DNA from: Microbulbifer bruguierae
GTDB taxonomy: Bacteria > Pseudomonadota > Gammaproteobacteria > Pseudomonadales > Cellvibrionaceae
Reading direction: 5' to 3'
Assembly (NCBI RefSeq): GCF_029869925.1
Contig: NZ_CP118605.1
Coordinates: forward strand, 3,996,001-4,060,000
Length of the DNA: 64,000 nucleotides
The first letter of the stretch is position 1; the number at the start of each line of letters is the position of its first letter. Of this stretch, positions 1-64,000 are shown in pieces. The position numbers were made by a program, and so were the translations under genes. Below the pieces are notes generated by a model. The model was not told where the DNA came from, ran no database searches, and saw only the letters and a program-made list of their open reading frames with translations.

Positions 1-1
1 T

Positions 2-1891
2 GTGAATTTCAGCGAGACTGCCGACAGTGAGGAGCAACTGCTCACCAACTGGAACGTGGAGCTGTATTTGAACAACGCGCTGCTGGAAACCGTGCAGAGC
101 GATGAGAACGGCTACTTCCAGTTTGCGGGCCTGGTACCGAATATGGACGGCGCCAATGTGGTCGGCGCCAGCTACGAGCTGCGCTACCTGGCCCCGAATG
201 CGGTGAGTACCACCGCATCTCTCGGCAATACCAGTTCCGACTACACCAATGGTCCGCAGCAGATCCGCGATATCTATATCGATTCGGGCAGTAACCCGCA
301 GACCCTGAATCTGCCGATTACGCCGAACGGGGTGATCTACGATTCCGTGCTGCGCGCTCCTGTCAATGGTGCCCGTGTACGCTTGCTGGGTGCGTCCAGT
401 GGCCAGCCGCTGCCGGACAGCTGTTTTGACGATCCCAAGCAGCAGAACCAGGTCACCCTCACCGGCGGCTTCTACAAGTTCGATGTGAACTTCAGCAGCG
501 CGGCCTGTGCGGTGAATGCGGATTACCTGATCGAAGTGGATGTGCCGAGCGAAGATTACGTGTCCGGCCCGTCCCAGATCATCCCGCCGCAGACCGGTGT
601 GGATACCGGCAGCTTTGACGTCGCCGCATGTCTCGGCAGCGCCGCGGACATGATTCCGGGCACGCCGGACCACTGTGAGGTGCAGCTGTCTGTATTGCCG
701 CCTTCTATTGATATGGATGCGCGCAGCAGCGAGACCGATTACTACCTGCGTGTAAACCTGGATGACAGCAACCAGCCGGGCAGCAGCCAGCTGTTCAACA
801 ACCACATTGCACTGGACCCGCAACTTGAGGGAGCGCTCGCGCTGACCAAAACCGCGGCCATGTTGAATGTAACCCGCAGCCAGCTGGTGCCCTACACCAT
901 CACCTTCAGCAACTCGCTGCCAGTGCCGATGACGGATCTGCAGCTGGTGGATTACTTCCCCGCGGGCTTCAAGTATGTGGCCGGTTCCGCGAACCTGGAT
1001 GGGGTGAAAGTGGAGCCGGTGGTGAACGGCCTGCAACTGCAGTGGCCGCATCTGCGTGCCGAGCCGGAGCAGACCCACAGCATGAAACTGCTGCTGGTGG
1101 TGGGCTCCGGTGTGGGCGAGGGCGAGTACGTGAACCGCGCGCGCATGTTCAACGAACTCTCCGGCCAGCAGACCTCTGGTGAGGCTACGGCCACCGTGCG
1201 TGTGGTACCGGACCCGACCTTCGACTGTACCGATGTGATCGGCAAGGTGTTCGACGATAAGAACCTGAATGGCTATCAAGACCCCGGTGAGGGCGGCGTG
1301 CCCGGTGCGCGTGTTGTCACAGCCAACGGTCTCAAGGCCACCGCCGATGCGCACGGTCGATTCCATATCACCTGTGCGGCGGTGCCGAACCCGGATCGCG
1401 GTTCCAACTTCGTGCTGAAACTGGACGACCGCAGCCTGCCGAGCGGCTACCGCCTGACCACGGAAAACCCGCGGGTTCAGCGCGCCACCCGAGGCAAAAT
1501 GCTGGAGTTCAACTTCGGTACCAGCCTGCATAGAGTCGTGCGCCTGGATCTGGCGGAAGCGGTATTCGAACCCGGTACCAGCGAGCTGCGTCCGCAGTGG
1601 CGTTCGCGCACCGAACTGTTGCTGGAGCGACTGCAGGAGGCACCGTCGGTACTGCGCCTGTCCTACCTGGCGGAGAACGAAGATCCGTCGCTGGTGGACG
1701 CGCGCCTTGCCACCATCAAGGCCCGTATCGCCGAGGACTGGGCAGCACTGAATTGCTGCTACCCACTCAATATCGAAACCGAAATTTTCTGGCGCCGTGG
1801 CGCGCCGCCCGCGCGTGGCAATGTGCTGGACGGGCTCAAACGCAGTGTTAACCGCATGATCGGAAGTGATGATCAGGGAGGCGCCCGGTGA
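2..1891 (+). CDS. Large DUF11/Cna-B-like surface protein, 5' end cut by window
   Basis: The frame is open from the first base, so the true start is probably upstream and only the last ~629 residues are visible. The visible part reads as a chain of beta-sandwich modules. Cna-B/SdrD_B-like segments lie at about residues 15-70 and 405-515 (the second contains DDKNLNGYQDPGEGG, typical of SdrD_B calcium-type loops). A DUF11-type repeat lies at about 280-400 (LTKTAAMLNVTRSQLVPYTI). The last ~120 residues resemble a degenerate OmpA-like fold. Such proteins are normally exported and built into surface fibres or the cell envelope. Its stop overlaps the next start (TGATG), so it is translationally coupled to the giant OmpA-family protein downstream, and the two probably act together. 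No function beyond surface structure can be assigned. Confidence 0.75.
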   Translation: MNFSETADSEEQLLTNWNVELYLNNALLETVQSDENGYFQFAGLVPNMDGANVVGASYELRYLAPNAVSTTASLGNTSSDYTNGPQQIRDIYIDSGSNPQTLNLPITPNGVIYDSVLRAPVNGARVRLLGASSGQPLPDSCFDDPKQQNQVTLTGGFYKFDVNFSSAACAVNADYLIEVDVPSEDYVSGPSQIIPPQTGVDTGSFDVAACLGSAADMIPGTPDHCEVQLSVLPPSIDMDARSSETDYYLRVNLDDSNQPGSSQLFNNHIALDPQLEGALALTKTAAMLNVTRSQLVPYTITFSNSLPVPMTDLQLVDYFPAGFKYVAGSANLDGVKVEPVVNGLQLQWPHLRAEPEQTHSMKLLLVVGSGVGEGEYVNRARMFNELSGQQTSGEATATVRVVPDPTFDCTDVIGKVFDDKNLNGYQDPGEGGVPGARVVTANGLKATADAHGRFHITCAAVPNPDRGSNFVLKLDDRSLPSGYRLTTENPRVQRATRGKMLEFNFGTSLHRVVRLDLAEAVFEPGTSELRPQWRSRTELLLERLQEAPSVLRLSYLAENEDPSLVDARLATIKARIAEDWAALNCCYPLNIETEIFWRRGAPPARGNVLDGLKRSVNRMIGSDDQGGAR

Positions 1892-4800
1892 TGTTCCGTC
1901 CGTCTAAAAATAAAATCGCGATTGTCATGGTGGCGCTTGTGAGTGCTTCGGCACTCGCCCAGGAAGAAAGCAAAACCGAAACCTCCTGGTGGCAGAAAAT
2001 CCCCGGCCTCTCGCCGCAGATCGAAACCACCGGTGACTACACGGAAAAATCGCTGGGCAGCAACACCGAAACCACACTGATTCCCAGGGCCGGTCAACTG
2101 TGGGTGCAGGATGCGGAAACCTTTATCGCCCCCGAGGAGGCGGTGCTGGAAAACAATGCACTGCCGCCGCTGGTGTATCGCGAGGTGGACGATGAAATCG
2201 ATCCGGCGATGGTTGCACAGCTGCGGGAAAGGCTCGACGCCCTGAGCGATGCGCATGAGCTGCGGCTGATTTTCATCGGCCACACCGACAGCGATCCGCT
2301 GAGCGAAGACCAGCAGTCCGAATTCGCGGATAAATCCGCGTTCACCGAGGCGCGCGCCAAACTGGTAGCGGAGTATTTCCAGACCGCGCTGGAGCTGCCG
2401 GAAGATGCCATTGTGTTTGAAGGCCGCGGTGACAGCGAACCGCTGACGGAAAACATCACCGAAAAAGGCCGCGAGCTGAACCGCCGCGTAGAACTGACCC
2501 TGCGCTATTTCGAGCTGGATCAGGAAGCCCGCGACGCCCAGCGCCGTGCCGAGGCGTTGCAGCTCAACCGGGTAAAAGTCTGCCGTCAGGAAACCGTGTG
2601 TAAGCTGCGCTATACCGCCGGAAGTGACCAGCGCGCGCGGCTAAAAAACCTGGTGTCGCCGCTGCGTCTGCAGCCGGGGCAGGTGGACCTGCCGGAGGCG
2701 TTCGTGCGCCGTATCCAGGAGGTGCGCAATACCCTGCTGGACAAGCCCAATCTTGCCATTCATTTTGTCGGCCACACTGACGGCGCGCCGCTGCCAGAAG
2801 GTCCGGCGGAACTGTACGACGACCAGATGGCACTGTCGCGCGCGGAAGCGCGGCGGGTGGCACTGGCGGTGGCGGATCAGCTGCGCCTGCCGGGCTACAT
2901 GGTCACCAGCAGTGGCAAAGGGGCGACCCAGCCCATCGCCGCCAACGACACCGCGAAGGGCCGTTCCCTGAACCGCCGTGTGGAAGTGGAATTCTGGTAC
3001 GACGATTTACTGGAAACCGCCGCCGACGGCGTGCAGGCGTGCCCGGAATCTGCCGCGGCGGAAACCATCACCATCGCCCACGAATCGCCCACCGGCGACG
3101 TGCCACCGATTTTCCTCGATAGTGGCGAGCCGCAGATTTCCAGCGCACAGCTGGGGCAGATGCAACGCCTGATGGAAGAGGTGGCGGGCAAGCAGAATGT
3201 GCGCCTGAGCTTTGTCGGCTATAGCGACAATGAGCGCATGGAGCGCCGCGAAGCCATGGTATATGGCGATGACGTGGGCCTGTCGTCCGCGCGCGCGAAA
3301 AAGACCATGGAAGTGGTGCAGCAGCAGCTCGGCCTCGACTCAACCCAGGTAGAGTTTGAAGGCCGCGGTTATGTAGAGTCCAAAGATGTGGTGCAGACCG
3401 GATTTATCCACATGGACGGCGCCCGCGTGGAAGTGCAGGTGCTCTACGATGAGCTGGCGGTGCTGGCAGAGCAGGACCGCCTGGAAATCGAACGCCTGCA
3501 GCAGGAGGCCCTGGCCCACAACCCTTACGCCCTGAACCTGATGCGCATTACCGTGGACGGTGCGCCGGAATACGATCCGCACAAGAACTCCGCGGACCTG
3601 CAGCGCTGTACCGACGTGGCCCTGGAAAACGCCAATATCCAGTTCCGCTTCGACAACCAGTCGATGCAGCCGCGTCTTAATGTCACCGCCTTCCCCAGCA
3701 CTATCCGCTATGCGGACGATCCGCAAACGGAGCTGGCGGACAGCCGCGTGCAGTTCAAGCGCTACACCAACTACCCCTCGTTTATTGCGCGCGCGGAAGT
3801 GCGGATTTTCGAGGAAGAGCAATCCCTGCGCGACGCACCCTTGGCGGTGGTCACCCTTGACCAGAACGGCGAGGGCAGCTGGGAGGCGGAATTCGAAAGT
3901 TTCCAGGCACCGCTGAAAAAACTGAAATACGTGCTGAGGGTATACGACTGGAAACAGCGTTTTGACGAGACCCGCCCGCAGACCCTGTGGCTTGTGGATA
4001 ACTTCGAACCGCAGCTGCAGGAAGCCACCACCGAAAAAGAACTGCTGGTCGGCTACGGTGAAAACCGCCTGGCAGAGCAGAATATTCCGGTAAGCGGCAA
4101 TGCGGTGCTGGTGAATGGCGCGGAGATTCCGGCAAACCACAGCGTGTGGCTGGCGGGCCGCGAAATTCCCGTGAGCAGCAGCGGAGATTTCGTCGCCGAG
4201 GAAATTTTTGCCAAGGGCCTGCACACCGTGGAAGTGGCGGTGCTGGACGAGCAGGGCAACGGTGAACTGTTCCTGCGGGACCTGGAATTCAATCGCGACG
4301 ACTGGTTCAGTGTGGGTATCGCCGATGTCACCATCGCCCGCGATGACACCAATGGCCCGGCGGCGCTGGTGACCGGTGACCAGACCCACTACGACAATTC
4401 CGCGAGCTACGACGGCCGCCTGGCGTTTTACACCAGTGGCAGCTTTGGCGACGGCTGGCGCCTGTCGGCCAGCGCGGACACCGAAGAGGGCCCCATCGAC
4501 GACCTGTTCACCAATTTTATGGAAAAAACGCCGGACGCATTGTTCCGCCGTCTGGACAGCGATCTCTACTACCCGACCTTCGGTGACGATTCGACGGTCG
4601 TCGAAGATGCCCCCACCTCCGGCAAGTTTTTTATCAAACTGGAAAACTACGACGATTACGGCCTGTGGGGTAACTTCAAGGCGTCCTACACCGACAACGA
4701 ACTGGCGCATATCGACCGCGCGCTGTACGGGGCGAATTTCCATTTCGAGACCGACGATGTCACCGACTTCGGCGACAAGCGTTTTGAAGTGGATGCGTTC

Positions 4801-7020
4801 AGTGCGGAACCCGGCACCATTGCGGGTCGCGACGAGTACCGCGGCACCGGTGGTTCTCTCTACTACCTGCGTCACCAGGATATTCTCACCGGCTCCGAGC
4901 GCCTGCGGGTGGAAGTGCGGGACAAGAACTCCGGCCTGGTGCTGGGGGTAAAAAACCTTACGCCGGTGATCGATTACGATGTGGATTACATTCAGGGCCG
5001 CGTGCTGCTGAACCGTCCGCTGTCGGCCATCGCCAACGACAACCTGATCGTGCAGGACGGCTCCTACAACGGCAATCCGCAGTACCTGGTGGCCCGCTAC
5101 GAATACACCCCGGGCTTCGACGACCTCGACACCCTCGCGGTAGGTGGTCGCGCCCAGTATTGGGCGGGTGATCACGTGCGCATCGGCGTGAGTGCGAGCC
5201 AGCAGGATGAGGAAGACAACGAGTCATCACTGAACGGCGTCGACCTGACATTGCGCAAGAGTGCCGGTACCTGGATGAAAGTGGAAGTGGCGGAGAGCCA
5301 GGGCAACACCCTGGAAAGCCTGTCTTCCCTCGATGGCGGTTACAGCTTCAGCCAGGGGAGTTTTGAACAGGGAGGGCCGATCGATCCCAATGCGAAGGCG
5401 GCTGCGAACAAGGTTGAAGCCGCGATCCAGATAGGGGATTTCTTCGAGGGTGCGCGCGGTTCCATGTCCGTCTATGCGCAGCAGCGGGATGCGGGTTTCT
5501 CCGCGCCAGGACAACTCGCAACCTATGACACCGAGCAATACGGTGCGGTGGTCAACCTGCCCATTGGCGAGCGTTTCGATGTCGGCCTGAAAATGGACAA
5601 CAAGGAACAGCAGCAGGGGCTGCAGACTTCCGCCACCGATGTGGAACTGGGTTATCGCCTGAGCGAGCGCTGGCGCCTGGCTGCCGCGGCCCGCTCGGAC
5701 TCCCGCGAGGATTTGTCAGCGGTAGTACCTGTCACCCAGAAGCAGGGCGATCGCACCGATGTGGCGATCCAGGCCGGTTACGATTCCGGTGCCAACTGGA
5801 ACGCGTTCGGTTTCGTGCAGCGCACTGCCGAGTTGTCCGGCAACCGTGATGAAAACAATCGCGTCGGCGTCGGTGGCGCCTACCGTGTCAGTGACCGCCT
5901 GACGGTGGACAGCGAACTTTCCGGTGGTGACACCGGCAACGCGGCGCGTCTCGGCACCGACTTCCTGGTGACCGACCGCACCAACCTCTACCTGAACTAC
6001 ACCCTCGACAACGAGCGCACCGATACCGGTGTGCGCGCGCGCAAGGGCAATCTGAACAGCGGTTTCCGCAGTCGCTTCTCCGACACTACGAGTATTTACG
6101 GCGAAGAGCGTTACACCCACGGCGATGTGTCCACCGGTCTCACCCACGCCCTGGGTGTGGATCTGGCACCGAGCGACACCTGGAATTACGGTACGTCTCT
6201 CGAAGCGGGAACCCTCGAGGATCCGCGCACAGGAGCCGAAACCGAGCGCCGTGCCATGGGCGCCAGCATGGGCTTCAACGACGGCGACCTGCGTGTGTCG
6301 AGCGCGGTGGAATACCGCATCGACAATACGCAGACGCTCACCGACCCTGAGACGGTACTGGAAATCGAGCGCAAAACATGGCTGATGAAAAATGCCCTGA
6401 GCTTCCAGATCAGCCCGGACTGGCGTTTGGTGGGCAAGCTCAATTACTCCGACAGTCAGAGCTCTGCCGGGCAGTTCTACGACGGCAAGTACACCGAGGG
6501 CGTCATGGGCTATGCCTACCGCCCGATAGACAACGACCGCTGGAATACGCTGCTGAAGTACACCTACTTCTACAATGTGCCCACCACCGACCAGGTGCTG
6601 GTGACCTCCAGCAGCACCAGCAGTGCGGTGGAGTTCGTACAGAAGAGCCACATCTTCTCGGTCGACACCAACTACGATCTGACCCAGCGCTGGACCCTGG
6701 GCGCCAAGTACGCCTACCGTCTGGGGCAATTGAGCATGGACCGTGAAAATCCCGAGTTCTTTGACAGTAACGCCCATCTGTACGTGATGCGCGCCGACTG
6801 GCACTTCGTGAACAAATGGGATCTGTTGCTGGAAGGCCGCGTGCTCGACCTGCCGGAAGCGGGCGACCGCAGAAGCGGCGCGCTGCTGGCGCTGTATCGC
6901 CAGATGGGAAGTCATTTCAAGGCGGGCATCGGTTACAACTTTACCGACTTTTCCGATGACCTGACGGACCTGGATTACGACAGTCAGGGTGTGTTCATAA
7001 ATATGGTCGGTAAGTTCTAA
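1891..7020 (+). CDS. Giant outer-membrane protein with three OmpA-like domains and a C-terminal barrel-like region
   Basis: This 1709-residue protein has a clear signal peptide ending at about SALAQ. Three OmpA/MotB-like peptidoglycan-binding modules follow at about residues 100-215, 240-375 and 390-530. The first two keep the GHTDS/GHTDG and NRRVE signatures. The third is degenerate (GYSDN, GARVEV). Residues ~700-1709 are rich in alternating Tyr/Asp/Arg strands and end in GKF with a terminal Phe, as expected for an outer-membrane beta barrel. ATG at 1891 is preferred over the GTG at 1888 because AGGGAGG ends 10 bases upstream. The start overlaps the previous stop, indicating an operon. The likely role is anchoring the preceding DUF11 protein, or a whole surface assembly, between peptidoglycan and outer membrane (inference). 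Normal OmpA proteins have one such domain, so three is unusual. Confidence 0.75.
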   Translation: MFRPSKNKIAIVMVALVSASALAQEESKTETSWWQKIPGLSPQIETTGDYTEKSLGSNTETTLIPRAGQLWVQDAETFIAPEEAVLENNALPPLVYREVDDEIDPAMVAQLRERLDALSDAHELRLIFIGHTDSDPLSEDQQSEFADKSAFTEARAKLVAEYFQTALELPEDAIVFEGRGDSEPLTENITEKGRELNRRVELTLRYFELDQEARDAQRRAEALQLNRVKVCRQETVCKLRYTAGSDQRARLKNLVSPLRLQPGQVDLPEAFVRRIQEVRNTLLDKPNLAIHFVGHTDGAPLPEGPAELYDDQMALSRAEARRVALAVADQLRLPGYMVTSSGKGATQPIAANDTAKGRSLNRRVEVEFWYDDLLETAADGVQACPESAAAETITIAHESPTGDVPPIFLDSGEPQISSAQLGQMQRLMEEVAGKQNVRLSFVGYSDNERMERREAMVYGDDVGLSSARAKKTMEVVQQQLGLDSTQVEFEGRGYVESKDVVQTGFIHMDGARVEVQVLYDELAVLAEQDRLEIERLQQEALAHNPYALNLMRITVDGAPEYDPHKNSADLQRCTDVALENANIQFRFDNQSMQPRLNVTAFPSTIRYADDPQTELADSRVQFKRYTNYPSFIARAEVRIFEEEQSLRDAPLAVVTLDQNGEGSWEAEFESFQAPLKKLKYVLRVYDWKQRFDETRPQTLWLVDNFEPQLQEATTEKELLVGYGENRLAEQNIPVSGNAVLVNGAEIPANHSVWLAGREIPVSSSGDFVAEEIFAKGLHTVEVAVLDEQGNGELFLRDLEFNRDDWFSVGIADVTIARDDTNGPAALVTGDQTHYDNSASYDGRLAFYTSGSFGDGWRLSASADTEEGPIDDLFTNFMEKTPDALFRRLDSDLYYPTFGDDSTVVEDAPTSGKFFIKLENYDDYGLWGNFKASYTDNELAHIDRALYGANFHFETDDVTDFGDKRFEVDAFSAEPGTIAGRDEYRGTGGSLYYLRHQDILTGSERLRVEVRDKNSGLVLGVKNLTPVIDYDVDYIQGRVLLNRPLSAIANDNLIVQDGSYNGNPQYLVARYEYTPGFDDLDTLAVGGRAQYWAGDHVRIGVSASQQDEEDNESSLNGVDLTLRKSAGTWMKVEVAESQGNTLESLSSLDGGYSFSQGSFEQGGPIDPNAKAAANKVEAAIQIGDFFEGARGSMSVYAQQRDAGFSAPGQLATYDTEQYGAVVNLPIGERFDVGLKMDNKEQQQGLQTSATDVELGYRLSERWRLAAAARSDSREDLSAVVPVTQKQGDRTDVAIQAGYDSGANWNAFGFVQRTAELSGNRDENNRVGVGGAYRVSDRLTVDSELSGGDTGNAARLGTDFLVTDRTNLYLNYTLDNERTDTGVRARKGNLNSGFRSRFSDTTSIYGEERYTHGDVSTGLTHALGVDLAPSDTWNYGTSLEAGTLEDPRTGAETERRAMGASMGFNDGDLRVSSAVEYRIDNTQTLTDPETVLEIERKTWLMKNALSFQISPDWRLVGKLNYSDSQSSAGQFYDGKYTEGVMGYAYRPIDNDRWNTLLKYTYFYNVPTTDQVLVTSSSTSSAVEFVQKSHIFSVDTNYDLTQRWTLGAKYAYRLGQLSMDRENPEFFDSNAHLYVMRADWHFVNKWDLLLEGRVLDLPEAGDRRSGALLALYRQMGSHFKAGIGYNFTDFSDDLTDLDYDSQGVFINMVGKF

Positions 7021-7026
7021 GATCGG

Positions 7027-7082
7027 TTCGCCTGCAAGCAGGCTCCTACGAAGTACCCTGTAGGAGCCTGCTTACAGGCGAA
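7027..7082. repeat. REP pair (BIME) upstream of the RAYT gene
   Basis: Two facing copies of a palindromic unit occur here, TTCGCCTGCAAGCAGGC then CTCCTAC, and its inverse. Each unit can fold on GCCTGC/GCAGGC and the pair folds into one long hairpin. The same unit recurs at 7591, 9997 and 20336. It starts 7 bases after the preceding stop codon. Confidence 0.85.
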
Positions 7083-7110
7083 TAGGTCTCACAATCTATG
7101 GAAATTCCAG

Positions 7111-7557
7111 ATGCAACGGATTGCACAGGGCCACAAACTCCGCTCCGGTAGGGTCAGCGAGTCACACCGTATTTATTTGATCACCGCTGTCTGTCACAAA
7201 CGACAAACCATATTCAGCAGTTTGGAAAATGGCAGAGCGTTTGTGCATGCGATAAGGGAAGTAAAGCAGGCCGATACACTTTGCTATGTGGTAATGCCAG
7301 ATCATATTCACTGGCTTTTACAGTTAGCCGAAGGAGCGGACCTTTCGCACGCCGTACAAAAGGCCAAGTCGTTGACAACCATGGCGCTTCGCAAGAGTTG
7401 GCCCGGTACTGTCTGGCAGCGAGGGTTTCACGATCACGCACTGCGCAGGGAAGAGGATATCCAGGCGGTCGCAAGGTATGTGGTAGCCAATCCCTTACGA
7501 GCCGGTTTGGTTAAATCCCTGCGCTACTATTCACTTTGGGATGCTGTCTGGCTGTAG
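7111..7557 (+). CDS. REP-associated tyrosine transposase (RAYT, Y1_Tnp/IS200-like)
   Basis: The 148-residue protein has the single-strand-specific HUH/Y1 transposase layout. The metal-binding HUH motif is in MPDHIHWLL (about residues 67-75), and a candidate catalytic tyrosine is in ARYVVANPLRAG near residue 129. WQRGFHDHALRREEDI is a conserved RAYT stretch. RAYTs are thought to mobilise or spread REP palindromes. This one is flanked on both sides by REP units, and related REPs lie 2.4 and 12.8 kb away, so the family assignment is well supported by context. The stop codon lies within the first base pairs of a truncated REP. No strong ribosome binding site is visible, consistent with low expression. 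No IS terminal repeats were found. Confidence 0.9.
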   Translation: MQRIAQGHKLRSGRVSESHRIYLITAVCHKRQTIFSSLENGRAFVHAIREVKQADTLCYVVMPDHIHWLLQLAEGADLSHAVQKAKSLTTMALRKSWPGTVWQRGFHDHALRREEDIQAVARYVVANPLRAGLVKSLRYYSLWDAVWL

Positions 7558-7613
7558 CTTGCAGGCGAACAGCTACAGAGCTCCTTAATGTTCGCCTGCA
7601 AGCAGGCTCCTAC
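7556..7613. repeat. REP pair downstream of the RAYT gene, one copy truncated
   Basis: A shortened inverse REP (CTTGCAGGCGAA, missing the central part) directly abuts the RAYT stop codon. A full-length unit, TTCGCCTGCAAGCAGGC plus CTCCTAC, follows at 7591-7613. Together with the pair at 7027 this frames the transposase gene. Confidence 0.8.
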
Positions 7614-7626
7614 AACGTTAGTTCCA

Positions 7627-8652
7627 CTACCCCCACCCCGCCAATACAATTTTGCCTATCGTATGCCCTGTTTCCAGTTGCTGATGCGCCAGGCGTAAAT
7701 TAGCTGCGTTGATCGGTTCCACGGTGTCGCTCACAGTGGTCACCAGGGTTTCGTTATCCACCAGTTCCGCAATCCGCTCCAGTATCCAGCCCTGGCGATC
7801 CATATCCTCGGTCTGGAACATGGCGCGGGTGAACATGAATTCCCACACAAAGGTGGCGCTCTTTGATTTGAGGAGTCCGATTTCAAGCGGGCCGCTGTTT
7901 TCGACGATGGTGCAGATTTTCCCCTGGGGCTTGATGGCATTGGCCATGGCGGGAAAGTGCTGATCGGTATTCGCGAGGCAGAGAATGTAATCCACTTGTG
8001 GAATGCCGATGTCTTTCAATTCTTCATCCAGTGGATTGCGGTGGTTGACCACGTGGCTGGCGCCCATCTGTTTTACCCACACACTGGACTTGGTACGCGA
8101 AGCGGTGGCGATGACATTGAGTCTCGCCAGCGACCGGGCGAGCTGGATGGCGATGGAGCCGACGCCGCCGGCGCCACCAATTATCAGGAGGGATTTACCG
8201 GCGTCTGCGCCGATGCTGGAAATTCCCAAGCGGTCAAACAGCGCCTCCCATGCAGTCAGGCTGGTCAGGGGAAGGGCAGCGGAGGTGAAGTAGTCCTGGG
8301 TGCGGGGTATACGCGCAACAATACGTTCATCCACCAGCTGGTATTCGCTGTTGCAACCGGGGCGGGTGATATCGCCGGCGTAATATATCTGGTCGCCGAT
8401 TTGAAAATTTTTCACGGCACTGCCAACGGCGATCACTTCGCCGGCCGCGTCCCAGCCGAGAATTTTCGGGGAGGTTTCGGTCGCTGCATGGGGTTTTGGG
8501 GCGCGGACCTTGGTGTCTACCGGGTTCACGGCGATGGCTTTGACCGCGACCAAAAGATCCCGCGAACCGGGCTGCGGTTGATCTAACTGCAGGTCCAGCA
8601 GGGATTCTTCGCAATCAATGGACAGGTATTGAAAAAGGCCGACAGCTTTCAC
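7627..8652 (-). CDS. Zinc-type alcohol dehydrogenase-like / quinone oxidoreductase (MDR family)
   Basis: The protein is about 341 residues and belongs to the medium-chain dehydrogenase/reductase superfamily. It has an N-terminal GroES-like fold (NPVDTKVRAP, LGWDAAGEVIAVGS) and a Rossmann NADPH-binding motif (GGAGGVGSIAIQLA) near residue 155. It lacks the usual structural-zinc cysteine cluster, as expected for quinone-oxidoreductase-type members that reduce quinones or enals with NADPH. GTG at 8652 is chosen because GGAG sits 7 bases before it and family members begin with an equivalent (M)KAVG motif; a longer ATG start at 8700 is possible but poorly placed. It is the last gene of a minus-strand group after a TBDR and a PepSY protein; a functional link to them is unclear. 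Confidence 0.85.
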   Translation of the reverse strand: MKAVGLFQYLSIDCEESLLDLQLDQPQPGSRDLLVAVKAIAVNPVDTKVRAPKPHAATETSPKILGWDAAGEVIAVGSAVKNFQIGDQIYYAGDITRPGCNSEYQLVDERIVARIPRTQDYFTSAALPLTSLTAWEALFDRLGISSIGADAGKSLLIIGGAGGVGSIAIQLARSLARLNVIATASRTKSSVWVKQMGASHVVNHRNPLDEELKDIGIPQVDYILCLANTDQHFPAMANAIKPQGKICTIVENSGPLEIGLLKSKSATFVWEFMFTRAMFQTEDMDRQGWILERIAELVDNETLVTTVSDTVEPINAANLRLAHQQLETGHTIGKIVLAGWG

Positions 8653-8793
8653 ACAGAAACTCCATTTCCGTTCGTGGGTCGATCCGTGTCGGGGGTTCAA
8701 TATTTGCGCCAGAAATTGCGCCCCCGCTTAACACTGATTTTGCATACGCGGTCGCAGTCTAGTAGAGATGTACAGAGCTGAATGTGATTTGAG

Positions 8794-9978
8794 TCAGACT
8801 TCCACAGGAAGGTTGGGCGATGTGGTATCTGGTGTTTTTGCGAGGGCGCGGTTTTTTGTGCCGCGTTTGAGTCTGCGTTTCTGCCACCACAGATACAGAC
8901 CGGTGCCGAACAACAGTGTGGGAGTAAGACCGGCAAGCAGTACCAGCCAGCGACCGACCATTCCGAGTGCGTCGCCATTATGCAGGGGGAACTGCCAGCG
9001 CAGGATTTTGTTGCCGAGCGGGATTGCGGTGACATTCTGGGACATCAATGTCTCGCCGGAATACTGGTCGACACGGACGATACTGGCGCCGTAATTGGAC
9101 CAGGCCTCGCCGGCTGCTCTGAAGGTCAGGCCATAGCTGTCCTTGTTGTCCCGGGGTAGATAGATCCGTTTCAGTGCACCGCCGGGGAATACGGTTTCAC
9201 CGATAGCAACGGCCTGGTCCGGCGAAATGGGGGTGCCGGATTCTGTCCGGGAGCCGGGCAGGGCGGGGCGGGGTTCCAGCTTGAACAGGGTGCCGACGAC
9301 CGCTTCCACTTGGGTGGGAAATACCAGGGATACGCCGGAAAAGCTGATCATCAGTAATAAGGGCAGAAAATAAATGCCGAAGACCCGGTGAATATCAAAA
9401 TAGAAACGGAAGCGATTACCCGTGCGGGAAATGCTAAACGCACGTCGCCAGGGTTGCTTGCCTCTGGAGCCATCTTTTCTTTTCTTCGGCCACCACAATA
9501 CGGCGCCGGTGATACAGAACACCATCAGCAGCAGGCCCATAAAACCCACCACAGTTTTTCCGGTTTTGCCGGCGAGCAGGGTGTAGTGCAGACGGTACAG
9601 CCAGGTCATGGTGTATTCCGGCGTGCCCCAGGTACGTACCGCGAGGACCTGGGCATCGGTGGGGGATACACTGACTTCTACCGGGCCCGGTGCGCCGTCA
9701 GGGGTGGGAAAGCGCACCACGTGGGGGCTGCCCGGCTGGCGCTGGGTCATTAGCCTTGTGGGCGCAGGATTACCGGTTACCGCCGCCTGTGCGGCGCTGA
9801 GGATATCGCCATAGCTCGCCGGTTGGGCGCTGGGATTGAAGTGCACCGTTTGCGGTGCGAGTTGTTCATCCAGCGCGTGATCGAACACCAGCAGGCTGCC
9901 GGTGAGTCCGATCAGTGCGAGTAGCAGCCCCAGAGTGAGGCCGGCGTACTTGTGCAGGATGAAAAGGGGTTTGCGCAT
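8794..9978 (-). CDS. PepSY-associated TM helix protein (iron-regulated membrane protein type)
   Basis: This inner-membrane protein has 394 residues and about four transmembrane helices: residues ~10-35 (LGLLLALIGLTGSLLVF), ~140-165, ~195-220 and ~345-370. PepSY-like periplasmic segments lie between them. HKYAGLTLG near the N terminus and DIHRVFGIYFLPLLL are hallmark motifs of the PepSY_TM family. Members often sit next to siderophore receptors and are proposed to help ferric-siderophore reduction or iron release. Here the gene lies directly downstream of a Fur-box TBDR on the same strand, which supports an iron role. The two are separated by a REP pair that may modulate mRNA levels. The C-terminal tail is basic and cytoplasmic. 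Confidence 0.88.
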   Translation of the reverse strand: MRKPLFILHKYAGLTLGLLLALIGLTGSLLVFDHALDEQLAPQTVHFNPSAQPASYGDILSAAQAAVTGNPAPTRLMTQRQPGSPHVVRFPTPDGAPGPVEVSVSPTDAQVLAVRTWGTPEYTMTWLYRLHYTLLAGKTGKTVVGFMGLLLMVFCITGAVLWWPKKRKDGSRGKQPWRRAFSISRTGNRFRFYFDIHRVFGIYFLPLLLMISFSGVSLVFPTQVEAVVGTLFKLEPRPALPGSRTESGTPISPDQAVAIGETVFPGGALKRIYLPRDNKDSYGLTFRAAGEAWSNYGASIVRVDQYSGETLMSQNVTAIPLGNKILRWQFPLHNGDALGMVGRWLVLLAGLTPTLLFGTGLYLWWQKRRLKRGTKNRALAKTPDTTSPNLPVEV

Positions 9979-9996
9979 GGGGGGAGTTTAACCGGG

Positions 9997-10063
9997 TTCG
10001 CCTGCAAGCAGGCTCCTACATCAGCAAGGAAACCCTACCTGTAGGAGCCTGCTTGCAGGCGAA
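9997..10063. repeat. REP pair between PepSY and TonB-receptor genes
   Basis: TTCGCCTGCAAGCAGGC plus CTCCTAC faces an inverse copy ending CTTGCAGGCGAA. The units are nearly identical to those around the RAYT at 7111-7557. It lies in the intercistronic space of two co-directional genes, a classic REP location. Confidence 0.85.
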
Positions 10064-10085
10064 CCACTTATTTACCATTTAATAA

Positions 10086-12221
10086 TCAGAACACTTTCGA
10101 GTAAGACAGATTCACACTGCGTCCCAGGCCCTTGAAGTTGCGAACATTGTTGCCCGCGGTCTGGGAGTAGTAAGTGAAATAGTCTTCATTGGTAAGGTTC
10201 TGGATACCCAGCGCGAACTCACCATCGAGTGCTTTCAGCTGCGCGCTGGCGTCGATGATGGCGTAACCGTCGAACTCTCTGGTAACAACACCGTCCTTGT
10301 TTTCAAAGTCACGGTCGAGCAACCAGTTGGCCTGCAGGCGCGTGCTGAGGTTGTTGGTCCAGTTGTGCGCCCAGCTCAGGTTGAAGCGGTTGGGAGCGAT
10401 ATTGCGACCGTCCAGATCGGTGTCGACCTTGCCATCTTTGTCCGAGTCGTAGCGGCCCTTGGTGTAGGCGTAACGGGCTTCCAGAGTGGCAGCTTCAGTG
10501 ACGAACCACTGCCAGCGCATCTCCAGACCATCGACATCGGTTTTTTCGCGACTGACGCTGTAGATGCCGTCATCGCCCAAGGCCAGACGTTGTCCGTAGT
10601 TGGAGTCGGAAGAATAGTAGGCAAATTGCGCGGCAAACACGTCGGTGTTGAAGTCGAGGCCAAGCTCCTGGTTCTCGGTCAGGATCGGCTGCAAATTGAG
10701 GAAGCTTTCCACATCTTTCCCGGCTTCATCGATGCCGCGCAGAACCCGGCCGACGTCCGGCATGGAAAAGCCTTCGGAATAGTTGGCGTAGACCCGCCAG
10801 CCTCCACCAATTGCGTAGGTTGCACCGATATTGCCGAGGGTTTCACTGAACTCCGGGTTGCCACCTTTTACGAATTGGCCGCCATTGTAGGAGGCGAGGG
10901 TGGTGAAGTCGTCCACCTGCAGTTCTGAAATTTCATGGCGAACGCCGGCGGTGATGGTCATACGCTCGATGCCGCTGAACTCCGCCTGCGCATAGGGGGC
11001 GATATTTTTGTATTTCGTCGGCGGTACCCAGGCGCGGCCAGTGAGGATCAGCTGTTGCCAGGTTTCGTCCTGCAACAGGTCCACACCATAGGCCAGGCTT
11101 ACCGGTGCTCCGGCGATATCGTCTTTGATCAGGGTCAGCTTCAGGCCGCGTTTTTCCGAGTTGTTCTGGGACTGGTCAAACAGGTCCGGTCCGTAAGTGG
11201 CTTCGTCCTGAAAGGTCCCGCTGTCGGTGGCCCCGTAGGTGCCGGCAAAATCCTGAGAAAATACCTGTGTGCGCAGCTTCTGGCCGAAAAAATCTTCTTT
11301 GGTGTATTCCAGGTTAATGGTGGTCACGTCGTTGGACGGAGACTTGCCGGGCACATCCCCTTTCTCAGCGGTAGTAGGAATACCGGCACTGATATTGCCG
11401 TCGACACTCAGCCAGTTGTTATTACCCTCTACCAGGAAGTGGTTCACAGTCAGCTGTACGCGCTGGTCGTCCCAGCTGTAGCCGGTTTTGACAAAGGCGT
11501 TGACGGTTTCGCTGTCCATGGTGTCGCCCTGGGTATTGTCGAAGCCGACAATGTCGCCATTGGCGTCGTAGCTGATCCCAGCATTGCGGTAGGTAACGCT
11601 GGCCAGTACATCGACGTCGTTTACCTTGCCGGAAAGGCTGTAGCTGCCGTTGTAACCCAGGGTATCGCTCAGTTCTTCCGGCTGCAGGTTGGATTCCACT
11701 CGCAGGCTCTGCTGGAATTCTTCGCTGGGGGTACGGGTTACCAGATTGATGATGCCGCCGGAGGCGCCCATGCCGTGGATGGCATTGGCGCCGTGAATTA
11801 CTTCCACCCGCTCCAGTACCAGCGGATCGATGGTGTGGCCGTCGCGACCGCCATCGCGCAGCGGGTTGGACTGGGGTACACCATCGATCAGATAAAGTGG
11901 TTTGCGGCCGCGAAGGCTTTCACCGGAGCTGGTCATCTTCTGGCGGCTGGGAGCGAAGCTCGGGATCAGATTGCCGAGGATGGTGGACAGGTCGCTGGTG
12001 GTGGTCATCTGATTGTTCAGCTCCTGCTGATCGATCAGGGTGACGGTATTGGGGATAGCGCTCAGTGGCTTCTCGGTGCGGCTCGCGGTGACCACCACCT
12101 GTTCCAGGTTGCGTTGGTCTTTTTCTCTTGTGGCATCTTGCGCGAAAACGCTGGTGGCGCACAGGGCTCCGCCGGCTGCGGTAATTGCCAGGGCAAGAGA
12201 AGTTTGCAGGCTGCGCATCAA
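10086..12221 (-). CDS. TonB-dependent siderophore receptor (IutA-like)
   Basis: This 711-residue outer-membrane receptor takes up ferric siderophores with TonB energy. The signal peptide ends at about SVFAQ. A TonB box (LEQVVVTAS) follows at residues ~41-49. The plug domain contains SLRGRKPLYLIDGVP and VEVIHGANAIHGMGASGGI. A 22-strand-type barrel then ends in NLSYSKVF with a C-terminal Phe. Plug motifs are closer to IutA/hydroxamate receptors than to the GSRI-type TBDRs found later in the window (family-level judgement; the exact ligand is unknown). The gene has its own sigma70-like promoter overlapping a Fur box at 12366-12394. The downstream PepSY gene fits an iron-acquisition unit. No siderophore synthesis genes are visible here. 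Confidence 0.9.
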   Translation of the reverse strand: MMRSLQTSLALAITAAGGALCATSVFAQDATREKDQRNLEQVVVTASRTEKPLSAIPNTVTLIDQQELNNQMTTTSDLSTILGNLIPSFAPSRQKMTSSGESLRGRKPLYLIDGVPQSNPLRDGGRDGHTIDPLVLERVEVIHGANAIHGMGASGGIINLVTRTPSEEFQQSLRVESNLQPEELSDTLGYNGSYSLSGKVNDVDVLASVTYRNAGISYDANGDIVGFDNTQGDTMDSETVNAFVKTGYSWDDQRVQLTVNHFLVEGNNNWLSVDGNISAGIPTTAEKGDVPGKSPSNDVTTINLEYTKEDFFGQKLRTQVFSQDFAGTYGATDSGTFQDEATYGPDLFDQSQNNSEKRGLKLTLIKDDIAGAPVSLAYGVDLLQDETWQQLILTGRAWVPPTKYKNIAPYAQAEFSGIERMTITAGVRHEISELQVDDFTTLASYNGGQFVKGGNPEFSETLGNIGATYAIGGGWRVYANYSEGFSMPDVGRVLRGIDEAGKDVESFLNLQPILTENQELGLDFNTDVFAAQFAYYSSDSNYGQRLALGDDGIYSVSREKTDVDGLEMRWQWFVTEAATLEARYAYTKGRYDSDKDGKVDTDLDGRNIAPNRFNLSWAHNWTNNLSTRLQANWLLDRDFENKDGVVTREFDGYAIIDASAQLKALDGEFALGIQNLTNEDYFTYYSQTAGNNVRNFKGLGRSVNLSYSKVF

Positions 12222-12365
12222 AGGCTCCTTGAGAAGTGTTCGCTATTTTTATCGCGTTGAAATTTAGGTATTGAAACTGGTGCAGTGCGGGTAGCGGAGT
12301 CGGTAAGTATCCGGTCGCGAATCTGTCGATATCGACGCCGCGCTAGCCAGTGAATCTGGGTGGCG

Positions 12366-12394
12366 ATGTTAAATAAAATGAGAATCTTTATCAA
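12366..12394 (-). promoter_or_regulatory. Promoter overlapped by a Fur box
   Basis: Read on the minus strand, TTGATA (12394-12389) and TAACAT (12371-12366) form -35 and -10 boxes with a 17-base spacer. A Fur-type 7-1-7 inverted repeat, TGATAAAGATTCTCA (12393-12379), overlaps the -35 box and matches the consensus TGATAATnATTATCA at 12 of 14 positions. It is about 150 bases upstream of the siderophore receptor start, so iron-dependent repression is expected. The rest of the 12222-12606 gap holds a long receptor mRNA leader and, on the other strand, the tRNA promoter. Confidence 0.7.
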
Positions 12395-12501
12395 TCTCTA
12401 TAAGGGGTTGACTGGTGGTTTATCGGCACCCTGGATCCGGCGGGTTTCGGTTGTTGGAATGACGGAAAATTGGTGGCGGGGAAATTAATGCCAGAAGTGA
12501 C

Positions 12502-12530
12502 TTGACTCCCCGGGGGGGCGTCAATAGAAT
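12502..12530 (+). promoter_or_regulatory. Sigma70 promoter for the tRNA-fMet/rimP transcription unit
   Basis: TTGACT (12502-12507) and TAGAAT (12525-12530) are separated by exactly 17 bases. They are followed by a GC-rich discriminator (GCGCAGCC), the type associated with stringently controlled stable-RNA promoters. The first tRNA begins about 70 bases beyond the expected start site. Confidence 0.7.
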
Positions 12531-12606
12531 GCGCAGCCTCTGAGCGGTTGGGGTTACCCGCCGCAGGAAACCGAAGTCTTACCAGGTCGGTTTTCAGGGT
12601 TGTTGG

Positions 12607-12683
<77 letters not shown>

Positions 12684-12737
12684 AATTTCCATTTATACTT
12701 TCGAAGTTGTAAGTGGTTGTACTAACCCTAGAGTTGT

Positions 12738-12814
<77 letters not shown>

Positions 12815-12897
12815 AATTCCGCTGTCAGTGGTTATAAAGTAGATGCCCAGCAGGGCTCGCTTTTTCTTCTGGCGGCATGGCCGGCGAAGATTTGGGA

Positions 12898-12919
12898 TTC
12901 GATCCTGGTCTCGCTACCA
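12898..12919 (+). pseudogene. Possible 3'-end remnant of a third tRNA
   Basis: A T-arm-like TTCGATCC followed by CGCTACCA resembles the last ~22 bases of the two initiator tRNAs (about 18 matches with one gap). No matching 5' half is present. It may be a decayed third copy or a scar from integration. Confidence 0.35.
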
Positions 12920-12964
12920 GATTCTTGTATGACTGATTGGTTAACAGTTGGTTGTACGCAGTTG

Positions 12965-12986
12965 AAGCCCCTGTTAGGGGCTTTTT
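12965..12986 (+). terminator. Rho-independent terminator after the tRNA pair
   Basis: AGCCCCT and AGGGGCT form a 7-bp stem with a GTT loop, followed by TTTTT. It lies ~150 bases after the second tRNA and ~200 before rimP. It probably attenuates transcription into rimP; NusA made from this operon could modulate it (inference). Confidence 0.75.
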
Positions 12987-13181
12987 CGTATCTGCGGCAA
13001 GCGGGATTATCCTGGTTTGCCATCCGAATGGGCCGGGAGTCGGCGCCGCGGTTTCTCATTCGGACCGTGGGGTCAGCTCCGCTGCCCATTTTTTGTTTCT
13101 GCAACTTGCCCCGTGCAGTTGCGCATCCGCCCCAGGTAGGTCGGCATTACTGCTGGCATGCCGCTGGGCCAAAGTGGTGAT

Positions 13182-13658
13182 ATGGCAAGCAAGCGCGAAC
13201 TTTTGGAAGAGCTTCTGACTCCGGTGATTGAGTCGCTGGATTGTGAACTGTGGGGGATCGAATATCAGACCCATGGTCGCAACGCCATGCTGCGTATCTA
13301 CATCGATGCCGAGCGCGGTATTTCCGTGGAAGACTGTGAGAAAGTCAGTCGTCAGGTGAGCGCGGTAATGGATGTGGAAGATCCTATCAGCAGCAAGTAC
13401 ACCCTGGAAGTTTCTTCCCCCGGTATGGATCGTCCGCTCTACAAACTGGAGCAGTACCAGCGTTTTATTGGTGCCCAGGTGGAACTGCGGCTGCGTATGC
13501 CGTTGGACGGTCAGCGCAAATGGCGCGGTCTCCTGGCTGGTGTTGAGGGCGACGAAGTGGTCCTGCGTATCGACAGTGAAAATGAATATCTGTTGCCGAT
13601 CGACAGTATCGAAAAGGCGAACATCATTCCGCAGTTCGAGAGCGGAGAGAAAAAGTAA
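13182..13658 (+). CDS. rimP: Ribosome maturation factor RimP
   Basis: RimP is needed for maturation of the 30S ribosomal subunit. The 158-residue protein has the usual family length and motifs: [21 protein letters not shown], then the SSPGMDRPL signature near residue 90. A C-terminal SH3-like domain ends in a short acidic/basic tail. The ATG at 13182 starts the conserved N terminus ([12 protein letters not shown]). An earlier in-frame ATG at 13158 would add 8 residues without family similarity. It is the first protein gene of the rimP-nusA-infB-rbfA-truB-rpsO-pnp operon, directly after the initiator tRNAs, which is the canonical gammaproteobacterial order. Confidence 0.95.
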
Positions 13659-13809
13659 GCGGTTCGCCGCATTATTCAGTCCGGTGTCCCAGTGCGGGAA
13701 TGTCCGGTAAAAGTTAAGGGCAATGCAGAAGTAGCGGGTAAGGCCGGGTGTAGCGGTGTTTACCTGAGCATTGATTTTTGAGCACGTAGCTTTTTGAAGA
13801 GGCAGCTGC

Positions 13810-15306
13810 ATGAACAAAGAAATCTTGCTGGTAGCCGAAGCGGTTTCCAACGAGAAAGGCGTTGACCGGGATATTATTTTCCAGGCAATCGAGGCGGCCC
13901 TTGCAACGGCCACCAAGAAGCGCTACGACGAAGACTCCACTATTCAGGTGGTCATCGATCGCCGCACTGGTGACTACGAAACCTTTCGCAGCTGGGAAGT
14001 GGTAGACGACGACACCCTCGCAGAGCTGGGCACCCAATTCACCCTGGAAGAAGCTCATGAGCAGGATCCAGAGCTGAAAGCCGGTGACATCTATCGTGAG
14101 CAGGTGGAAAACGTCGAGTTCGGTCGTATCGCCGCGCAGACTGCCAAGCAGGTTATCGTGCAGAAAGTTCGCGAGGCCGAGCGCGCCAAGATCGTGGATG
14201 AGTATCGCGATCGCGTAGGCGAGCTGGTCAGTGGCACAGTCAAGAAAGTAACCCGCGATTTTATCGCCGTGGATCTCGGTAACAACGCCGAAGCGCGCCT
14301 GCCCCGGGATCAACTGGTCGGTCGTGAAATCTTCCGTCTGGGTGATCGTGTTCGCGCCATTCTGCTGGAAATCCAGCCTGAGGCCCGTGGCCCGCAGCTG
14401 ATGCTGAGCCGCTCGTGCCCGCAAATGTTGATCGAGCTGTTCCGTATCGAAGTGCCGGAAATTGCCGAGCAGGTCATCGAAATCAAGGGCGCAGCCCGGG
14501 ATCCCGGACTGCGTGCCAAGATTGCGGTTAACACCAATGATGGTCGCATTGATCCCGTGGGTGCCTGCGTAGGTATGCGTGGCGCTCGGGTTCAGGCAGT
14601 CTCCAATGAACTGTCTGGTGAGCGTGTGGATATCGTGCTGTGGGACGATAACGCCGCTCAGTTCGTGATTAATGCCATGGCTCCAGCAGATATCGAGTCC
14701 ATCGTGGTGGACGAAGATACCGGCTCTATGGATGTGGCGGTCGCGGAAGAAAACCTCGCCATGGCCATCGGCCGTAGTGGACAGAACGTGCGTCTGGCCT
14801 CCGAGCTGACCCAGTGGCAGATTAACGTCATGAGCGTTAACGACTGGCAGGCGAAGCAGGAAGCAGAATCCGGCGGCATCATGGAAACCTTCATGGAGCG
14901 CCTGGATATCGATGAAGATGTGGCCGGGGTTCTGGTTGAGGAAGGCTTTACCACCCTCGAAGAAGTTGCCTACGTTCCGATCGAGGAAATGCTGGCAATC
15001 GAAGGCTTTGACGAAGATATCGCCGAAGAGCTGCGTGCGCGTGCAAAAGACGCTCTGCTGACGCAAGCGCTGGCTTCGGAAGAGCAACTGGAGGCCACCG
15101 AGCCCCAGGAAGACCTGCTGAATATGGAAGGTATGGATCGCCAGTTGGCCTTCCAGCTGGCGAGCCGCGGTGTGGCTTCCATGGAGGACCTGGCCGAGCA
15201 GGCAGTAGACGATCTGCTGGATATCGAAGGCATGGACGAAGAGCGGGCAGCCGCACTGATCATGAAAGCCCGCGAACCCTGGTTCGCCGAAGACAGTGAT
15301 CAATAG
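13810..15306 (+). CDS. nusA: Transcription termination/antitermination factor NusA
   Basis: This 498-residue RNA-polymerase-associated factor controls pausing, termination and antitermination. Domains in order are an N-terminal RNAP-binding domain ([18 protein letters not shown]), an S1 domain (~135-200, [19 protein letters not shown]), and two KH domains (~205-345, with [15 protein letters not shown] and [12 protein letters not shown]). Two C-terminal acidic repeats at ~365-495 include [17 protein letters not shown]. Two AR repeats are typical of gammaproteobacteria. A GAGG-like Shine-Dalgarno sits 9 bases before the ATG. The 150-base gap after rimP contains no clear terminator, so co-transcription is expected. 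Confidence 0.97.
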
Positions 15307-15452
15307 GCTTGATGCCCCCGTGCCGGGCGGGTGTCCGGCCCAGCGCACTGCAGTAAGGTGCGCGTCAAGAATTGCCTGCCGTGCAGGCGAAGGGTGGAGC
15401 AGTAAAATGCATTGAAGCTGCTCTGCCACCAAGAGACTTTTTAGGAGAGAGA

Positions 15453-18275
15453 ATGGCCGAAGTAACAGTTAGCGAACTCGCCAAATCGGTTGGTGCCACC
15501 GAAGAGCGTCTGCTCAAGCAGATGCAGGAGGCGGGTTTGCCCCACACTTCAGCGGATGCAAAAGTGTCTGCGGAAGAAAAACAGGTCCTGCTCAACTTCC
15601 TGAAAAGCAGCCACGGCAGCAACGGCGGGGAAGAGAGTGCAGCCCCTCGCAAAATCACCCTCAAGCGCAAAACCACCACCACACTGAAAACCGGATCTGG
15701 CACCGGCCGTAAGACGGTGAATGTGGAAGTGCGCAAAAAGCGCACTTACGTCAAGCGCGCGGAATCGGAAGCCGAGTCCGAGCAACCAGAACTGGATACT
15801 TCCGCGCTGAAAAAGGCTGAGGAAGAGCTGGCAGCTGCAGAACAGGCCGCGGCCGAACGCGCGCGCGCCGAACAGGAAGCGGCAGAAGCCGAAGCCAGGG
15901 CTCAGGCAGAAGCCGACGCCAAAGCTAAAGCGGAAGCCGAAGCCAAAGAAAAGGCCGCAGAAGAAGCCAAAGCCGCTGAACAAGCCGCTGCTCAGGCTGA
16001 GTCTGAAAAAGCGCAGCAGGCGACAAAGCCCGAGCCGAAGCCTGAACCCAAACCAGCGCCGAAACCCGAACCTGCTCCGATTCGTTCCAGCTATGTGGAC
16101 GACATCGAAGCCATGCGTATTGCCGCAATTGAGCGCCGTAAGAAAGAAGACGAGCGCGAAGCTGCCGAGCTGGAAGAGAAGAAAGCCCGCGTAGAAGCCG
16201 AGCGTGCACGTCTGGAGCAGGAACAGAAAGAGCGCGCGGAAAAAGCCAAGGAAAAGACCGCTGCCGAGGCCGCCGAGAAGCCGGCCCTGCGTCGCAAGCT
16301 GGAAACCGAAGTCGAGCGTGATGACGACGAACCACGCAAGCGTCGCGGTGGCCGTCGTGGCAAGACTGGCCCGAAAAAATCCAGTAAAACCTCTCTGTAC
16401 GATGCCGCACTGGAGGTTTTCGAAAGCGATGAAGACGAGAAGCGCAGCACCCGTTCCCTGTCTCGTCCCACGCTGAAAGTGAAGAACACACACGGCTTCA
16501 AAAGGCCGACAGGAAAGCAAGTGTACGAAGTACAGCTGGGCGAGACGATCACCGTCGGCGATCTTGCCAAGCAGTTGAATATCAAGTCCGGCGAACTGAT
16601 TAAACGCCTGATGAAAATGGGCGAGATGGTCACCATCAACCAGAGCCTGGATCGCGATACCGCGAGCCTGCTGGTCGAAGAGTTGGGCCACAAAGTGGTT
16701 CTGCGCTCCGAGAATGCACTGGAAGAACAGCTGGTTGCCCAGTCTCAGGAAGTGGAAGGTGAAGAAGTCTCCCGCGCACCGGTAGTCACCGTGATGGGCC
16801 ACGTCGACCACGGCAAGACTTCTCTGCTGGACTACATCCGCAACACCAAAGTGGTTTCCGGTGAGGCCGGTGGTATTACCCAGCACATTGGTGCCTACCG
16901 GGTGCCGACCAGCCAGGGTGAGATCGCTTTCCTGGATACCCCGGGGCACGCGGCGTTTACCGCGATGCGCGCCCGCGGCGCCCAGGCAACCGACATTGTT
17001 ATTCTGGTTGTGGCCGCGGACGACGGTGTCATGCCGCAGACCGAAGAAGCGATTGCGCACGCCAAGGCTGCCGGCGTACCGCTGGTTGTTGCCATCAACA
17101 AGTGCGACAAAGAAGCGGCTGATCCGGATCGCGTAAAGAACGAGCTGGCGGCAAAAGATGTCATCCCGGAAGACTGGGGCGGCGATACCCAGTTTATCGA
17201 AGTTTCTGCCCACACCGGCCAGGGCATCGACGACCTGCTGGAAGCCGTATCCCTGCAGTCTGAAATGCTGGAACTGAAAGCGAAGGTCGGCGTACCGGCG
17301 ACCGGGGTTGTGATCGAAGCGCGCCTGGAAAAAGGCCGCGGTGTGGTTGCCACTTTGCTGGTTCAGAGCGGCGAACTGAAGCGCGGCGATATCGTGCTTG
17401 CCGGTCAGAGTTACGGCCGTGTGCGTGCCATGACCAATGAGCTGGGCAAATCCGTCAAGGAAGCGGGCCCGTCTACCCCGGTAGAGCTGCTGGGTCTGGA
17501 TGCTACACCCAACGCCGGTGACGAGTTCCTGGTGGTGGCCGACGAGCGCAAGGCCCGTGAAGTGGCCGAGCAGCGCGCGGAAAAAGAGCGCAGCGAGCGC
17601 CAGCAGCGCCAGCAGGCCGCCAAGCTGGAAAACATGTTCGCGAACATGGAAGCCGGCGAGCGCAAAGTACTGCCGGTGGTGGTCAAGGCCGACGTCCGCG
17701 GCTCCCTGGAAGCGATCCAGTCTGCACTGGCAGATATCGGCAACGAAGAAGTTTCCGTAAACGTGGTCTCCAGTGGTGTTGGCGGTATCGCCGAGAACGA
17801 CATCAACCTGGCGCTGACTTCCGGTGCTATCGTGATCGGCTTCAATACCCGTGCCGATGTTGCCGCGCGTAAGCTGGCAGAAACCGAGAGTGTTGAGGTC
17901 CGTTACTACAGCGTGATCTACAACCTTCTGGACGAAGTAAAGCAGGCCCTGTCTGGCATGCTGGACCCAGAAGTGCGCGAGGATATTGTAGGTATCGCCG
18001 AGGTGCGCGATGTATTCCGCTCACCGAAGTTTGGTGCTGTTGCCGGCTGTATGGTCACCGAGGGTACCGTGTACCGCAACAAGCCGATCCGTGTACTGCG
18101 CGACAACGTGGTGATCTATCAGGGCGAGCTGGAATCCCTGCGTCGCTTTAAAGATGACGTACAGGAAGTTCGCAACGGTATGGAATGTGGTATCGGGGTT
18201 AAGGACTACAATGACGTCAAGCCCGGCGACCAGATCGAGGTCTTCGATATCGTCAAGGTAGCCCGCGAGCTGTAA
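15453..18275 (+). CDS. infB: Translation initiation factor IF-2
   Basis: IF-2 is the GTPase that delivers fMet-tRNA to the 30S subunit; its substrate tRNAs are encoded at the head of the same operon. The 940-residue protein has an N-terminal IF2_N domain (~1-52) and a long charged Ala/Glu/Lys helix (~110-330). A second IF2_N-like part follows. The G domain has GHVDHGKT near residue 448, DTPGH and NKCD. Domains II-IV end in [12 protein letters not shown]. The start at 15453 is set by TAGGAG 7 bases upstream; the frame stays open further up, but that stretch is not conserved. The repetitive EAEA/EAKA linker is normal for large enteric-type IF-2. Confidence 0.97.
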
Positions 18276-18288
18276 CCTGGTAATTGTC

Positions 18289-18365
18289 GGGCACGCTGCA
18301 CTTTGCCCAACCTACGCAGGGAGAAATTCCCCGATATCGTAGGTTGGGCAAAGTGCAGTGTGCCC
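18289..18365. repeat. 28-bp inverted repeat in the infB-rbfA junction (GGGCA family)
   Basis: Two 28-base arms (18289-18316 and 18338-18365) match at 27 of 28 positions around a 21-base loop; both contain TTTGCCCAACCTACG. Single shorter versions of the same core occur at 23491 and 53396, making this a dispersed family different from the REP units. There is no T-run, so it is probably not a terminator but could slow or process the operon mRNA. Confidence 0.8.
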
Positions 18366-18396
18366 AGCAGGTTCAGCCATTTCAGATAGGTAAAAG

Positions 18397-18795
18397 ATGG
18401 CCAAAGAATTCCACCGTGCTGACCGGGTAGCCGACGCCATGCGTCGCGAGCTGGCCCGTCTGATTCAGCACGAAGTGCGCGACCCGCGCGTTGGCATGGT
18501 GAATGTCAATGACGTGGAAGTCAGCCGCGATCTCGCCACCGCCAAGGTTTTTGTGACCCTGGTCGGTGAAGATGACCGCAGCAAGATCGATATCTCCATG
18601 GAAGCGCTGAACAAGGCTGCGGGTTTCCTGCGGACTCAGCTCGCCAAAGAGATCCAGATGCGTTCAATCCCGCGCCTGCATTTCCGCTATGACGAAACGT
18701 CCGTACGCGGTCAGCACCTCTCGGCGCTCATCGATAAGGCAGTGAAGTCCGATCAGAAGAAGTCTGACGACGACTCGGAAGAACAGAACGACTGA
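18397..18795 (+). CDS. rbfA: 30S ribosome-binding factor RbfA
   Basis: RbfA is a 132-residue KH-fold protein that assists late 16S rRNA 5'-end processing and cold adaptation. The N terminus (AKEFHRADRVADAMRRELA) and the HEVRDPRVGMVNVNDVEVS segment are strongly family-like, and LHFRYDETSVRGQHLSALI is the conserved C-terminal core. The last ~15 residues are acidic and variable. The start lies 32 bases after the large inverted repeat. Its stop codon shares a base with the truB start (TGATG), so the two are translationally coupled. Confidence 0.95.
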   Translation: MAKEFHRADRVADAMRRELARLIQHEVRDPRVGMVNVNDVEVSRDLATAKVFVTLVGEDDRSKIDISMEALNKAAGFLRTQLAKEIQMRSIPRLHFRYDETSVRGQHLSALIDKAVKSDQKKSDDDSEEQND

Positions 18796-19745
18796 TGGGC
18801 CGCAGACCAAAATGGGGCCGGCAGGTCGACGGTGTGCTGTTGCTGAACAAGCCCGCCGGAATCTCCGCCAATGATGCCCTGCAAAAAGCCAAACGCTTGT
18901 TCTTCGCCAACCGCGCCGGCCACACCGGTGCGCTGGACCCCCTGGCTACTGGCGTATTGCCGGTATGCTTTGGCGAAGCGACTAAATTTTCCCAGTATCT
19001 GCTGGATGCGGACAAACGCTACCGCAGTACCTTCTGCTTCGGGATGACCACTGAAACCGGGGACGCCGATGGCAATGTGATTGCCACCACGGACGCTTCC
19101 GGGATTACCGAGTCACAGGTGCGCAAGGCGATGGAAGCCTTCCGTGGCACCATCAGCCAGGTACCGTCCATGTACTCGGCGCTGAAACACAATGGTCAGC
19201 CCCTGTACAAGCTGGCGCGCCAGGGGATCGAGGTGGAGCGGGAAGCGCGGGAAGTGAATATATATTCCTACGAACTGCTCAATTTCATCTCCAGTGCAGA
19301 TTCTCCAGACAAGCTGCCCCGGGCTGAAGTCGAGGTGCATTGCTCCAAGGGCACCTATGTGCGCAGTCTGGCCGAAGATCTCGGCAAGGCCCTGGGCGTC
19401 GGTGCCTTTGTGGAAAAATTGCACCGCAGTGCCGCTGGTCCCTACCACGAGGACGATGCGGTTACCCTGGACGAATTGACCGCAGAGCGCGGTGAAGATC
19501 GCGCGGAAGTACTGGATCACCATTTGCTGCCAGCGGATTCTCCCGCCTCGGCGCTGCCCAAGCTGATCCTGGCGGACGACACGGGTTACTATCTGCGTCA
19601 GGGCCAGCCGGTAATGGATCTGCAGGTCTATCGTTTGGGCGACGAAGGTGATATGGTGCGCCTCTTCCTGGAAAGTGGTGAATTTCTAGGCGTTGGTGAG
19701 ATTACTGATGACGGACGGGTCGCACCCCGTCGGTTGGTAAAGTAG
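18795..19745 (+). CDS. truB: tRNA pseudouridine(55) synthase TruB
   Basis: TruB converts U55 in the T-loop of tRNAs to pseudouridine. The 316-residue protein has the catalytic motif GHTGALDPLATGVLPVC with nucleophile Asp48. It also has the substrate-binding YSALKHNGQPLYKLARQG stretch and the KGTYVRSLAEDLG motif. The C-terminal ~70 residues form a PUA-like domain. The start overlaps the rbfA stop by one base. Length and order match the gammaproteobacterial family. A repeat element follows the stop by 14 bases. Confidence 0.96.
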   Translation: MGRRPKWGRQVDGVLLLNKPAGISANDALQKAKRLFFANRAGHTGALDPLATGVLPVCFGEATKFSQYLLDADKRYRSTFCFGMTTETGDADGNVIATTDASGITESQVRKAMEAFRGTISQVPSMYSALKHNGQPLYKLARQGIEVEREAREVNIYSYELLNFISSADSPDKLPRAEVEVHCSKGTYVRSLAEDLGKALGVGAFVEKLHRSAAGPYHEDDAVTLDELTAERGEDRAEVLDHHLLPADSPASALPKLILADDTGYYLRQGQPVMDLQVYRLGDEGDMVRLFLESGEFLGVGEITDDGRVAPRRLVK

Positions 19746-19758
19746 GCTCTTTATTGTT

Positions 19759-19814
19759 CGTCATACCGGTGAAGGCCGGTATCCAGTGGATTCCGGGTCA
19801 AGCCCGGAATGACG
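19759..19814. repeat. CGTCAT...ATGACG palindromic element between truB and rpsO
   Basis: The outer arms CGTCATACCGG and CCGGAATGACG match at 10 of 11 positions. Inside are two smaller hairpins, CCGGTGAAGGCCGG and CCGGGTCAAGCCCGG. The shape is that of the small dispersed intergenic elements common in proteobacteria. No second copy was seen in this window. Confidence 0.6.
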
Positions 19815-19926
19815 TAAGAAAAGGGACTACACTCGCGGGGTTTATCCGCAATCGCAATTAGCTGGTCTGTAAACATGCACGGGCCAGCCAAATTTTCAAA
19901 GCATGTTACGAACGAGGTAATTCGTT

Positions 19927-20196
19927 ATGGCACTGTCTGCAAACGAAAAAGCAGCCATCCTGAAAGAGCACGGCCAATCTGAAGGCGACACCGGTTCTCC
20001 GGAAGTCCAGGTAGCCCTGCTGACTGCCAACATCAACAAGCTTCAGGGTCACTTTGCTTCTCACAAGCAAGACCACCACTCCCGTCGTGGTCTGATCCGC
20101 ATGGTAAACCAGCGTCGTAAGCTGCTGGACTACCTGAAGCGCAAGGATCTGAACCGTTACGCTCAGCTGATCGCCAAGCTCGGCCTGCGCCGCTAA
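19927..20196 (+). CDS. rpsO: 30S ribosomal protein S15
   Basis: S15 is the 89-residue primary 16S rRNA-binding protein of the platform. Conserved helices include [43 protein letters not shown] and the C-terminal AKLGLRR. GAGGTAA lies 8 bases before the ATG. As in E. coli it stands between truB and pnp and is followed by a strong terminator, so pnp is probably reached only by read-through or its own promoter. S15 usually autoregulates through its own leader; no specific pseudoknot was worked out here. Confidence 0.97.
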
Positions 20197-20204
20197 GACC
20201 CTGA

Positions 20205-20239
20205 GAATGCCCGCCTTATGGCGGGCATTCTTCTTTTTG
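20205..20239 (+). terminator. Rho-independent terminator after rpsO
   Basis: GAATGCCCGCC and GGCGGGCATTC form an 11-bp perfect stem with a TTAT loop, followed by TTCTTTTTG. It begins 9 bases after the rpsO stop. Confidence 0.9.
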
Positions 20240-20335
20240 TATTCTGAATTTTCAGGGAGCAGGGGAGTGAAAGAAGTTCTCTCCTCCCTGGGAACGCCGA
20301 GTGGCATTTCGCCCGCTGAGGGTTCCGCTCGGCAA

Positions 20336-20398
20336 TTCGCCTGCAAGCAGTCTCCTGCAAAGTGATGTATGAATGCAGGAGCCTGCCTCGCAGGCGAG
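20336..20398. repeat. Diverged REP pair upstream of pnp
   Basis: TTCGCCTGCAAGCAG followed by TCTCCTGCA faces an inverse copy GCAGGAGCCTGC ending in GCAGGCGAG. It is recognisably the same family as the RAYT-linked REPs but has more mismatches. Confidence 0.75.
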
Positions 20399-20454
20399 CA
20401 ATGTAGGGGCTGTTGGAATGGGCCAGCAGCCGTAAGGAAACAGGAAAGATACTA

Positions 20455-22572
20455 GTGAATCCAGTAACCAAAACATTCCAGTACGGAAAAAACCAGGTCA
20501 CCATTGAGACCGGCCGTATCGCTCGCCAGGCTACCGGTGCTGCGCTGGTCACCATGGGTGAAACCGTAGTGCTGTGTACCGTAGTTGGTGCCAAGGAAGC
20601 CAAGCCTGATCAGGGCTTCTTCCCGCTGTCCGTGCACTATCAGGAAAAGGCCTACGCGGCCGGCAAGATTCCCGGTGGCTTCTTCAAGCGTGAAGGCCGC
20701 CCGTCAGAGAAAGAAACCCTGACCTCCCGCCTGATCGACCGTCCGATCCGCCCGCTGTTCCCGAAAGGCTTCATGAACGAAGTACAGGTGATGATCACCG
20801 TACTGTCCGCGGAAAAAGACGTGGATCCGGATATCGCCGGCATGATCGGTACCTCCGCAGCCCTGTCCGTATCCGGTATCCCCTTCGGCGGCCCGATTGG
20901 CGCTGCGCGCGTGGGTTACACCGAAAAAGACGGCTACCTGCTGAATCCCGGCTACGCAGCTCTGAAAGAGTCCGAGCTGGACATGGTTGTTGCGGGTACC
21001 AAAGACGCGGTTCTGATGGTGGAATCCGAAGCTGCTGAGCTGCCGGAAGACATCATGTTGGGCGCGGTACTGTTCGCGCACCAGGAAATGCAGGCGGTTG
21101 TCAAAGTCTGTGAAGAGCTGAAAGCCGAAGCCGGTAAGCCCACCTGGGACTGGCAGCCAGAAGCCGTCAACGAAGAACTGAAGTCCGCTCTGGAAGCCCA
21201 GTTCAGCGAAAAAGTGGCAGAAGCTTACAAAATCACCGACAAGCAGCAGCGCACCGCCCGTCTGGGCGAACTGCGCAGCGAAGCCGCTGAAGCCCTGGCT
21301 ACCGAAGAGCTGTCTGCTGATATGGTTAAGAGCTACTTCGGCAAGCTGGAAAAGAAAACCGTACGTGGCGCCGTGGTCCGCGGTGAGCCCCGTATCGACG
21401 GTCGCGACACCAAAACCGTGCGCCCGATCAGTGTAGAAGTCGGTGTACTGCCGAAGGGTCACGGCTCCGCACTGTTCACCCGTGGTGAAACCCAGGCGCT
21501 GGTTGTTGCCACCCTCGGTGCTACCCGCGATGCGCAGATCATCGATGCACTGGAAGGCGAGCGCAAAGACTACTTCATGCTGCACTACAACTTCCCTCCC
21601 TACTCTGTAGGTGAAGCGGGTCGTGTAGGTGCTACCGGTCGTCGCGAGATCGGCCACGGCCGTCTGGCCCGTCGCGGTATTGCTGCGGTACTGCCGAACC
21701 CGGAAACCTTCCCCTACACCCTGCGTGTGGTTTCCGAGATCACCGAATCCAACGGTTCCAGCTCCATGGCTTCCGTGTGTGGTTCCAGCCTGGCGCTGAT
21801 GGATGCGGGTGTACCGCTGAAGGCTCCGGTTGCTGGTATCGCCATGGGCCTGGTGAAGGAAGAAGACGGCTTTGCTGTTCTGACCGACATCCTCGGTGAC
21901 GAAGACCACCTGGGCGATATGGACTTCAAGGTAGCCGGTACCGCTTCTGGTGTGACCGCGCTGCAGATGGACATCAAGATCGAAGGTATCACCGAAGAGA
22001 TCATGGAAACTGCCCTCGAGCAGGCTCTGCACGCCCGTCTGCATATCCTCGCGGAAATGAACAAGGTGATCGGTGCTTCCCGCGAAGCGGTTAACGAAAA
22101 CGCGCCGCGCTATGCGACCCTGAAGATTCATCCGGATAAGATCCGCGATGTTATCGGTAAAGGCGGTGCCACCATCCGCTCCATCACCGAAGAAACCGGT
22201 GCGTCTATCGATATCGAAGACGACGGTACCGTGAAGGTATTCGGTGAAGACGGTCAGAGCCTGGAAGCGGCCGTTACCCGCATCGAGGAAATCACCGCGG
22301 AAGCCGAAATCGGTGCTATCTACGAGGGTAAAGTGGTCCGCATCGTGGACTTCGGTGCATTCGTTAACTTCCTGCCGGGTAAAGACGGTCTGGTACACAT
22401 CTCCCAGATCGCCGAAGAGCGTGTTAACGCCGTTGCTGATTACCTGAGCGAAGGGCAAACTGTTAAGGTCAAGGTGCTGGACGTAGACCAGCGCGGCCGT
22501 ATCAAGCTGTCCATCAAGGAAGCGAAAGCCGACGAAGCCGAGCAGGCGGATGCGGCGACTGGCGAGGAGTAA
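20455..22572 (+). CDS. pnp: Polyribonucleotide nucleotidyltransferase (PNPase)
   Basis: PNPase is the phosphorolytic 3'-5' exoribonuclease of the RNA degradosome. The ~705-residue protein has two RNase PH domains: ~5-220, and ~310-545 with the active-site region [20 protein letters not shown] domain follows at ~550-612 ([15 protein letters not shown]). An S1 domain spans ~615-690 ([26 protein letters not shown]). GTG at 20455 is taken as start because it begins the family N terminus ([10 protein letters not shown]) and AGGAAAG lies ~6 bases upstream; an ATG at 20413 would add 14 unconserved residues. The 3' end is closed by a strong terminator at 22607. Confidence 0.96.
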
Positions 22573-22606
22573 TCTCTCCCGCTTCAGTAGCCTCTTGTAG
22601 GCAATA

Positions 22607-22638
22607 GAAAACGGTGGCTATAGGCCACCGTTTTTTTT
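22607..22638 (+). terminator. Rho-independent terminator after pnp
   Basis: ACGGTGGC and GCCACCGT form a perfect 8-bp stem with a TATAG loop, flanked by AAA and a run of eight T. It ends the rimP-pnp transcription unit. Confidence 0.92.
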
Positions 22639-22663
22639 GCAATAAATTTGTGGGGGAAACGTC

Positions 22664-23488
22664 GTGGAAGTGTTATTGATCTACTTGTTGGTAGGCATGG
22701 GTGCAGGAACCATCGCCGGCCTGTTTGGCGTCGGCGGGGGGCTGATTATTGTCCCGGCACTGGTATTGGTATTTGCCGCCCAGGGTATCGCACCTGAAAT
22801 TCTCACGCACATGGCGGTGGGTACATCGCTCGCTACCATTGTCATCACCTCCATCAGTTCCGTTCGTACCCATCACGGCAAGCGCGCAGTGGACTGGAAA
22901 ATTGTTGTCGCAATGGCGCCGGGAATTTTGCTGGGATCCTGGATTGGCGGTATGACTGCAGATTGGCTGAGCGGCGCCTGGCTGCAATTCCTGATCGGAA
23001 TTTTCGCGGTGGGTATCGCACTCAAGATGTGGCTGGATGGCCTGCGTAAAACAGCAATACCCACAGATGGCAGCCGCTTGCCAGGCAAGGCCGGCTTAAC
23101 GGCAGCGGGCGCGTTTATCGGTTGGGTATCGGCGATATTCGGAATTGGTGGGGGCTCACTTACCGTACCCTTTCTCAATCGTTGCCACGTCGTTATGCAG
23201 CGGGCGGTGGCTACCTCTGCCGCCTGTGGCTTGCCGATCGCTGTGGCCGGTGCCGCAAGTTTTGCGGTGCAGGGCTGGGGGAATGCGCAGTTGCCGGCGT
23301 GGAGCAGTGGCTATATCTACTGGCCTGCGTTTCTGGGTATTGTCCTTGCCAGTACCTGGTTTGCGCGCCTTGGCGCCCTGTTGGCCCACAAACTCTCACC
23401 GCAGTTGCTGAAAAACTGTTTTGCCGGGTTACTGTTTTTTATTGGCCTGCGTTTTATCTGGCTGAATTACGGAGTGGTTACCGGGTAA
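22664..23488 (+). CDS. TSUP (TauE/SafE) family membrane transporter
   Basis: This 274-residue integral membrane protein has about eight transmembrane helices in two homologous halves. Each half opens with the family glycine motif: GLFGVGGGLIIVPAL near residue 20 and AIFGIGGGSLTVPFL near residue 160. TSUP proteins export or import sulfite, sulfoacetate or related anions; the substrate cannot be told from the sequence. GTG is the start, with GGGGGAA 6 bases upstream. It is an isolated gene between the pnp terminator and a bidirectional terminator at 23545. Confidence 0.88.
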   Translation: MEVLLIYLLVGMGAGTIAGLFGVGGGLIIVPALVLVFAAQGIAPEILTHMAVGTSLATIVITSISSVRTHHGKRAVDWKIVVAMAPGILLGSWIGGMTADWLSGAWLQFLIGIFAVGIALKMWLDGLRKTAIPTDGSRLPGKAGLTAAGAFIGWVSAIFGIGGGSLTVPFLNRCHVVMQRAVATSAACGLPIAVAGAASFAVQGWGNAQLPAWSSGYIYWPAFLGIVLASTWFARLGALLAHKLSPQLLKNCFAGLLFFIGLRFIWLNYGVVTG

Positions 23489-23490
23489 AT

Positions 23491-23525
23491 AGGTTGGGCA
23501 AAGGCGCGTAGCGAGGTGCCCAACA
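23491..23525. repeat. GGGCA-family palindromic element
   Basis: AGGTTGGGCAAAG and GGTGCCCAAC face each other across GCGCGTAGCGA. The core matches the arms of the 18289-18365 repeat. It directly follows the TSUP stop codon. Confidence 0.6.
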
Positions 23526-23544
23526 AACCGGCCACCTCGCCAAC

Positions 23545-23580
23545 AAAAAAGGCCGCTGCGGTTCCCCGCAGCGGCCTTTT
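23545..23580. terminator. Bidirectional terminator between TSUP and POT genes
   Basis: AAAAAAGGCCGCTGCGG and CCGCAGCGGCCTTTT form a long perfect stem with a TTC/C-type short loop. It has A- and T-runs on both sides and lies between two converging genes. Confidence 0.9.
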
Positions 23581-23601
23581 CACACCGGAAATGTTTTCCG
23601 A

Positions 23602-25137
23602 TTATGCAGTCTTGGCAGAAGCCTCAGCCGGCTCAACCGGTTCGATATGGCCTTGTCCAAGACCTTCCCAGGACTTGGATTTCAGACTGATCAGCGCGAT
23701 TACGGCACCGATACCAATACTGAAGATCGCAATCTGCAGGTACAGGTTTGGCAGTTCGGAAACGTTGTTTGGATCGAAGTTGCCTGCCAGTAGTCCGGCA
23801 ATGATGTTGCCGATAGAGTAAGTCAGTACAAACACACCCATCATCTGACCGGCGAAGCGGCGTGGGGAGAGCTTGCTTACCGCACTCAGGGCCACCGGAC
23901 TCAGGCACAGTTCACCCACCGTATGCAGGAAGTAAGTAGCCACCAGCCAGAACGGGGCCACTTTCAGACCCGCTGCGGCCTGCTGGGCAGCGAAAAACAT
24001 CACGATAAAGCCGGAAGCCATGATGATCAGGCCAATGGCACACTTCAGGGAGTAAGAAGGTGTGATCATGCGCTTGCCGAGGTTGATCCACAATGCGGCA
24101 AAGAACGGCGAAAGGATAATGATCGTGAGTGGGTTAATGTTCTGGAACCAGCTTACCGGTATTTCAAAAGAGCCAACCATACGGTTGGTGAAATCCTGAG
24201 TGAACAGCGTCAGGGAGGAGCCTGCCTGCTCGAAGCCGGACCAGAAACACGCGGATGCCAAACACACCAGGAACAGTGCCCACATGCGACGCTTTTCGAT
24301 CTGGCTCAGATTGCCACCGAAATAGATGTAGGCGTAGTAGGCGAAGAAGATCAGGGTAAAGATGACCGCTGTATTTTGAGCGACCGCGACCGGGTTGATG
24401 GTAATCACACCACTAATGGACAGTGCAGCGACAACCGCAACGGTAGCGACGATTGCCCAGATCACACCCCACGCCTTCTTGGCGCCTTGTGGGGACATCG
24501 GATGCTCAGGCTGGAGGCTGGCGTCACCCAGGTTGCCGATGGTCTTGCGGTACTGGATCAGGCCGATGGCCATACCCACAGCAGCAGCGCCGAAGCCCCA
24601 GTGCCAGCCCACTTTCTCGCCCAGAGTGCCAACGACCATGTAGCCAATGAATGAGCCGAGGTTGATACCCATGTAATAGAGTGCATAGCCGCTGTCGCGA
24701 CGTACGTCATCGGGCTGGTACAGGTGGCCGACCAGCGCACTGATATTGGGTTTCAGCAGGCCGGTACCGGTGGCGACCAGAATCAACCCGACAAAGAAGG
24801 TGCCCTGACTGGGAATCGCCAACACGATGTGCCCGCACATGATGATGATGCCGCCGTACCAGACGGTACGCTGGCCGCCTAAAAGCCGGTCGGCGATCCA
24901 GCCACCGGGAAGCCCCAGAAAATACACCGCACCGGTGTAGAGGCCGTAAATGGCGGCAGCAGCCGCTGCGGTAAAGGCAAGACCTTCTTTTTGCAGGCTA
25001 GCGGTCATAAACATGACCAACAGGGCCCGCATTCCGTAGTAACTCATCCGCTCCCACATTTCCGTAAAGAAGAGCGTAGAGAGTCCCTTGGGATGGCCGA
25101 AGAAGCCGGCGCTATTCTGATGCGTATTTGACGACAT
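23602..25137 (-). CDS. Proton-dependent oligopeptide transporter (POT/PTR family MFS), copy 1
   Basis: This 511-residue protein has 12-14 predicted membrane helices. It imports di- and tripeptides with protons. The N terminus has the POT signature GHPKGLSTLFFTEMWERMSYYGMRALL, with the ExxER-type motif (EMWER). A further conserved stretch is YALYYMGINLGSFIGYMVVG. The PTR2-like block near residue 390 is GELCLSPVALSAVSKLSP. It is single-gene, closed by the bidirectional terminator at 23545 and divergent from the lipoprotein gene at 25294. A second, clearly diverged POT transporter is at 54828-56309. Two copies suit a protein-degrading marine heterotroph. Confidence 0.92.
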   Translation of the reverse strand: MSSNTHQNSAGFFGHPKGLSTLFFTEMWERMSYYGMRALLVMFMTASLQKEGLAFTAAAAAAIYGLYTGAVYFLGLPGGWIADRLLGGQRTVWYGGIIIMCGHIVLAIPSQGTFFVGLILVATGTGLLKPNISALVGHLYQPDDVRRDSGYALYYMGINLGSFIGYMVVGTLGEKVGWHWGFGAAAVGMAIGLIQYRKTIGNLGDASLQPEHPMSPQGAKKAWGVIWAIVATVAVVAALSISGVITINPVAVAQNTAVIFTLIFFAYYAYIYFGGNLSQIEKRRMWALFLVCLASACFWSGFEQAGSSLTLFTQDFTNRMVGSFEIPVSWFQNINPLTIIILSPFFAALWINLGKRMITPSYSLKCAIGLIIMASGFIVMFFAAQQAAAGLKVAPFWLVATYFLHTVGELCLSPVALSAVSKLSPRRFAGQMMGVFVLTYSIGNIIAGLLAGNFDPNNVSELPNLYLQIAIFSIGIGAVIALISLKSKSWEGLGQGHIEPVEPAEASAKTA

Positions 25138-25293
25138 ATCAGGGTATCCAGTTGTTATAGCTTTGGTTAACTGTCCGAGTTTAACAGCGGAATTTTCTTC
25201 AGGCGAATGGTTACAAATGAAACAGGGAATGCAACTGCAAAAAGGATTTCATTACGACAGGAATAGTGGAAAACTAGTGTTTCAGGAAATCAT

Positions 25294-26583
25294 ATGGGGA
25301 AAATAACGATGAAAACCCCGCAAAATTCTGCATATTGCTGGCCGAACCGGTCACAAACCAGTGGCAGACCTCTGTGTGGGGTTCTACTCGGCCTCGCATT
25401 GTTGACCGGGTGCACGAGTTCTGCGCCTGTGCCCACGACCCACATCGAGACGTCGTGGTTATTATCTGGGGCGGTATTACTCGGTGAGCCACTGGAGCGC
25501 GCCAGCCTCCCGGATGATCCCATTCTTGCGCTGCCAGAGGACATGCAGGCTTATCTCTCGCAATTGGCGCCGGGCGCAAGCCCGGACAATCGACTGCAGG
25601 CGCTCTTGAAAGCCTTTCAGCGCCGCGAATTTACTGTTGAGTACGATGCACAGGCTACGTTGACTGCCGAGGAGACGTATCGGCAACAGAAAGGCAACTG
25701 CATGGCCTTTACCGTGATGATGGTGGCGATGGCAAGGGAGTTGGGGGCAAACGCGTATTTCAATCAGGTAGAGGTACCCCCGGTTTGGGAGCATGAAGAA
25801 CCCCAGACTTTTGTCGTTTATCGCCATATCAATATGGTGTCCGAGAGCGCACGCGGCCGTCGGGTAGTGGATTTCAATCTCGCGGCCTACGATCCGATAT
25901 ACGATCAGCGGGAGTTGTCGGATGCTGAAGCGTTTGCCCAGTATTACAGCAATCGGGGAATTGAATGGATGCGCCAGGGGAGTCAGGCCGAAGCATTCCG
26001 GTATATGCGCAAGGCGCTAATGTTGCACCCGGGGAGTGCGGACTTGTGGGCGAACCTGGGGGCGCTGTACAGCCGGAATCAGAAATTTGATGCTGCAGAG
26101 CAGAGTTATCTGCAGGCATTGCAGCTGGATACTCAGCACGCGATATCAATGAGTAATCTGGAAAGGCTTTACCGCAAAGGAGAGCGTATTGCGCTGGCCG
26201 ACTATTATGCCGAAAGAGCCCGCTATCATCGCGAGCACAATCCGTATTACCTCTACTATCAGGCGCGAAACGCCTATGAACACGGGGATTACCTGAGTGC
26301 CAAAAAACAGCTGAAGAGAGCAATCTGGCAATATAAGGGCGACCATCGATTCCACTTTCTGATGGGGTTGGCCAGTTTTCGCCTGGGGGATTATCAGGAT
26401 TCCCGTGATCATTTTTTTGAAGCGTTTCACCACGCAAACAATTCCCCGGCCAGAGGCGTGTATCTAAGGAAGTTGGAACTGATGGATCAACAGGGTTTAG
26501 GTGGGCAGCAGGATAAGCGCTCGCGTGTGCAGTGGCGAACCTCAAGGCCGGTAAACCCGTCGAATCTGCTTGATAGATGGTGA
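25294..26583 (+). CDS. Outer-envelope lipoprotein with transglutaminase-like region and TPR repeats
   Basis: The protein has 429 residues with a lipoprotein signal ending in LLTG-C (Cys40). Residues ~100-215 resemble a transglutaminase-like/cysteine-protease fold: QKGNCMAFTVMMVAMAREL gives a candidate Cys, followed by HINMV and VDFNLA. At least four TPR-like repeats follow at ~225-390 (for example AFRYMRKALMLHPGSADLWANLGALYS). This combination is known in uncharacterised bacterial lipoproteins thought to act in protein assembly at the membrane. Two starts are plausible (25294 with AGGA, 25309 with GGGGA upstream); the longer is given. No functional partner is evident nearby. Confidence 0.75.
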   Translation: MGKITMKTPQNSAYCWPNRSQTSGRPLCGVLLGLALLTGCTSSAPVPTTHIETSWLLSGAVLLGEPLERASLPDDPILALPEDMQAYLSQLAPGASPDNRLQALLKAFQRREFTVEYDAQATLTAEETYRQQKGNCMAFTVMMVAMARELGANAYFNQVEVPPVWEHEEPQTFVVYRHINMVSESARGRRVVDFNLAAYDPIYDQRELSDAEAFAQYYSNRGIEWMRQGSQAEAFRYMRKALMLHPGSADLWANLGALYSRNQKFDAAEQSYLQALQLDTQHAISMSNLERLYRKGERIALADYYAERARYHREHNPYYLYYQARNAYEHGDYLSAKKQLKRAIWQYKGDHRFHFLMGLASFRLGDYQDSRDHFFEAFHHANNSPARGVYLRKLELMDQQGLGGQQDKRSRVQWRTSRPVNPSNLLDRW

Positions 26584-26615
26584 TTGCTCACTGACGACTT
26601 TGTTGAGAGTGTTTC

Positions 26616-26654
26616 AAAAAAAAAGGGGGATGCCGATTGGCGTCCCCCTTTTTA
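26616..26654. terminator. Bidirectional terminator between lipoprotein and TBDR genes
   Basis: GGGGGATGCC and GGCGTCCCCC pair (one G-T) around GATT, flanked by nine A and by TTTTT. It serves the plus-strand lipoprotein and the minus-strand receptor, which converge here. Confidence 0.88.
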
Positions 26655-26673
26655 GTTTGACCGAAGTCAGCTC

Positions 26674-29379
26674 TTAGAACTGGTAAGAAGCACCAGCCCA
26701 GAAGTAACGACCCTGGAAGTCGTAGAAGCTGTTCCAGTCGCCATAGCCGGAAGTATCTTCTGGAGCCTTGTCGGCAACATTGTCGATACCTGCGGACAGA
26801 CGAGTACCTTCGTTGATATCCCAACCTGCGCGCAGGTTCAGGTAAGTCATGGAGTTAACCGGCTTGTACGCACTGTAGCCGTCATCGAAGTACTGCATCT
26901 CAGCGCCCAGGTCCCAGTCGTTTCCGTACCAGGTAGCGCTGGCCAGGCCGCGCCATTTCACGTACAGACCACCAGTGGTGCCAACGTATTCCAGGTAGTC
27001 AGACTCGGTGCCGGACTGTTCATTGAACTCGTTGTACTCGAGCAGGCGGGAAGCCTGAGCACGCAGACCCAGACGGCCAGCATCGAAGTGCAGGTTGTGG
27101 ACGATGTCTACGTCGACACCGCGGGTATCAACCTTGCCGATGTTCATCTTCGCACCTTCGAGTGCAACGATCTGGTCGCCGGCACCACGGGTTACGAAAG
27201 TACAGGCGCTTGCGATACCTTCGCGGAAGCAGTCATCCAGAATGCGCTGCAGGTCCGGAGAAGTGATCGCGTCGTCGATGCTGATGTCGTAGTAGTCCAG
27301 GGTGATGGACAGGTCGTCCACGAAGCTCGGAGTCCACACGATACCGGCGGTGAAGGTTTTCGCTTCTTCCGGTGTCAGCTCTTCATTACCACCGATGTTG
27401 GTCGGAACCTGGTTGCCTGCCTGGGTAAAGCCGGCGCCAACTTCGCTACCACAGTAATCGCCCTGGCCTTCCTTGTTGGACGCGCTGGTGTCACACGGGT
27501 CGATCAGGTACTCATAGCTCTGAGCGGAACCGCTGAACAGCTCGTAGATACCGGGCGCACGGAAAGATGTGGAGTAGCTGGTACGGAAACGCACGTCTTC
27601 AACCGGTGCGTAAACCAGGCCCACTTTACCGGTGCTTTGACCACCGAAAGTGCTGAAGTCAGAGTAACGCACAGCGATGTCTGCGGTCAGCTCTTCTGCG
27701 AAGCGCGCACCCTGCAGGATCGGCAGATTGAATTCTGCAAATACCTCGGTTACGTCGTACTCACCGCCGGTCGCGTCTTGCTGGTTACCGAAGGTTTCGC
27801 CACTCTGGGTTTCCGGAGACGGGTTGAACTCACCGGACTCTTCACGGTATTCAACACCAGCCGCAAAGCCGAGTGCACCGCCCTGGAAGGCAATCGCTTC
27901 GATATCACCAGACAGCGACGCGCCCAGGTTCAGCAGCTCGTAAGAATTGTTCTCACGGTCGTCGTAGCGGAAGTAATCCATGATTTCCGGGCTCATGCCG
28001 CCGGCGAAATCGTAGGCCAGGCCCGCTTCACCACTGAAGATCTCTTCCAGTTTGGTTTTGTTGTAGGAGTTGCGGGTTACGTTATCGCCTTCGTTCTTAC
28101 CGTAGCTGGCGAACGTGTCCCAGCTCCAACCATTGGAGAAATCACCGCGGAAGCCACCGGCAATACGGAAGGTATCGGTGGTCTGTTCGTATGCGCGGGT
28201 ACCGCCGGAGACTGGACGGATGCGGAAGTCGGAGAACCCGTCGACCCAATCGGTACCGTGAGATGCAACCGGTGCTTCAGGCTCCAGATCTTCCGGGCTG
28301 CCCTGCGCTTCCCACTCGGCTTTGGCCGCGTTGTAGGCAGCCAGCTCAATCTGGTAAGCGTCGTCGGCTTTCTGCCAGGCTTCCTGCAGCTGGGTCTTGA
28401 TGGCTTCCGGCAGGTGCTCTTCCGGATTCAGGACAAAACCGTTACCAGCGTACATCGGCTGTGCTGCCAGCTGCTGATTGGTGGTTTTGGTGGTGTAGCT
28501 TGTTTCACCCCACAGTTCTACCGCGTCGGTGATGGAAACCTTACCGGAAGCGGTAGCAGAAGTACGCTCCATGGCGCCAGACAGCCACATGTGCTGGCCA
28601 ATGTCGTAACCAGAGTAAGCGCCCAGGGTTTCACCATCTTCGGCGATACTGAAGCTGCCGTAATTGGTGAAGATGTTACCGTTCGGACCCATGGAGCTGG
28701 TCAGGCCTGCCCAACCGCGATCGTTGTAGGTGATTTCATCGCGCTGGCTGTGGCTCAGGTTGACGACAAAGCTGCCGCGCTCTGCTTCGTTACCGAAGGT
28801 GATGGACAGGTCGCCATTCTCGCCGCCGCCTGCAGAGGTGGCACCCGCACGTGCGTTGATGCGAACGCCGTCGAAGGAATCTTTCATGACCACGTTGATA
28901 ACGCCAGCGACGGCGTCGGAACCGTAAACTGCAGAAGCGCCATCGGTGAGTACTTCGATGCGGTCGATCATCTCAACCGGGATGTTGTTCATATCCACCG
29001 CGGAGCTCACACCGGAAGCGGAGGATACGAAGCGACGGCCATTTACCAGCACCAGAGTACGGGCAGAACCGAGGTTGCGCAGGTCAACGAAAGCCAGGCC
29101 CTGGCCACCGTTGTTGTCATTGGCATTGATACCGGTGGTACCCATGGACGGCAGCTGGTTCAGCAGCTCATCAATGGTGCCGACGCCGGAGCGGCTGATC
29201 GCTTCGGAATCTACGATGGTAATCGGGCCGGTCGTCGACAGTGGATCACGCGCGATACGAGAACCGGTGACGATAACCTCTTCAACAACCGGGCCTGCAG
29301 CGGTTTCCTGGGCGGAAACTGCAGCTGCAGCCAAAGTGCTGAATGCCGCAATAGCAATGCTCAACTTGGTCTTGATCAT
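26674..29379 (-). CDS. TonB-dependent receptor (GSRI-type), 901 aa
   Basis: This outer-membrane active-transport receptor has a signal peptide ending at about AVSAQ. A TonB-box-like VEEVIVTGSRIARDP follows at ~32-46. The plug domain has LGSARTLVLVNGRRF and DGASAVYGSDAVAGVINVV, and the large barrel ends in WAGASYQF. The GSRI/RGLG-type plug marks a TBDR class expanded in Cellvibrionales, alteromonads and sphingomonads for carbohydrates, peptides and other nutrients; the ligand is unknown. Two cysteine pairs sit in predicted extracellular loops (CDTSASNKEGQGDYC and DCFREGIASAC). It is transcribed alone, with a 16-bp perfect palindrome about 100 bases upstream. Confidence 0.9.
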   Translation of the reverse strand: MIKTKLSIAIAAFSTLAAAAVSAQETAAGPVVEEVIVTGSRIARDPLSTTGPITIVDSEAISRSGVGTIDELLNQLPSMGTTGINANDNNGGQGLAFVDLRNLGSARTLVLVNGRRFVSSASGVSSAVDMNNIPVEMIDRIEVLTDGASAVYGSDAVAGVINVVMKDSFDGVRINARAGATSAGGGENGDLSITFGNEAERGSFVVNLSHSQRDEITYNDRGWAGLTSSMGPNGNIFTNYGSFSIAEDGETLGAYSGYDIGQHMWLSGAMERTSATASGKVSITDAVELWGETSYTTKTTNQQLAAQPMYAGNGFVLNPEEHLPEAIKTQLQEAWQKADDAYQIELAAYNAAKAEWEAQGSPEDLEPEAPVASHGTDWVDGFSDFRIRPVSGGTRAYEQTTDTFRIAGGFRGDFSNGWSWDTFASYGKNEGDNVTRNSYNKTKLEEIFSGEAGLAYDFAGGMSPEIMDYFRYDDRENNSYELLNLGASLSGDIEAIAFQGGALGFAAGVEYREESGEFNPSPETQSGETFGNQQDATGGEYDVTEVFAEFNLPILQGARFAEELTADIAVRYSDFSTFGGQSTGKVGLVYAPVEDVRFRTSYSTSFRAPGIYELFSGSAQSYEYLIDPCDTSASNKEGQGDYCGSEVGAGFTQAGNQVPTNIGGNEELTPEEAKTFTAGIVWTPSFVDDLSITLDYYDISIDDAITSPDLQRILDDCFREGIASACTFVTRGAGDQIVALEGAKMNIGKVDTRGVDVDIVHNLHFDAGRLGLRAQASRLLEYNEFNEQSGTESDYLEYVGTTGGLYVKWRGLASATWYGNDWDLGAEMQYFDDGYSAYKPVNSMTYLNLRAGWDINEGTRLSAGIDNVADKAPEDTSGYGDWNSFYDFQGRYFWAGASYQF

Positions 29380-29476
29380 AGTTGCATCCTTTATGTACTT
29401 AGAGGCACTTTTTGTTGGATTGATAGTTTTTAGTGCGACGTGACTTTAAGGGATGATTTTTATTTGTGGAACTTTC

Positions 29477-29492
29477 GTGTCACTAGTGACAC
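29477..29492. promoter_or_regulatory. 16-bp perfect palindrome upstream of the 901-aa TBDR
   Basis: GTGTCACTAGTGACAC is self-complementary over all 16 bases and lies ~98 bases upstream of the receptor start. A regulator-binding site is the simplest reading. The remainder of the 464-base gap (29380-29843) is strikingly AT-rich and contains no gene that I can support; it ends at the convergent-facing marC stop. Confidence 0.5.
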
Positions 29493-29843
29493 TTATGTTT
29501 TTTATAAATTTGATCTTTTTCTGTACTTTGTGGTTATTTTTCGTACGTTACAAAGTGTTAAGATTCACAAATATTTTTATTTTTTATTACAGATTTGCGT
29601 TTTAGGATAAAAAATAGGATAGATGTAGCTATGTAGGGGGTGCGGGTAGGACGCTCGAAAACCGATCAATCACAGTGACTGGCTGCAAATTGATCGGAAG
29701 TGACGTGAGTGTCTATTTTTCGAAGCTTTATCTTGGTTGTTGATTGTTTGGTGATTGAATGTTCTGGTAGCTTTGCTTTGTGCGGGAGCAAATAAACGGA
29801 TTTGGCTGCTGACTTACTGGCAGATGTAAGTTGCCAGAGTCCC

Positions 29844-30428
29844 TCAACTCAGGCTCTGCTTGATGCCATCCAGGAACAACTGCACGGCCAGCATTACCAG
29901 TACCATCCCCATCAAGCGTTCAACGGCGATCAGACCGCGGTTCCCCAGCAGTCGAGCCAGTGGTGAAGAGGCCAGTAAGATAACCGCTGACACTGCCCAG
30001 GCGCCTAGCAATGCCAGGGTCCAGTTCCACAGCTGCTCGCCCTCACTATTGGTCATCAGCATCAGGATAGCCATAGTCGACGGGCCGGCTACCAGTGGCA
30101 CTGCCAGCGGCACGAAGAAGGGCTCACCTTCCAATCGCTCCCCCATAATCCCGCCTTCCATGGGAAACACCATACGGATCGCAATCAGAAACAGAATGAT
30201 CGCGCCGGCAATACGAATGGCTTCCTGCGACAAACCCAACCAGGCCAACACAAATCGCCCGCCATACAGGAATACCAGCAGCACAATCAGCGCAAAAATC
30301 AGCTCACGCATGATGACGAAGAGCTGGCGCCTTTGCGGTACGTTCTTCAGTGCCGCCAGAAATACAGGGATGTTGCCCAGCGGGTCCATGACGAAAAGCA
30401 GGGTGAGGAATGCGGTCAAAGTATCCAT
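29844..30428 (-). CDS. MarC/YhgN family inner-membrane protein
   Basis: The 194-residue protein has six predicted transmembrane helices. The family opening LLFVMDPLGNIPVFLAALKNV is present, as are ALIVLLVFLYGGRFVL and the central PLAVPLVAGPSTMAILMLM motif. MarC proteins are widespread, conserved and of unknown function; an early link to multiple antibiotic resistance was withdrawn. YhgN-type members are the closest in style. Length is normal for the family. The gene is transcribed toward the AT-rich TBDR control region and away from the methyltransferase at 30589, so it has its own promoter in the 160-base gap. Confidence 0.88.
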   Translation of the reverse strand: MDTLTAFLTLLFVMDPLGNIPVFLAALKNVPQRRQLFVIMRELIFALIVLLVFLYGGRFVLAWLGLSQEAIRIAGAIILFLIAIRMVFPMEGGIMGERLEGEPFFVPLAVPLVAGPSTMAILMLMTNSEGEQLWNWTLALLGAWAVSAVILLASSPLARLLGNRGLIAVERLMGMVLVMLAVQLFLDGIKQSLS

Positions 30429-30588
30429 CAGAAGTGGGTTGTCCGGTGATTGTGGGATGAGGGGTGTTGTTCGTCTTTATTAAAGTACGGCGTTTCAAAA
30501 ATTAATAGCTGGTCGACCTGTAAAGTCTGTAGCTGGAGTAGGTCAAAAGGGTTTAAGTCCAATTCCTAAAATCGATATTGAAGAAACT

Positions 30589-31554
30589 ATGCGCTCAAAA
30601 TCTGCTGAAAACTGGCAAAACTATTGGCGAGGCGCTTATGCAGCAGGGAATAAGGTGGCCAACGGGACAGATTTGTCCGCCGTTTCGCAATTTTGGCATA
30701 ATTTTTTCGTGCTGGCAGGTAAGAAACTGGTCGATCCAGCCAGCCCGCTCAGGGTTCTCGATGTGGCAAGTGGTGGGGGAGCCATCCTCAAATATGCAGT
30801 GGATGGGCTGACGCCCGAATACGTTTCCCCCTTTTGTATGGATATCTCGGCCAGTGCTGTGAAGGGTGTTTGTGAGCGGGCAATCGGTACTCAGGGTATT
30901 GTTGCCGATGCAGCAACTTGGCCATTGATACCAGAGTGCATGGATGTAATTGTCAGTCAGTTTGGGGTTGAGTACGCTGGACTGGCGGCGGTTTCGGATA
31001 TGGGGTTGTCGGTTCGCCCGGGAGGGCATCTAGCAATGCTCCTTCATTATCACGATGGCGCCATACACCGCGAATGTACTGCAAATTTGCAGGGTATCGT
31101 CGGCCTTGAACGGTGCAGGTTTATCGAATTATCGCTGGCTATGTTCAGGGACGCCTTTGAGGTTTTGCGCGGCGGGCCTCGGGAGCCGTATGAAGCAAGT
31201 TCAAAGGCGCTCATCCCTGCTTTTCGAAAGCTCGAAGATCTAATGGCGAATCTAGGGATGAGCGTTGCCAATGGCCTATTGCTCCAGGTTTATAAAGACG
31301 TCGATCACATCCATACGAACCTCCCAAAGTTTGATCGTGATGAAGTTCTGGCATGGCTGCAAAGCCTTCATCGGGAGTTAGCAGAGTTTGCTGGACGGAT
31401 GGGGTCTATGTGTGATGCGGCAGCAGACCGGGGAGCGTTCGAGCAGCTTTTGAAGCAGATCAGGGAGAATGGTTTTGAGATTCTTGAAGCGGGGGCGTTG
31501 GTCTCAGATCAGCACGACTGGCCGCTGGCATGGAAGCTGGTAGCGGGTAGATGA
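30589..31554 (+). CDS. Class I SAM-dependent methyltransferase, substrate unknown
   Basis: This 321-residue cytoplasmic protein has a Rossmann-type methyltransferase core at ~50-155. Motif I reads LRVLDVASGGGAI, the acidic loop is CMDISASAV, the motif III-like segment is DVIVSQFGVEYA, and the post-core strand is VRPGGHLAMLLHY. The C-terminal half is mostly helical and not recognised. The N terminus (WQNYWRGAYAAG) resembles sugar/lipid methyltransferase leaders only loosely. Codon use and base composition (lower GC, more A/T-ending codons) differ from the core operons, as in the following two genes, which suggests this 30.5-33.8 kb block was acquired. No start signal stronger than GAAG upstream is visible. 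Confidence 0.8.
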   Translation: MRSKSAENWQNYWRGAYAAGNKVANGTDLSAVSQFWHNFFVLAGKKLVDPASPLRVLDVASGGGAILKYAVDGLTPEYVSPFCMDISASAVKGVCERAIGTQGIVADAATWPLIPECMDVIVSQFGVEYAGLAAVSDMGLSVRPGGHLAMLLHYHDGAIHRECTANLQGIVGLERCRFIELSLAMFRDAFEVLRGGPREPYEASSKALIPAFRKLEDLMANLGMSVANGLLLQVYKDVDHIHTNLPKFDRDEVLAWLQSLHRELAEFAGRMGSMCDAAADRGAFEQLLKQIRENGFEILEAGALVSDQHDWPLAWKLVAGR

Positions 31555-31677
31555 TCGTTTGAACCACAATGTAAACAGTGTGAGTTTGGTTAGTTACTCC
31601 ACTCGGGGTACTATCAGGTTGGATTACGGAAGGATTTGAACTTTTGATATAGGTAATAAACAGGAGATACTGTTGCT

Positions 31678-31995
31678 ATGAGCTTTAATAAACTTTTAAT
31701 GACGATTTTTATTTCATGCCTGCTGGCTGCGTGTGCTTCGACTTCTGGCTCAGGGAGTGATCAAGCCGAGGCAGTAGTCGCATCTGATAGTGTGGCTGAA
31801 AGCGAAGATGCAGAAATTACGAGCCTCGCAGCAAAAGATGAAAAAATTTGTAAAACAGAAGCGATCACGGGATCTCGATTTAAAAGAAAGCTTTGTGCAA
31901 CGGCCGAAGAGTGGGCGCGGATGTCAGAAGAGTCCTCCAGAATGATCAACGACTCCAATATACGTGGAATGCAGGGTAACCCGGATGGGGGTTAA
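31678..31995 (+). CDS. Small lipoprotein with C-terminal Cys-pair domain, function unknown
   Basis: This 105-residue lipoprotein has signal peptidase II motif LLAA-C (Cys19) and a Ser/Ala/Glu-rich linker at ~22-55. The compact tail has ICKTEAITGSRFKRKLC, two cysteines ~15 residues apart, followed by TAEEWARMSEESSRM. Small secreted proteins with a C-x-TGSR-x-C-x-T-x-EW pattern are common hypothetical proteins in alpha- and gammaproteobacteria (recognised by pattern, no named family). CAGGAG lies ~11 bases before the ATG. It stands between a methyltransferase and a TPR-sulfotransferase and ends in a 12-bp-arm hairpin at 32028. Confidence 0.75.
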   Translation: MSFNKLLMTIFISCLLAACASTSGSGSDQAEAVVASDSVAESEDAEITSLAAKDEKICKTEAITGSRFKRKLCATAEEWARMSEESSRMINDSNIRGMQGNPDGG

Positions 31996-32027
31996 TCACT
32001 AACCGCCAAAGGTTTCTCTGAACGGTG

Positions 32028-32067
32028 GCCTTCAATGCATACAGAGTTGCATTGAAGGCGTTCTTTC
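32028..32067 (+). terminator. Hairpin terminator after the small lipoprotein
   Basis: GCCTTCAATGCA and TGCATTGAAGGC are perfect 12-base arms with an 8-base loop, followed by GTTCTTTC. The T-tract is weak, so termination may be partial. Confidence 0.6.
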
Positions 32068-32136
32068 CCGCTGCACGTCCTGTCCATTCAATTTCCCATT
32101 GCACCCATTTTCATTTGTATACCCTCAGAGCCTCCC

Positions 32137-33771
32137 ATGAACCTTTCCGATGATTTTTTGCGCCAGGTAGCGGAAGCAAGGAGTCAGATTGTACGTGGTG
32201 ATTACACTTCTGCAGAAATGTCATATCGCAAGCTGTTGGCAACAGGGCTTGCAGATGAGGCTATTCACCAGGAATTGTTGCATCTATTCATGACCAGTGG
32301 CGATATAAGTAACGCTTTAGCCACATTGAATATTTTGTGTGTGATCGGCCCTGCAGTTCCTGATTATCATCTGGAATTGATCCGATTGGCCAAGCAAGCT
32401 GGTGAGCCTGATATTTGTATCGCTGCTTATGAACGATATCTGGAACTATGGCCGGACAAGGCGGAAAGTCATTTCAACCTGGCTTGGTTGCTCAGGCAAA
32501 AGGGGTTTCTGGACGCCGCATTGACCCGTTATCAGTTAGCTCTGGATACTGGGGTAACTACCCCTGAAGAGGTGTATACCAATATGGCTGCTATCTGTTC
32601 CGACCTCCGACGGGAAGAGCAGGCCGAATACTTGCTTGAAGAGGCGCTGGCGATCAATTCCGGGTACCTTCCTGCGCTGTTCAATCTTGGTGGATTGATG
32701 GAAGAGCGGCGGGAAAAAGACGAGGCGCGTAAATTGTATGAGCGGATTCTGGATCTCGACCCAGAATACAGCGCCGCACTTTGTCGAATTGCCCACATTG
32801 AGCGCGCTCACAGTGGCAGTGATCTCCCTGGGCGCTTGCGTACTTTGATTGAAAGTGGTCGAAGTTCAGCATTGGAAAAAGAAGAGCTGTGCTTTGCGTT
32901 GGGCAAGGTGTTGGATGACTGCGCCTGTTATGACGAGGCATTCGTCGCTTTCACTGAAGCTAACCGCTTAGGGGAGAAGCGGCTTGGCGTCTATTGTCCC
33001 GACAAACATTCATCGGATATTCAACAGATCATCGACGTGTACCGCGAGACTTATCCAATCAGAAGTGCGGCGGACTCGTATAGCCCTATATTTATTTGTG
33101 GCATGTTTCGATCTGGATCAACATTACTTGAACAGATCTTGAGTGGCCACAGCCAATTGATTGCGGGTGGTGAAATTGACACCATCCCGAAGATCATCGG
33201 CGAGCGGGGTGAAGAGTATCCCCTGTCGTCATCAGACCTGGAGCAGGATCAGCTAGAAAGACTTGCGGAAAGGTACCGCCAGCAAAACATCGATCGATTT
33301 GGTGTTTCCGAGGGGGTACTGGATAAGCGCCCCGATAATTTCCTTTATGTGGGGTTTATCAAGCAGCTGTTTCCCCGGGCGAAATTTCTGTGGACAAGGA
33401 GATCACTGCTGGATAACTGTCTGTCGGTTTATTTTCAGCAGCTGGGTGGCGATATGAAATATTCGACTGAATTGGAGTCTATCGCTCACTACTATCATCA
33501 GCAGGAAAAATTGATGACCTTCTGGGAGTCAATCTTCCCAGGTAGTATCTGTCGTGTACAGTACGAAAGCCTGGTCTCGGCTTCAGAGCTGGAGCTGCGC
33601 AAGGTGCTGGATTTTCTCTCGCTACCTTTCGAATCCGAGTGCCTGAATTTTTCCGAGCGCAGTAACTACGTCAAAACCGCCAGTATTTGGCAGGTCAGGG
33701 AGGGGCTGCACACACGCTCTTGCGAGCGCTCCAGACATTACCAGAAATTTATTCAGACGCTGGGTGCTTAA
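32137..33771 (+). CDS. TPR-containing sulfotransferase
   Basis: This 544-residue protein has about six TPR units at ~30-270 (for example SHFNLAWLLRQKGFLDAALTRYQ). A PAPS-dependent sulfotransferase domain follows. Its 5'-phosphosulfate loop is FICGMFRSGSTLLEQILSGH near residue 317, and the later 3'-phosphate region is KRPDNFLYVGFIKQLFPRAKFLWTRRSLLDNCLSVYF. The enzyme should transfer sulfate from PAPS to a hydroxyl or amine; proteins with this fusion are related to tyrosyl-protein and heparan-type sulfotransferases, but the acceptor is unknown. The TPR part probably selects a protein or peptide acceptor (inference). It lies between TBDR genes, in a lower-GC block with the methyltransferase and lipoprotein. 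Confidence 0.85.
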   Translation: MNLSDDFLRQVAEARSQIVRGDYTSAEMSYRKLLATGLADEAIHQELLHLFMTSGDISNALATLNILCVIGPAVPDYHLELIRLAKQAGEPDICIAAYERYLELWPDKAESHFNLAWLLRQKGFLDAALTRYQLALDTGVTTPEEVYTNMAAICSDLRREEQAEYLLEEALAINSGYLPALFNLGGLMEERREKDEARKLYERILDLDPEYSAALCRIAHIERAHSGSDLPGRLRTLIESGRSSALEKEELCFALGKVLDDCACYDEAFVAFTEANRLGEKRLGVYCPDKHSSDIQQIIDVYRETYPIRSAADSYSPIFICGMFRSGSTLLEQILSGHSQLIAGGEIDTIPKIIGERGEEYPLSSSDLEQDQLERLAERYRQQNIDRFGVSEGVLDKRPDNFLYVGFIKQLFPRAKFLWTRRSLLDNCLSVYFQQLGGDMKYSTELESIAHYYHQQEKLMTFWESIFPGSICRVQYESLVSASELELRKVLDFLSLPFESECLNFSERSNYVKTASIWQVREGLHTRSCERSRHYQKFIQTLGA

Positions 33772-33833
33772 CACTTAGTTTTCTGCCGTTTTCTCGAGGG
33801 AGGGCAAACAACGGGAAAAGGACGGAAGCAATT

Positions 33834-33866
33834 AAAAAAGGCGCGGTGGTTGCCACCGCGCCTTTT
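33834..33866. terminator. Bidirectional terminator between sulfotransferase and TBDR
   Basis: AAAAAAGGCGCGGTGG and CCACCGCGCCTTTT form a 9-bp GC stem with a TTG loop and A/T flanks. The two genes converge here. Confidence 0.9.
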
Positions 33867-33901
33867 CTTTTTCCTGATTACCAGGGTTCTAATTCGAAGA
33901 A

Positions 33902-36856
33902 TTAGAAGTCCGCGGTAATCCCCAGGAAGGCGTATCGACCCAGGGCGTCGTAGATACCTGGGAAGGTGTTGCCGTTACCGTAGATGCTGGGGCCAGCGTC
34001 TGCAGTCAGCGGTGGTTCTTTGTCGAAGACATTGTTGATACCACTGCGGATGGTGATGCTGTTACTTGCAGCCCAGGAACCGGACAGATCGAAGTAGTTG
34101 TATGCATCGAAATCTGCGCCATTCGCACCCAGATCGTCAACACCGCCGATGTGACGCCATGCACCGGTCACATTTACGCTCCAAGGAGTCGACCAAGTTG
34201 CGCGCAGGGTGCTTACGAATTCCGGAGTCGGAGTACCGCAAGAGCCATTCCAAACGCCTACACAGTCTTCAACTGGCTGACCAACAAACTCCTGCTGATC
34301 CCACTTGGTGAGGTAGGTAGCAATGAAGTTCATATCAACGCCACCGTACTGACCAACTTCGAAACCGTAGTTGGCATTGATGTCAACACCTTCGGTTTCA
34401 AAGAAGCCGATGTTGACGTCGGTTGCGGAAATAGCGGCGGTGCCGATCCACAGGTTACCGTTGCCACCACGGCTAATGGAATCACAGAACAGGGCATCAC
34501 CGGTTTCGAGACACTTGTCCAGAATGGTTTCCGGGTTAATACCGGCGATCGCTTCGGTCACCTGGATGTTGAAGTAGTCAACACTCAGGCTCAGGCCGGC
34601 GATCATTTCCGGGGTGTAAACGAAACCGAAAGACAGGGTTTCGGATTCTTCCGGAGCAAGTTCCGGGTTACCGCCACCGATGTAGTTGTACTGACCAGCC
34701 GGGGAGTCAATGGCGCCACCGTACGTAGCGGCAGTGATACCGGAGTTCATGCACTCTTCCAGAGTGGCGGTCGGGCCTACAACGTTGCCGTCGGCATCGG
34801 TGCGGGAACCGCAGGGATCGTAGGTCATATCGAACAGGCCGATAGACTGGGCGCGGTACAGTTCACGGATGTTGGCGTGACGAGTTGCGGACTGGAAGCT
34901 CGCACGAACGCGCAGGTCGTTCATGGGGGCCCAGTCAGCAGCAAGCTTGTAGGTATTGGTCTGCTCGTCGGTGGAGTAGTCGGAGTAGCGGTAAGCCACC
35001 TCCAGTCCCAGGTACTCCATACCGGGCTTGCCGCTAACCAGCGGAATGCTCGCTTCGGAGAAGATTTCTTTTACGGACAGCTTGCCATCTACTGGCAGAG
35101 TCGGGCCACCCTGACCAGCACCTTCGCCATTCTGGAAGCCGGAGTCCGGGGAGTAAGTCAGTGACTCACGACGGCTTTCCAGACCCATAACCACGGCAAC
35201 ACCGCTGTCAGCACTGGGCAGTTTCACGCCGTAGTCGGTCAGGTCGCCAGTTACGTAACCGGAAACTATTTCCTGATCGGTAGTACCGCGGGCAAACAGC
35301 GGCAGTACCAGGTAATCGATGGCTTCCTGAGTTACGCCACCTTCCTGGAATATGTTCCAGGGCACACAGTTAGGATCAGAACCGTCGAGGACAGACTGAC
35401 ACACTGCGTTGCCATCAGCATCGACACGCACGTCGAGTGCGCGACCAATACGGCTGGAAGACATATCGTTCAGGTAGGTTTGCTCGAGGCTAACTTCAGA
35501 GTACTGACCGTATACGTCGTAAGACCAGTTGTCATTGATGTCACCGCGAACACCGAAGACACCGCGGAAAGTGGTGTGGCGCATGTCGTCTTGGCGAGGA
35601 CCGCCTTCAACGTTACGGCGACCAATATAGATGGCACCGGGGGTGCGAGTAATCTCACCGGTTTCTGCGTCGGTGTTTTCCACAACCAGATCGCTGACGA
35701 ACTGGTCTTTGCTCAGACCATAAACACCACAGATGGCATCGTACTGCTCTTCGGACAGGAAGGGGTTGCCACAGAACAGGTCATTGGTCACGAAGAAAGC
35801 ACCGGACGGCGCGATCTGGGCAACGGTGCGGTCGTCCGCGTACATCAGCTGAGCGTAGGCAGTGGCATTGTCGTTGATGTCGTAGTGACCGAAGGCGCCC
35901 ATAGTCCAGCGCTCGTCAGGACGCTGGAAGTAGTTCAGCGGGCCGTAGTTGTACAGGCGGCCGAATTCGGTGAAGCCTGTACCGTCGACGCTGTAGTCAA
36001 AGCTTTCAGTCGTATCGCCAGAGTTTGCGCCAAAGTCGGTGAATCGACCCCAGGGCACAGTGGAGGAACCGCCGCATGAGAAGTTGTCTGGGCTGCCGCC
36101 CAGGGAGCAACCGGAGTAGTCGCGGTCAGACTGCAGAACTGCATCAATTTTACGATAGTTGGCGTAAGCGGTAACGTTACCGCGGCCGCCGTCCAGGTTG
36201 GCACCCATGATCATGGAGAAATCGTTGGTCTCGCCGTCGCTTACGCTGCCGTCAGCGACGTCGAAGCCATAAGAGGACACCAGGTCCTGCATTTTGCCGT
36301 TATCGTTGTTGTGCTGATAAACGCTGGTCTGGCTGTCGAAGCGAACACCTTCGAAGTCGTCCATCATGATGAAGTTCACAACGCCGGCAATGGCATCAGA
36401 GCCGTAAGTAGCGGAAGAGCCACCGGTCAGTACTTCAACGCGCTCTACCAGTGCGCCAGGAATCTGGTTGAGGTCAGCGCCGGAGCCACCAGCCAAAGGA
36501 GAGCCGGCAGGCATACGACGACCATCGATCAGCACCAGGGTACGCTGTGAGCCGAGGCCGCGCAGGGAAACGGTCGCTGTACCGGTGGAGCCGTTCGCCT
36601 GACCAGCGGTTTGAGTTGCTGCTACTTGCGGCAGGTCGTTGATCAGGTCTTCAACACGGATCATACCAGTGGCTTTCAGGTCCTCTGCATTAACAGAGGT
36701 AACCGGGCTGACACTGGTCTCGTTTGCGTCGCGCTGAATACGCGAACCGGTAACTACAACCTCTTCAACCGTGCTCGCATCTTCCTGCGCAAACGCAGGC
36801 AGCGCGGGAACCAGAATCGTAGCGGCTACGGCTACAGACAGGAGGTTCTTTTTCAT
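33902..36856 (-). CDS. TonB-dependent receptor (GSRI-type), 984 aa
   Basis: This outer-membrane receptor has a signal peptide ending PAFAQ and a TonB-box-like VEEVVVTGSRIQRDA. The plug contains VSLRGLGSQRTLVLIDGRRM and EVLTGGSSATYGSDAIAGVVNFIM. The barrel ends YAFLGITADF. Extracellular-loop cysteines are numerous (DYSGCSLGG, NFSCGGSS, GVWNGSCGTP), suggesting disulfide-braced loops. AGGA-type Shine-Dalgarno AGAGGAT lies just before ATG. It converges with the sulfotransferase gene, and its upstream region carries a GTACAAAATTTGTAC palindrome. The ligand is unknown; the length is large even for the class. Confidence 0.9.
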   Translation of the reverse strand: MKKNLLSVAVAATILVPALPAFAQEDASTVEEVVVTGSRIQRDANETSVSPVTSVNAEDLKATGMIRVEDLINDLPQVAATQTAGQANGSTGTATVSLRGLGSQRTLVLIDGRRMPAGSPLAGGSGADLNQIPGALVERVEVLTGGSSATYGSDAIAGVVNFIMMDDFEGVRFDSQTSVYQHNNDNGKMQDLVSSYGFDVADGSVSDGETNDFSMIMGANLDGGRGNVTAYANYRKIDAVLQSDRDYSGCSLGGSPDNFSCGGSSTVPWGRFTDFGANSGDTTESFDYSVDGTGFTEFGRLYNYGPLNYFQRPDERWTMGAFGHYDINDNATAYAQLMYADDRTVAQIAPSGAFFVTNDLFCGNPFLSEEQYDAICGVYGLSKDQFVSDLVVENTDAETGEITRTPGAIYIGRRNVEGGPRQDDMRHTTFRGVFGVRGDINDNWSYDVYGQYSEVSLEQTYLNDMSSSRIGRALDVRVDADGNAVCQSVLDGSDPNCVPWNIFQEGGVTQEAIDYLVLPLFARGTTDQEIVSGYVTGDLTDYGVKLPSADSGVAVVMGLESRRESLTYSPDSGFQNGEGAGQGGPTLPVDGKLSVKEIFSEASIPLVSGKPGMEYLGLEVAYRYSDYSTDEQTNTYKLAADWAPMNDLRVRASFQSATRHANIRELYRAQSIGLFDMTYDPCGSRTDADGNVVGPTATLEECMNSGITAATYGGAIDSPAGQYNYIGGGNPELAPEESETLSFGFVYTPEMIAGLSLSVDYFNIQVTEAIAGINPETILDKCLETGDALFCDSISRGGNGNLWIGTAAISATDVNIGFFETEGVDINANYGFEVGQYGGVDMNFIATYLTKWDQQEFVGQPVEDCVGVWNGSCGTPTPEFVSTLRATWSTPWSVNVTGAWRHIGGVDDLGANGADFDAYNYFDLSGSWAASNSITIRSGINNVFDKEPPLTADAGPSIYGNGNTFPGIYDALGRYAFLGITADF

Positions 36857-37031
36857 CGTAAATCCTCTCTTGATCGTTGGATTTATAGTGTGTTGCCAGA
36901 TTTTGGCGATTGACGGAAATGACTACCCCCAAGTGGTCATTTCCTTCCCAACACTTATGTAACGGTTTGTAAGAGAACCCCCTCAAAAAAAATCACAAAT
37001 TTTTCAAATCTCGTAATGGCACGTCAGGCAG

Positions 37032-37046
37032 GTACAAAATTTGTAC
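37032..37046. promoter_or_regulatory. GTACAAAATTTGTAC palindrome upstream of the 984-aa TBDR
   Basis: The 15-base inverted repeat (7-base arms around one base) lies ~176 bases upstream of the receptor start at 36856 and just before the terminator of the next receptor. It resembles an operator for a dimeric regulator; no factor can be named. Confidence 0.45.
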
Positions 37047-37093
37047 AGCGGCGGGGTGGGGTAAAGAGAGTCGAGTAGGAAAAGAGCGGAGGC

Positions 37094-37122
37094 AAAAGAA
37101 AGCCCCGCCGGAGGGGCGGGGC
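37094..37122 (-). terminator. Terminator after the 932-aa TBDR
   Basis: On the minus strand GCCCCGCC and GGCGGGGC form an 8-bp GC-only stem with a CCTCC loop, followed by TTTCTTTT. It begins about 24 bases past the receptor stop at 37146. Confidence 0.88.
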
Positions 37123-37145
37123 AGAGAAAGGAGAGGAGAACGGAA

Positions 37146-39944
37146 TCAGAATTTCAACGTGACACTGCCGTAGAAGAAGCGGCCGACGGTGTCGTAGCTT
37201 CTCATCAGGGTGTTCATATCGTCGTAGTTAGTGACGTAGGGGGGCTGCTGGTTCCACATGTTGCGGATACCCGCGGAGACGGTGAAGTTCTCCCAGCGGT
37301 AGTAGGAGAAGTTCATGTCCTGATACCAGTGGGTATCAATATGCGTGGCCAGATCGCCTTCACTGGGATCAAAATCATTCACCCCATCGTCCACGCGCAG
37401 GGTAGTGGTTGCGGTCCAGCAATCGTACTCATAGCCAAGGGTTGCGTAGAACTTCCATTCCGGGAAGGCCACGATTGCGGTGGTTACCGGGTCTGCGCCG
37501 AAGTATCCCGCCAGGTCGATGGTGGGGTCTTCGGAGCTGCCGCGGTATTTCCACTCATGCAGGTAGGTGGCGGTGGCATTGATCGTTACCACGCCGGGGC
37601 CGGCCGGCATGCTGTAGTCGAAGCCGATGTCGACACCAGAGGTTTCAAAGGTGGCAACGTTCTGGCTGTTTAATAATTGACCGGCGATGGTCAGGTCATT
37701 GGCGCGATGGTCCGGTGCAGCGGAGGAGGGGCTGATGCCTACTGCGGGAGCGCCGGTGATCAGTTCACACAGGGGGGAGCTGAAGTTGGGGCTCTCGTAG
37801 CATCCCTGCACAATGGTGTTGGTGGTCAGAGTGCCAATGGCGTCGTCGATACTGATGTTGAAGTAGTCCAGGGTGAAGCCCATATCATCGGTAAAGGTGG
37901 GGGTCCACACGATACCGATGGTGTAGCTTTCGGATTTCTCCGCTTCCAGATCCGCGTTACCGCCAAACAGACCAGTGGCCTGGGTGGTGATGGTGGTGCC
38001 GGGGGCAATGCCATCGGCCTGACAGTTGGCCACTAAGTTGGCGTTGTCATTCAGACTGTAGTCATTACAGGGATCTGCATAGGTTTCTGCGGATACGGTA
38101 GGCGGCAGGTAGAGGTCGTCGAGGCCCGGTGCGCGGAAGCCTTCGGAGTAGGTGCCGCGGAAGCGCAACTGTTCCAGGGGCGCATATTCCAATACCACGC
38201 CGAAGGTGGTGTCATCGCCGATGGTGCTGTAATCGGAATAGCGGAAAGAGGCTTCCAGGGCCAGGACTTCAACCCAAGGGCGGCCTTCCATAATGGGAAT
38301 GCGCACCTCGCCGTAGAATTCGTCGACGTTATAGCGGCCGCTCCAGGAATCGCCGCTGACAAAATAGATTTGTCCGATCTGGGCGGCGCCGTCGGCAATG
38401 ATTTCAACATCTTCTGAGCGATGCTCATAGCCGACCGCCCACTGGGGTGCTTCGCTGGACAGAGACCAGTCGCCGAAGTCGCCCACCAGGTTGGCCTGGA
38501 AGCTGCGCAGGGTGGAGCGCTCAACCGGTGAGTTGGTGATGAGCGCATAGTCCTGCATTTCCTGAGTCAGGGTTCCTTCGGTGAAGGGATCCCATGCTTC
38601 TACGCCAGAAGCTTCCAGGGCCTCAACACAGCCAGGATTGATAAATTCCCCTTCGCTATCCACCGCGTTACAGGCATCCGGGTCGAGCAGATTCTGGAAG
38701 CGCACGGTGTTGCCGCGGCCGCGGTCAATTTGCGCATCCACCCAGCGGGCGTAGTTGTAGGAGAGGTCCCAGGTCCACTCGTTACACCATTCGCCCTCAA
38801 AGCCGACAACGCCGCGCCAGGTATTCAGGTCCTGGGTAAATGCACGGCCACCGGTTTCTTCAAGACGACGGCCTATGTTTACCGGCTCACCTATTGGGTT
38901 GTAGGGGTTGGTTACCGGCACTTCCGGTCCCCAGAAAGTACCTTCGGCGGCCATCAGCTGATCGGAACGGCGGTTGACGAACGACAGCTCGGTAAAGGCG
39001 TTGATGGTGGTGACATCTTTCCAGTCGTACAGCTCATAGCTTCCGTAGCCGTACATTGAGGCCACTTCCTGCGGCGTGATCAGGTAGCTGACGTCAGCAA
39101 AGTTGTACGCGTCGATGGTCGAATCGAAATCCCGGACCAGACCGGTTACCGGGTCGACGATCAGCTGGTCGCTGTTGGCGACCGGGGAGAAACGTGCGGG
39201 GGTCGTTGTTGAGCTACCCGAGCACACGACGTTGCCGCCAATTTCTGCCAGTGGACATTCGGAAAACCGGCGCTGTGATTGAAAGATATCGTCGCGCTTG
39301 GTGTACTGGGCATTGAGCATGACGTGGCCGCGATCATTTGCCGCGCCGATAGTCATCGCTGCCAGGTATTCATCGCCGTCGCCGTGGGTGGATGAGCCGT
39401 AGTTGGCTGTGAGCTCTGCGCCCTCAAAGCCCTTTTTGGTGATGATGTTGATAACCCCAGCGATAGCGTCGGAGCCATAAATAGTGGAGGCACCATCACG
39501 CAGGATTTCCACGCGCTCAATTACCGAGGTGGGAATGGTGTTGAGGTCGACCACGCCGGTGGCGCCGGCGGATGAGCTCAGGCGGCGGCCATTCAAGAGT
39601 ACAAGCGTACGGCTGGCACCCAGACCGCGCAGTGATACCGTCGCCAGACCGGCACTGCCGTTGTTCACGGACGAGCCCAACTGGCCACCGGTCATGGACG
39701 GAATATCCTGCAGGAAATCTTCCAGTGTTGTCTGGCCGGATTGCTCCAGCGCCGCAGCGTCAAACACGCTGATGGGGGTGGCGCTATTGGCGTCGGTTGC
39801 ACGTTGAATACGAGAACCGGTTACGACAATTTCTTCAACCTCTGCCTGTACATCCTGAGCAATGGATACGTTTGAAAAACTGGATGTAACGGCTGCCGCT
39901 GCGATCGCGCCCTTAATTGCCCGAGAAAGACGGGTTTTGTCCAT
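37146..39944 (-). CDS. TonB-dependent receptor (GSRI-type), 932 aa
   Basis: The start at 39944 (MDKTRLSRAIKG) is chosen over an ATG eight codons upstream because AGGAGAGG precedes it by ~6 bases. The signal peptide ends around SNVSIAQ. VEEIVVTGSRIQRATD is TonB-box-like. The plug has VSLRGLGASRTLVLLNGRRL and RDGASTIYGSDAIAGVINIIT. The barrel ends FFYGSVTLKF. Paired loop cysteines are present (for example CPLAEIGGNVVC). It belongs to the same broad paralogous class as the receptors at 26674 and 33902 but is clearly diverged from both, so each probably serves a different nutrient. A TTCATTCA/TGAATGAA inverted repeat lies ~110 bases upstream. Confidence 0.9.
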   Translation of the reverse strand: MDKTRLSRAIKGAIAAAAVTSSFSNVSIAQDVQAEVEEIVVTGSRIQRATDANSATPISVFDAAALEQSGQTTLEDFLQDIPSMTGGQLGSSVNNGSAGLATVSLRGLGASRTLVLLNGRRLSSSAGATGVVDLNTIPTSVIERVEILRDGASTIYGSDAIAGVINIITKKGFEGAELTANYGSSTHGDGDEYLAAMTIGAANDRGHVMLNAQYTKRDDIFQSQRRFSECPLAEIGGNVVCSGSSTTTPARFSPVANSDQLIVDPVTGLVRDFDSTIDAYNFADVSYLITPQEVASMYGYGSYELYDWKDVTTINAFTELSFVNRRSDQLMAAEGTFWGPEVPVTNPYNPIGEPVNIGRRLEETGGRAFTQDLNTWRGVVGFEGEWCNEWTWDLSYNYARWVDAQIDRGRGNTVRFQNLLDPDACNAVDSEGEFINPGCVEALEASGVEAWDPFTEGTLTQEMQDYALITNSPVERSTLRSFQANLVGDFGDWSLSSEAPQWAVGYEHRSEDVEIIADGAAQIGQIYFVSGDSWSGRYNVDEFYGEVRIPIMEGRPWVEVLALEASFRYSDYSTIGDDTTFGVVLEYAPLEQLRFRGTYSEGFRAPGLDDLYLPPTVSAETYADPCNDYSLNDNANLVANCQADGIAPGTTITTQATGLFGGNADLEAEKSESYTIGIVWTPTFTDDMGFTLDYFNISIDDAIGTLTTNTIVQGCYESPNFSSPLCELITGAPAVGISPSSAAPDHRANDLTIAGQLLNSQNVATFETSGVDIGFDYSMPAGPGVVTINATATYLHEWKYRGSSEDPTIDLAGYFGADPVTTAIVAFPEWKFYATLGYEYDCWTATTTLRVDDGVNDFDPSEGDLATHIDTHWYQDMNFSYYRWENFTVSAGIRNMWNQQPPYVTNYDDMNTLMRSYDTVGRFFYGSVTLKF

Positions 39945-40053
39945 GGTATACCTCTCCTGATACCGCAAATGTACGCCGAATTTGGCCGCGCCCTCCCTGA
40001 CAACTGCTTACTTCTATCAACAGAGGCTTGCTAAAACCCTAGAACAATTTTTC

Positions 40054-40079
40054 TTCATTCAAGGTTTATCGTGAATGAA
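40054..40079. promoter_or_regulatory. TTCATTCA...TGAATGAA inverted repeat upstream of the 932-aa TBDR
   Basis: Perfect 8-base arms are separated by 10 bases, about 110 bases before the receptor start at 39944. The 330-base gap 39945-40274 holds nothing else that I can support. Confidence 0.4.
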
Positions 40080-40274
40080 ATTGCGCCTTTGGTACGTTGG
40101 TGCCAAATGTTGCGTCATGCGGAGGGAAAAATACGAATACGGTGTGCGTCAGTTTTCAGTGTGAGGTGGAGACAGGGTGACAGCCATAGCGCGAGAGGCA
40201 CTGGTGTCTGATGACAGCATAGCGCTGAAAATCGGATGCGAAACCGCGGCGTGTTGGCTGCGTTAGATACTGTG

Positions 40275-43169
40275 TTAGATATTGAAGGTAATGGTGGTAT
40301 ACCAGTAGCGCCCGGTCAGTTCGTAAGTGCGCCCGTCAAAATTATCGTTGAATGCCGAGGCGGCAAATGGCGGAGCCTCGTCCAGCAGATTGTCGATACC
40401 CACGGCGAAGCGGAAACCGCGCGGCTCGCTGTAAGCCAGTTGCAGGTCGTGGGTGGACCAGCTGTCAATGGTGCGGCTGATCACCTGATCATTAAGAGAG
40501 AAACTCTCCATAAGATCGCCGACGTAATGGACGGTGTAGCCGCCTTCCCAGCGCCCTCGTTGCCAGTAAATTCCGGTATTGGCTTTCCAGTCCGGCAGTG
40601 ATCCAGCGCCGCCGCTGGCGGGGTCGATGAAGGTCCCGGCCAGATCGTCGACCGGGCTGCCCGGGGCCAGCTGATTCAGGTATTGCAGTAGGTAACTGCT
40701 GTTTACCGACCAGCGCAGTAGTCCGAGTTTTTTACTGTGATGTTGATAGCGCAGTGTGGAATCCACGCCGCGTACTTCACGCGCGCCAATATTCAGTCGC
40801 GTTGCTATTACCCGGATGATATCGCCGCGCTCATCGCGGATAACGCGATCACTGAATAACCCGTTGATGGCATTTTCGTTGATCAGATACTGGGGGCTGG
40901 TATCGATGACGTCGTTCTGGCGAATTTCAAACAGATCGATGCTGGTATGGAAGCCGGTAACGTCGCCGGGGGTCCATACCAGACCGAGAGAACGGTTGTC
41001 GGAGGTTTCCGGTTTCAGGTCCGGGTTGCCGCCGAATTCGGTCAGGTACTGGATGCGATCCTGGTCGGCAATGCCGACACACCCTGGCAGGTCTGCGGCG
41101 TTACTGTTGGTACAGGGGTCAAACAGGTATTCCTGGCTCTGGTGTCCGGTCTGGTTCATGTCTACCAGCGTTGGCGCCTTGAAGCCGGTGGCGTAACTGG
41201 CGCGCAGCAGCAAAGACGGCACGGGGCGCCAGCGTATGGCGATTTTTGGGTTGGTGGTGCTGCCAAAATCGCTGTACTCCGAAAAGCGAACAGCGCTGTC
41301 CAGCCACAAGGTGTCCTCACGCAGGGGCACAGAAAGTTCTGCAAATGCTTCGCCGATCAGACGTTCGCCCTTGGCCGCGCCGGAGGCGACGCCACCGATC
41401 AGGGATAATCCGTCCGAGTCGGTGGAGTTGAAATCAATGGCTTCACGGCGGACTTCGATACCCGCTGCGGCGAGTACACTGCCCGCGCCGCTTTCCCACA
41501 GTGGACCGTCAGCAATATAAGTCACCGAGTTCATGCGACTCGCGCCATTGACCCGATTCTCGCTCAGAATGTAGTCGAGCTGCTCCTGCTCGATACTGCC
41601 CGGGGCACCAAGCAGGTCCACTGGTACGCAGCCGTTTGTTTCGCTACATATCTCGGGGCCCTTGAGGGCAGCAGACAAGCGATGGGGGTCGAGCAGATTA
41701 TTCAGGGTTTCCTTGGCGCGGGTGTAGTGTGCAGCGGCGGTTAGCTCCCACTGCCATTCGTCTACCAAGCCACGGAATCCCGTGTTCATGCGCCAGGTTT
41801 CGGTACTGTTGCTCTGGACCCTGGGACCGAGCTCTATGATCCGTTTGCGCACATCGGTAATGTCTTCACCGAATGGGTTATACACCTGATCGGCCGCAAT
41901 CGTCAGATCCCCATTGTCGAAGCGGGTAAACACAGGTGTCGGCGCCAGGGTGGAATCGGAGTGGGTGGTGATTGCCATGAGTTCGGCGTAAGTCTCCACA
42001 CCCTCTTTGAGTGTGTGGTTGCCGGCGATATACAGGGACTGGCGCTCCGAAGGCACTAGTGCTGACGTATATTCACGGAAGTTGTAGAGGTCTTCCTGTG
42101 TCCAGTCGCGGTAACCGTTTTCTGCATTGGTCACTACGCCGTCAGCAACTGCGATGTATGCCTGGGGAGAGGCGGATGATCGCAGATCCGTGCCTCCCCT
42201 TGCGCGGTTGTCGGCGGAGGCTGACAGCGCGCGGTCGCGGCTGAGAATTTCATCCTGGTAATAGTGCGCCAGGCTGAACATCAGGTGGCTGTGTTCATTG
42301 CCGGTACCCCAGGTAAGGCTATAGGAGCCGGTGTCCTGGTCGCCGCGCTCTGCCTGGCCGTAATAACTATTGACGGACAGCCCGTCAAAATCCCGCCGCA
42401 GGATGATATTCACCACTCCCGCAATGGCATCGGAACCGTAAACCGCGGAAGCGCCATCTTTCAGAACTTCGATGCGATCCACCGCGGACAGGGGGATGGT
42501 ATTCAGGTCCGCCGCTTCGCCGCCAAAACCGTTGCTCACAATGCGTCGACCGTTGATCAGCACCAGAGTGTTGCTGGCGGGCAGGCCGCGCAAGGTCACT
42601 GTGGCGGTACCGTTGCCGCCATTGGTCACAGAGGTGCTGGTGGAGTTGCCGGATACTGCAGGCAGGAATTTCAGCAGTTCCGCCACGGTCTGGGCGCCGG
42701 TAATTTCCAGTTCTGGTTGCGCCAGCACGTCGATAGGTGCGTAGCTGTCCAGCTTGAGATGACGCAGGTGGGTACCGGTGAGACTGCGTCCCGTCACCGT
42801 GACTTCCTCTGCGGGTAACGGATGGGTTGCCGTTGTCACCCTATCTGACTCTTGTGGCTTCGCGATGATCGCGATGGCGTTGGTGCCAGTATGGGTAAAC
42901 GTCAGCGGCGTATTGTCGAGCAGTTGATGCAGCGCGGGAGCGATACTGCCGTGCGGTGTTTCAATATTAAGGCTTGGGGTAACGAGGGTGGCGGCGTTGT
43001 CGGCCTGTACTACCAGCGAAATACGGCATTGGCGGCCCAGGGAAATCAGTGCGCGGGACAGGGGGCCGGAAGGAATTTGGACTCCCGATGTTGGGCAGGC
43101 AGCGGCGGTACTCTCTGCGAGTACCAGCAGTCCAGTCAGCGACAGAGTTACCCAGTGCCGGAAATACAT
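40275..43169 (-). CDS. TonB-dependent receptor with N-terminal STN signalling domain (FecA-type transducer)
   Basis: The 964-residue receptor starts at the ATG at 43169 (MYFRHWVTLSLTG), which opens directly onto the signal peptide. The mature N terminus is a secretin/TonB STN domain at ~27-100 (CPTSGVQIPSGPLSRALISLGRQC through NTPLTFTHTGTNAIAI). Receptors with this extra domain contact a FecR-type anti-sigma factor to report ligand binding. The TonB box is PAEEVTVTGRS; the plug has VTLRGLPASNTLVLINGRR and KDGASAVYGSDAIAGVVNII. The barrel ends in TITFNI, lacking the usual terminal Phe. It is downstream of fecR- and fecI-type genes on the same strand, making a complete cell-surface signalling cassette. 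The ligand is unknown. Confidence 0.9.
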   Translation of the reverse strand: MYFRHWVTLSLTGLLVLAESTAAACPTSGVQIPSGPLSRALISLGRQCRISLVVQADNAATLVTPSLNIETPHGSIAPALHQLLDNTPLTFTHTGTNAIAIIAKPQESDRVTTATHPLPAEEVTVTGRSLTGTHLRHLKLDSYAPIDVLAQPELEITGAQTVAELLKFLPAVSGNSTSTSVTNGGNGTATVTLRGLPASNTLVLINGRRIVSNGFGGEAADLNTIPLSAVDRIEVLKDGASAVYGSDAIAGVVNIILRRDFDGLSVNSYYGQAERGDQDTGSYSLTWGTGNEHSHLMFSLAHYYQDEILSRDRALSASADNRARGGTDLRSSASPQAYIAVADGVVTNAENGYRDWTQEDLYNFREYTSALVPSERQSLYIAGNHTLKEGVETYAELMAITTHSDSTLAPTPVFTRFDNGDLTIAADQVYNPFGEDITDVRKRIIELGPRVQSNSTETWRMNTGFRGLVDEWQWELTAAAHYTRAKETLNNLLDPHRLSAALKGPEICSETNGCVPVDLLGAPGSIEQEQLDYILSENRVNGASRMNSVTYIADGPLWESGAGSVLAAAGIEVRREAIDFNSTDSDGLSLIGGVASGAAKGERLIGEAFAELSVPLREDTLWLDSAVRFSEYSDFGSTTNPKIAIRWRPVPSLLLRASYATGFKAPTLVDMNQTGHQSQEYLFDPCTNSNAADLPGCVGIADQDRIQYLTEFGGNPDLKPETSDNRSLGLVWTPGDVTGFHTSIDLFEIRQNDVIDTSPQYLINENAINGLFSDRVIRDERGDIIRVIATRLNIGAREVRGVDSTLRYQHHSKKLGLLRWSVNSSYLLQYLNQLAPGSPVDDLAGTFIDPASGGAGSLPDWKANTGIYWQRGRWEGGYTVHYVGDLMESFSLNDQVISRTIDSWSTHDLQLAYSEPRGFRFAVGIDNLLDEAPPFAASAFNDNFDGRTYELTGRYWYTTITFNI

Positions 43170-43305
43170 TGCTCTCGTTTCACCCGTGCATTCGGCGCGA
43201 TCAGCGGCCGAGTGCGTCTTATTCTTTCTGTTTGAATTGTTGTGGTGTAGGGATCGCAGGCTTGTGGCCAAAAAAAATACGATCGCGCGAAGCGAGTTTT
43301 ATATA

Positions 43306-44427
43306 TTAGTTAGACGCGGGTGACAAGAGAGTCAGGTTGGGATCGCTGTTGTCCTGGGTTAGACCAAGGGCTGCGGCGATGGCCGACAGGGTATTTTCCG
43401 GGTCGGTCAGTTCGAAAGTGCCGGACAGAGTCTGTTCCCGTACATCGGAGGCGGCCGCTGCGGGAACCTTGAGGTAGCGGTTGAGTTCTTCCAGAGCCTC
43501 GTTGAGCGGGGTTTCGTCGAACACCAGCTGTCCGCGGGTCCAGTCCAGGGCCTCTTCCGGTGAAGTGCGGGCCACGTCGGAAAGGCCACTGCCGGAAACA
43601 CTTACTTTCTGGTTGCGGGTCAGTTTGACCGCTTCTGGCTGCAGGCCGCTGGCGGAGTGGGTTTCGCTTACGGCAACCACACCCTCGGTCACAGAAATTC
43701 TGGTGTTATCCGGGTTGCGCTCGATATTGAATTGGGTTCCCAGTACGCGAATGTTGGCAGTACCTGCGGCCACGGTGAAGGGGCGTGAGGTCTGGCGGGC
43801 CACGTCGAAATAGGCCTCACCACGCAGTAACTGGGTGCGGCGTTGCTCACGACTGAAATTAATGATCAGCTCTGAATTGGTGTTCAGTTGCACCACGGAG
43901 CCGTCCGGCAGGGAAACGGTGCGTGTTTCGCCAATAGCGGTGGTGTACATCTGCTGCTGAAGTGGGGCCTGCTCGAACCATTGGTTGCCGACCCACAGGG
44001 CAATACCGAAGCAGGCCGCAACGGCACTGCCACCCAGCAGCCACTGGGGGAGATACCAACGGGAAGTCTCTGAGTCGGACGGTGCGCTGGGGGTGGGGCG
44101 TGAGGAATGGCGCGGGGATGGACGCGAAGGCGCATTATCTGGCGACACGCCTCGCTTCCGGGTGGGTACACTCTCCGGGTAAAGTTCGTCGAGAGGAAAG
44201 CGGGAGAGAACCCCGAGGTCACCCCAGAGTTCTGCCATTTCGTCGAATGCCTGGCGGTTCGCGGCGGACTCAGACATCCACGCGGTAAAAGCGCGGCGGT
44301 CAGCATCGCTGAGCGCGTCGGAGCGCAGGCGCGCAATCCAGGTACATGCCTGGTCGAGCCTGTCTTCCGCTAGTACTTTTTGTACTTCCTGGGGGATCAC
44401 CGCGCTAATACCTTTTTTTCTTTCCAA
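43306..44427 (-). CDS. FecR-type anti-sigma / signal transducer
   Basis: The 373-residue inner-membrane protein has a cytoplasmic DUF4880-like N-terminal domain (~18-75, WIARLRSDALSDADRRAFTAWM), a Pro/Ser linker, and one membrane helix at ~130-150 (LLGGSAVAACFGIALWV). The periplasmic FecR domain at ~165-265 contains TRTVSLPDGSVVQLNTNSEL, RGEAYFDVA and RVLGTQFNI. An STN-like C-terminal segment (~295-365) ends in ENTLSAIAAALGL. It should hold or activate the ECF sigma factor encoded upstream and receive the signal from the STN receptor downstream. The gap to the receptor is 136 bases. The gap to the sigma gene is an unusually long 392 bases with a palindrome. Confidence 0.92.
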   Translation of the reverse strand: MERKKGISAVIPQEVQKVLAEDRLDQACTWIARLRSDALSDADRRAFTAWMSESAANRQAFDEMAELWGDLGVLSRFPLDELYPESVPTRKRGVSPDNAPSRPSPRHSSRPTPSAPSDSETSRWYLPQWLLGGSAVAACFGIALWVGNQWFEQAPLQQQMYTTAIGETRTVSLPDGSVVQLNTNSELIINFSREQRRTQLLRGEAYFDVARQTSRPFTVAAGTANIRVLGTQFNIERNPDNTRISVTEGVVAVSETHSASGLQPEAVKLTRNQKVSVSGSGLSDVARTSPEEALDWTRGQLVFDETPLNEALEELNRYLKVPAAAASDVREQTLSGTFELTDPENTLSAIAAALGLTQDNSDPNLTLLSPASN

Positions 44428-44510
44428 TAACTTGTATATTTGCCTGCCAGGGATGCCAATCGAGCAATTTGGACATTTCGGAACACGTTAAATTCCGACT
44501 GCACTGTCAC

Positions 44511-44525
44511 GCACCATAATGGTGC
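44511..44525. promoter_or_regulatory. GCACCATAATGGTGC palindrome between fecI- and fecR-like genes
   Basis: A perfect 7-1-7 inverted repeat lies ~84 bases upstream of the FecR start. The rest of the 44428-44819 gap has no recognisable gene. The site suggests that fecR-receptor transcription has its own regulated promoter. Confidence 0.4.
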
Positions 44526-44819
44526 TGAATGTTGGCGCTCAAATCAACGTTCCTGATCTTCCTGTGCAATTTCTGCGATAAAACACCGCAAAATTTAGCA
44601 CAATCTTCTCGCGTAGTCCGTAGTTTCTTGTCCGGATACCGCCGCTTATATGAAAGACGAACGACCGCACTAGTCCCTCAAAAATATTTTTCATTTCGTG
44701 CCGTATTGCGGTGCACGTTTTCTCCGGGTGTGCCAAATGTGGTCACGGCGTGGTCGCGACCATTCTGAAGCGTCAAAAAATGACGTGTTTTGGGGTTTGG
44801 CACAGGAGAGGGGCACCGC

Positions 44820-45350
44820 TCAGGAATAGCTTCCTACTTTCTGTCTACAGGCTTTTAATGCCTGCAGTATGTACTTCTCGACACTGCTCACGGATATGTT
44901 CATTTCCTGAGCGATTTCGGTGTAAGACAGGCCGCGATTGCGATGTAGCAGGAAGGCCTGGCGGGACTTGAGCGGCAGGCTGTCCATAGCGTCGTGAATG
45001 GCCTGCAGCTGCTGGCGCGCAGCGAGCACCCGTTCAGGGGACTGGTGGTCGGCATGCTCGTCGTCTGCAGCAGTGGCGCCTTCGGCGGGCAGCTGCTGGC
45101 TGATGTAGTCAAAATGCAACTTACCGCGACGCAGCTGATCTACCGCCAGGTTGTTGGCGATCTGAAACAGGTAGGCGCGGGGGTTTTCCAGATCCTTCTC
45201 ACTGCTGAGCTTCTGTAGGCGAAGGTAGGCATGCTGGCAAATATCTTCGGCGTCTTCGGTGCTGCGCACAATGCGGGTTACAAAGCGCACCAATGCCTGG
45301 CCGTGATCGGCGAAAAGCTTCTCCAGAAGTGTCTTCCGGGCTTTATTCAT
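44820..45350 (-). CDS. FecI-type ECF RNA polymerase sigma factor
   Basis: The 176-residue protein has sigma region 2 at ~12-80 (LVRFVTRIVRSTEDAEDICQHAYLRL, PRAYLFQIANNLAVDQLRR). Sigma region 4 is at ~112-165 (AMDSLPLKSRQAFLLHRNRGLSYTEIAQEMNISVSSVEKYI). No region 1 or 3 is present, as in all ECF factors. FecI-group factors are released or activated by FecR when the partner receptor binds its ligand, and then transcribe the receptor gene. The neighbouring FecR-like protein and STN-domain receptor on the same strand complete this set. No Fur box was seen upstream, so control by something other than iron is possible. Confidence 0.92.
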   Translation of the reverse strand: MNKARKTLLEKLFADHGQALVRFVTRIVRSTEDAEDICQHAYLRLQKLSSEKDLENPRAYLFQIANNLAVDQLRRGKLHFDYISQQLPAEGATAADDEHADHQSPERVLAARQQLQAIHDAMDSLPLKSRQAFLLHRNRGLSYTEIAQEMNISVSSVEKYILQALKACRQKVGSYS

Positions 45351-45541
45351 TAGTCAGCGGGGTCCCCGTACAGCGCTAGTCAACATTGTTATAAGGCAGG
45401 CGCCGGCAGTTATAACACAGTGACTTGCTGTCGACGAGTGGTCGTTTTGTCACGATAAGGTGACTTTTTCCTCCGTGCACTGCTGAGTCCCCTGTGGGCG
45501 GTGACTTTTGGCGGGTCACTATTCCTGCGCGATGATGCCGG

Positions 45542-45547
45542 TATAAT
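45542..45547 (+). promoter_or_regulatory. TATAAT -10 element before dnaX
   Basis: A perfect TATAAT lies ~140 bases upstream of the dnaX start, without a convincing -35 box. The leader then contains ACCCC/GGGGT around GGTC followed by TTTTGG (45585-45602), a small terminator-like hairpin that could attenuate. No SRP-RNA-like sequence was found in this 337-base gap (45351-45687). Confidence 0.4.
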
Positions 45548-45687
45548 GGCCAGCTTATCAACAATAGCGGCCCGCAGACCTGCGACCCCGGTCGGGGTTT
45601 TGGTCTGTCCTAAATCGCTGGCACTATTTGCCGGCTTTATTGCTGTTCAAATTAGTAAAGCAAGGCACCAGAGGGTGCGGAGTACGA

Positions 45688-47871
45688 ATGAGCTATCAAG
45701 TACTGGCACGCAAGTGGCGGCCGCGGTTATTCCGGGAGATGGTGGGGCAGGAGCATGTGCTCCAGGCGCTGATCAACGCCCTGGACAACAATCGCCTGCA
45801 CCACGCTTATCTGTTCGCCGGTACCCGCGGGGTTGGTAAAACCACCATCGCGCGGATTCTCGCCAAGTGTCTCAACTGTGAAACCGGCGTCAGCTCCGAG
45901 CCCTGTGGTCAATGCTCGGTGTGCCGGGAGATTGCGGATGGGCGTTTTGTTGACCTGATCGAGGTGGATGCGGCGTCCCGCACCAAGGTAGAAGATACCC
46001 GTGAGCTGCTCGAGAACGTGCAATACGCGCCTACCAGAGGGCGCTACAAGGTGTATCTCATCGATGAGGTGCATATGCTCTCCAACAGCTCGTTCAATGC
46101 GCTGCTAAAAACCCTGGAAGAGCCACCTCCCCACGTCAAATTCCTGCTGGCCACCACAGACCCGCAAAAGCTGCCAGTGACGGTGCTTTCCCGCTGTCTG
46201 CAGTTCAACCTCAAGAATATGAGCCCGGAACGGGTCGTTGAACACCTGCGTTTCGTGCTGGAAAAAGAACTGGTGCCTTTTGAAGAAGCTGCACTCTGGC
46301 ATCTGGGGCGTGCCGCCGATGGCAGTATGCGTGACGCCATGAGCCTTACGGATCAGGCCATTGCCTTTGGTGGTGGCAAGATCAGCGAGGCGGAAGTGCG
46401 CGCCATGCTTGGTACCCTGGACAGCACCCTGGTGTGGAAGCTGGTTCAGGCGCTGGCGGACGAAGATCCTTCCGCGCTGTTTGCCGCGGTAAACGAACTC
46501 TCGCAGCAGGCACCAGATTACAGTGCAGCGTTGGCGGAGCTGGCGGCCATTCTGCACCGGATTGCCATTGCCCAGGTGCTGCCGCAGGCCGTTGATAACG
46601 CGCTGGGCGATGCCGAGTTACTGGCGAATCACGCTGCCGCCATCCCTGGGGAAAACATCCAATTGTTTTACCAGATGGCGCTTCTCGCCCGGCGCGATTT
46701 ACCGCTGGCTCCAGATCCCCGCGGCGGTTTTGAAATGGCACTGCTACGCATGCTGGCATTCAAGCCCCAGGGGGTCGCGAATATACCCACCGCGAGCCTC
46801 GCCGGGGCCGGGCAGTCTGTCGCGCCGTCTGCACCGACGCCCGCAGCGGAACCCTCACAGATAGCGCAGGCGCCCCGACAAATTGAAGCATCCGGTCAAG
46901 CTGCGCCAGAACAGCCGTCTCCGCCTCCGATGGAGCAAGCGGCTCCACCGCAATGGAATTCTCCAGAGACCGTGCAGGAACCGATATCTCCGCCGGTGCA
47001 GGATGATGCTCCCCCCTGGTCGGAAGAGCCGCAGTCATCACCATCGAGCGAGCGCTCCTTCCCGTCTGAAGCTCGGCCGGTGCCCCAGGCACAACCGCAA
47101 TCGGACACGCGGCCAGAGCCCGAGCCTGCACCGCAATCGGTGCAGCCAGGGCAAGATACCGTCTGGAGCGAAAGCGGAAAAAAGCCGATAGCTGATCGCG
47201 AGCCGCAACCGATTGCGGTGGAGGCAGCTTTGACGCAATCAGTGGAACAATCGATGGCCGCGCAAGAGGCACCGCCCTGGGCATCTGAACCAGAGTCGCG
47301 CGCTGAAGTCCCGGTTCCAATTGCCACCGAAAATGACAGCGTGGTGGATGAGCGGGTAGCCATGCGCGAGCGATTGCGCCAGCAGGTAGCTGAAGTGCAA
47401 TCCGTCCCGGTTCCCCAGTCCGTTGCGGTGGAGCCCCGGTCGGTATCGCAATCCCGGCAGGCCAGGCCAGAGGCAAGGCTCGATGCCCTGTCGCCGGGCA
47501 GCTGGCCGGCCATGTACCCGCAAGTAGGGGTGGCCGGCATACTGCATTCCATTGCCCAGCACCTGGAGTTGATCGGGCGGCAGGACAATATACTGTCATT
47601 TACCCTCGACGAGTCGTTCAGCAGCCTGTACGACGAAGGTCACCAGCGCCGCCTGGGCGATCAGCTGAGTGACTTTTTCGGGCAGCCACTGACGGTGCAG
47701 ATCCAGGTTGGTCAAGTCCACGGTGGTACCCCGGCGCGACTGATCGCCGCTACCCGTGAAGCACAGTTGCTCTCTGCCCGGGACGCCCTGAACCGAGATC
47801 CTGTGGTGCAGGATTTGCAGGCTGAGCTCGGTGCGCAGCTGATACCGGACTCGGTCGAGTACCTGGGTTGA
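45688..47871 (+). CDS. dnaX: DNA polymerase III subunits tau/gamma (DnaX)
   Basis: Tau, 727 residues, is the clamp-loader ATPase and organiser of the replicative polymerase. Walker A is GTRGVGKT (45-52). Zinc cysteines are at 64, 73, 76 and 79, and Walker B is YLIDEVH near 125. The SRC arginine-finger motif is VLSRCLQFNL. Clamp-loader domain III follows to ~360. A long Pro/Gln/Glu linker spans ~370-610. The C-terminal tau-specific part (~615-727, LSPGSWPAMYPQVGVAG) binds the polymerase alpha subunit and helicase. ATG at 45688 has GGAG upstream. The linker contains an A AAA AAG slippery site (47178-47184) giving a -1 stop, so a ~502-residue gamma form is expected. Followed by ybaB and recR, the normal order. 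Confidence 0.96.
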   Translation: MSYQVLARKWRPRLFREMVGQEHVLQALINALDNNRLHHAYLFAGTRGVGKTTIARILAKCLNCETGVSSEPCGQCSVCREIADGRFVDLIEVDAASRTKVEDTRELLENVQYAPTRGRYKVYLIDEVHMLSNSSFNALLKTLEEPPPHVKFLLATTDPQKLPVTVLSRCLQFNLKNMSPERVVEHLRFVLEKELVPFEEAALWHLGRAADGSMRDAMSLTDQAIAFGGGKISEAEVRAMLGTLDSTLVWKLVQALADEDPSALFAAVNELSQQAPDYSAALAELAAILHRIAIAQVLPQAVDNALGDAELLANHAAAIPGENIQLFYQMALLARRDLPLAPDPRGGFEMALLRMLAFKPQGVANIPTASLAGAGQSVAPSAPTPAAEPSQIAQAPRQIEASGQAAPEQPSPPPMEQAAPPQWNSPETVQEPISPPVQDDAPPWSEEPQSSPSSERSFPSEARPVPQAQPQSDTRPEPEPAPQSVQPGQDTVWSESGKKPIADREPQPIAVEAALTQSVEQSMAAQEAPPWASEPESRAEVPVPIATENDSVVDERVAMRERLRQQVAEVQSVPVPQSVAVEPRSVSQSRQARPEARLDALSPGSWPAMYPQVGVAGILHSIAQHLELIGRQDNILSFTLDESFSSLYDEGHQRRLGDQLSDFFGQPLTVQIQVGQVHGGTPARLIAATREAQLLSARDALNRDPVVQDLQAELGAQLIPDSVEYLG
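47165..47218 (+). other. Candidate programmed -1 ribosomal frameshift signal in dnaX
   Basis: In-frame codons GGA AAA AAG (497-499) contain the heptamer A AAA AAG at 47178-47184, the same slippery sequence as E. coli dnaX. GGAG at 47165-47168, 9 bases upstream, can act as the internal Shine-Dalgarno stimulator. After a -1 slip the ribosome reads GCC GAT AGC then TGA at 47193-47195, ending after Ala-Asp-Ser. Possible downstream hairpins are CGAT/ATCG (47186-47198) and the stronger CCGCAA/TTGCGG (47203-47218). The second is farther away than in E. coli. Confidence 0.75.
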
Positions 47872-47958
47872 GTACCCGGGTTGAGTACCAGGTGACGCTC
47901 AGGGTTATCGCTGTGCCCTGAGACCGCCGATTAAAAAGTTTGATTGAAGGTGATTCCG

Positions 47959-48309
47959 ATGATGAAAGGTTTGGGCGATTTAATGCAGCAGGCCCAGAAG
48001 ATGCAGGCCGACATGCAGGAACGCATGGAAAAAATGCAGAAGGAACTGAGCGATCTGCGGGTTACCGGCGAGTCTGGTGCCGGCATGGTGAAAGTCACCA
48101 TGAATGGTCGCCACGATGTCGTGGATGTGAGCATCGACCAGAGCCTGCTGGGTGAAGACAAGGAAATGCTCGAGGATTTGCTTGCCGCAGCCGTCAACGA
48201 TACCGTGCGGCGAGTGGAAGAGGCTGCGCAGAAAGTGCAGAAAGATCAGATGGGCGGCCTGGCTGCCGGTATGAATCTTCCGGAAGGATTCAAATTCCCG
48301 TTCGGTTGA
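47959..48309 (+). CDS. ybaB: Nucleoid-associated protein, YbaB/EbfC family
   Basis: This small DNA-binding dimer of 116 residues has a Gln/Met-rich first helix ([23 protein letters not shown]) and the core [16 protein letters not shown]. The second helix is [21 protein letters not shown], and the conserved end is GFKFPFG. AAGGTGA lies 6 bases before ATG 47959, which is preferred over the TTG at 47944. It follows dnaX by 87 bases and precedes recR, the standard bacterial arrangement. A terminator between ybaB and recR at 48404 limits read-through. Confidence 0.94.
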
Positions 48310-48403
48310 TTTGCCGTAAATTGGCTGCTAGTTGGCCTCTAGCTAATTGGTCTCTTTCTCCAATTGATTGTCACGAAGAATTACCAAGCCCTTTATTGAT
48401 TTC

Positions 48404-48426
48404 AGGGCCCTGAAGGGGCCCTTTTT
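48404..48426 (+). terminator. Terminator between ybaB and recR
   Basis: AGGGCCC and GGGCCCT form a perfect 7-bp stem with a TGAAG loop, followed by TTTT. It sits only 16 bases before the recR start, so recR depends on read-through. Confidence 0.8.
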
Positions 48427-48441
48427 AATTGAACGCAAGCT

Positions 48442-49044
48442 ATGTTCAGCCCCCTTATTGAAGACCTTATCCGTGCACTGCGCTGCCTGCCGGGCGTCGG
48501 CCCCAAGTCTGCTCAGCGCATGGCCATGTACCTGCTGGAAAAAGACCGCGACGCTGCCGGCCTGCTGGCCAGCTCACTGCAACAGGCGGTGGAAAAAGTC
48601 GGTCGCTGCAGTCGCTGTCGGACGCTGACAGAACAGGATATCTGTTCCCTGTGTAATAACAGCCGTCGCGATCACTCGCTATTGTGTGTAGTGGAAACCC
48701 CGGCGGATGTACTTGCCATTGAGCAGGCTGGCAATTACCACGGCCTCTATTTCGTACTGCATGGACACCTGTCTCCTATCGACGGCGTCGGTCCTGCAGA
48801 CCTGGGGCTGGATCTGCTCGGCGAGCTTTTGGGGGATCAGGAGAATGGCGGCATCCGCGAGCTGATTATTGCTACCAACCCCACCGTGGAAGGCGAAGCG
48901 ACGGCACAATTTATCGCCGAGCGTGCGCGGGCCCGCAGTGTGGCTGTCAGCCGCATTGCCCATGGCGTGCCTATTGGCGGCGAACTGGAATACATCGATG
49001 GCGGCACCCTGGCGCACGCCTTTAACAGCCGGACGGTGTTGTAA
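48442..49044 (+). CDS. recR: Recombination mediator protein RecR
   Basis: RecR acts with RecF/RecO to load RecA at single-strand gaps. The 200-residue protein has the helix-hairpin-helix [14 protein letters not shown], a zinc finger at ~57-72 ([16 protein letters not shown]), and a Toprim domain ([36 protein letters not shown]). The family C-terminal motif is [25 protein letters not shown]. No strong Shine-Dalgarno is visible; translation may be modest. Its TAA shares a base with the rnd start (TAATG), so the two are coupled. Confidence 0.96.
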
Positions 49045-50192
49045 TGCCTGAACAATCGAGCAGCCCGCAAAAGCATCTGGTAGACACCACGCCCATCTGG
49101 GTCGACAGCAGCGAGCAGCTGGCAGAACTCTGCGCGCGCTGGCGCACCCAGAGCGCGGTGGCACTGGATACCGAGTTTATGCGCAGCCGAACCTTTTACC
49201 CGTTGCCGGCACTGGTGCAGGTAGGCGACGGCAAACACTGTTACCTGATCGATAACCTCGCCATTGACAATCTGGAGCCGCTAAAGGCGCTGCTTCTGGA
49301 TACCAGCGTGGTCAAGATCATGCATTCCTGCAGCGAAGATCTGGAAACCCTGGGCCGACTGCTGGGCGCGGTTCCCGAACCGATTTTTGACACTCAGGTC
49401 GCCGCTGCAATTAGCGGAATGAGCGCGGGACTCGGCTACGCCGCAACCGTGCAGCAGATGTTGCAGATTGAATTGCCCAAGAGTGAAACCCGTTCTGACT
49501 GGTTGCAGCGGCCGCTGAGCGAATCCCAGAAAAATTATGCGGCGCTGGATGTGGCCTGGCTGCCACTGATCTACGGCATGCTGTTGAAGAAACTGCGGGA
49601 GCAAGACCGATTCGAGTGGCTGCGGGAAGACTGCGCGTCTATTGTGCGCGCGGCCCGCGAAACTGAGCCGCCGGAGCTCTATTACCTCAAGGTCAAGGGC
49701 GCCTGGCGGCTGCGCGCCAACCAGCTCGCGGTATTGCAGGACCTTTGTGCCTGGCGCGAACGGGAAGCGCGCTTGCAGGATGTCCCGCGCAATCACCTGC
49801 TGAAAGAAAATATCTGCCTGAGTCTTGCCCAGGCGATGCCGAAATACCTCGCCACGTTGGCGCAGCCGGGGCTGGAAGGCAAAACACTGCGCAAATACGG
49901 CGAGACACTGTTGCAGACAATTACCAGCGCCAGTGAGCGCACGGATCTGCCGCCGCGCCTGCCATCGCCACTGAACCGCGAGCAGGGCGAGCAGCTCAAG
50001 GCACTGCGCAACTGCGTCGCGCAACTGGCTGAAACTGCGGGGCTGCCGGCTGAAATTCTGGTGCGGAAAAAAGAGCTGGAAACCCTGGTTCAGTCACCGC
50101 AGCCCAAACTGGAAGGCCGTCTCACAGGATGGCGCCGCGAGATCGTGGGCGAGCCGCTACTGCAACAACTGAATGCCCTGAGACATAGCTGA
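49044..50192 (+). CDS. rnd: Ribonuclease D
   Basis: This 382-residue 3'-5' exoribonuclease processes tRNA and other small RNAs. The DEDD exonuclease domain starts with AVALDTEFMRSRTFYPLPALVQVGD, continues with MHSCSEDLETLGRLLG and FDTQVAAAISG, and ends with the ExoIII motif YAALDVAWLPLIYGML. An HRDC domain at ~210-290 follows (NQLAVLQDLCAWREREARLQDVPRNHLL). A second HRDC-like helical part completes the length typical for RNase D. Overlaps recR by one base and ycgL by one base (TGATG), so translational coupling runs through three genes. Confidence 0.95.
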   Translation: MPEQSSSPQKHLVDTTPIWVDSSEQLAELCARWRTQSAVALDTEFMRSRTFYPLPALVQVGDGKHCYLIDNLAIDNLEPLKALLLDTSVVKIMHSCSEDLETLGRLLGAVPEPIFDTQVAAAISGMSAGLGYAATVQQMLQIELPKSETRSDWLQRPLSESQKNYAALDVAWLPLIYGMLLKKLREQDRFEWLREDCASIVRAARETEPPELYYLKVKGAWRLRANQLAVLQDLCAWREREARLQDVPRNHLLKENICLSLAQAMPKYLATLAQPGLEGKTLRKYGETLLQTITSASERTDLPPRLPSPLNREQGEQLKALRNCVAQLAETAGLPAEILVRKKELETLVQSPQPKLEGRLTGWRREIVGEPLLQQLNALRHS

Positions 50193-50482
50193 TGAAAATT
50201 CTGTGTGATATTTACCGCAGCCCGCGGGAAAGTGAAATGTACCTGTATGTGGAAAAGCAACAGGGAATGGCGGCGGTGCCGGAAAAACTGCAAACACTGT
50301 TTGGCAATCCGGTACTGGTTACCACGATGCTGCTGACCGCAGAGCGCAAGCTGGCACGTGCAGATGTGGAAAAGGTCATGAACGCGCTGCAGGATCAGGG
50401 CTACTATTTGCAGATGCCGCCGGTGGTCGATGACGAAATACGGGCGATTGCCGCGCAGAACAGCAAGCTTCCCCGTCGCTGA
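50192..50482 (+). CDS. ycgL: YcgL domain protein
   Basis: This 96-residue protein belongs to the YcgL family of conserved gammaproteobacterial proteins of unknown function. Hallmarks are the start [21 protein letters not shown], the middle [17 protein letters not shown], and GYYLQMPP near the end. YcgL commonly accompanies rnd and ycgN, as here. The start overlaps the rnd stop. The last 15 residues are variable. Confidence 0.92.
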
Positions 50483-50532
50483 GGCGACAGTATCGAAGTG
50501 AGCATGTCGAGGCAGAGCGGGAGAAGGCCGTT

Positions 50533-50988
50533 GTGGTAAGCCAAAGACCTTTCTGGCAGCGCAAGACCCTGGCGGATATGACGCCGGCGGAATGGGAATC
50601 CCTGTGCGATGGCTGTGGCCGCTGCTGCCTGCACCGGCTCGAAGACGAAGACACAGGTGAGGTTTATACCACGTGTGTGTCCTGCAAATTGCTGGATACC
50701 CATAGTTGCCAGTGCACGGATTACCCCCGGCGCAAACAACTGGTGCCAGACTGTATCCAGCTGACACCGGCCGATGCGGTCAGTTTTACCTGGCTGCCGG
50801 CCACCTGTGCCTACCGCACACTGGCGGAAGGGCGACCACTGGCGAGCTGGCATCCGCTGGTGTCTGGGGATCCTGCTTCCGTGCATGCGGCAGGTATATC
50901 GGTACAGGACAAGGTGATCAGTGAATCCGAAGTGCATCCGGATGATTATCAGGATCACATTGTTATCTGGGTCGATGACGTCGGCTAG
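50533..50988 (+). CDS. ycgN: YcgN-family cysteine-cluster protein (UPF0260)
   Basis: This 151-residue protein has the YkgJ-type cysteine cluster CDGCGRCC near residue 28, [14 protein letters not shown] near 52, and a further [14 protein letters not shown] stretch. Eight or more cysteines in this pattern suggest zinc or iron-sulfur binding; the role is unknown. The GTG start has a GAGAAGG-like purine run ~6 bases upstream. The conserved C-terminal half ([21 protein letters not shown]) matches the family. It lies 50 bases after ycgL, likely in the same unit. Confidence 0.9.
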
Positions 50989-51039
50989 GATTCACCGAAA
51001 TCAACCAACAACCGCAACATTCAGAAGAAAGAAAATACG

Positions 51040-51405
51040 ATGGCAGAAGAGTTCAAATTGGCTTGGGCGGTATACGCCGGTGGGGTAGTGGTATTACTGG
51101 CTGCAGGCTGGTGGTTTATGCGCAACTGGAACTGGTCTTGGCTGCGCAATCTGTTTTTACTGGAGGCGGCCACGTTACTGCTGGTCCCGGCGCGGGGGAC
51201 TACCGCCGATGGCCCTCTGAGTCCGGTATTGCCGCTGTTCGTCTATCAGACAATTTTTGAGGATGAAGGTGCGTCTCCCGAAGTGGCGGCAACGCTGGTG
51301 TTTTCCGCTGCTGGCGCCTTTGCGGTAATGTTGGTGGTCGGCATCATTATGCTGATGATGCGCCGGCGCAAAGACCGCCCCATGACGGAAAATGACCAAT
51401 ACTGA
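51040..51405 (+). CDS. Uncharacterised two-helix membrane protein
   Basis: The 121-residue protein has helices at ~8-27 (LAWAVYAGGVVVLLAAGWWF) and ~85-108 (LVFSAAGAFAVMLVVGIIML). Between them is a periplasmic loop containing LFLLEAATLLLVPARGTT and the acidic FEDEGASPEV. The C terminus is basic then polar (MRRRKDRP). AGAAGAAAG precedes the ATG. I do not recognise a family. It stands at the end of the ycg genes and before a second membrane protein, separated by 257 bases in which I see no signal. Confidence 0.65.
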   Translation: MAEEFKLAWAVYAGGVVVLLAAGWWFMRNWNWSWLRNLFLLEAATLLLVPARGTTADGPLSPVLPLFVYQTIFEDEGASPEVAATLVFSAAGAFAVMLVVGIIMLMMRRRKDRPMTENDQY

Positions 51406-51662
51406 AGTTCACGTGCGCCGGTTATCGGACAGAGCGGTAACTGGCGCCAATCCCCTCCCGCTGTGGCCCAGCGCTACAGCCTAATACCCCGCTAACTGCT
51501 ATATCTAATAGTGCCCGCAACGAGTGCCGGCAACAATCCCGCCCGCCGATGGGCCTACCGATTGCGTGGCGGCGAATGGCTCATCAATGAGCCTGGGCGC
51601 ACGCTTTCATAGCTGACAAATCACAAAAAGTCGTTAACTGCGTATTGGGCGAAGGGACAGGG

Positions 51663-52343
51663 ATGCTCGACCACCTGCTTATTCTGACTGCGGTCATGCT
51701 GGTCTCCGGAATTCTTGGCGGCCTGGTGAATTACTACCAGATGCTATTTACCGAGGAGGACCCAGCCGGTCTCGCGCGTTGTCTGATCATGGGGCTGTGC
51801 GGTGCGCTGATGGTGCCCATCTTCCTCAAATTCACCCAGAGCGACCTGCTGATCGAAATCCAGGGCGACCCGTCCCGTCTGCTGATATTTACCGGCTATT
51901 GCCTGCTCGCTGCTATCGCCTCGCGCATGTTCGTATTCAATGCCGCCCGCCGCCAGCTGCGGGATGCCAGCATTGCCCGCGCGCGGGTAGAAAATCTGGA
52001 GCAGGAGATCCGCGCCATGCAGCTGGAGATGATGCCGCTGCTGGAGCATGAAATTGAAGGCGATCCGGATCAGGGGCCGACGCTGGACTTCAATCAGATT
52101 CGCAAACTGGACGACAACACGTTGCAGGTGCTGGGTCTGCTGAATAATGGTGACTGCGTATTCCGCTCCCTGGCTGGTATGGTGCAGGAGGGAAATATGG
52201 AGTCCAACTCTGTAGCCCGTGCGCTGAACAGCCTGCTGGTACTGGAAATGGTGGGCAAGATACACAGTCACCTGGGAATTCGCTGGTACATTACCGATAA
52301 GGGTCGCCAGGTCGTCCGCCGCCGTCGCGCCCAGGTCGCCTGA
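51663..52343 (+). CDS. Membrane protein with three N-terminal helices and a C-terminal winged-helix-like domain
   Basis: The 226-residue protein has helices at ~3-22, ~38-57 and ~72-92, then a coiled coil (~98-125, RARVENLEQEIRAMQLEMMPLL). The ~140-215 domain has HTH-like spacing (LNNGDCVFRSLAGMVQEGNMESNSVARALNSLLVLEMVGKI) and ends in a basic tail. It resembles proteins annotated as YEATS-associated-helix membrane proteins, but this is from memory of the architecture only. ATG 51663 is preferred over a TTG six codons upstream, with AAGGGA ~8 bases before it. A membrane-tethered sensor or regulator is plausible. Confidence 0.6.
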   Translation: MLDHLLILTAVMLVSGILGGLVNYYQMLFTEEDPAGLARCLIMGLCGALMVPIFLKFTQSDLLIEIQGDPSRLLIFTGYCLLAAIASRMFVFNAARRQLRDASIARARVENLEQEIRAMQLEMMPLLEHEIEGDPDQGPTLDFNQIRKLDDNTLQVLGLLNNGDCVFRSLAGMVQEGNMESNSVARALNSLLVLEMVGKIHSHLGIRWYITDKGRQVVRRRRAQVA

Positions 52344-52540
52344 TCGACAGACCGCGGAGCTCCGGCTCCGCAATCGCACTCCCCGGCCTTCTCTATTTCA
52401 TGACCACTGGTAATTCATTGGTCACCTTTCCCCGGCACCCGGCCACTGCCGTCACCCAATCTGACAGAATCCGCCTTTGGCCCCGTTGATCGCTTCCTTT
52501 ACCATGGGCGTTTTTCGATCGAAGCGTACTCGGAGCACCC

Positions 52541-53386
52541 ATGAAATTCACCGGAACCGACAATTATGTCGCCACCGACGATCTGCAGATGGCGGTGGAT
52601 GCAGCAGTAACCCTGCAGCGCCCGCTGCTGATCAAGGGGGAGCCCGGCACCGGCAAGACACTGCTGGCGGAAGAAGTGGCCAGTAGCCTGGGGCTGAAGC
52701 TGATTCAGTGGCATATCAAATCCACCACCAAGGCCCAGCAGGGGCTGTATGAATACGATGCGGTATCGCGCCTGCGGGATTCCCAACTGGGGGTGGATCG
52801 GGTTCACGATATTGGCAATTACATCAAGAAGGGCAAACTGTGGGAGGCCTTCGCGGCCGACGAGCGGGTGGTATTGCTGATTGATGAAATCGACAAGGCG
52901 GATATCGAATTCCCCAACGACCTGTTGGTGGAAATCGACCGTATGCAATTCTTCGTCTACGAGACCGGAGAGACGATCACGGCCAAGCACCGCCCGATTG
53001 TGATCATCACTTCCAACAACGAAAAAGAATTGCCGGATGCCTTCCTGCGCCGCTGCTTTTTCCACTACATCGGCTTCCCGGACCGCGCCACCATGCACAA
53101 AATCGTGGATGTCCACTATCCGGATATCAAGCGAGAGCTGGTGACGGAGGCGATGGATATTTTCTTCCAGATCCGCGACGTGCCGGGCCTGAAGAAAAAG
53201 CCTTCCACCTCTGAGTTGATCGATTGGCTGAAACTGTTACTGGCGGACGATATTCCCGAAGAAGTCCTGAAAAACCGCGACGCCACCTCCGCCATTCCGC
53301 CGCTTTACGGCGCGTTGCTGAAGAACGAGCAGGATGTACATATGCTGGAGCGGCTGGCGTTTATGGCGCGTAGAGAAAACCGCTGA
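52541..53386 (+). CDS. MoxR-family AAA+ ATPase
   Basis: This 281-residue ATPase has Walker A GEPGTGKT at 33-40, Walker B VVLLIDEIDKAD near 110-121, the sensor-1 region RPIVIITSNNEKELPDAFLRRCFFHYI, and a C-terminal lid. MoxR ATPases work with von Willebrand A (VWA) proteins as chaperone-like assembly or metal-insertion systems. A VWA gene follows 75 bases later on the same strand, making the usual pair. The GGAG Shine-Dalgarno is 5 bases before the ATG. The gap to the VWA gene holds a GGGCA-family palindrome. Confidence 0.9.
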   Translation: MKFTGTDNYVATDDLQMAVDAAVTLQRPLLIKGEPGTGKTLLAEEVASSLGLKLIQWHIKSTTKAQQGLYEYDAVSRLRDSQLGVDRVHDIGNYIKKGKLWEAFAADERVVLLIDEIDKADIEFPNDLLVEIDRMQFFVYETGETITAKHRPIVIITSNNEKELPDAFLRRCFFHYIGFPDRATMHKIVDVHYPDIKRELVTEAMDIFFQIRDVPGLKKKPSTSELIDWLKLLLADDIPEEVLKNRDATSAIPPLYGALLKNEQDVHMLERLAFMARRENR

Positions 53387-53395
53387 CAGCCGATT

Positions 53396-53421
53396 GTTGG
53401 GCAAAGCCTAGCGTGCCCAAC
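53396..53421. repeat. GGGCA-family palindromic element between MoxR and VWA genes
   Basis: GTTGGGCA and TGCCCAAC face each other around AAGCCTAGCG. The core is shared with elements at 18289 and 23491, and it sits inside an otherwise co-directional gene pair. Confidence 0.6.
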
Positions 53422-53460
53422 ATCCCGTTCGGTCTTTAGTCCGCCCAACAGGTAAGCCCA

Positions 53461-54642
53461 ATGCTCATCGGATTTTTCCTGAATCTCCGCCGCTATCAGC
53501 TCCCGGTTTCCATCACCGAGTTACTCTCGTTACTGGAGGCCCTGCAGCAGCGTCTGGTCTATGCCAATCTGGACGAATTCTATTTCCTCGCCCGCACGTG
53601 CATGATCAAAGACGAAAAGCATTTCGATAAATTTGATCGCGCTTTCGCTGCCTATTTCAAGGACCTTGAAACGCTCGACGATCTCCTCGAGCAGATGATC
53701 CCGGAGGACTGGTTGCGGGCTGAGTTTCTGAAGCAGTTATCGGAAGAGGAAAAGGCCAAAATCCAGTCCATGGGTGGGCTGGAAAAGCTGCTGGAAGAAT
53801 TCAAGAAACGCCTTGAAGAACAGAAGGAACGACACAGCGGCGGCAACAAATGGATCGGCACCGGCGGCACCAGCCCGTTTGGCAACAGTGGCTATCATCC
53901 TGGCGGTATCCGCGTGGGTGGGCAGAGTCGCAACAAGTCTGCCTCCAAGGTCTGGGAGAAGCGCCAGTTTCGAAACCTGGATGATAGCATCAGCCTGGGT
54001 ACCCGAAATATTCAGGTCGCGCTGCGCAAACTGCGCAAATTCGCCCGCACTGGTGCGGCGGAAGAGCTGGATCTCAATGACACCATCCGCTCCACCGCAC
54101 GCAATGCGGGCCTGCTGGATATCAAGATGGTGCCGGAGCGGCACAATGCGGTAAAAGTTCTGATTTTTTTTGATGTCGGTGGTTCCATGGATCCCTACGT
54201 CAAGCAATGTGAGGAGCTGTTTTCCGCCTGTCGCAGTGAATTCAAGCACCTCGAATACTTTTATTTCCACAATTTTATTTACGAACACGTGTGGAAAGAC
54301 AACCAGCGTCGCTATAGCGAATCCACGCCGCTGGTGGAAGTTCTGCGTACCTATGGCAAAGACTACCGGGTAATTTTCGTCGGCGATGCCGCCATGGCCC
54401 CTTACGAAATCACCAGCCGATTTGGCAGTGTTGAACACATGAACGAAGAATCCGGCGCGACCTGGATGCAGCGGGTAACTGACACTTACGAAAAGCTTGT
54501 ATGGCTGAATCCGACTTCAGAAGAGTACTGGCCCTATACTGCCAGTATTGGCATGGCCCGGAAGCTGGTGAGCGATCAGATGTATCCAATGACGATCGAA
54601 GGTCTGGATAAGGCGATTGCTTATCTCGTTAAAGGCAGGTAG
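53461..54642 (+). CDS. VWA domain protein of the CoxE-like class
   Basis: The 393-residue protein is the usual partner of MoxR ATPases. Residues ~1-90 form a helical CoxE-type N-terminal part (ISVTELLSLLEALQQRLV). A charged coiled coil follows (~85-122), then a Gly-rich linker (GTGGTSPFGNSGYHPGGIRVGG). The VWA fold runs from ~230 to 393. The MIDAS motif is DVGGSMD (Asp238), with Gly where the canonical DxSxS has Ser. The HNFIYEHVW and VGDAAMAPYEI segments are conserved in this group. A repeat element follows the stop by ~55 bases. Its target protein is unknown. Confidence 0.85.
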   Translation: MLIGFFLNLRRYQLPVSITELLSLLEALQQRLVYANLDEFYFLARTCMIKDEKHFDKFDRAFAAYFKDLETLDDLLEQMIPEDWLRAEFLKQLSEEEKAKIQSMGGLEKLLEEFKKRLEEQKERHSGGNKWIGTGGTSPFGNSGYHPGGIRVGGQSRNKSASKVWEKRQFRNLDDSISLGTRNIQVALRKLRKFARTGAAEELDLNDTIRSTARNAGLLDIKMVPERHNAVKVLIFFDVGGSMDPYVKQCEELFSACRSEFKHLEYFYFHNFIYEHVWKDNQRRYSESTPLVEVLRTYGKDYRVIFVGDAAMAPYEITSRFGSVEHMNEESGATWMQRVTDTYEKLVWLNPTSEEYWPYTASIGMARKLVSDQMYPMTIEGLDKAIAYLVKGR

Positions 54643-54695
54643 TTGCTATTTGGCCTTGGTACTGGTGCTCTGTATTTCTAGGGTGGCGGCAAGGC

Positions 54696-54790
54696 ACCGG
54701 GGGCGGTTTTTCAGGACCACTGTGAACCCATCCCTGGGCGTTGCGGCGCAAACATCCTGTTTGCGACACTCCTGAAAACCCGCCCCCGGT
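54696..54790. repeat. 95-bp composite inverted-repeat element
   Basis: Outer 21-base arms (54696-54716 and 54770-54790) match at 20 of 21 positions; they contain ACCGGGGGCGG. Inside, CGCAAACA and TGTTTGCG form a perfect 8-bp hairpin with a TCC loop. It lies between the VWA stop and the convergent POT stop and looks like a small MITE-like element. The T-run in the left arm could also help termination. Confidence 0.6.
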
Positions 54791-54827
54791 AGCGGCACTG
54801 CTACGAAGCAGATTCGAAGTGCAGACG

Positions 54828-56309
54828 TCACTCCCCAAACTTCCTCTGAGGTGCCACATCGTGGTCGGCAGTAATGCCGAATTCTTTTTTGGTCGTGTCT
54901 TTCACAACGGTGTGGTCTTCCTCGGCGCCGTGCATCCAATCGACCAGTTTCTCGCGGATAAAGAACAGAATAATACCGGCAATAATCGCTGCTGCAGCAA
55001 CACCGCCAAAGGTCGCCAGTGGACCCGACTCGCCAACCAGCTTACCGATTTCCGCAGCGCCTTTGTTGGCAATACCGATAAACGCAAACCACAGGCCCAT
55101 CATCAGCGACAGGTAACGCAGGGGCGAGAGCTTGGTCACCATCGACAGGCCGATGGGCGACAGGCACAACTCACCTATGGTGTGGAATATGTACGCCACC
55201 ACCAACCACCAGGGGCTCGCCTTGGCCGTTTCGGAATCGCCAATCTGCAGCGCCGCGCCCACCATGGAAATAAAACCCAGCCCGAGGAAAATCAGCCCCA
55301 GGCTGAACTTGGCCGGTGAGGTCGGCTCGTGGGAGCCCAGTCCGACCCAGATACTCGCCACGATCGGTGCCAGGATGATGATAAACAGCGGGTTGACCAT
55401 CTGCAGCCAGCTGGCGGGAATCTCAAAACCGAAAATATGCAGGTCGGTGTTGTACTTGGCGAACAGGTTCATGGAGCCCGCTGCCTGTTCAAATCCCGCC
55501 CAGAAAATGACGGTAAACAGGCCCAAAACCAGGATCACCTTGATACGGTCGCGCTCTTCCAGCGTGAGTGGGCGCTTTTTGTCCTGGTTGCTCAGATTTG
55601 GCGTCAGCCCGAGTTTTGCCGAAGGCTGGTTGCCGATTTCACCGAGGAATTTATCCGCCTGGGTCAGCTGTAGAATCAGCCCCAGCAGCATGCCGAGACC
55701 GGCCACCACAAACGCCAGTTGGTAGTCGACTTTCTCACCGATCCAGCCGATTACCAGATAGCCGAGAATCGATCCCAGGTTGATCCCCATATAGAAAATC
55801 GTAAACGCCGTATCCCGGCGTTTGTCGCCTTCCTCGTAGAGGTCACCGACCATGGTGGAGATATTGGGTTTGAAAAAACCGTTGCCGATAATCATCAGCG
55901 CCAGCCCCAGCCACAACATGTAGATTTCGGTACCATCTGGCAGCCACTTGTGTGGAAAACCAAGGGCGAATTGCCCAAGCATCATCAGCACACCACCGAA
56001 CATGATGCAGCGACGCTGCCCCCACTTGTTGTCCGCCATCCAGCCGCCGATGATTGGGGTCAGGTACACCAGCATTGCGTACCAGCCGAGATAGCTCAGC
56101 GCCTTGGATTGCAGTTCAGTGTCGGAGAGTGCCTCCCAGCCAAATACCGCCGCACTGGCGGCCGAGGTGAGGTAAAACACAAAGATGCCGCGCATACCGT
56201 AGTAGCTGAGGCGCTCCCACATCTCGGTTCCAAACAGCAGGAACAACCCCTTCGGGTGGCCCATCATTTCCCCAGCGGTGGCCGGGGGTTTTGGCTTGAG
56301 ATCTTGCAT
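54828..56309 (-). CDS. Proton-dependent oligopeptide transporter (POT/PTR family MFS), copy 2
   Basis: This 493-residue di/tripeptide-proton symporter has ~14 membrane helices. The signature GHPKGLFLLFGTEMWERLSYYGMRG is near residue 15, FTIFYMGINLGSILGYLVIG is near 140, and GELCLSPIGLSMVTKLSP is near 390. ATG 56309 (MQDLKPKPP) is selected because AAAGGAG lies ~6 bases upstream; upstream in-frame ATGs would prepend 76 residues that are basic and non-family. It is longer in the centre than the copy at 23602. It converges with the VWA gene across a repeat element and is divergent from hrpA. Confidence 0.92.
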   Translation of the reverse strand: MQDLKPKPPATAGEMMGHPKGLFLLFGTEMWERLSYYGMRGIFVFYLTSAASAAVFGWEALSDTELQSKALSYLGWYAMLVYLTPIIGGWMADNKWGQRRCIMFGGVLMMLGQFALGFPHKWLPDGTEIYMLWLGLALMIIGNGFFKPNISTMVGDLYEEGDKRRDTAFTIFYMGINLGSILGYLVIGWIGEKVDYQLAFVVAGLGMLLGLILQLTQADKFLGEIGNQPSAKLGLTPNLSNQDKKRPLTLEERDRIKVILVLGLFTVIFWAGFEQAAGSMNLFAKYNTDLHIFGFEIPASWLQMVNPLFIIILAPIVASIWVGLGSHEPTSPAKFSLGLIFLGLGFISMVGAALQIGDSETAKASPWWLVVAYIFHTIGELCLSPIGLSMVTKLSPLRYLSLMMGLWFAFIGIANKGAAEIGKLVGESGPLATFGGVAAAAIIAGIILFFIREKLVDWMHGAEEDHTVVKDTTKKEFGITADHDVAPQRKFGE

Positions 56310-56539
56310 GGATGCTCCTTTAAGAGTCCTCACGCTGGTGAAACCAGACCGCTGGACGGGCCTGAGGTGCTGGCGTTGGAAAATTGTCGCGCGCAAATAC
56401 CACATTGATGGGTTGTAATGCGCGTCACTGACCTGAGTATAGGTCAGGCGTAACGCCCGCAAGTGTAGGGACAGACCCCGGTGGTCCCCAGCAGGTATAA
56501 TCGCTGGTTTGCAGTATTTTCCCGGATTGCCAGTCACTT

Positions 56540-59500
56540 ATGAGTCAAGACTCCGCCCGCCCAACCCCACCGCAAGCACTGCAGCAGCTGCAGCAACGTG
56601 TCTCCCTGTGCATGGGGCGAGACCGCTTTCGCCTGCAGCGCACCCTGAGCAATGCCCGCCGGCGACTGCAAGAAGGCAAGCCGGCGGACCGAATGCTGGA
56701 GCAATTGGAAGCACAGATCACGGCTTCGCAGGCACTGGCAGAAGCGCGCCGGAGCAAATTGCCGTGGGTAGAGTGGCCGGAAGAGCTACCGGTGGTGGCG
56801 CGGCGACAGGAGATCGCCGAGCTGATCGCGGCCAACCAGGTGGTGGTGGTCGCCGGTGAAACCGGTTCCGGTAAAACCACGCAGCTGCCGAAAATCTGCC
56901 TGGAACTCGGGCGCGGTATATTCGGCCAGATCGGCCACACCCAGCCGCGCCGAATCGCCGCGCGCACGGTGGCCAACCGCATTGCCGAAGAATTGGGGCA
57001 GCCGCTGGGGGACTCGGTGGGTTACCAGGTGCGGTTTACCGATCAGAGCACCGAGCACACCCACGTAAAATTGATGACCGACGGTATTCTGCTGGCGGAA
57101 ATCCAGCGGGACCCGCTGCTCAGTCACTACGATACCCTGATCATCGATGAGGCCCACGAGCGCAGCCTCAATATCGACTTCCTGCTGGGTTACCTGAAAA
57201 CCATTCTGCCGAAACGCCCGGATCTGAAGTTGATCATTACTTCGGCCACCATCGATCTGGAGAAATTTTCCCGGCATTTCCACGATGCGCCGATTATCGA
57301 GGTATCGGGCCGCACTTATCCGGTGGAAATCCACTACCGCCCGCCGGCGGACAGTGATGCGGATCTCAACGAGCAGATCATCACAGCGGTAGAAGAGCTG
57401 CTACAGGAGGAAAAATCCTCCCCTCGTCGCGGCGGCGACATCCTGATTTTTATGAGCGGCGAACGGGAAATCCGCGAATGTGCCAAGGCATTGCGGGACG
57501 CGGAGCTGGCGCATATCGACGTCCTTCCCCTCTACGCGCGTTTGAGCCTTGCAGAGCAGAGTCGGGTATTCGCACCACACAAGGGCCGCAGAATCGTACT
57601 CGCCACCAACGTGGCGGAAACCTCGATTACCGTGCCCGGCATCCGCTATGTGATCGACCCTGGGACTGCGCGCATCAGCCGCTACAGCTATCGCAGCAAG
57701 ATTCAGCGGTTGCCGGTGGAGGCCATTTCCCAGGCCAGTGCCAACCAGCGTGCGGGTCGCTGTGGGCGGGTCAGTGCCGGCGTGTGTATCCGCCTGTACG
57801 AGGAAAACGACTTTCTTCAGCGGCCGGAATTTACCGATGCGGAAATCCTGCGCACCAACCTTGCCGCAGTTATTCTCCAGATGCTGCAGTTGCGCATCGG
57901 TGACATCCGCGATTTTCCGTTCGTGGATCCGCCGGATCAGCGTCTGATCAACGACGGTTACAGCCTGTTGCAGGAACTGCAGGCGGTGGATGGCAAAGGC
58001 GGTGTTACCAAGCTTGGGCGCGCGCTGTCACGTCTGCCCCTGGACCCTCGTCTGGGGCGTATGCTGATGGAATCCGGCGCAGCCAATAGCCTGCGCGAAT
58101 TACTGATTATTGTCAGTGCGCTGGCGGTGCAGGACCCCCGCGAGCGACCCGCGGAAAAACGCCAGGCGTCTGATGAAAAGCACAAACAGTGGTTGCATGA
58201 GCAATCGGATTTTCTGACCCTGGTGAACCTGTGGGATGGCTATGAGGCACAGCGCCAGGAACTGAGCCAGAACCAGTTGCGTAAATGGTGCCAGAAAAAC
58301 TTTCTGTCCTGGCTACGCCTGCGGGAATGGCGAGACATCCACCACCAGCTGCGTGTGGCCATTCGCGATCTGGACCTGAAAATGAATCGCGAGCCCGCGG
58401 ATTACGCCAGTGTGCACAGGGCGATTTTGCCGGGTCTCTTGGGCAATATCGGTGTGCGGGATGAAAACAAGGAATTTGTCGGTTGCCGCAATCGCCGCTT
58501 TCACATTTTCCCCGCGTCCGGTCAGTTCAAAAAGCCACCACCCTGGGTTGTTGCCGCGCAGCTGCTGGAAACCAGCCGCCTGTTCGCCCACACGGTGGCA
58601 AAAATCGAACCCGAGTGGGTGCTGGCATGCTCTGAGCACCTGGTCAAACGCAATTATTTCGAGCCCCACTACAATCCGCGCTCCGGTGCGGTAATGGCGT
58701 TTGAAAAAGTCACGCTCTACGGGCTGGTGCTGGTCGACAAGCAGCGGATCCACTACGGCAAGCTGGATCCGGTGGTGGCGAGGGAAGTCTTTATCCGCGA
58801 GGCTCTGGTTGAGCGCCGCTACCGTGGCAAAGGGAAATTTTTCCGGCACTACGGTGATCTGCTGGCAGAGCTTGAAGATCTGGAAGCCAAGTCCCGCCGC
58901 CGGGATATCGTGGTGGACGACGAGGTGGTGTTTCGCTTTTTCGATGAGCGTATTCCCGAGGATATCGTCAACCTCGCCGGATTTGAAAAATGGCGCAAGC
59001 AGGCGGAGCAGCAAGATCCACAATTGCTGTTGATCCCCCGCGAACTGATGATGCAGCAGGACGCCGGCCATGTGGGTGAGGCGCAATTCCCGGACTCCCT
59101 GATCAGCGGAGGTATCGAATATCCGCTCAGTTATCACTTCGAGCCAGGCACCCCGGAAGATGGGGTAAGTATCCAGGTACCAGTCGGAGCCCTGCACCAG
59201 GTTCCTGCAGCGCGCCTACAGTGGGTAGTGCCGGGCATTCTGCGGGACAAGTGCATCGCGCTGATCAAAAACCTGCCGAAACAGCATCGCAAACATTTTG
59301 TGCCGGTTCCGGCGGCGGTGGACAAGGCGTTGCCGCGTATGCAGGCCGATAACACTCCGTTGTGGCAGGCATTGGCCTATGAACTGAAGCGTCAGACCGC
59401 GATCACATTGCCTGATGCGGACTGGGAAGCCGCGGAGCAGGGCGTGGAAGACTTTTATCGCTTCAATATCCAGGTGCTGGATGAAAAGGGCAAACTGCTG

Positions 59501-60454
59501 GACCAGGGGCGGAACCTCGCCGCGCTACAAGCGCGCTACCGCGATCGCGTTCAGCAGGAGCTGGCCAGTGCCGGCGATGACTTCGAGCGTGAGGGTATTA
59601 CGAGTTGGGATTTTGGTGATCTCCCGCAAACCCATCAGCTGGATCAGGGTGGCCTCAAGGTGCGGGCCTATCCGGCACTGGTAGCGCAAAAGGACAGTGT
59701 CGATCTCAAGCTCATGGACAATCCCGATGAAGCGCGCCAGCTAACCCGCGCCGGTATCTGTCGCCTCGCCATTTTGCATCTGCCGGAGCCGGTAAAGTAC
59801 CTGCGCAAGGAGCTGCTTAAGGGCAAGGAGCTGGGATTGAGTGCGGCAGATCTCGGGCGCCGGGAAGAGGTGGCGGACGATATTCTGATGGCTGCAGTGC
59901 GCGAATGTTTCTGGCCGGATGAAGTCTGGCCGCGCAGCGAAGCTGAATTCCTGAACGCGTTGCAACAACGGGAAAAACTGGTGGGCGTTGCCCAGGAAAT
60001 TGGTGAGGTGTTGGTAAAAGTACTCGCACAACTGGTGCCCCTGCGCAAACTGATAAAACAGCAAAAAAATCTGGCGGTGGCCATGGCGGTGGCGGATATT
60101 AATCGCCAGCTGCAGGGACTCTTCTATCGCGGCTTTCTGTTTCAAACCCCGCTGGAATGGTTGCGGCAGTATGGCCGTTACCTGAAGGGGATAGAGCTGC
60201 GGCTGGAAAAGGCGGCGCTGGACCCGAATCGTGATCGCAAGCTTAGCGCCGAATTTCAGCAGGCTGACGAGCCCTATCAGGCAGAAGCGAGCAAGCGCGA
60301 ACCGCTGTTGCTGGCGGGGGATCCCGAGCTGCTGCAGTATCGCTGGATGCTGGAGGAATTTCGGGTATCGCTATTCGCGCAAACCCTGAAAACCCTGATG
60401 CCGGTTTCCATCAAGCGGCTGCGTAAGTTCTGGTCCGATATTGCTGCCAGTTGA
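56540..60454 (+). CDS. hrpA: ATP-dependent RNA helicase HrpA
   Basis: HrpA is a 1304-residue DEAH-box helicase, almost exactly the E. coli length, implicated in mRNA processing and rescue of stalled ribosomes. The order is a short N-terminal helical extension, then RecA-1 with GETGSGKTTQLPK near 106 and IIDEAHERS near 203. SATIDLEKFS is motif III. RecA-2 has VLATNVAETSITVPGIRYVIDPG and QRAGRCGR. HA2/OB-type domains follow to ~760, then the large HrpA-specific C-terminal region (DUF3418) to the end. No strong Shine-Dalgarno is seen. It is single-gene and followed by a 311-base gap. Confidence 0.95.
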   Translation: MSQDSARPTPPQALQQLQQRVSLCMGRDRFRLQRTLSNARRRLQEGKPADRMLEQLEAQITASQALAEARRSKLPWVEWPEELPVVARRQEIAELIAANQVVVVAGETGSGKTTQLPKICLELGRGIFGQIGHTQPRRIAARTVANRIAEELGQPLGDSVGYQVRFTDQSTEHTHVKLMTDGILLAEIQRDPLLSHYDTLIIDEAHERSLNIDFLLGYLKTILPKRPDLKLIITSATIDLEKFSRHFHDAPIIEVSGRTYPVEIHYRPPADSDADLNEQIITAVEELLQEEKSSPRRGGDILIFMSGEREIRECAKALRDAELAHIDVLPLYARLSLAEQSRVFAPHKGRRIVLATNVAETSITVPGIRYVIDPGTARISRYSYRSKIQRLPVEAISQASANQRAGRCGRVSAGVCIRLYEENDFLQRPEFTDAEILRTNLAAVILQMLQLRIGDIRDFPFVDPPDQRLINDGYSLLQELQAVDGKGGVTKLGRALSRLPLDPRLGRMLMESGAANSLRELLIIVSALAVQDPRERPAEKRQASDEKHKQWLHEQSDFLTLVNLWDGYEAQRQELSQNQLRKWCQKNFLSWLRLREWRDIHHQLRVAIRDLDLKMNREPADYASVHRAILPGLLGNIGVRDENKEFVGCRNRRFHIFPASGQFKKPPPWVVAAQLLETSRLFAHTVAKIEPEWVLACSEHLVKRNYFEPHYNPRSGAVMAFEKVTLYGLVLVDKQRIHYGKLDPVVAREVFIREALVERRYRGKGKFFRHYGDLLAELEDLEAKSRRRDIVVDDEVVFRFFDERIPEDIVNLAGFEKWRKQAEQQDPQLLLIPRELMMQQDAGHVGEAQFPDSLISGGIEYPLSYHFEPGTPEDGVSIQVPVGALHQVPAARLQWVVPGILRDKCIALIKNLPKQHRKHFVPVPAAVDKALPRMQADNTPLWQALAYELKRQTAITLPDADWEAAEQGVEDFYRFNIQVLDEKGKLLDQGRNLAALQARYRDRVQQELASAGDDFEREGITSWDFGDLPQTHQLDQGGLKVRAYPALVAQKDSVDLKLMDNPDEARQLTRAGICRLAILHLPEPVKYLRKELLKGKELGLSAADLGRREEVADDILMAAVRECFWPDEVWPRSEAEFLNALQQREKLVGVAQEIGEVLVKVLAQLVPLRKLIKQQKNLAVAMAVADINRQLQGLFYRGFLFQTPLEWLRQYGRYLKGIELRLEKAALDPNRDRKLSAEFQQADEPYQAEASKREPLLLAGDPELLQYRWMLEEFRVSLFAQTLKTLMPVSIKRLRKFWSDIAAS

Positions 60455-60594
60455 ATTGGAGCGGGGACACCATACACCCTGAAGCGCCAGCGCTGTCATG
60501 GCTGTCTTGGGCGCGCTGTGTAATTGTCCGCTAATAATTCTCTCGCCAGTGTAAGAAATGCGTGCATGGGACGACCAATCTATGGAGTATGGTA

Positions 60595-60613
60595 CTGTGA
60601 ACTGGGTTCACAG
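60595..60613. promoter_or_regulatory. CTGTGAAC-TGG-GTTCACAG inverted repeat upstream of the MNIO RiPP locus
   Basis: Perfect 8-base arms around 3 bases lie ~50 bases upstream of the putative -35 box at 60661. There is no T-run on either strand, so an operator is more likely than a terminator for hrpA. The rest of the 60455-60765 gap holds only the promoter and leader described below. Confidence 0.45.
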
Positions 60614-60660
60614 AATGCCAGGCCTCGTAGAATAGGGCGCCGGTAGCGTTGGTCTGACTG

Positions 60661-60691
60661 TTGAACCAATTCCTTGCCGGCAGCCTATAAT
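60661..60691 (+). promoter_or_regulatory. Putative promoter of the HvfA-like gene
   Basis: TTGAAC (60661-60666) and a perfect TATAAT (60686-60691) are separated by 19 bases, slightly long for sigma70. The precursor gene starts ~75 bases later with AGGAG 7 bases before its ATG. Confidence 0.5.
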
Positions 60692-60765
60692 CCGGGGGCG
60701 GCGGTTTTCGCGCCGTGTCCGCGAGTAGTCCAAACATCCCATGACGTCTTAACAGGAGAACTGCC

Positions 60766-61074
60766 ATGAACAAGAAGAATCTGCCCCTTGCGGCGGCCGT
60801 AGGCGCTGCCTTTATTGCTTCTGCCACCCTGAGTGTATCCACCGCGGCCAACCCCTTTAGTGCCACCGAACTGTCCGCCGGCTACAACCTGAAAATGGCG
60901 GATGACGACAAGAAGAAAGAAGGCAAGTGCGGCGAAGACAAGCAAAAAGAGGGTAAGTGCGGCGAGGGCAAGGAAAAAGAGGGCAAGTGCGGAGAGGGTA
61001 AGAAGAAAGAAGGTAAGTGCGGAGAAGACAAAAAGAAAGAAGGCAAATGTGGTGAGGGCAAGTGCGGCACCTGA
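60766..61074 (+). CDS. HvfA/bufferin-type RiPP precursor with six EGKCG units
   Basis: The 102-residue precursor has a signal peptide at ~1-28 (NLPLAAAVGAAFIASATLSV...TAA), a short spacer (NPFSATELSAGYNLKM), and then a Lys/Glu/Gly/Cys-only tail. Five EGKCGE(D/G)K(x)K decapeptide units and a final EGKCGT put cysteines at 55, 65, 75, 85, 95 and 100. In the Haemophilus HvfA family, EGKCG cysteines are converted by an MNIO enzyme into oxazolone/thioamide groups that bind copper; related bufferins buffer metals in the periplasm (established knowledge, recent literature). Adjacent genes encode the MNIO enzyme and its partner, so the assignment is strong. It is separated from them by a terminator-like hairpin. 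Confidence 0.9.
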   Translation: MNKKNLPLAAAVGAAFIASATLSVSTAANPFSATELSAGYNLKMADDDKKKEGKCGEDKQKEGKCGEGKEKEGKCGEGKKKEGKCGEDKKKEGKCGEGKCGT

Positions 61075-61092
61075 TTGCAGACTGAACCTCTG

Positions 61093-61146
61093 CTGTTGTA
61101 ACGGTTCGGCAACCAGCCGGATCGTTGCAACGGGTATTTTTTCTTT
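61093..61146 (+). terminator. 18-bp-stem terminator/attenuator between precursor and maturation genes
   Basis: CTGTTGTAACGGTTCGGC (61093-61110) pairs over all 18 positions, four as G-U, with GCCGGATCGTTGCAACGG (61116-61133), around an AACCA loop. It is followed by GTA and TTTTTTCTTTT. It begins 18 bases after the precursor stop and ends just before the hvfB-type start. A leaky terminator here would make precursor in large excess over enzymes. Confidence 0.85.
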
Positions 61147-61161
61147 TCAACAAGAACTGTC

Positions 61162-62058
61162 GTGAAGATGCAAACGCACAAGCAGCCATTTCCGGTTCAT
61201 GGCGCGGGCCTTGGGCTGCGGCGATCCATGATTGGGGAGACCATTACACCGCATCAGGTGGACTTTCTTGAAGTGGCACCGGAAAACTGGATTGGTGTTG
61301 GTGGCCGCTTTGGTCGCTGGTTGCGCGAGTACACCGAGCGCTTTCCATTTGTAACCCACGGGCTGTCATTGTCCATCGGAGCCCCGGCTCCCCTGGATGA
61401 AACACTGGTTCGTTCCGTCAAACAGTTCATCCGCGATCACAATATCCACTGCTATAGTGAGCACCTGAGTTATTGTTCGGATCACGGTCATCTCTACGAC
61501 CTGTTACCCATCCCATTTACAGAAGAGGCGGTGCATTATGTGGCTGCGCGAATTCGCCGTGTCCAGGACATACTCGAGCAGCGCATCGCCATGGAAAACG
61601 TCTCCTACTATGCTGCTCCCGGGCAGGAAATGAGTGAGCTGGCGTTTCTGCTGGCGGTACTGGAGGAGGCGGATTGTGACCTGTTGCTGGATGTGAACAA
61701 TATCTACGTCAACGCCATCAACCATCGTTATGACCCTTTGCTCTTCCTGCAAAGCCTGCCCGCACACCGTATCCGCTACGCCCATGTGGCAGGGCATTTT
61801 GACGAAGCCGACGACCTGAAAATCGACACGCATGGTGCGCCAGTAATTGATCCGGTGTGGCAGTTGTTGCAGCAGGCTTACGACTGTTTCGGCCCTATCC
61901 CCACCCTGCTGGAACGAGACTTCAATATTCCGCCATTACCGGAGTTGTTCGGGGAAGTGGCCCGTATTCGCGACTATCAGTTGCAGGCAACTGCTGTGCA
62001 AAATACGCCACCGGAGTCCGGACGAGTGGCGGGCGTGGAGGCACTCCATGACCGTTAA
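61162..62058 (+). CDS. MNIO (DUF692) RiPP maturase, HvfB/BufB type
   Basis: This 298-residue TIM-barrel enzyme belongs to the multinuclear non-heme iron oxidase family, whose members modify cysteines in RiPP precursors. Candidate metal ligands are His66 (THGLSLS), Glu100-His101 (SEHLSY), Glu145 (MENVSYY), Asp177/Asn179-180 (DVNN), His188, His208/His212 (HVAGH), Asp222-His224 (DTHG) and Glu251 (LERD). The N terminus [10 protein letters not shown] is also family-typical. The start is GTG 61162 or ATG 61168; neither has a strong Shine-Dalgarno. It follows the precursor across a terminator and overlaps the next gene by 11 bases. Confidence 0.93.
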
Positions 62059-62887
62059 GGTGGCGCCGGACAATGGAGATGCGAACGTTGACAGGGACAG
62101 TGATCGGGAAGGTGCTTTCTTGCGAGTACAAAATGAGTTCGCGGCGCATTTGCGCAACCCGGAGCAGGTGGTGGCGCCCGCGGATGTCGAAGACCGACGC
62201 CTCGGCATTTATCGCGACCTGATCTATAACAATATTGAGTCCTTTATTGCCAGTGGCTTTCCGGTACTGCGCAGTATCTATTCTGACGACCGTTGGCACG
62301 AAATGGTGCGGGATTTTGTCGCCCGTCATGCCTCGCAAAGTCCTTACTTCTTACAGATCAGTGAAGAATTTCTGCACTACCTGCAAAATGAGCGCAGCAC
62401 CGCAGAGGGCAGTACACAGGATCCGCCATTTCTGCTGGAACTGGCGCACTATGAGTGGGTAGAGCTGGTGCTGGACGTCAGCGATGACGAAATTCCCGGA
62501 GAAATGGTGCGGGAATACTTGGATGAACAGCTGTTGGATTGGGTGCCTGTCATGTCCCCGCTGGCCTGGAATCTCACCTATCAGTTTCCCGTACATCGCC
62601 TCGGCCCGACGTATCAGCCCGACGATCTGCCGCAAACACCGACGTTTCTGGTTGTCTACCGGAACCGTGCAGATACAGTCGGCTTCCTCGAGGCAAATGC
62701 GGTCACGTCACATCTGTTGCAGCTGATTGAATCCGCTGGTGACGGGCCTCAATCTGGCCGTCAGCTATTGCTGCAACTGGCGGCCGATATCCAGCATCCG
62801 GCTCCCGAGCAACTGCTGGACTTTGGTGTGGAACTGTTGAGGAAGCTGCTCAGCCTGCATATTCTCGCCGGCTATCGGCCTCGCTGA
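62048..62887 (+). CDS. DUF2063-type MNIO partner protein, HvfC/BufC type
   Basis: The 279-residue protein has the DUF2063 N-terminal domain (~20-120): [45 protein letters not shown], and [16 protein letters not shown] second domain in HvfC-like proteins follows ([18 protein letters not shown]), ending in [17 protein letters not shown]. Such partners recognise the precursor and present it to the MNIO enzyme. ATG 62048 has GGAGG 6 bases upstream inside the enzyme gene, so the two are tightly coupled. No DoxX-like gene follows, unlike several related loci; the next gene is mlaA. Confidence 0.92.
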
Positions 62888-63024
62888 GGCCAAAGTGAGA
62901 CACAGGTTGGTTGTCGGCTGATAGCTGGCTCCCGTTTGCTCCCTGTATCTGATCCGCAAGCACTACCGCGTCGATCAATCCCATTAGCCAAAACGGCCAG
63001 CTGCTATGCTGGCTTAGCGGCCAG

Positions 63025-63033
63025 TGTTAGAAT
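63025..63033 (+). promoter_or_regulatory. Extended -10 promoter element before mlaA
   Basis: TGTTAGAAT fits the extended -10 consensus TGnTAnAAT and lies ~66 bases upstream of the mlaA start. No terminator after the hvfC-type gene was found in the 62888-63098 gap, so partial read-through is also possible. Confidence 0.5.
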
Positions 63034-63098
63034 CGCGCGCAAACAGAAACTAAGACATTGGTTTGAAACTGAGAACTGACAACGCAAGGAGCAGGGAA

Positions 63099-64000
63099 TT
63101 GCTTGAGCGTACCCCCATAATCGCCTTGGCCCTGACAGCACTGCTGTCGGCGCCCATGGCGCTGGCGCAGGAAGCGTCTGATTCTTCCGATCCCTTCGCG
63201 GAATCCCCCAGTGAAACGCCGGTAGAGCCTGTATCAGGATCTCCCGTGTCCGGGGAGGACACTGAGAGCAGCGGTAGCGATTCCTCTGGTTCTGACCCGT
63301 TTGGCTCTGATCCATTTTCTAGTGGTGAGGGCGAAGGCACCGGTAACGGTGCAGCCGATGATTTCGGCTCGGAACTGCAGGATGAGTACGGCTTCGACCC
63401 CGCGGGTGCATTCGCCAGCGAAGAAGAACCGCAAGACCGCGACCCCTGGGAAGGCTTCAACCGGGCCATGTTCCGTTTCAATGACACCGCCGACCGCTGG
63501 TTTCTGAAGCCGGCGGCGACCAGTTACCGCCAGATCACCCCGATTTTTGTCCAGACCGGAGTGACCAACTTCTTTTCCAACCTGCACGAAATCAACAATG
63601 TCCTCAACGACATTCTGCAGTGGAAGTGGGGGCAGGCGGGTAATGACACCGGCCGCTTCCTGCTCAACAGTACCGTAGGCCTGGTGGGGCTGTTTGATGT
63701 GGCACAGCATATGGGCCTGGAACCCAGTGACGGTGAGGACTTTGGCCAGACGCTGGCGGTCTGGGGGGCGCCTTCAGGCCCCTACCTGGTGATACCCTTC
63801 ATGGGCCCATCTACGGTGCGCGATGTGCCCGGAGAAGTGCTGGAGTGGTACACCAACCCGCTTACTTATGTCGATGACAACTCCGTGGAATACACGCTGA
63901 AAGTCCTGGATCTGTTGCAGACGCGCGCGAGCCTGCTAAAAGCGGAGTCCTTATTGCAGGGGGATCGCTATGTATTGATGCGGGACGCCTATCTGCAACG
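63099..64000 (+). CDS. mlaA: MlaA/VacJ phospholipid-transport outer-membrane protein, 3' end cut by window
   Basis: About 300 residues are visible. MlaA removes mislocalised phospholipids from the outer-membrane outer leaflet and passes them to MlaC. The core starts at ~110 with DPWEGFNRAMFRFND, followed by FFSNLHEINNVLNDILQWKW, DTGRFLLNSTVGLVGLFDVA, DFGQTLAVWGAPSGPYLVIP and the helical CTD. TTG 63099 is the start because AAGGAG is 7 bases upstream and no ATG/GTG opens the signal peptide in this frame. The signal peptide ends MALAQ with no lipobox Cys, unlike lipoprotein MlaA of enterics. A ~85-residue Ser/Asp/Glu/Pro/Gly linker (SSGSDPFGSDPFSSG) precedes the core, which is unusual. Confidence 0.88.
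   Translation, partial: MLERTPIIALALTALLSAPMALAQEASDSSDPFAESPSETPVEPVSGSPVSGEDTESSGSDSSGSDPFGSDPFSSGEGEGTGNGAADDFGSELQDEYGFDPAGAFASEEEPQDRDPWEGFNRAMFRFNDTADRWFLKPAATSYRQITPIFVQTGVTNFFSNLHEINNVLNDILQWKWGQAGNDTGRFLLNSTVGLVGLFDVAQHMGLEPSDGEDFGQTLAVWGAPSGPYLVIPFMGPSTVRDVPGEVLEWYTNPLTYVDDNSVEYTLKVLDLLQTRASLLKAESLLQGDRYVLMRDAYLQ

Follow-up and report, generated by a model that had tools for sequence, protein, structure and literature searches.

An mmrABC-type RiPP operon of Microbulbifer bruguierae with a detached hvfX gene and a candidate ECF-type stress promoter

Introduction

The 64,000-nucleotide stretch of Microbulbifer bruguierae DNA analysed here (NZ_CP118605.1, positions 3,996,001 to 4,060,000), hereafter called the window, carries a small operon in which a precursor gene with EGKCG repeats is followed by genes for an MNIO enzyme and its partner protein. 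The original prediction took this operon for an HvfABC/bufferin-type locus without the DoxX-like fourth gene and, from this, the number of motifs and the decapeptide spacing, for a possible new member with more metal sites. Three questions arise from it: whether the operon is new, where its fourth gene is, and when its peptide is made. The last bears on a point left open in PMC12538549, namely why a conserved copper-binding peptide cluster stays silent even under copper; that clusters of this class answer to oxidative stress and metals generally is already in print.

Results

Operon genes and family assignment

The three genes, mmrA, mmrB and mmrC, are listed in Table 1 together with the other features. 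MmrA begins with a signal peptide, placed by eye at about residues 1-28, and beyond MADDD it consists of K, E, G, C, D, Q and T only, as the original prediction had described. Its cysteines are spaced by 10, 10, 10, 10 and 5 residues, which bears out the predicted six EGKCG motifs with five in a 10-residue period and the sixth closer, and leaves four isolated cysteines and one dyad. The reading frames of mmrB and mmrC, predicted to encode a DUF692 MNIO enzyme and a DUF2063 partner, do overlap by 11 bases, and both assignments were confirmed by Pfam: MmrB scored 350.3 bits against the MNIO model (cut-off 25), and MmrC scored 93.8 bits against DUF2063 (cut-off 27.2) and 102.4 bits against NGO1945_C (cut-off 27).

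When the proteins were compared with known HvfABC and BufABC sets, MmrB was above the cut-off of the HvfB family model NF003818 (437.7 bits, cut-off 360), MmrC above that of the HvfC family model NF050145 (306.8 bits, cut-off 142), and MmrA above that of the NCBIfam KCGExKCG_twice domain model NF050137 (40.6 bits, cut-off 19.5). Since all three models were matched above their cut-offs, the three-gene match is not due to chance. MmrA scored 31.1 bits against the HvfA equivalog NF050188 (cut-off 95), and MmrB stayed below the cut-offs of the bufferin maturase model BufB (NF050167, 266.2 bits, cut-off 310) and of the methanobactin model MbnB (TIGR04159, 34.2 bits, cut-off 325). Among solved structures, MmrB is related by sequence to 3BWW and, more distantly, to 8HCI and 7DZ9; MmrC is related to 3DEE. 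The locus is an HvfABC-type MNIO-modified RiPP operon and belongs to the mmrABC cluster published for Microbulbifer, with which it shares the genus, the mmrA-mmrB-mmrC order and the conserved leader; by homology, its product is predicted to bind copper. We also considered MmrB as a novel enzyme or an outlying MNIO, which its score against the HvfB model ruled out.

Table 1. Features of the mmr locus and of hvfX (window positions unless marked as genome positions)
Feature	Position	Strand	Remarks
ECF-type motif TGTAAG-N16-CGACCA	60550..60577	+	188 nt before mmrA start codon; candidate promoter
TATAAT box, possible second (housekeeping) promoter	60686..60691	+	conserved in alignment
mmrA (hvfA-like), precursor	60766..61074	+	102 aa; six EGKCG motifs; N-terminal signal peptide
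18-pair stem followed by T run, between mmrA and mmrB	61093..61133	+	z -3.4
mmrB, HvfB-family MNIO (DUF692)	61162..62058	+	GTG start as listed; Pfam and NCBIfam matches
mmrC, HvfC-family DUF2063/PME1 partner protein	62048..62887	+	Pfam and NCBIfam matches
hvfX	genome 4167967-4168590		about 110 kb from mmrABC; HvfX model 211.3 bits (cut-off 80)

Distribution in Microbulbifer

The ten best of the best 80 among 579 related loci were all from named Microbulbifer and 75-84% identical. An MNIO orthologue with 74-100% identity was found in 47 of 48 Microbulbifer genomes, and the gene order hrpA-mmrA-mmrB-mmrC-mlaA was conserved in 46 loci, the same genes being split between contigs in a further genome (G018). 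In the 48th genome, G013, only a 34% MNIO paralogue was detected, and hrpA is directly followed by mlaA. Distant extra MNIO genes of 34-43% identity were observed in G007, G013, G014, G017, G019, G023, G033, G035, G036, G038 and G041. According to PMC12538549 the mmr cluster is conserved in all strains studied there; G013 and G036, the latter with a degraded precursor described below, are exceptions to that conservation.

Because of this near-universal presence and conserved order, there is nothing unusual in the three-gene arrangement of our locus or in a motif number that varies, and the suggestion that it might be a new member by its layout was overtaken by the Microbulbifer mmrABC cluster published in 2025 with five to eight cysteines (PMC12538549). 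The operon is a further member of the described family, with a repeat layout at the end of the range.

The cysteine repeat of the precursor

Motif number and decapeptide spacing, which had been proposed as distinguishing this locus, vary genus-wide. Among 46 genus precursors, the number of cysteines ranged from 2 to 10, with 2 in one genome, 4 in two, 6 in 21, 7 in seven, 8 in 14 and 10 in one, and the spacings were mostly 5 (128 cases), 10 (97), 11 (26) and 15 (5), with five others. The core made of paired-cysteine cassettes, as in VAAF005, is not found in our MmrA, which has one dyad only. A single 5-residue spacing occurred in 7 of the 46 precursors; six are from other genomes, so a layout with a single dyad is not exclusive to our locus. 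With one precursor (G025) spaced by 11, 11, 11, 11 and 5 residues, these seven make the decapeptide array one end of a continuum.

The oxazolone/thioamide groups first proposed for the cysteines are outdated, since current reports identify the modified cysteines of HvfA and FonA as 5-thiooxazoles (PMC13419390, PMC12668002, PMC13097082); for MmrA with five to eight cysteines, 4 H are reported lost per cysteine and the thiooxazole assignment is tentative (PMC12538549). The idea of more metal sites found no support, because HvfA (PMC13419390) and VAAF005 MmrA (PMC12538549) are likewise reported with six cysteines.

In one alternative, only the C-terminal EGKCGEGKCG dyad would be modified and the four isolated decapeptide cysteines would stay as thiols or disulfides. 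FonBC is reported to have modified a two-repeat peptide in vitro and not a one-repeat peptide, and at least one 5-residue spacing is retained in 45 of the 46 genus precursors, the exception being G036, both of which agree with such a restriction; nevertheless, we find it doubtful, as MmrA cassettes with either cysteine changed to alanine were reported still to lose 4 H (PMC12538549), and 10- or 11-residue spacings persist across many species. Modification at each EGKCG motif, which we prefer, is taken up in the Discussion.

Several variants of the repeat were observed. EGTCG, EGSCG, EGRCG or EGNCG replaces some EGKCG motifs in the genus precursors of eight loci (L147, L157, L161, L162, L174, L176, L183 and L184), and FonBC is reported to tolerate Thr and Arg at the variable position. 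In locus L027 (2305-2967), an EF-hand-like insert (DADGDGSITKEEF) separates the repeat blocks of an EGKCG precursor. The mmrA homologue of G036 (L173, 1431-1820 in its reading orientation) has lost all but two of its cysteines; with its Met/His-rich repeats (HGEGMQHGEGM), it looks as though copper-binding Met and His residues had taken over from thiooxazole sites; mmrB and mmrC are retained in this genome, and hvfX is gone.

The fourth gene, hvfX

The original prediction noted that the DoxX-like fourth gene was missing. This holds for the operon, as mmrC is followed after 175 bases by mlaA, a gap too short for a DoxX gene and containing none, but not for the genome. Three DoxX genes scored above the Pfam cut-off, and one of them, hvfX, is by far the closest of the three, among the matches listed, to DoxX proteins encoded after DUF2063 genes in other gammaproteobacteria. 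Its neighbours, both named by eye, are a MATE-like gene on one side and a gene for a DEAD-box helicase, here rhlB, on the other. True loss of DoxX is ruled out by the position of this gene and its HvfX score (Table 1).

An HvfX orthologue, 62-100% identical, was found in 45 of 48 genus genomes. The three genomes that lack it are G013, which has no mmrABC, G036, with its degraded precursor, and G014, in which mmr is intact, the precursor has one EGRCG and one EGTCG, and mmrA is without the promoter motif described below. As the MATE-rhlB junction is intact in all three, a contig break there is not the cause of the absence. The chance of finding both mmr-defective genomes in the group of three without hvfX is 3/1128, in a hand calculation that ignores relatedness and counts G036 as degraded, a choice made after the data were seen.

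The same association was observed across the order, in an even draw of 245 genomes with HvfB and HvfX scored by model cut-offs. HvfB was present in 118 and HvfX in 112; 109 genomes had both, 9 HvfB only, 3 HvfX only and 124 neither (Fisher p = 2.5e-54, uncorrected for phylogeny). The two genes lay within 6 kb of each other in 37 of the 109 co-occurrences and were unlinked in 72, of which 9 may be split operons, HvfB lying close to the start of a contig. This co-inheritance, mostly between unlinked genes, argues that HvfX belongs to the pathway. Shared ancestry alone, with HvfX doing another job, is in our view an unlikely explanation. The uncorrected counts would allow it, as would the nine HvfB-only genomes (families f1, f11, f15, f22, f25, f32 and f40), the three HvfX-only genomes (families f27 and f37) and G014, which keeps mmr without HvfX; yet both states are present within families f1, f6, f7, f18, f25, f32, f34, f35, f36, f38 and f43, and in these HvfB and HvfX vary jointly, with a single exceptional genome in each of f1, f25 and f32, and the two are co-absent in G013, as is HvfX in G036 with its degraded precursor. 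What does count against a need for HvfX is that MmrA was reported to be modified in E. coli without DoxX (PMC12538549), and FonA likewise. In one further locus, L067, hvfX sits between mmrC and mlaA, with an hrpA-like end upstream, and this four-gene mmrABC-hvfX set is possibly an older arrangement that predates the move of hvfX.

A candidate ECF-type promoter

The strict motif TGTAAS-N16-CGACYA has three exact matches in the 4.48 Mb genome, located before mmrA, hvfX and msrP, compared with four matches for the reversed control pattern. MsrP and MsrQ were both above their model cut-offs, MsrQ being incomplete at the locus end. In the genus, the sequences upstream of hvfX share TGTAA-N16-CGAC; a loose form with a spacer of 15-18 was present in 23 of 30 such upstreams (from 30 of the 45 genomes with hvfX); none of the 240 control windows taken from these loci contained it. 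The loose motif was also present in 37 of 46 hrpA-mmrA intergenic regions, and thus absent from nine mmrA and seven hvfX upstreams.

A slightly narrower form of the motif gave 55 matches in 31 genus genomes and its reversed control 61. Because 55 does not exceed 61, the total number of sites says nothing, and the case depends on their position. Within 250 nt before mmrA (8), hvfX (18), an ECF sigma-like gene (9) or msrP (3) lie 38 of the 55 sites, of which 20 were placed by tblastn on loci, the nine sigma sites by the translated downstream frame and the remaining nine by coordinates or identical sequence; this placement covered the motif sites and not those of the control pattern. The other 17 sites precede genes for S41 proteases (3), TVP38-like proteins (2, by eye), arsS and a thioredoxin-like protein, and ten are unexplained. 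Among 29 genomes, the motif tended to be present or absent at mmrA and hvfX together (both 21, mmrA only 2, hvfX only 1, neither 5), with a Fisher value of 0.001 that is uncorrected for relatedness, at least three of the five genomes with neither being probably close kin; G018 was skipped. The motif was seen before msrP in three genomes only. Outside the genus, the motif was nearly absent, in 1 of 44 precursor upstreams and 2 of 24 hvfX upstreams, against 2 of 1674 control windows.

Some of the other sites deserve description. In L304, L308 and L309 the strict motif lies about 105 nt before a gene like those for S41 C-terminal processing proteases; we know of no protease for the mmr peptide. 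In L272 and L273 the motif stands before TVP38-like genes (identified by eye), in L272 before an FAD oxidoreductase-like frame, and in L287 it lies before arsS, with a TVP38-like frame next downstream. The TVP38-like and arsS sites hint that the regulon may be broader and respond to metalloids or oxidants.

In nine related genomes the motif precedes an ECF sigma-like gene. Three of the nine were scanned; all were above the TIGR02943 cut-off, and each is followed by a gene for a zf-HC2 protein of 70-79 residues. The 67-residue anti-sigma factor of Haemophilus is likewise of a zinc-binding type. In length, as given in PMC7907618, that protein is close to the zf-HC2 proteins of the genus. In our strain, the parts of the genome searched gave no match to the sigma gene.

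Other elements in the leader and between the genes

Besides the ECF-type motif, a TATA[AC]T box occurs at most 220 nt from mmrA in 43 of 46 genomes; a scan for sigma-70 promoters returned no site that passed its criteria, 1.6 being expected by chance. Between the ECF-type motif and mmrA, at 60595-60613, lies a perfect 8-3-8 inverted repeat, CTGTGAAC-TGG-GTTCACAG, whose half-sites GTTCAC and TGAACC recur in the leaders of relatives, and which is possibly the operator of some regulator.

The stem between mmrA and mmrB (Table 1) is possibly a partial terminator or a 3' stabiliser that would yield excess precursor; terminator-like sites in the region numbered 6, with 2.9 expected. Stems of -15 kcal/mol or below were found in 23 of 46 genus loci by a scan of even lengths without a shuffle control, which missed the stem of Table 1 and found a T run after few of its stems. 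A conserved leader RNA structure was also considered. The alifold consensus was weak, -8.4 and -1.8 kcal/mol for two sets of 15 selected leaders out of 46, and column shuffles near 0 were a poor control; for these reasons we claim no such structure. No Rfam RNA element matched at E up to 1 within 56000-64000.

Discussion

We consider it probable that mmrABC, together with the unlinked hvfX, produces a Cu(I)-binding 5-thiooxazole peptide under an ECF-type stress promoter shared with msrPQ. MmrB and MmrC would turn the cysteine of each EGKCG motif into a 5-thiooxazole, with the signal peptide as leader, after which the modified peptide would be exported and bind Cu(I) in the envelope; HvfX would be the membrane partner required for its working cycle. 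The same ECF-type promoter would drive mmrABC and hvfX as well as msrPQ, the genes for a periplasmic methionine-sulfoxide reductase, through an autoregulated ECF sigma factor and its small zf-HC2 anti-sigma factor, and the signal would be an envelope oxidant (hypochlorite-like) or toxic-metal stress, not copper alone. The stem-loop after mmrA may reduce synthesis of the enzymes relative to the precursor.

We take YedY to belong to the MsrP family. In Caulobacter, sigma-F, with the site GTAACC-N16-CGAA, is reported to control YedY, DUF692/DUF2063 genes and DoxX under dichromate (PMC3511200). In Haemophilus, RpoE2 is reported to control msrAB and a DoxX operon under HOCl stress (PMC7907618), and from its make-up we infer that this operon is hvfABCX. 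On these two parallels, an oxidant or metal-stress sigma factor is the likeliest driver. The motif at mmrA, hvfX and msrP would then mark an envelope-stress regulon. Such a regulon would agree with the published absence of copper induction, MmrA-C being undetected in Microbulbifer with 0.1-0.2 mM copper added (PMC12538549).

That absence also weighs on a plainer explanation, in which the product is a copper-detoxification bufferin, induced through a copper-responsive regulator and merely buffering excess copper, and HvfX and MsrPQ are unrelated. The Mmr product binds Cu(I) and is reported to help E. coli slightly at 2 mM copper (PMC12538549), and bufferins are reported to improve growth under copper stress; all the same, we judge this explanation quite improbable, given the silence under added copper, the ECF-type motif common to mmrA, hvfX and msrP, and the co-inheritance of HvfX. 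A copper-regulator box was looked for by eye only.

A stronger version of the stress-regulon account, which we hold only tentatively, makes HvfX obligate though detached, with the ECF regulon tying mmrABC, hvfX and MsrPQ together and the peptide acting as a redox-active Cu(I)/thiol buffer. The periplasmic peptide would counter envelope oxidants, with HvfX drawing on the quinone pool to keep it reduced. Re-reduction of thiooxazole disulfides by HvfX is speculation, suggested by the use of reduced bulbicupramide in the Cu(I)-binding test (PMC12538549) and by a DoxX-like protein in the thiol redox complex of another bacterium (PMC7907618).

As for the probable account given first, an ECF-type promoter common to mmrA, hvfX and msrPQ offers a testable answer to the silence of mmr, with hypochlorite or chromate as the signal, and the stress-type promoter that hvfX and mmrABC apparently share points to a way of testing when the peptide is made. 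hvfX is the partner gene omitted from E. coli reconstitutions, and an unlinked hvfX would escape cluster mining, though the co-inheritance argues that the uncharacterised DoxX protein is part of the pathway. In full-text searches covering few subscription journals, no title or abstract opening reported that hvfX is unlinked in Microbulbifer or that mmr has an ECF promoter.

Comparison with known systems

The closest system is Microbulbifer mmrABC/bulbicupramide (PMC12538549), whose main text makes no mention of DoxX, HvfX or a promoter. As reported there, it shares with our locus the genus, the three genes, the conserved leader, the EGKCG core and the MNIO and DUF2063 proteins, and likewise has no protease adjoining the genes; VAAF005 MmrA is built of three two-cysteine cassettes, whereas ours has the four isolated cysteines in 10-residue steps and one dyad. 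Haemophilus hvfABCX/oxazolin (PMC13419390) is described with the same signal-peptide precursor, six EGKCG cysteines, HvfB and HvfC, and HvfX in the genome. There, however, hvfX is part of the operon, and HvfA consists of three AEGKCGEGKCG motifs, unlike our MmrA. The captophorins/Buf_EGKCG (PMC13097082, PMC12668002, PMC12452194) share an MNIO, a PME1 protein and an EGKCG repeat precursor; their main type has a 17-residue repeat with two motifs each, and ours a 10-residue unit with one motif. The Caulobacter sigma-F system (PMC3511200) differs in its DUF2282 precursors, in a negative regulator that is a DUF1109 protein, and in a DoxX gene numbered beside the DUF2063 gene rather than detached from it, but it resembles the present case in its GTAA-N16-CGA-type site and in placing DUF692/DUF2063, DoxX and YedY under one ECF sigma factor.
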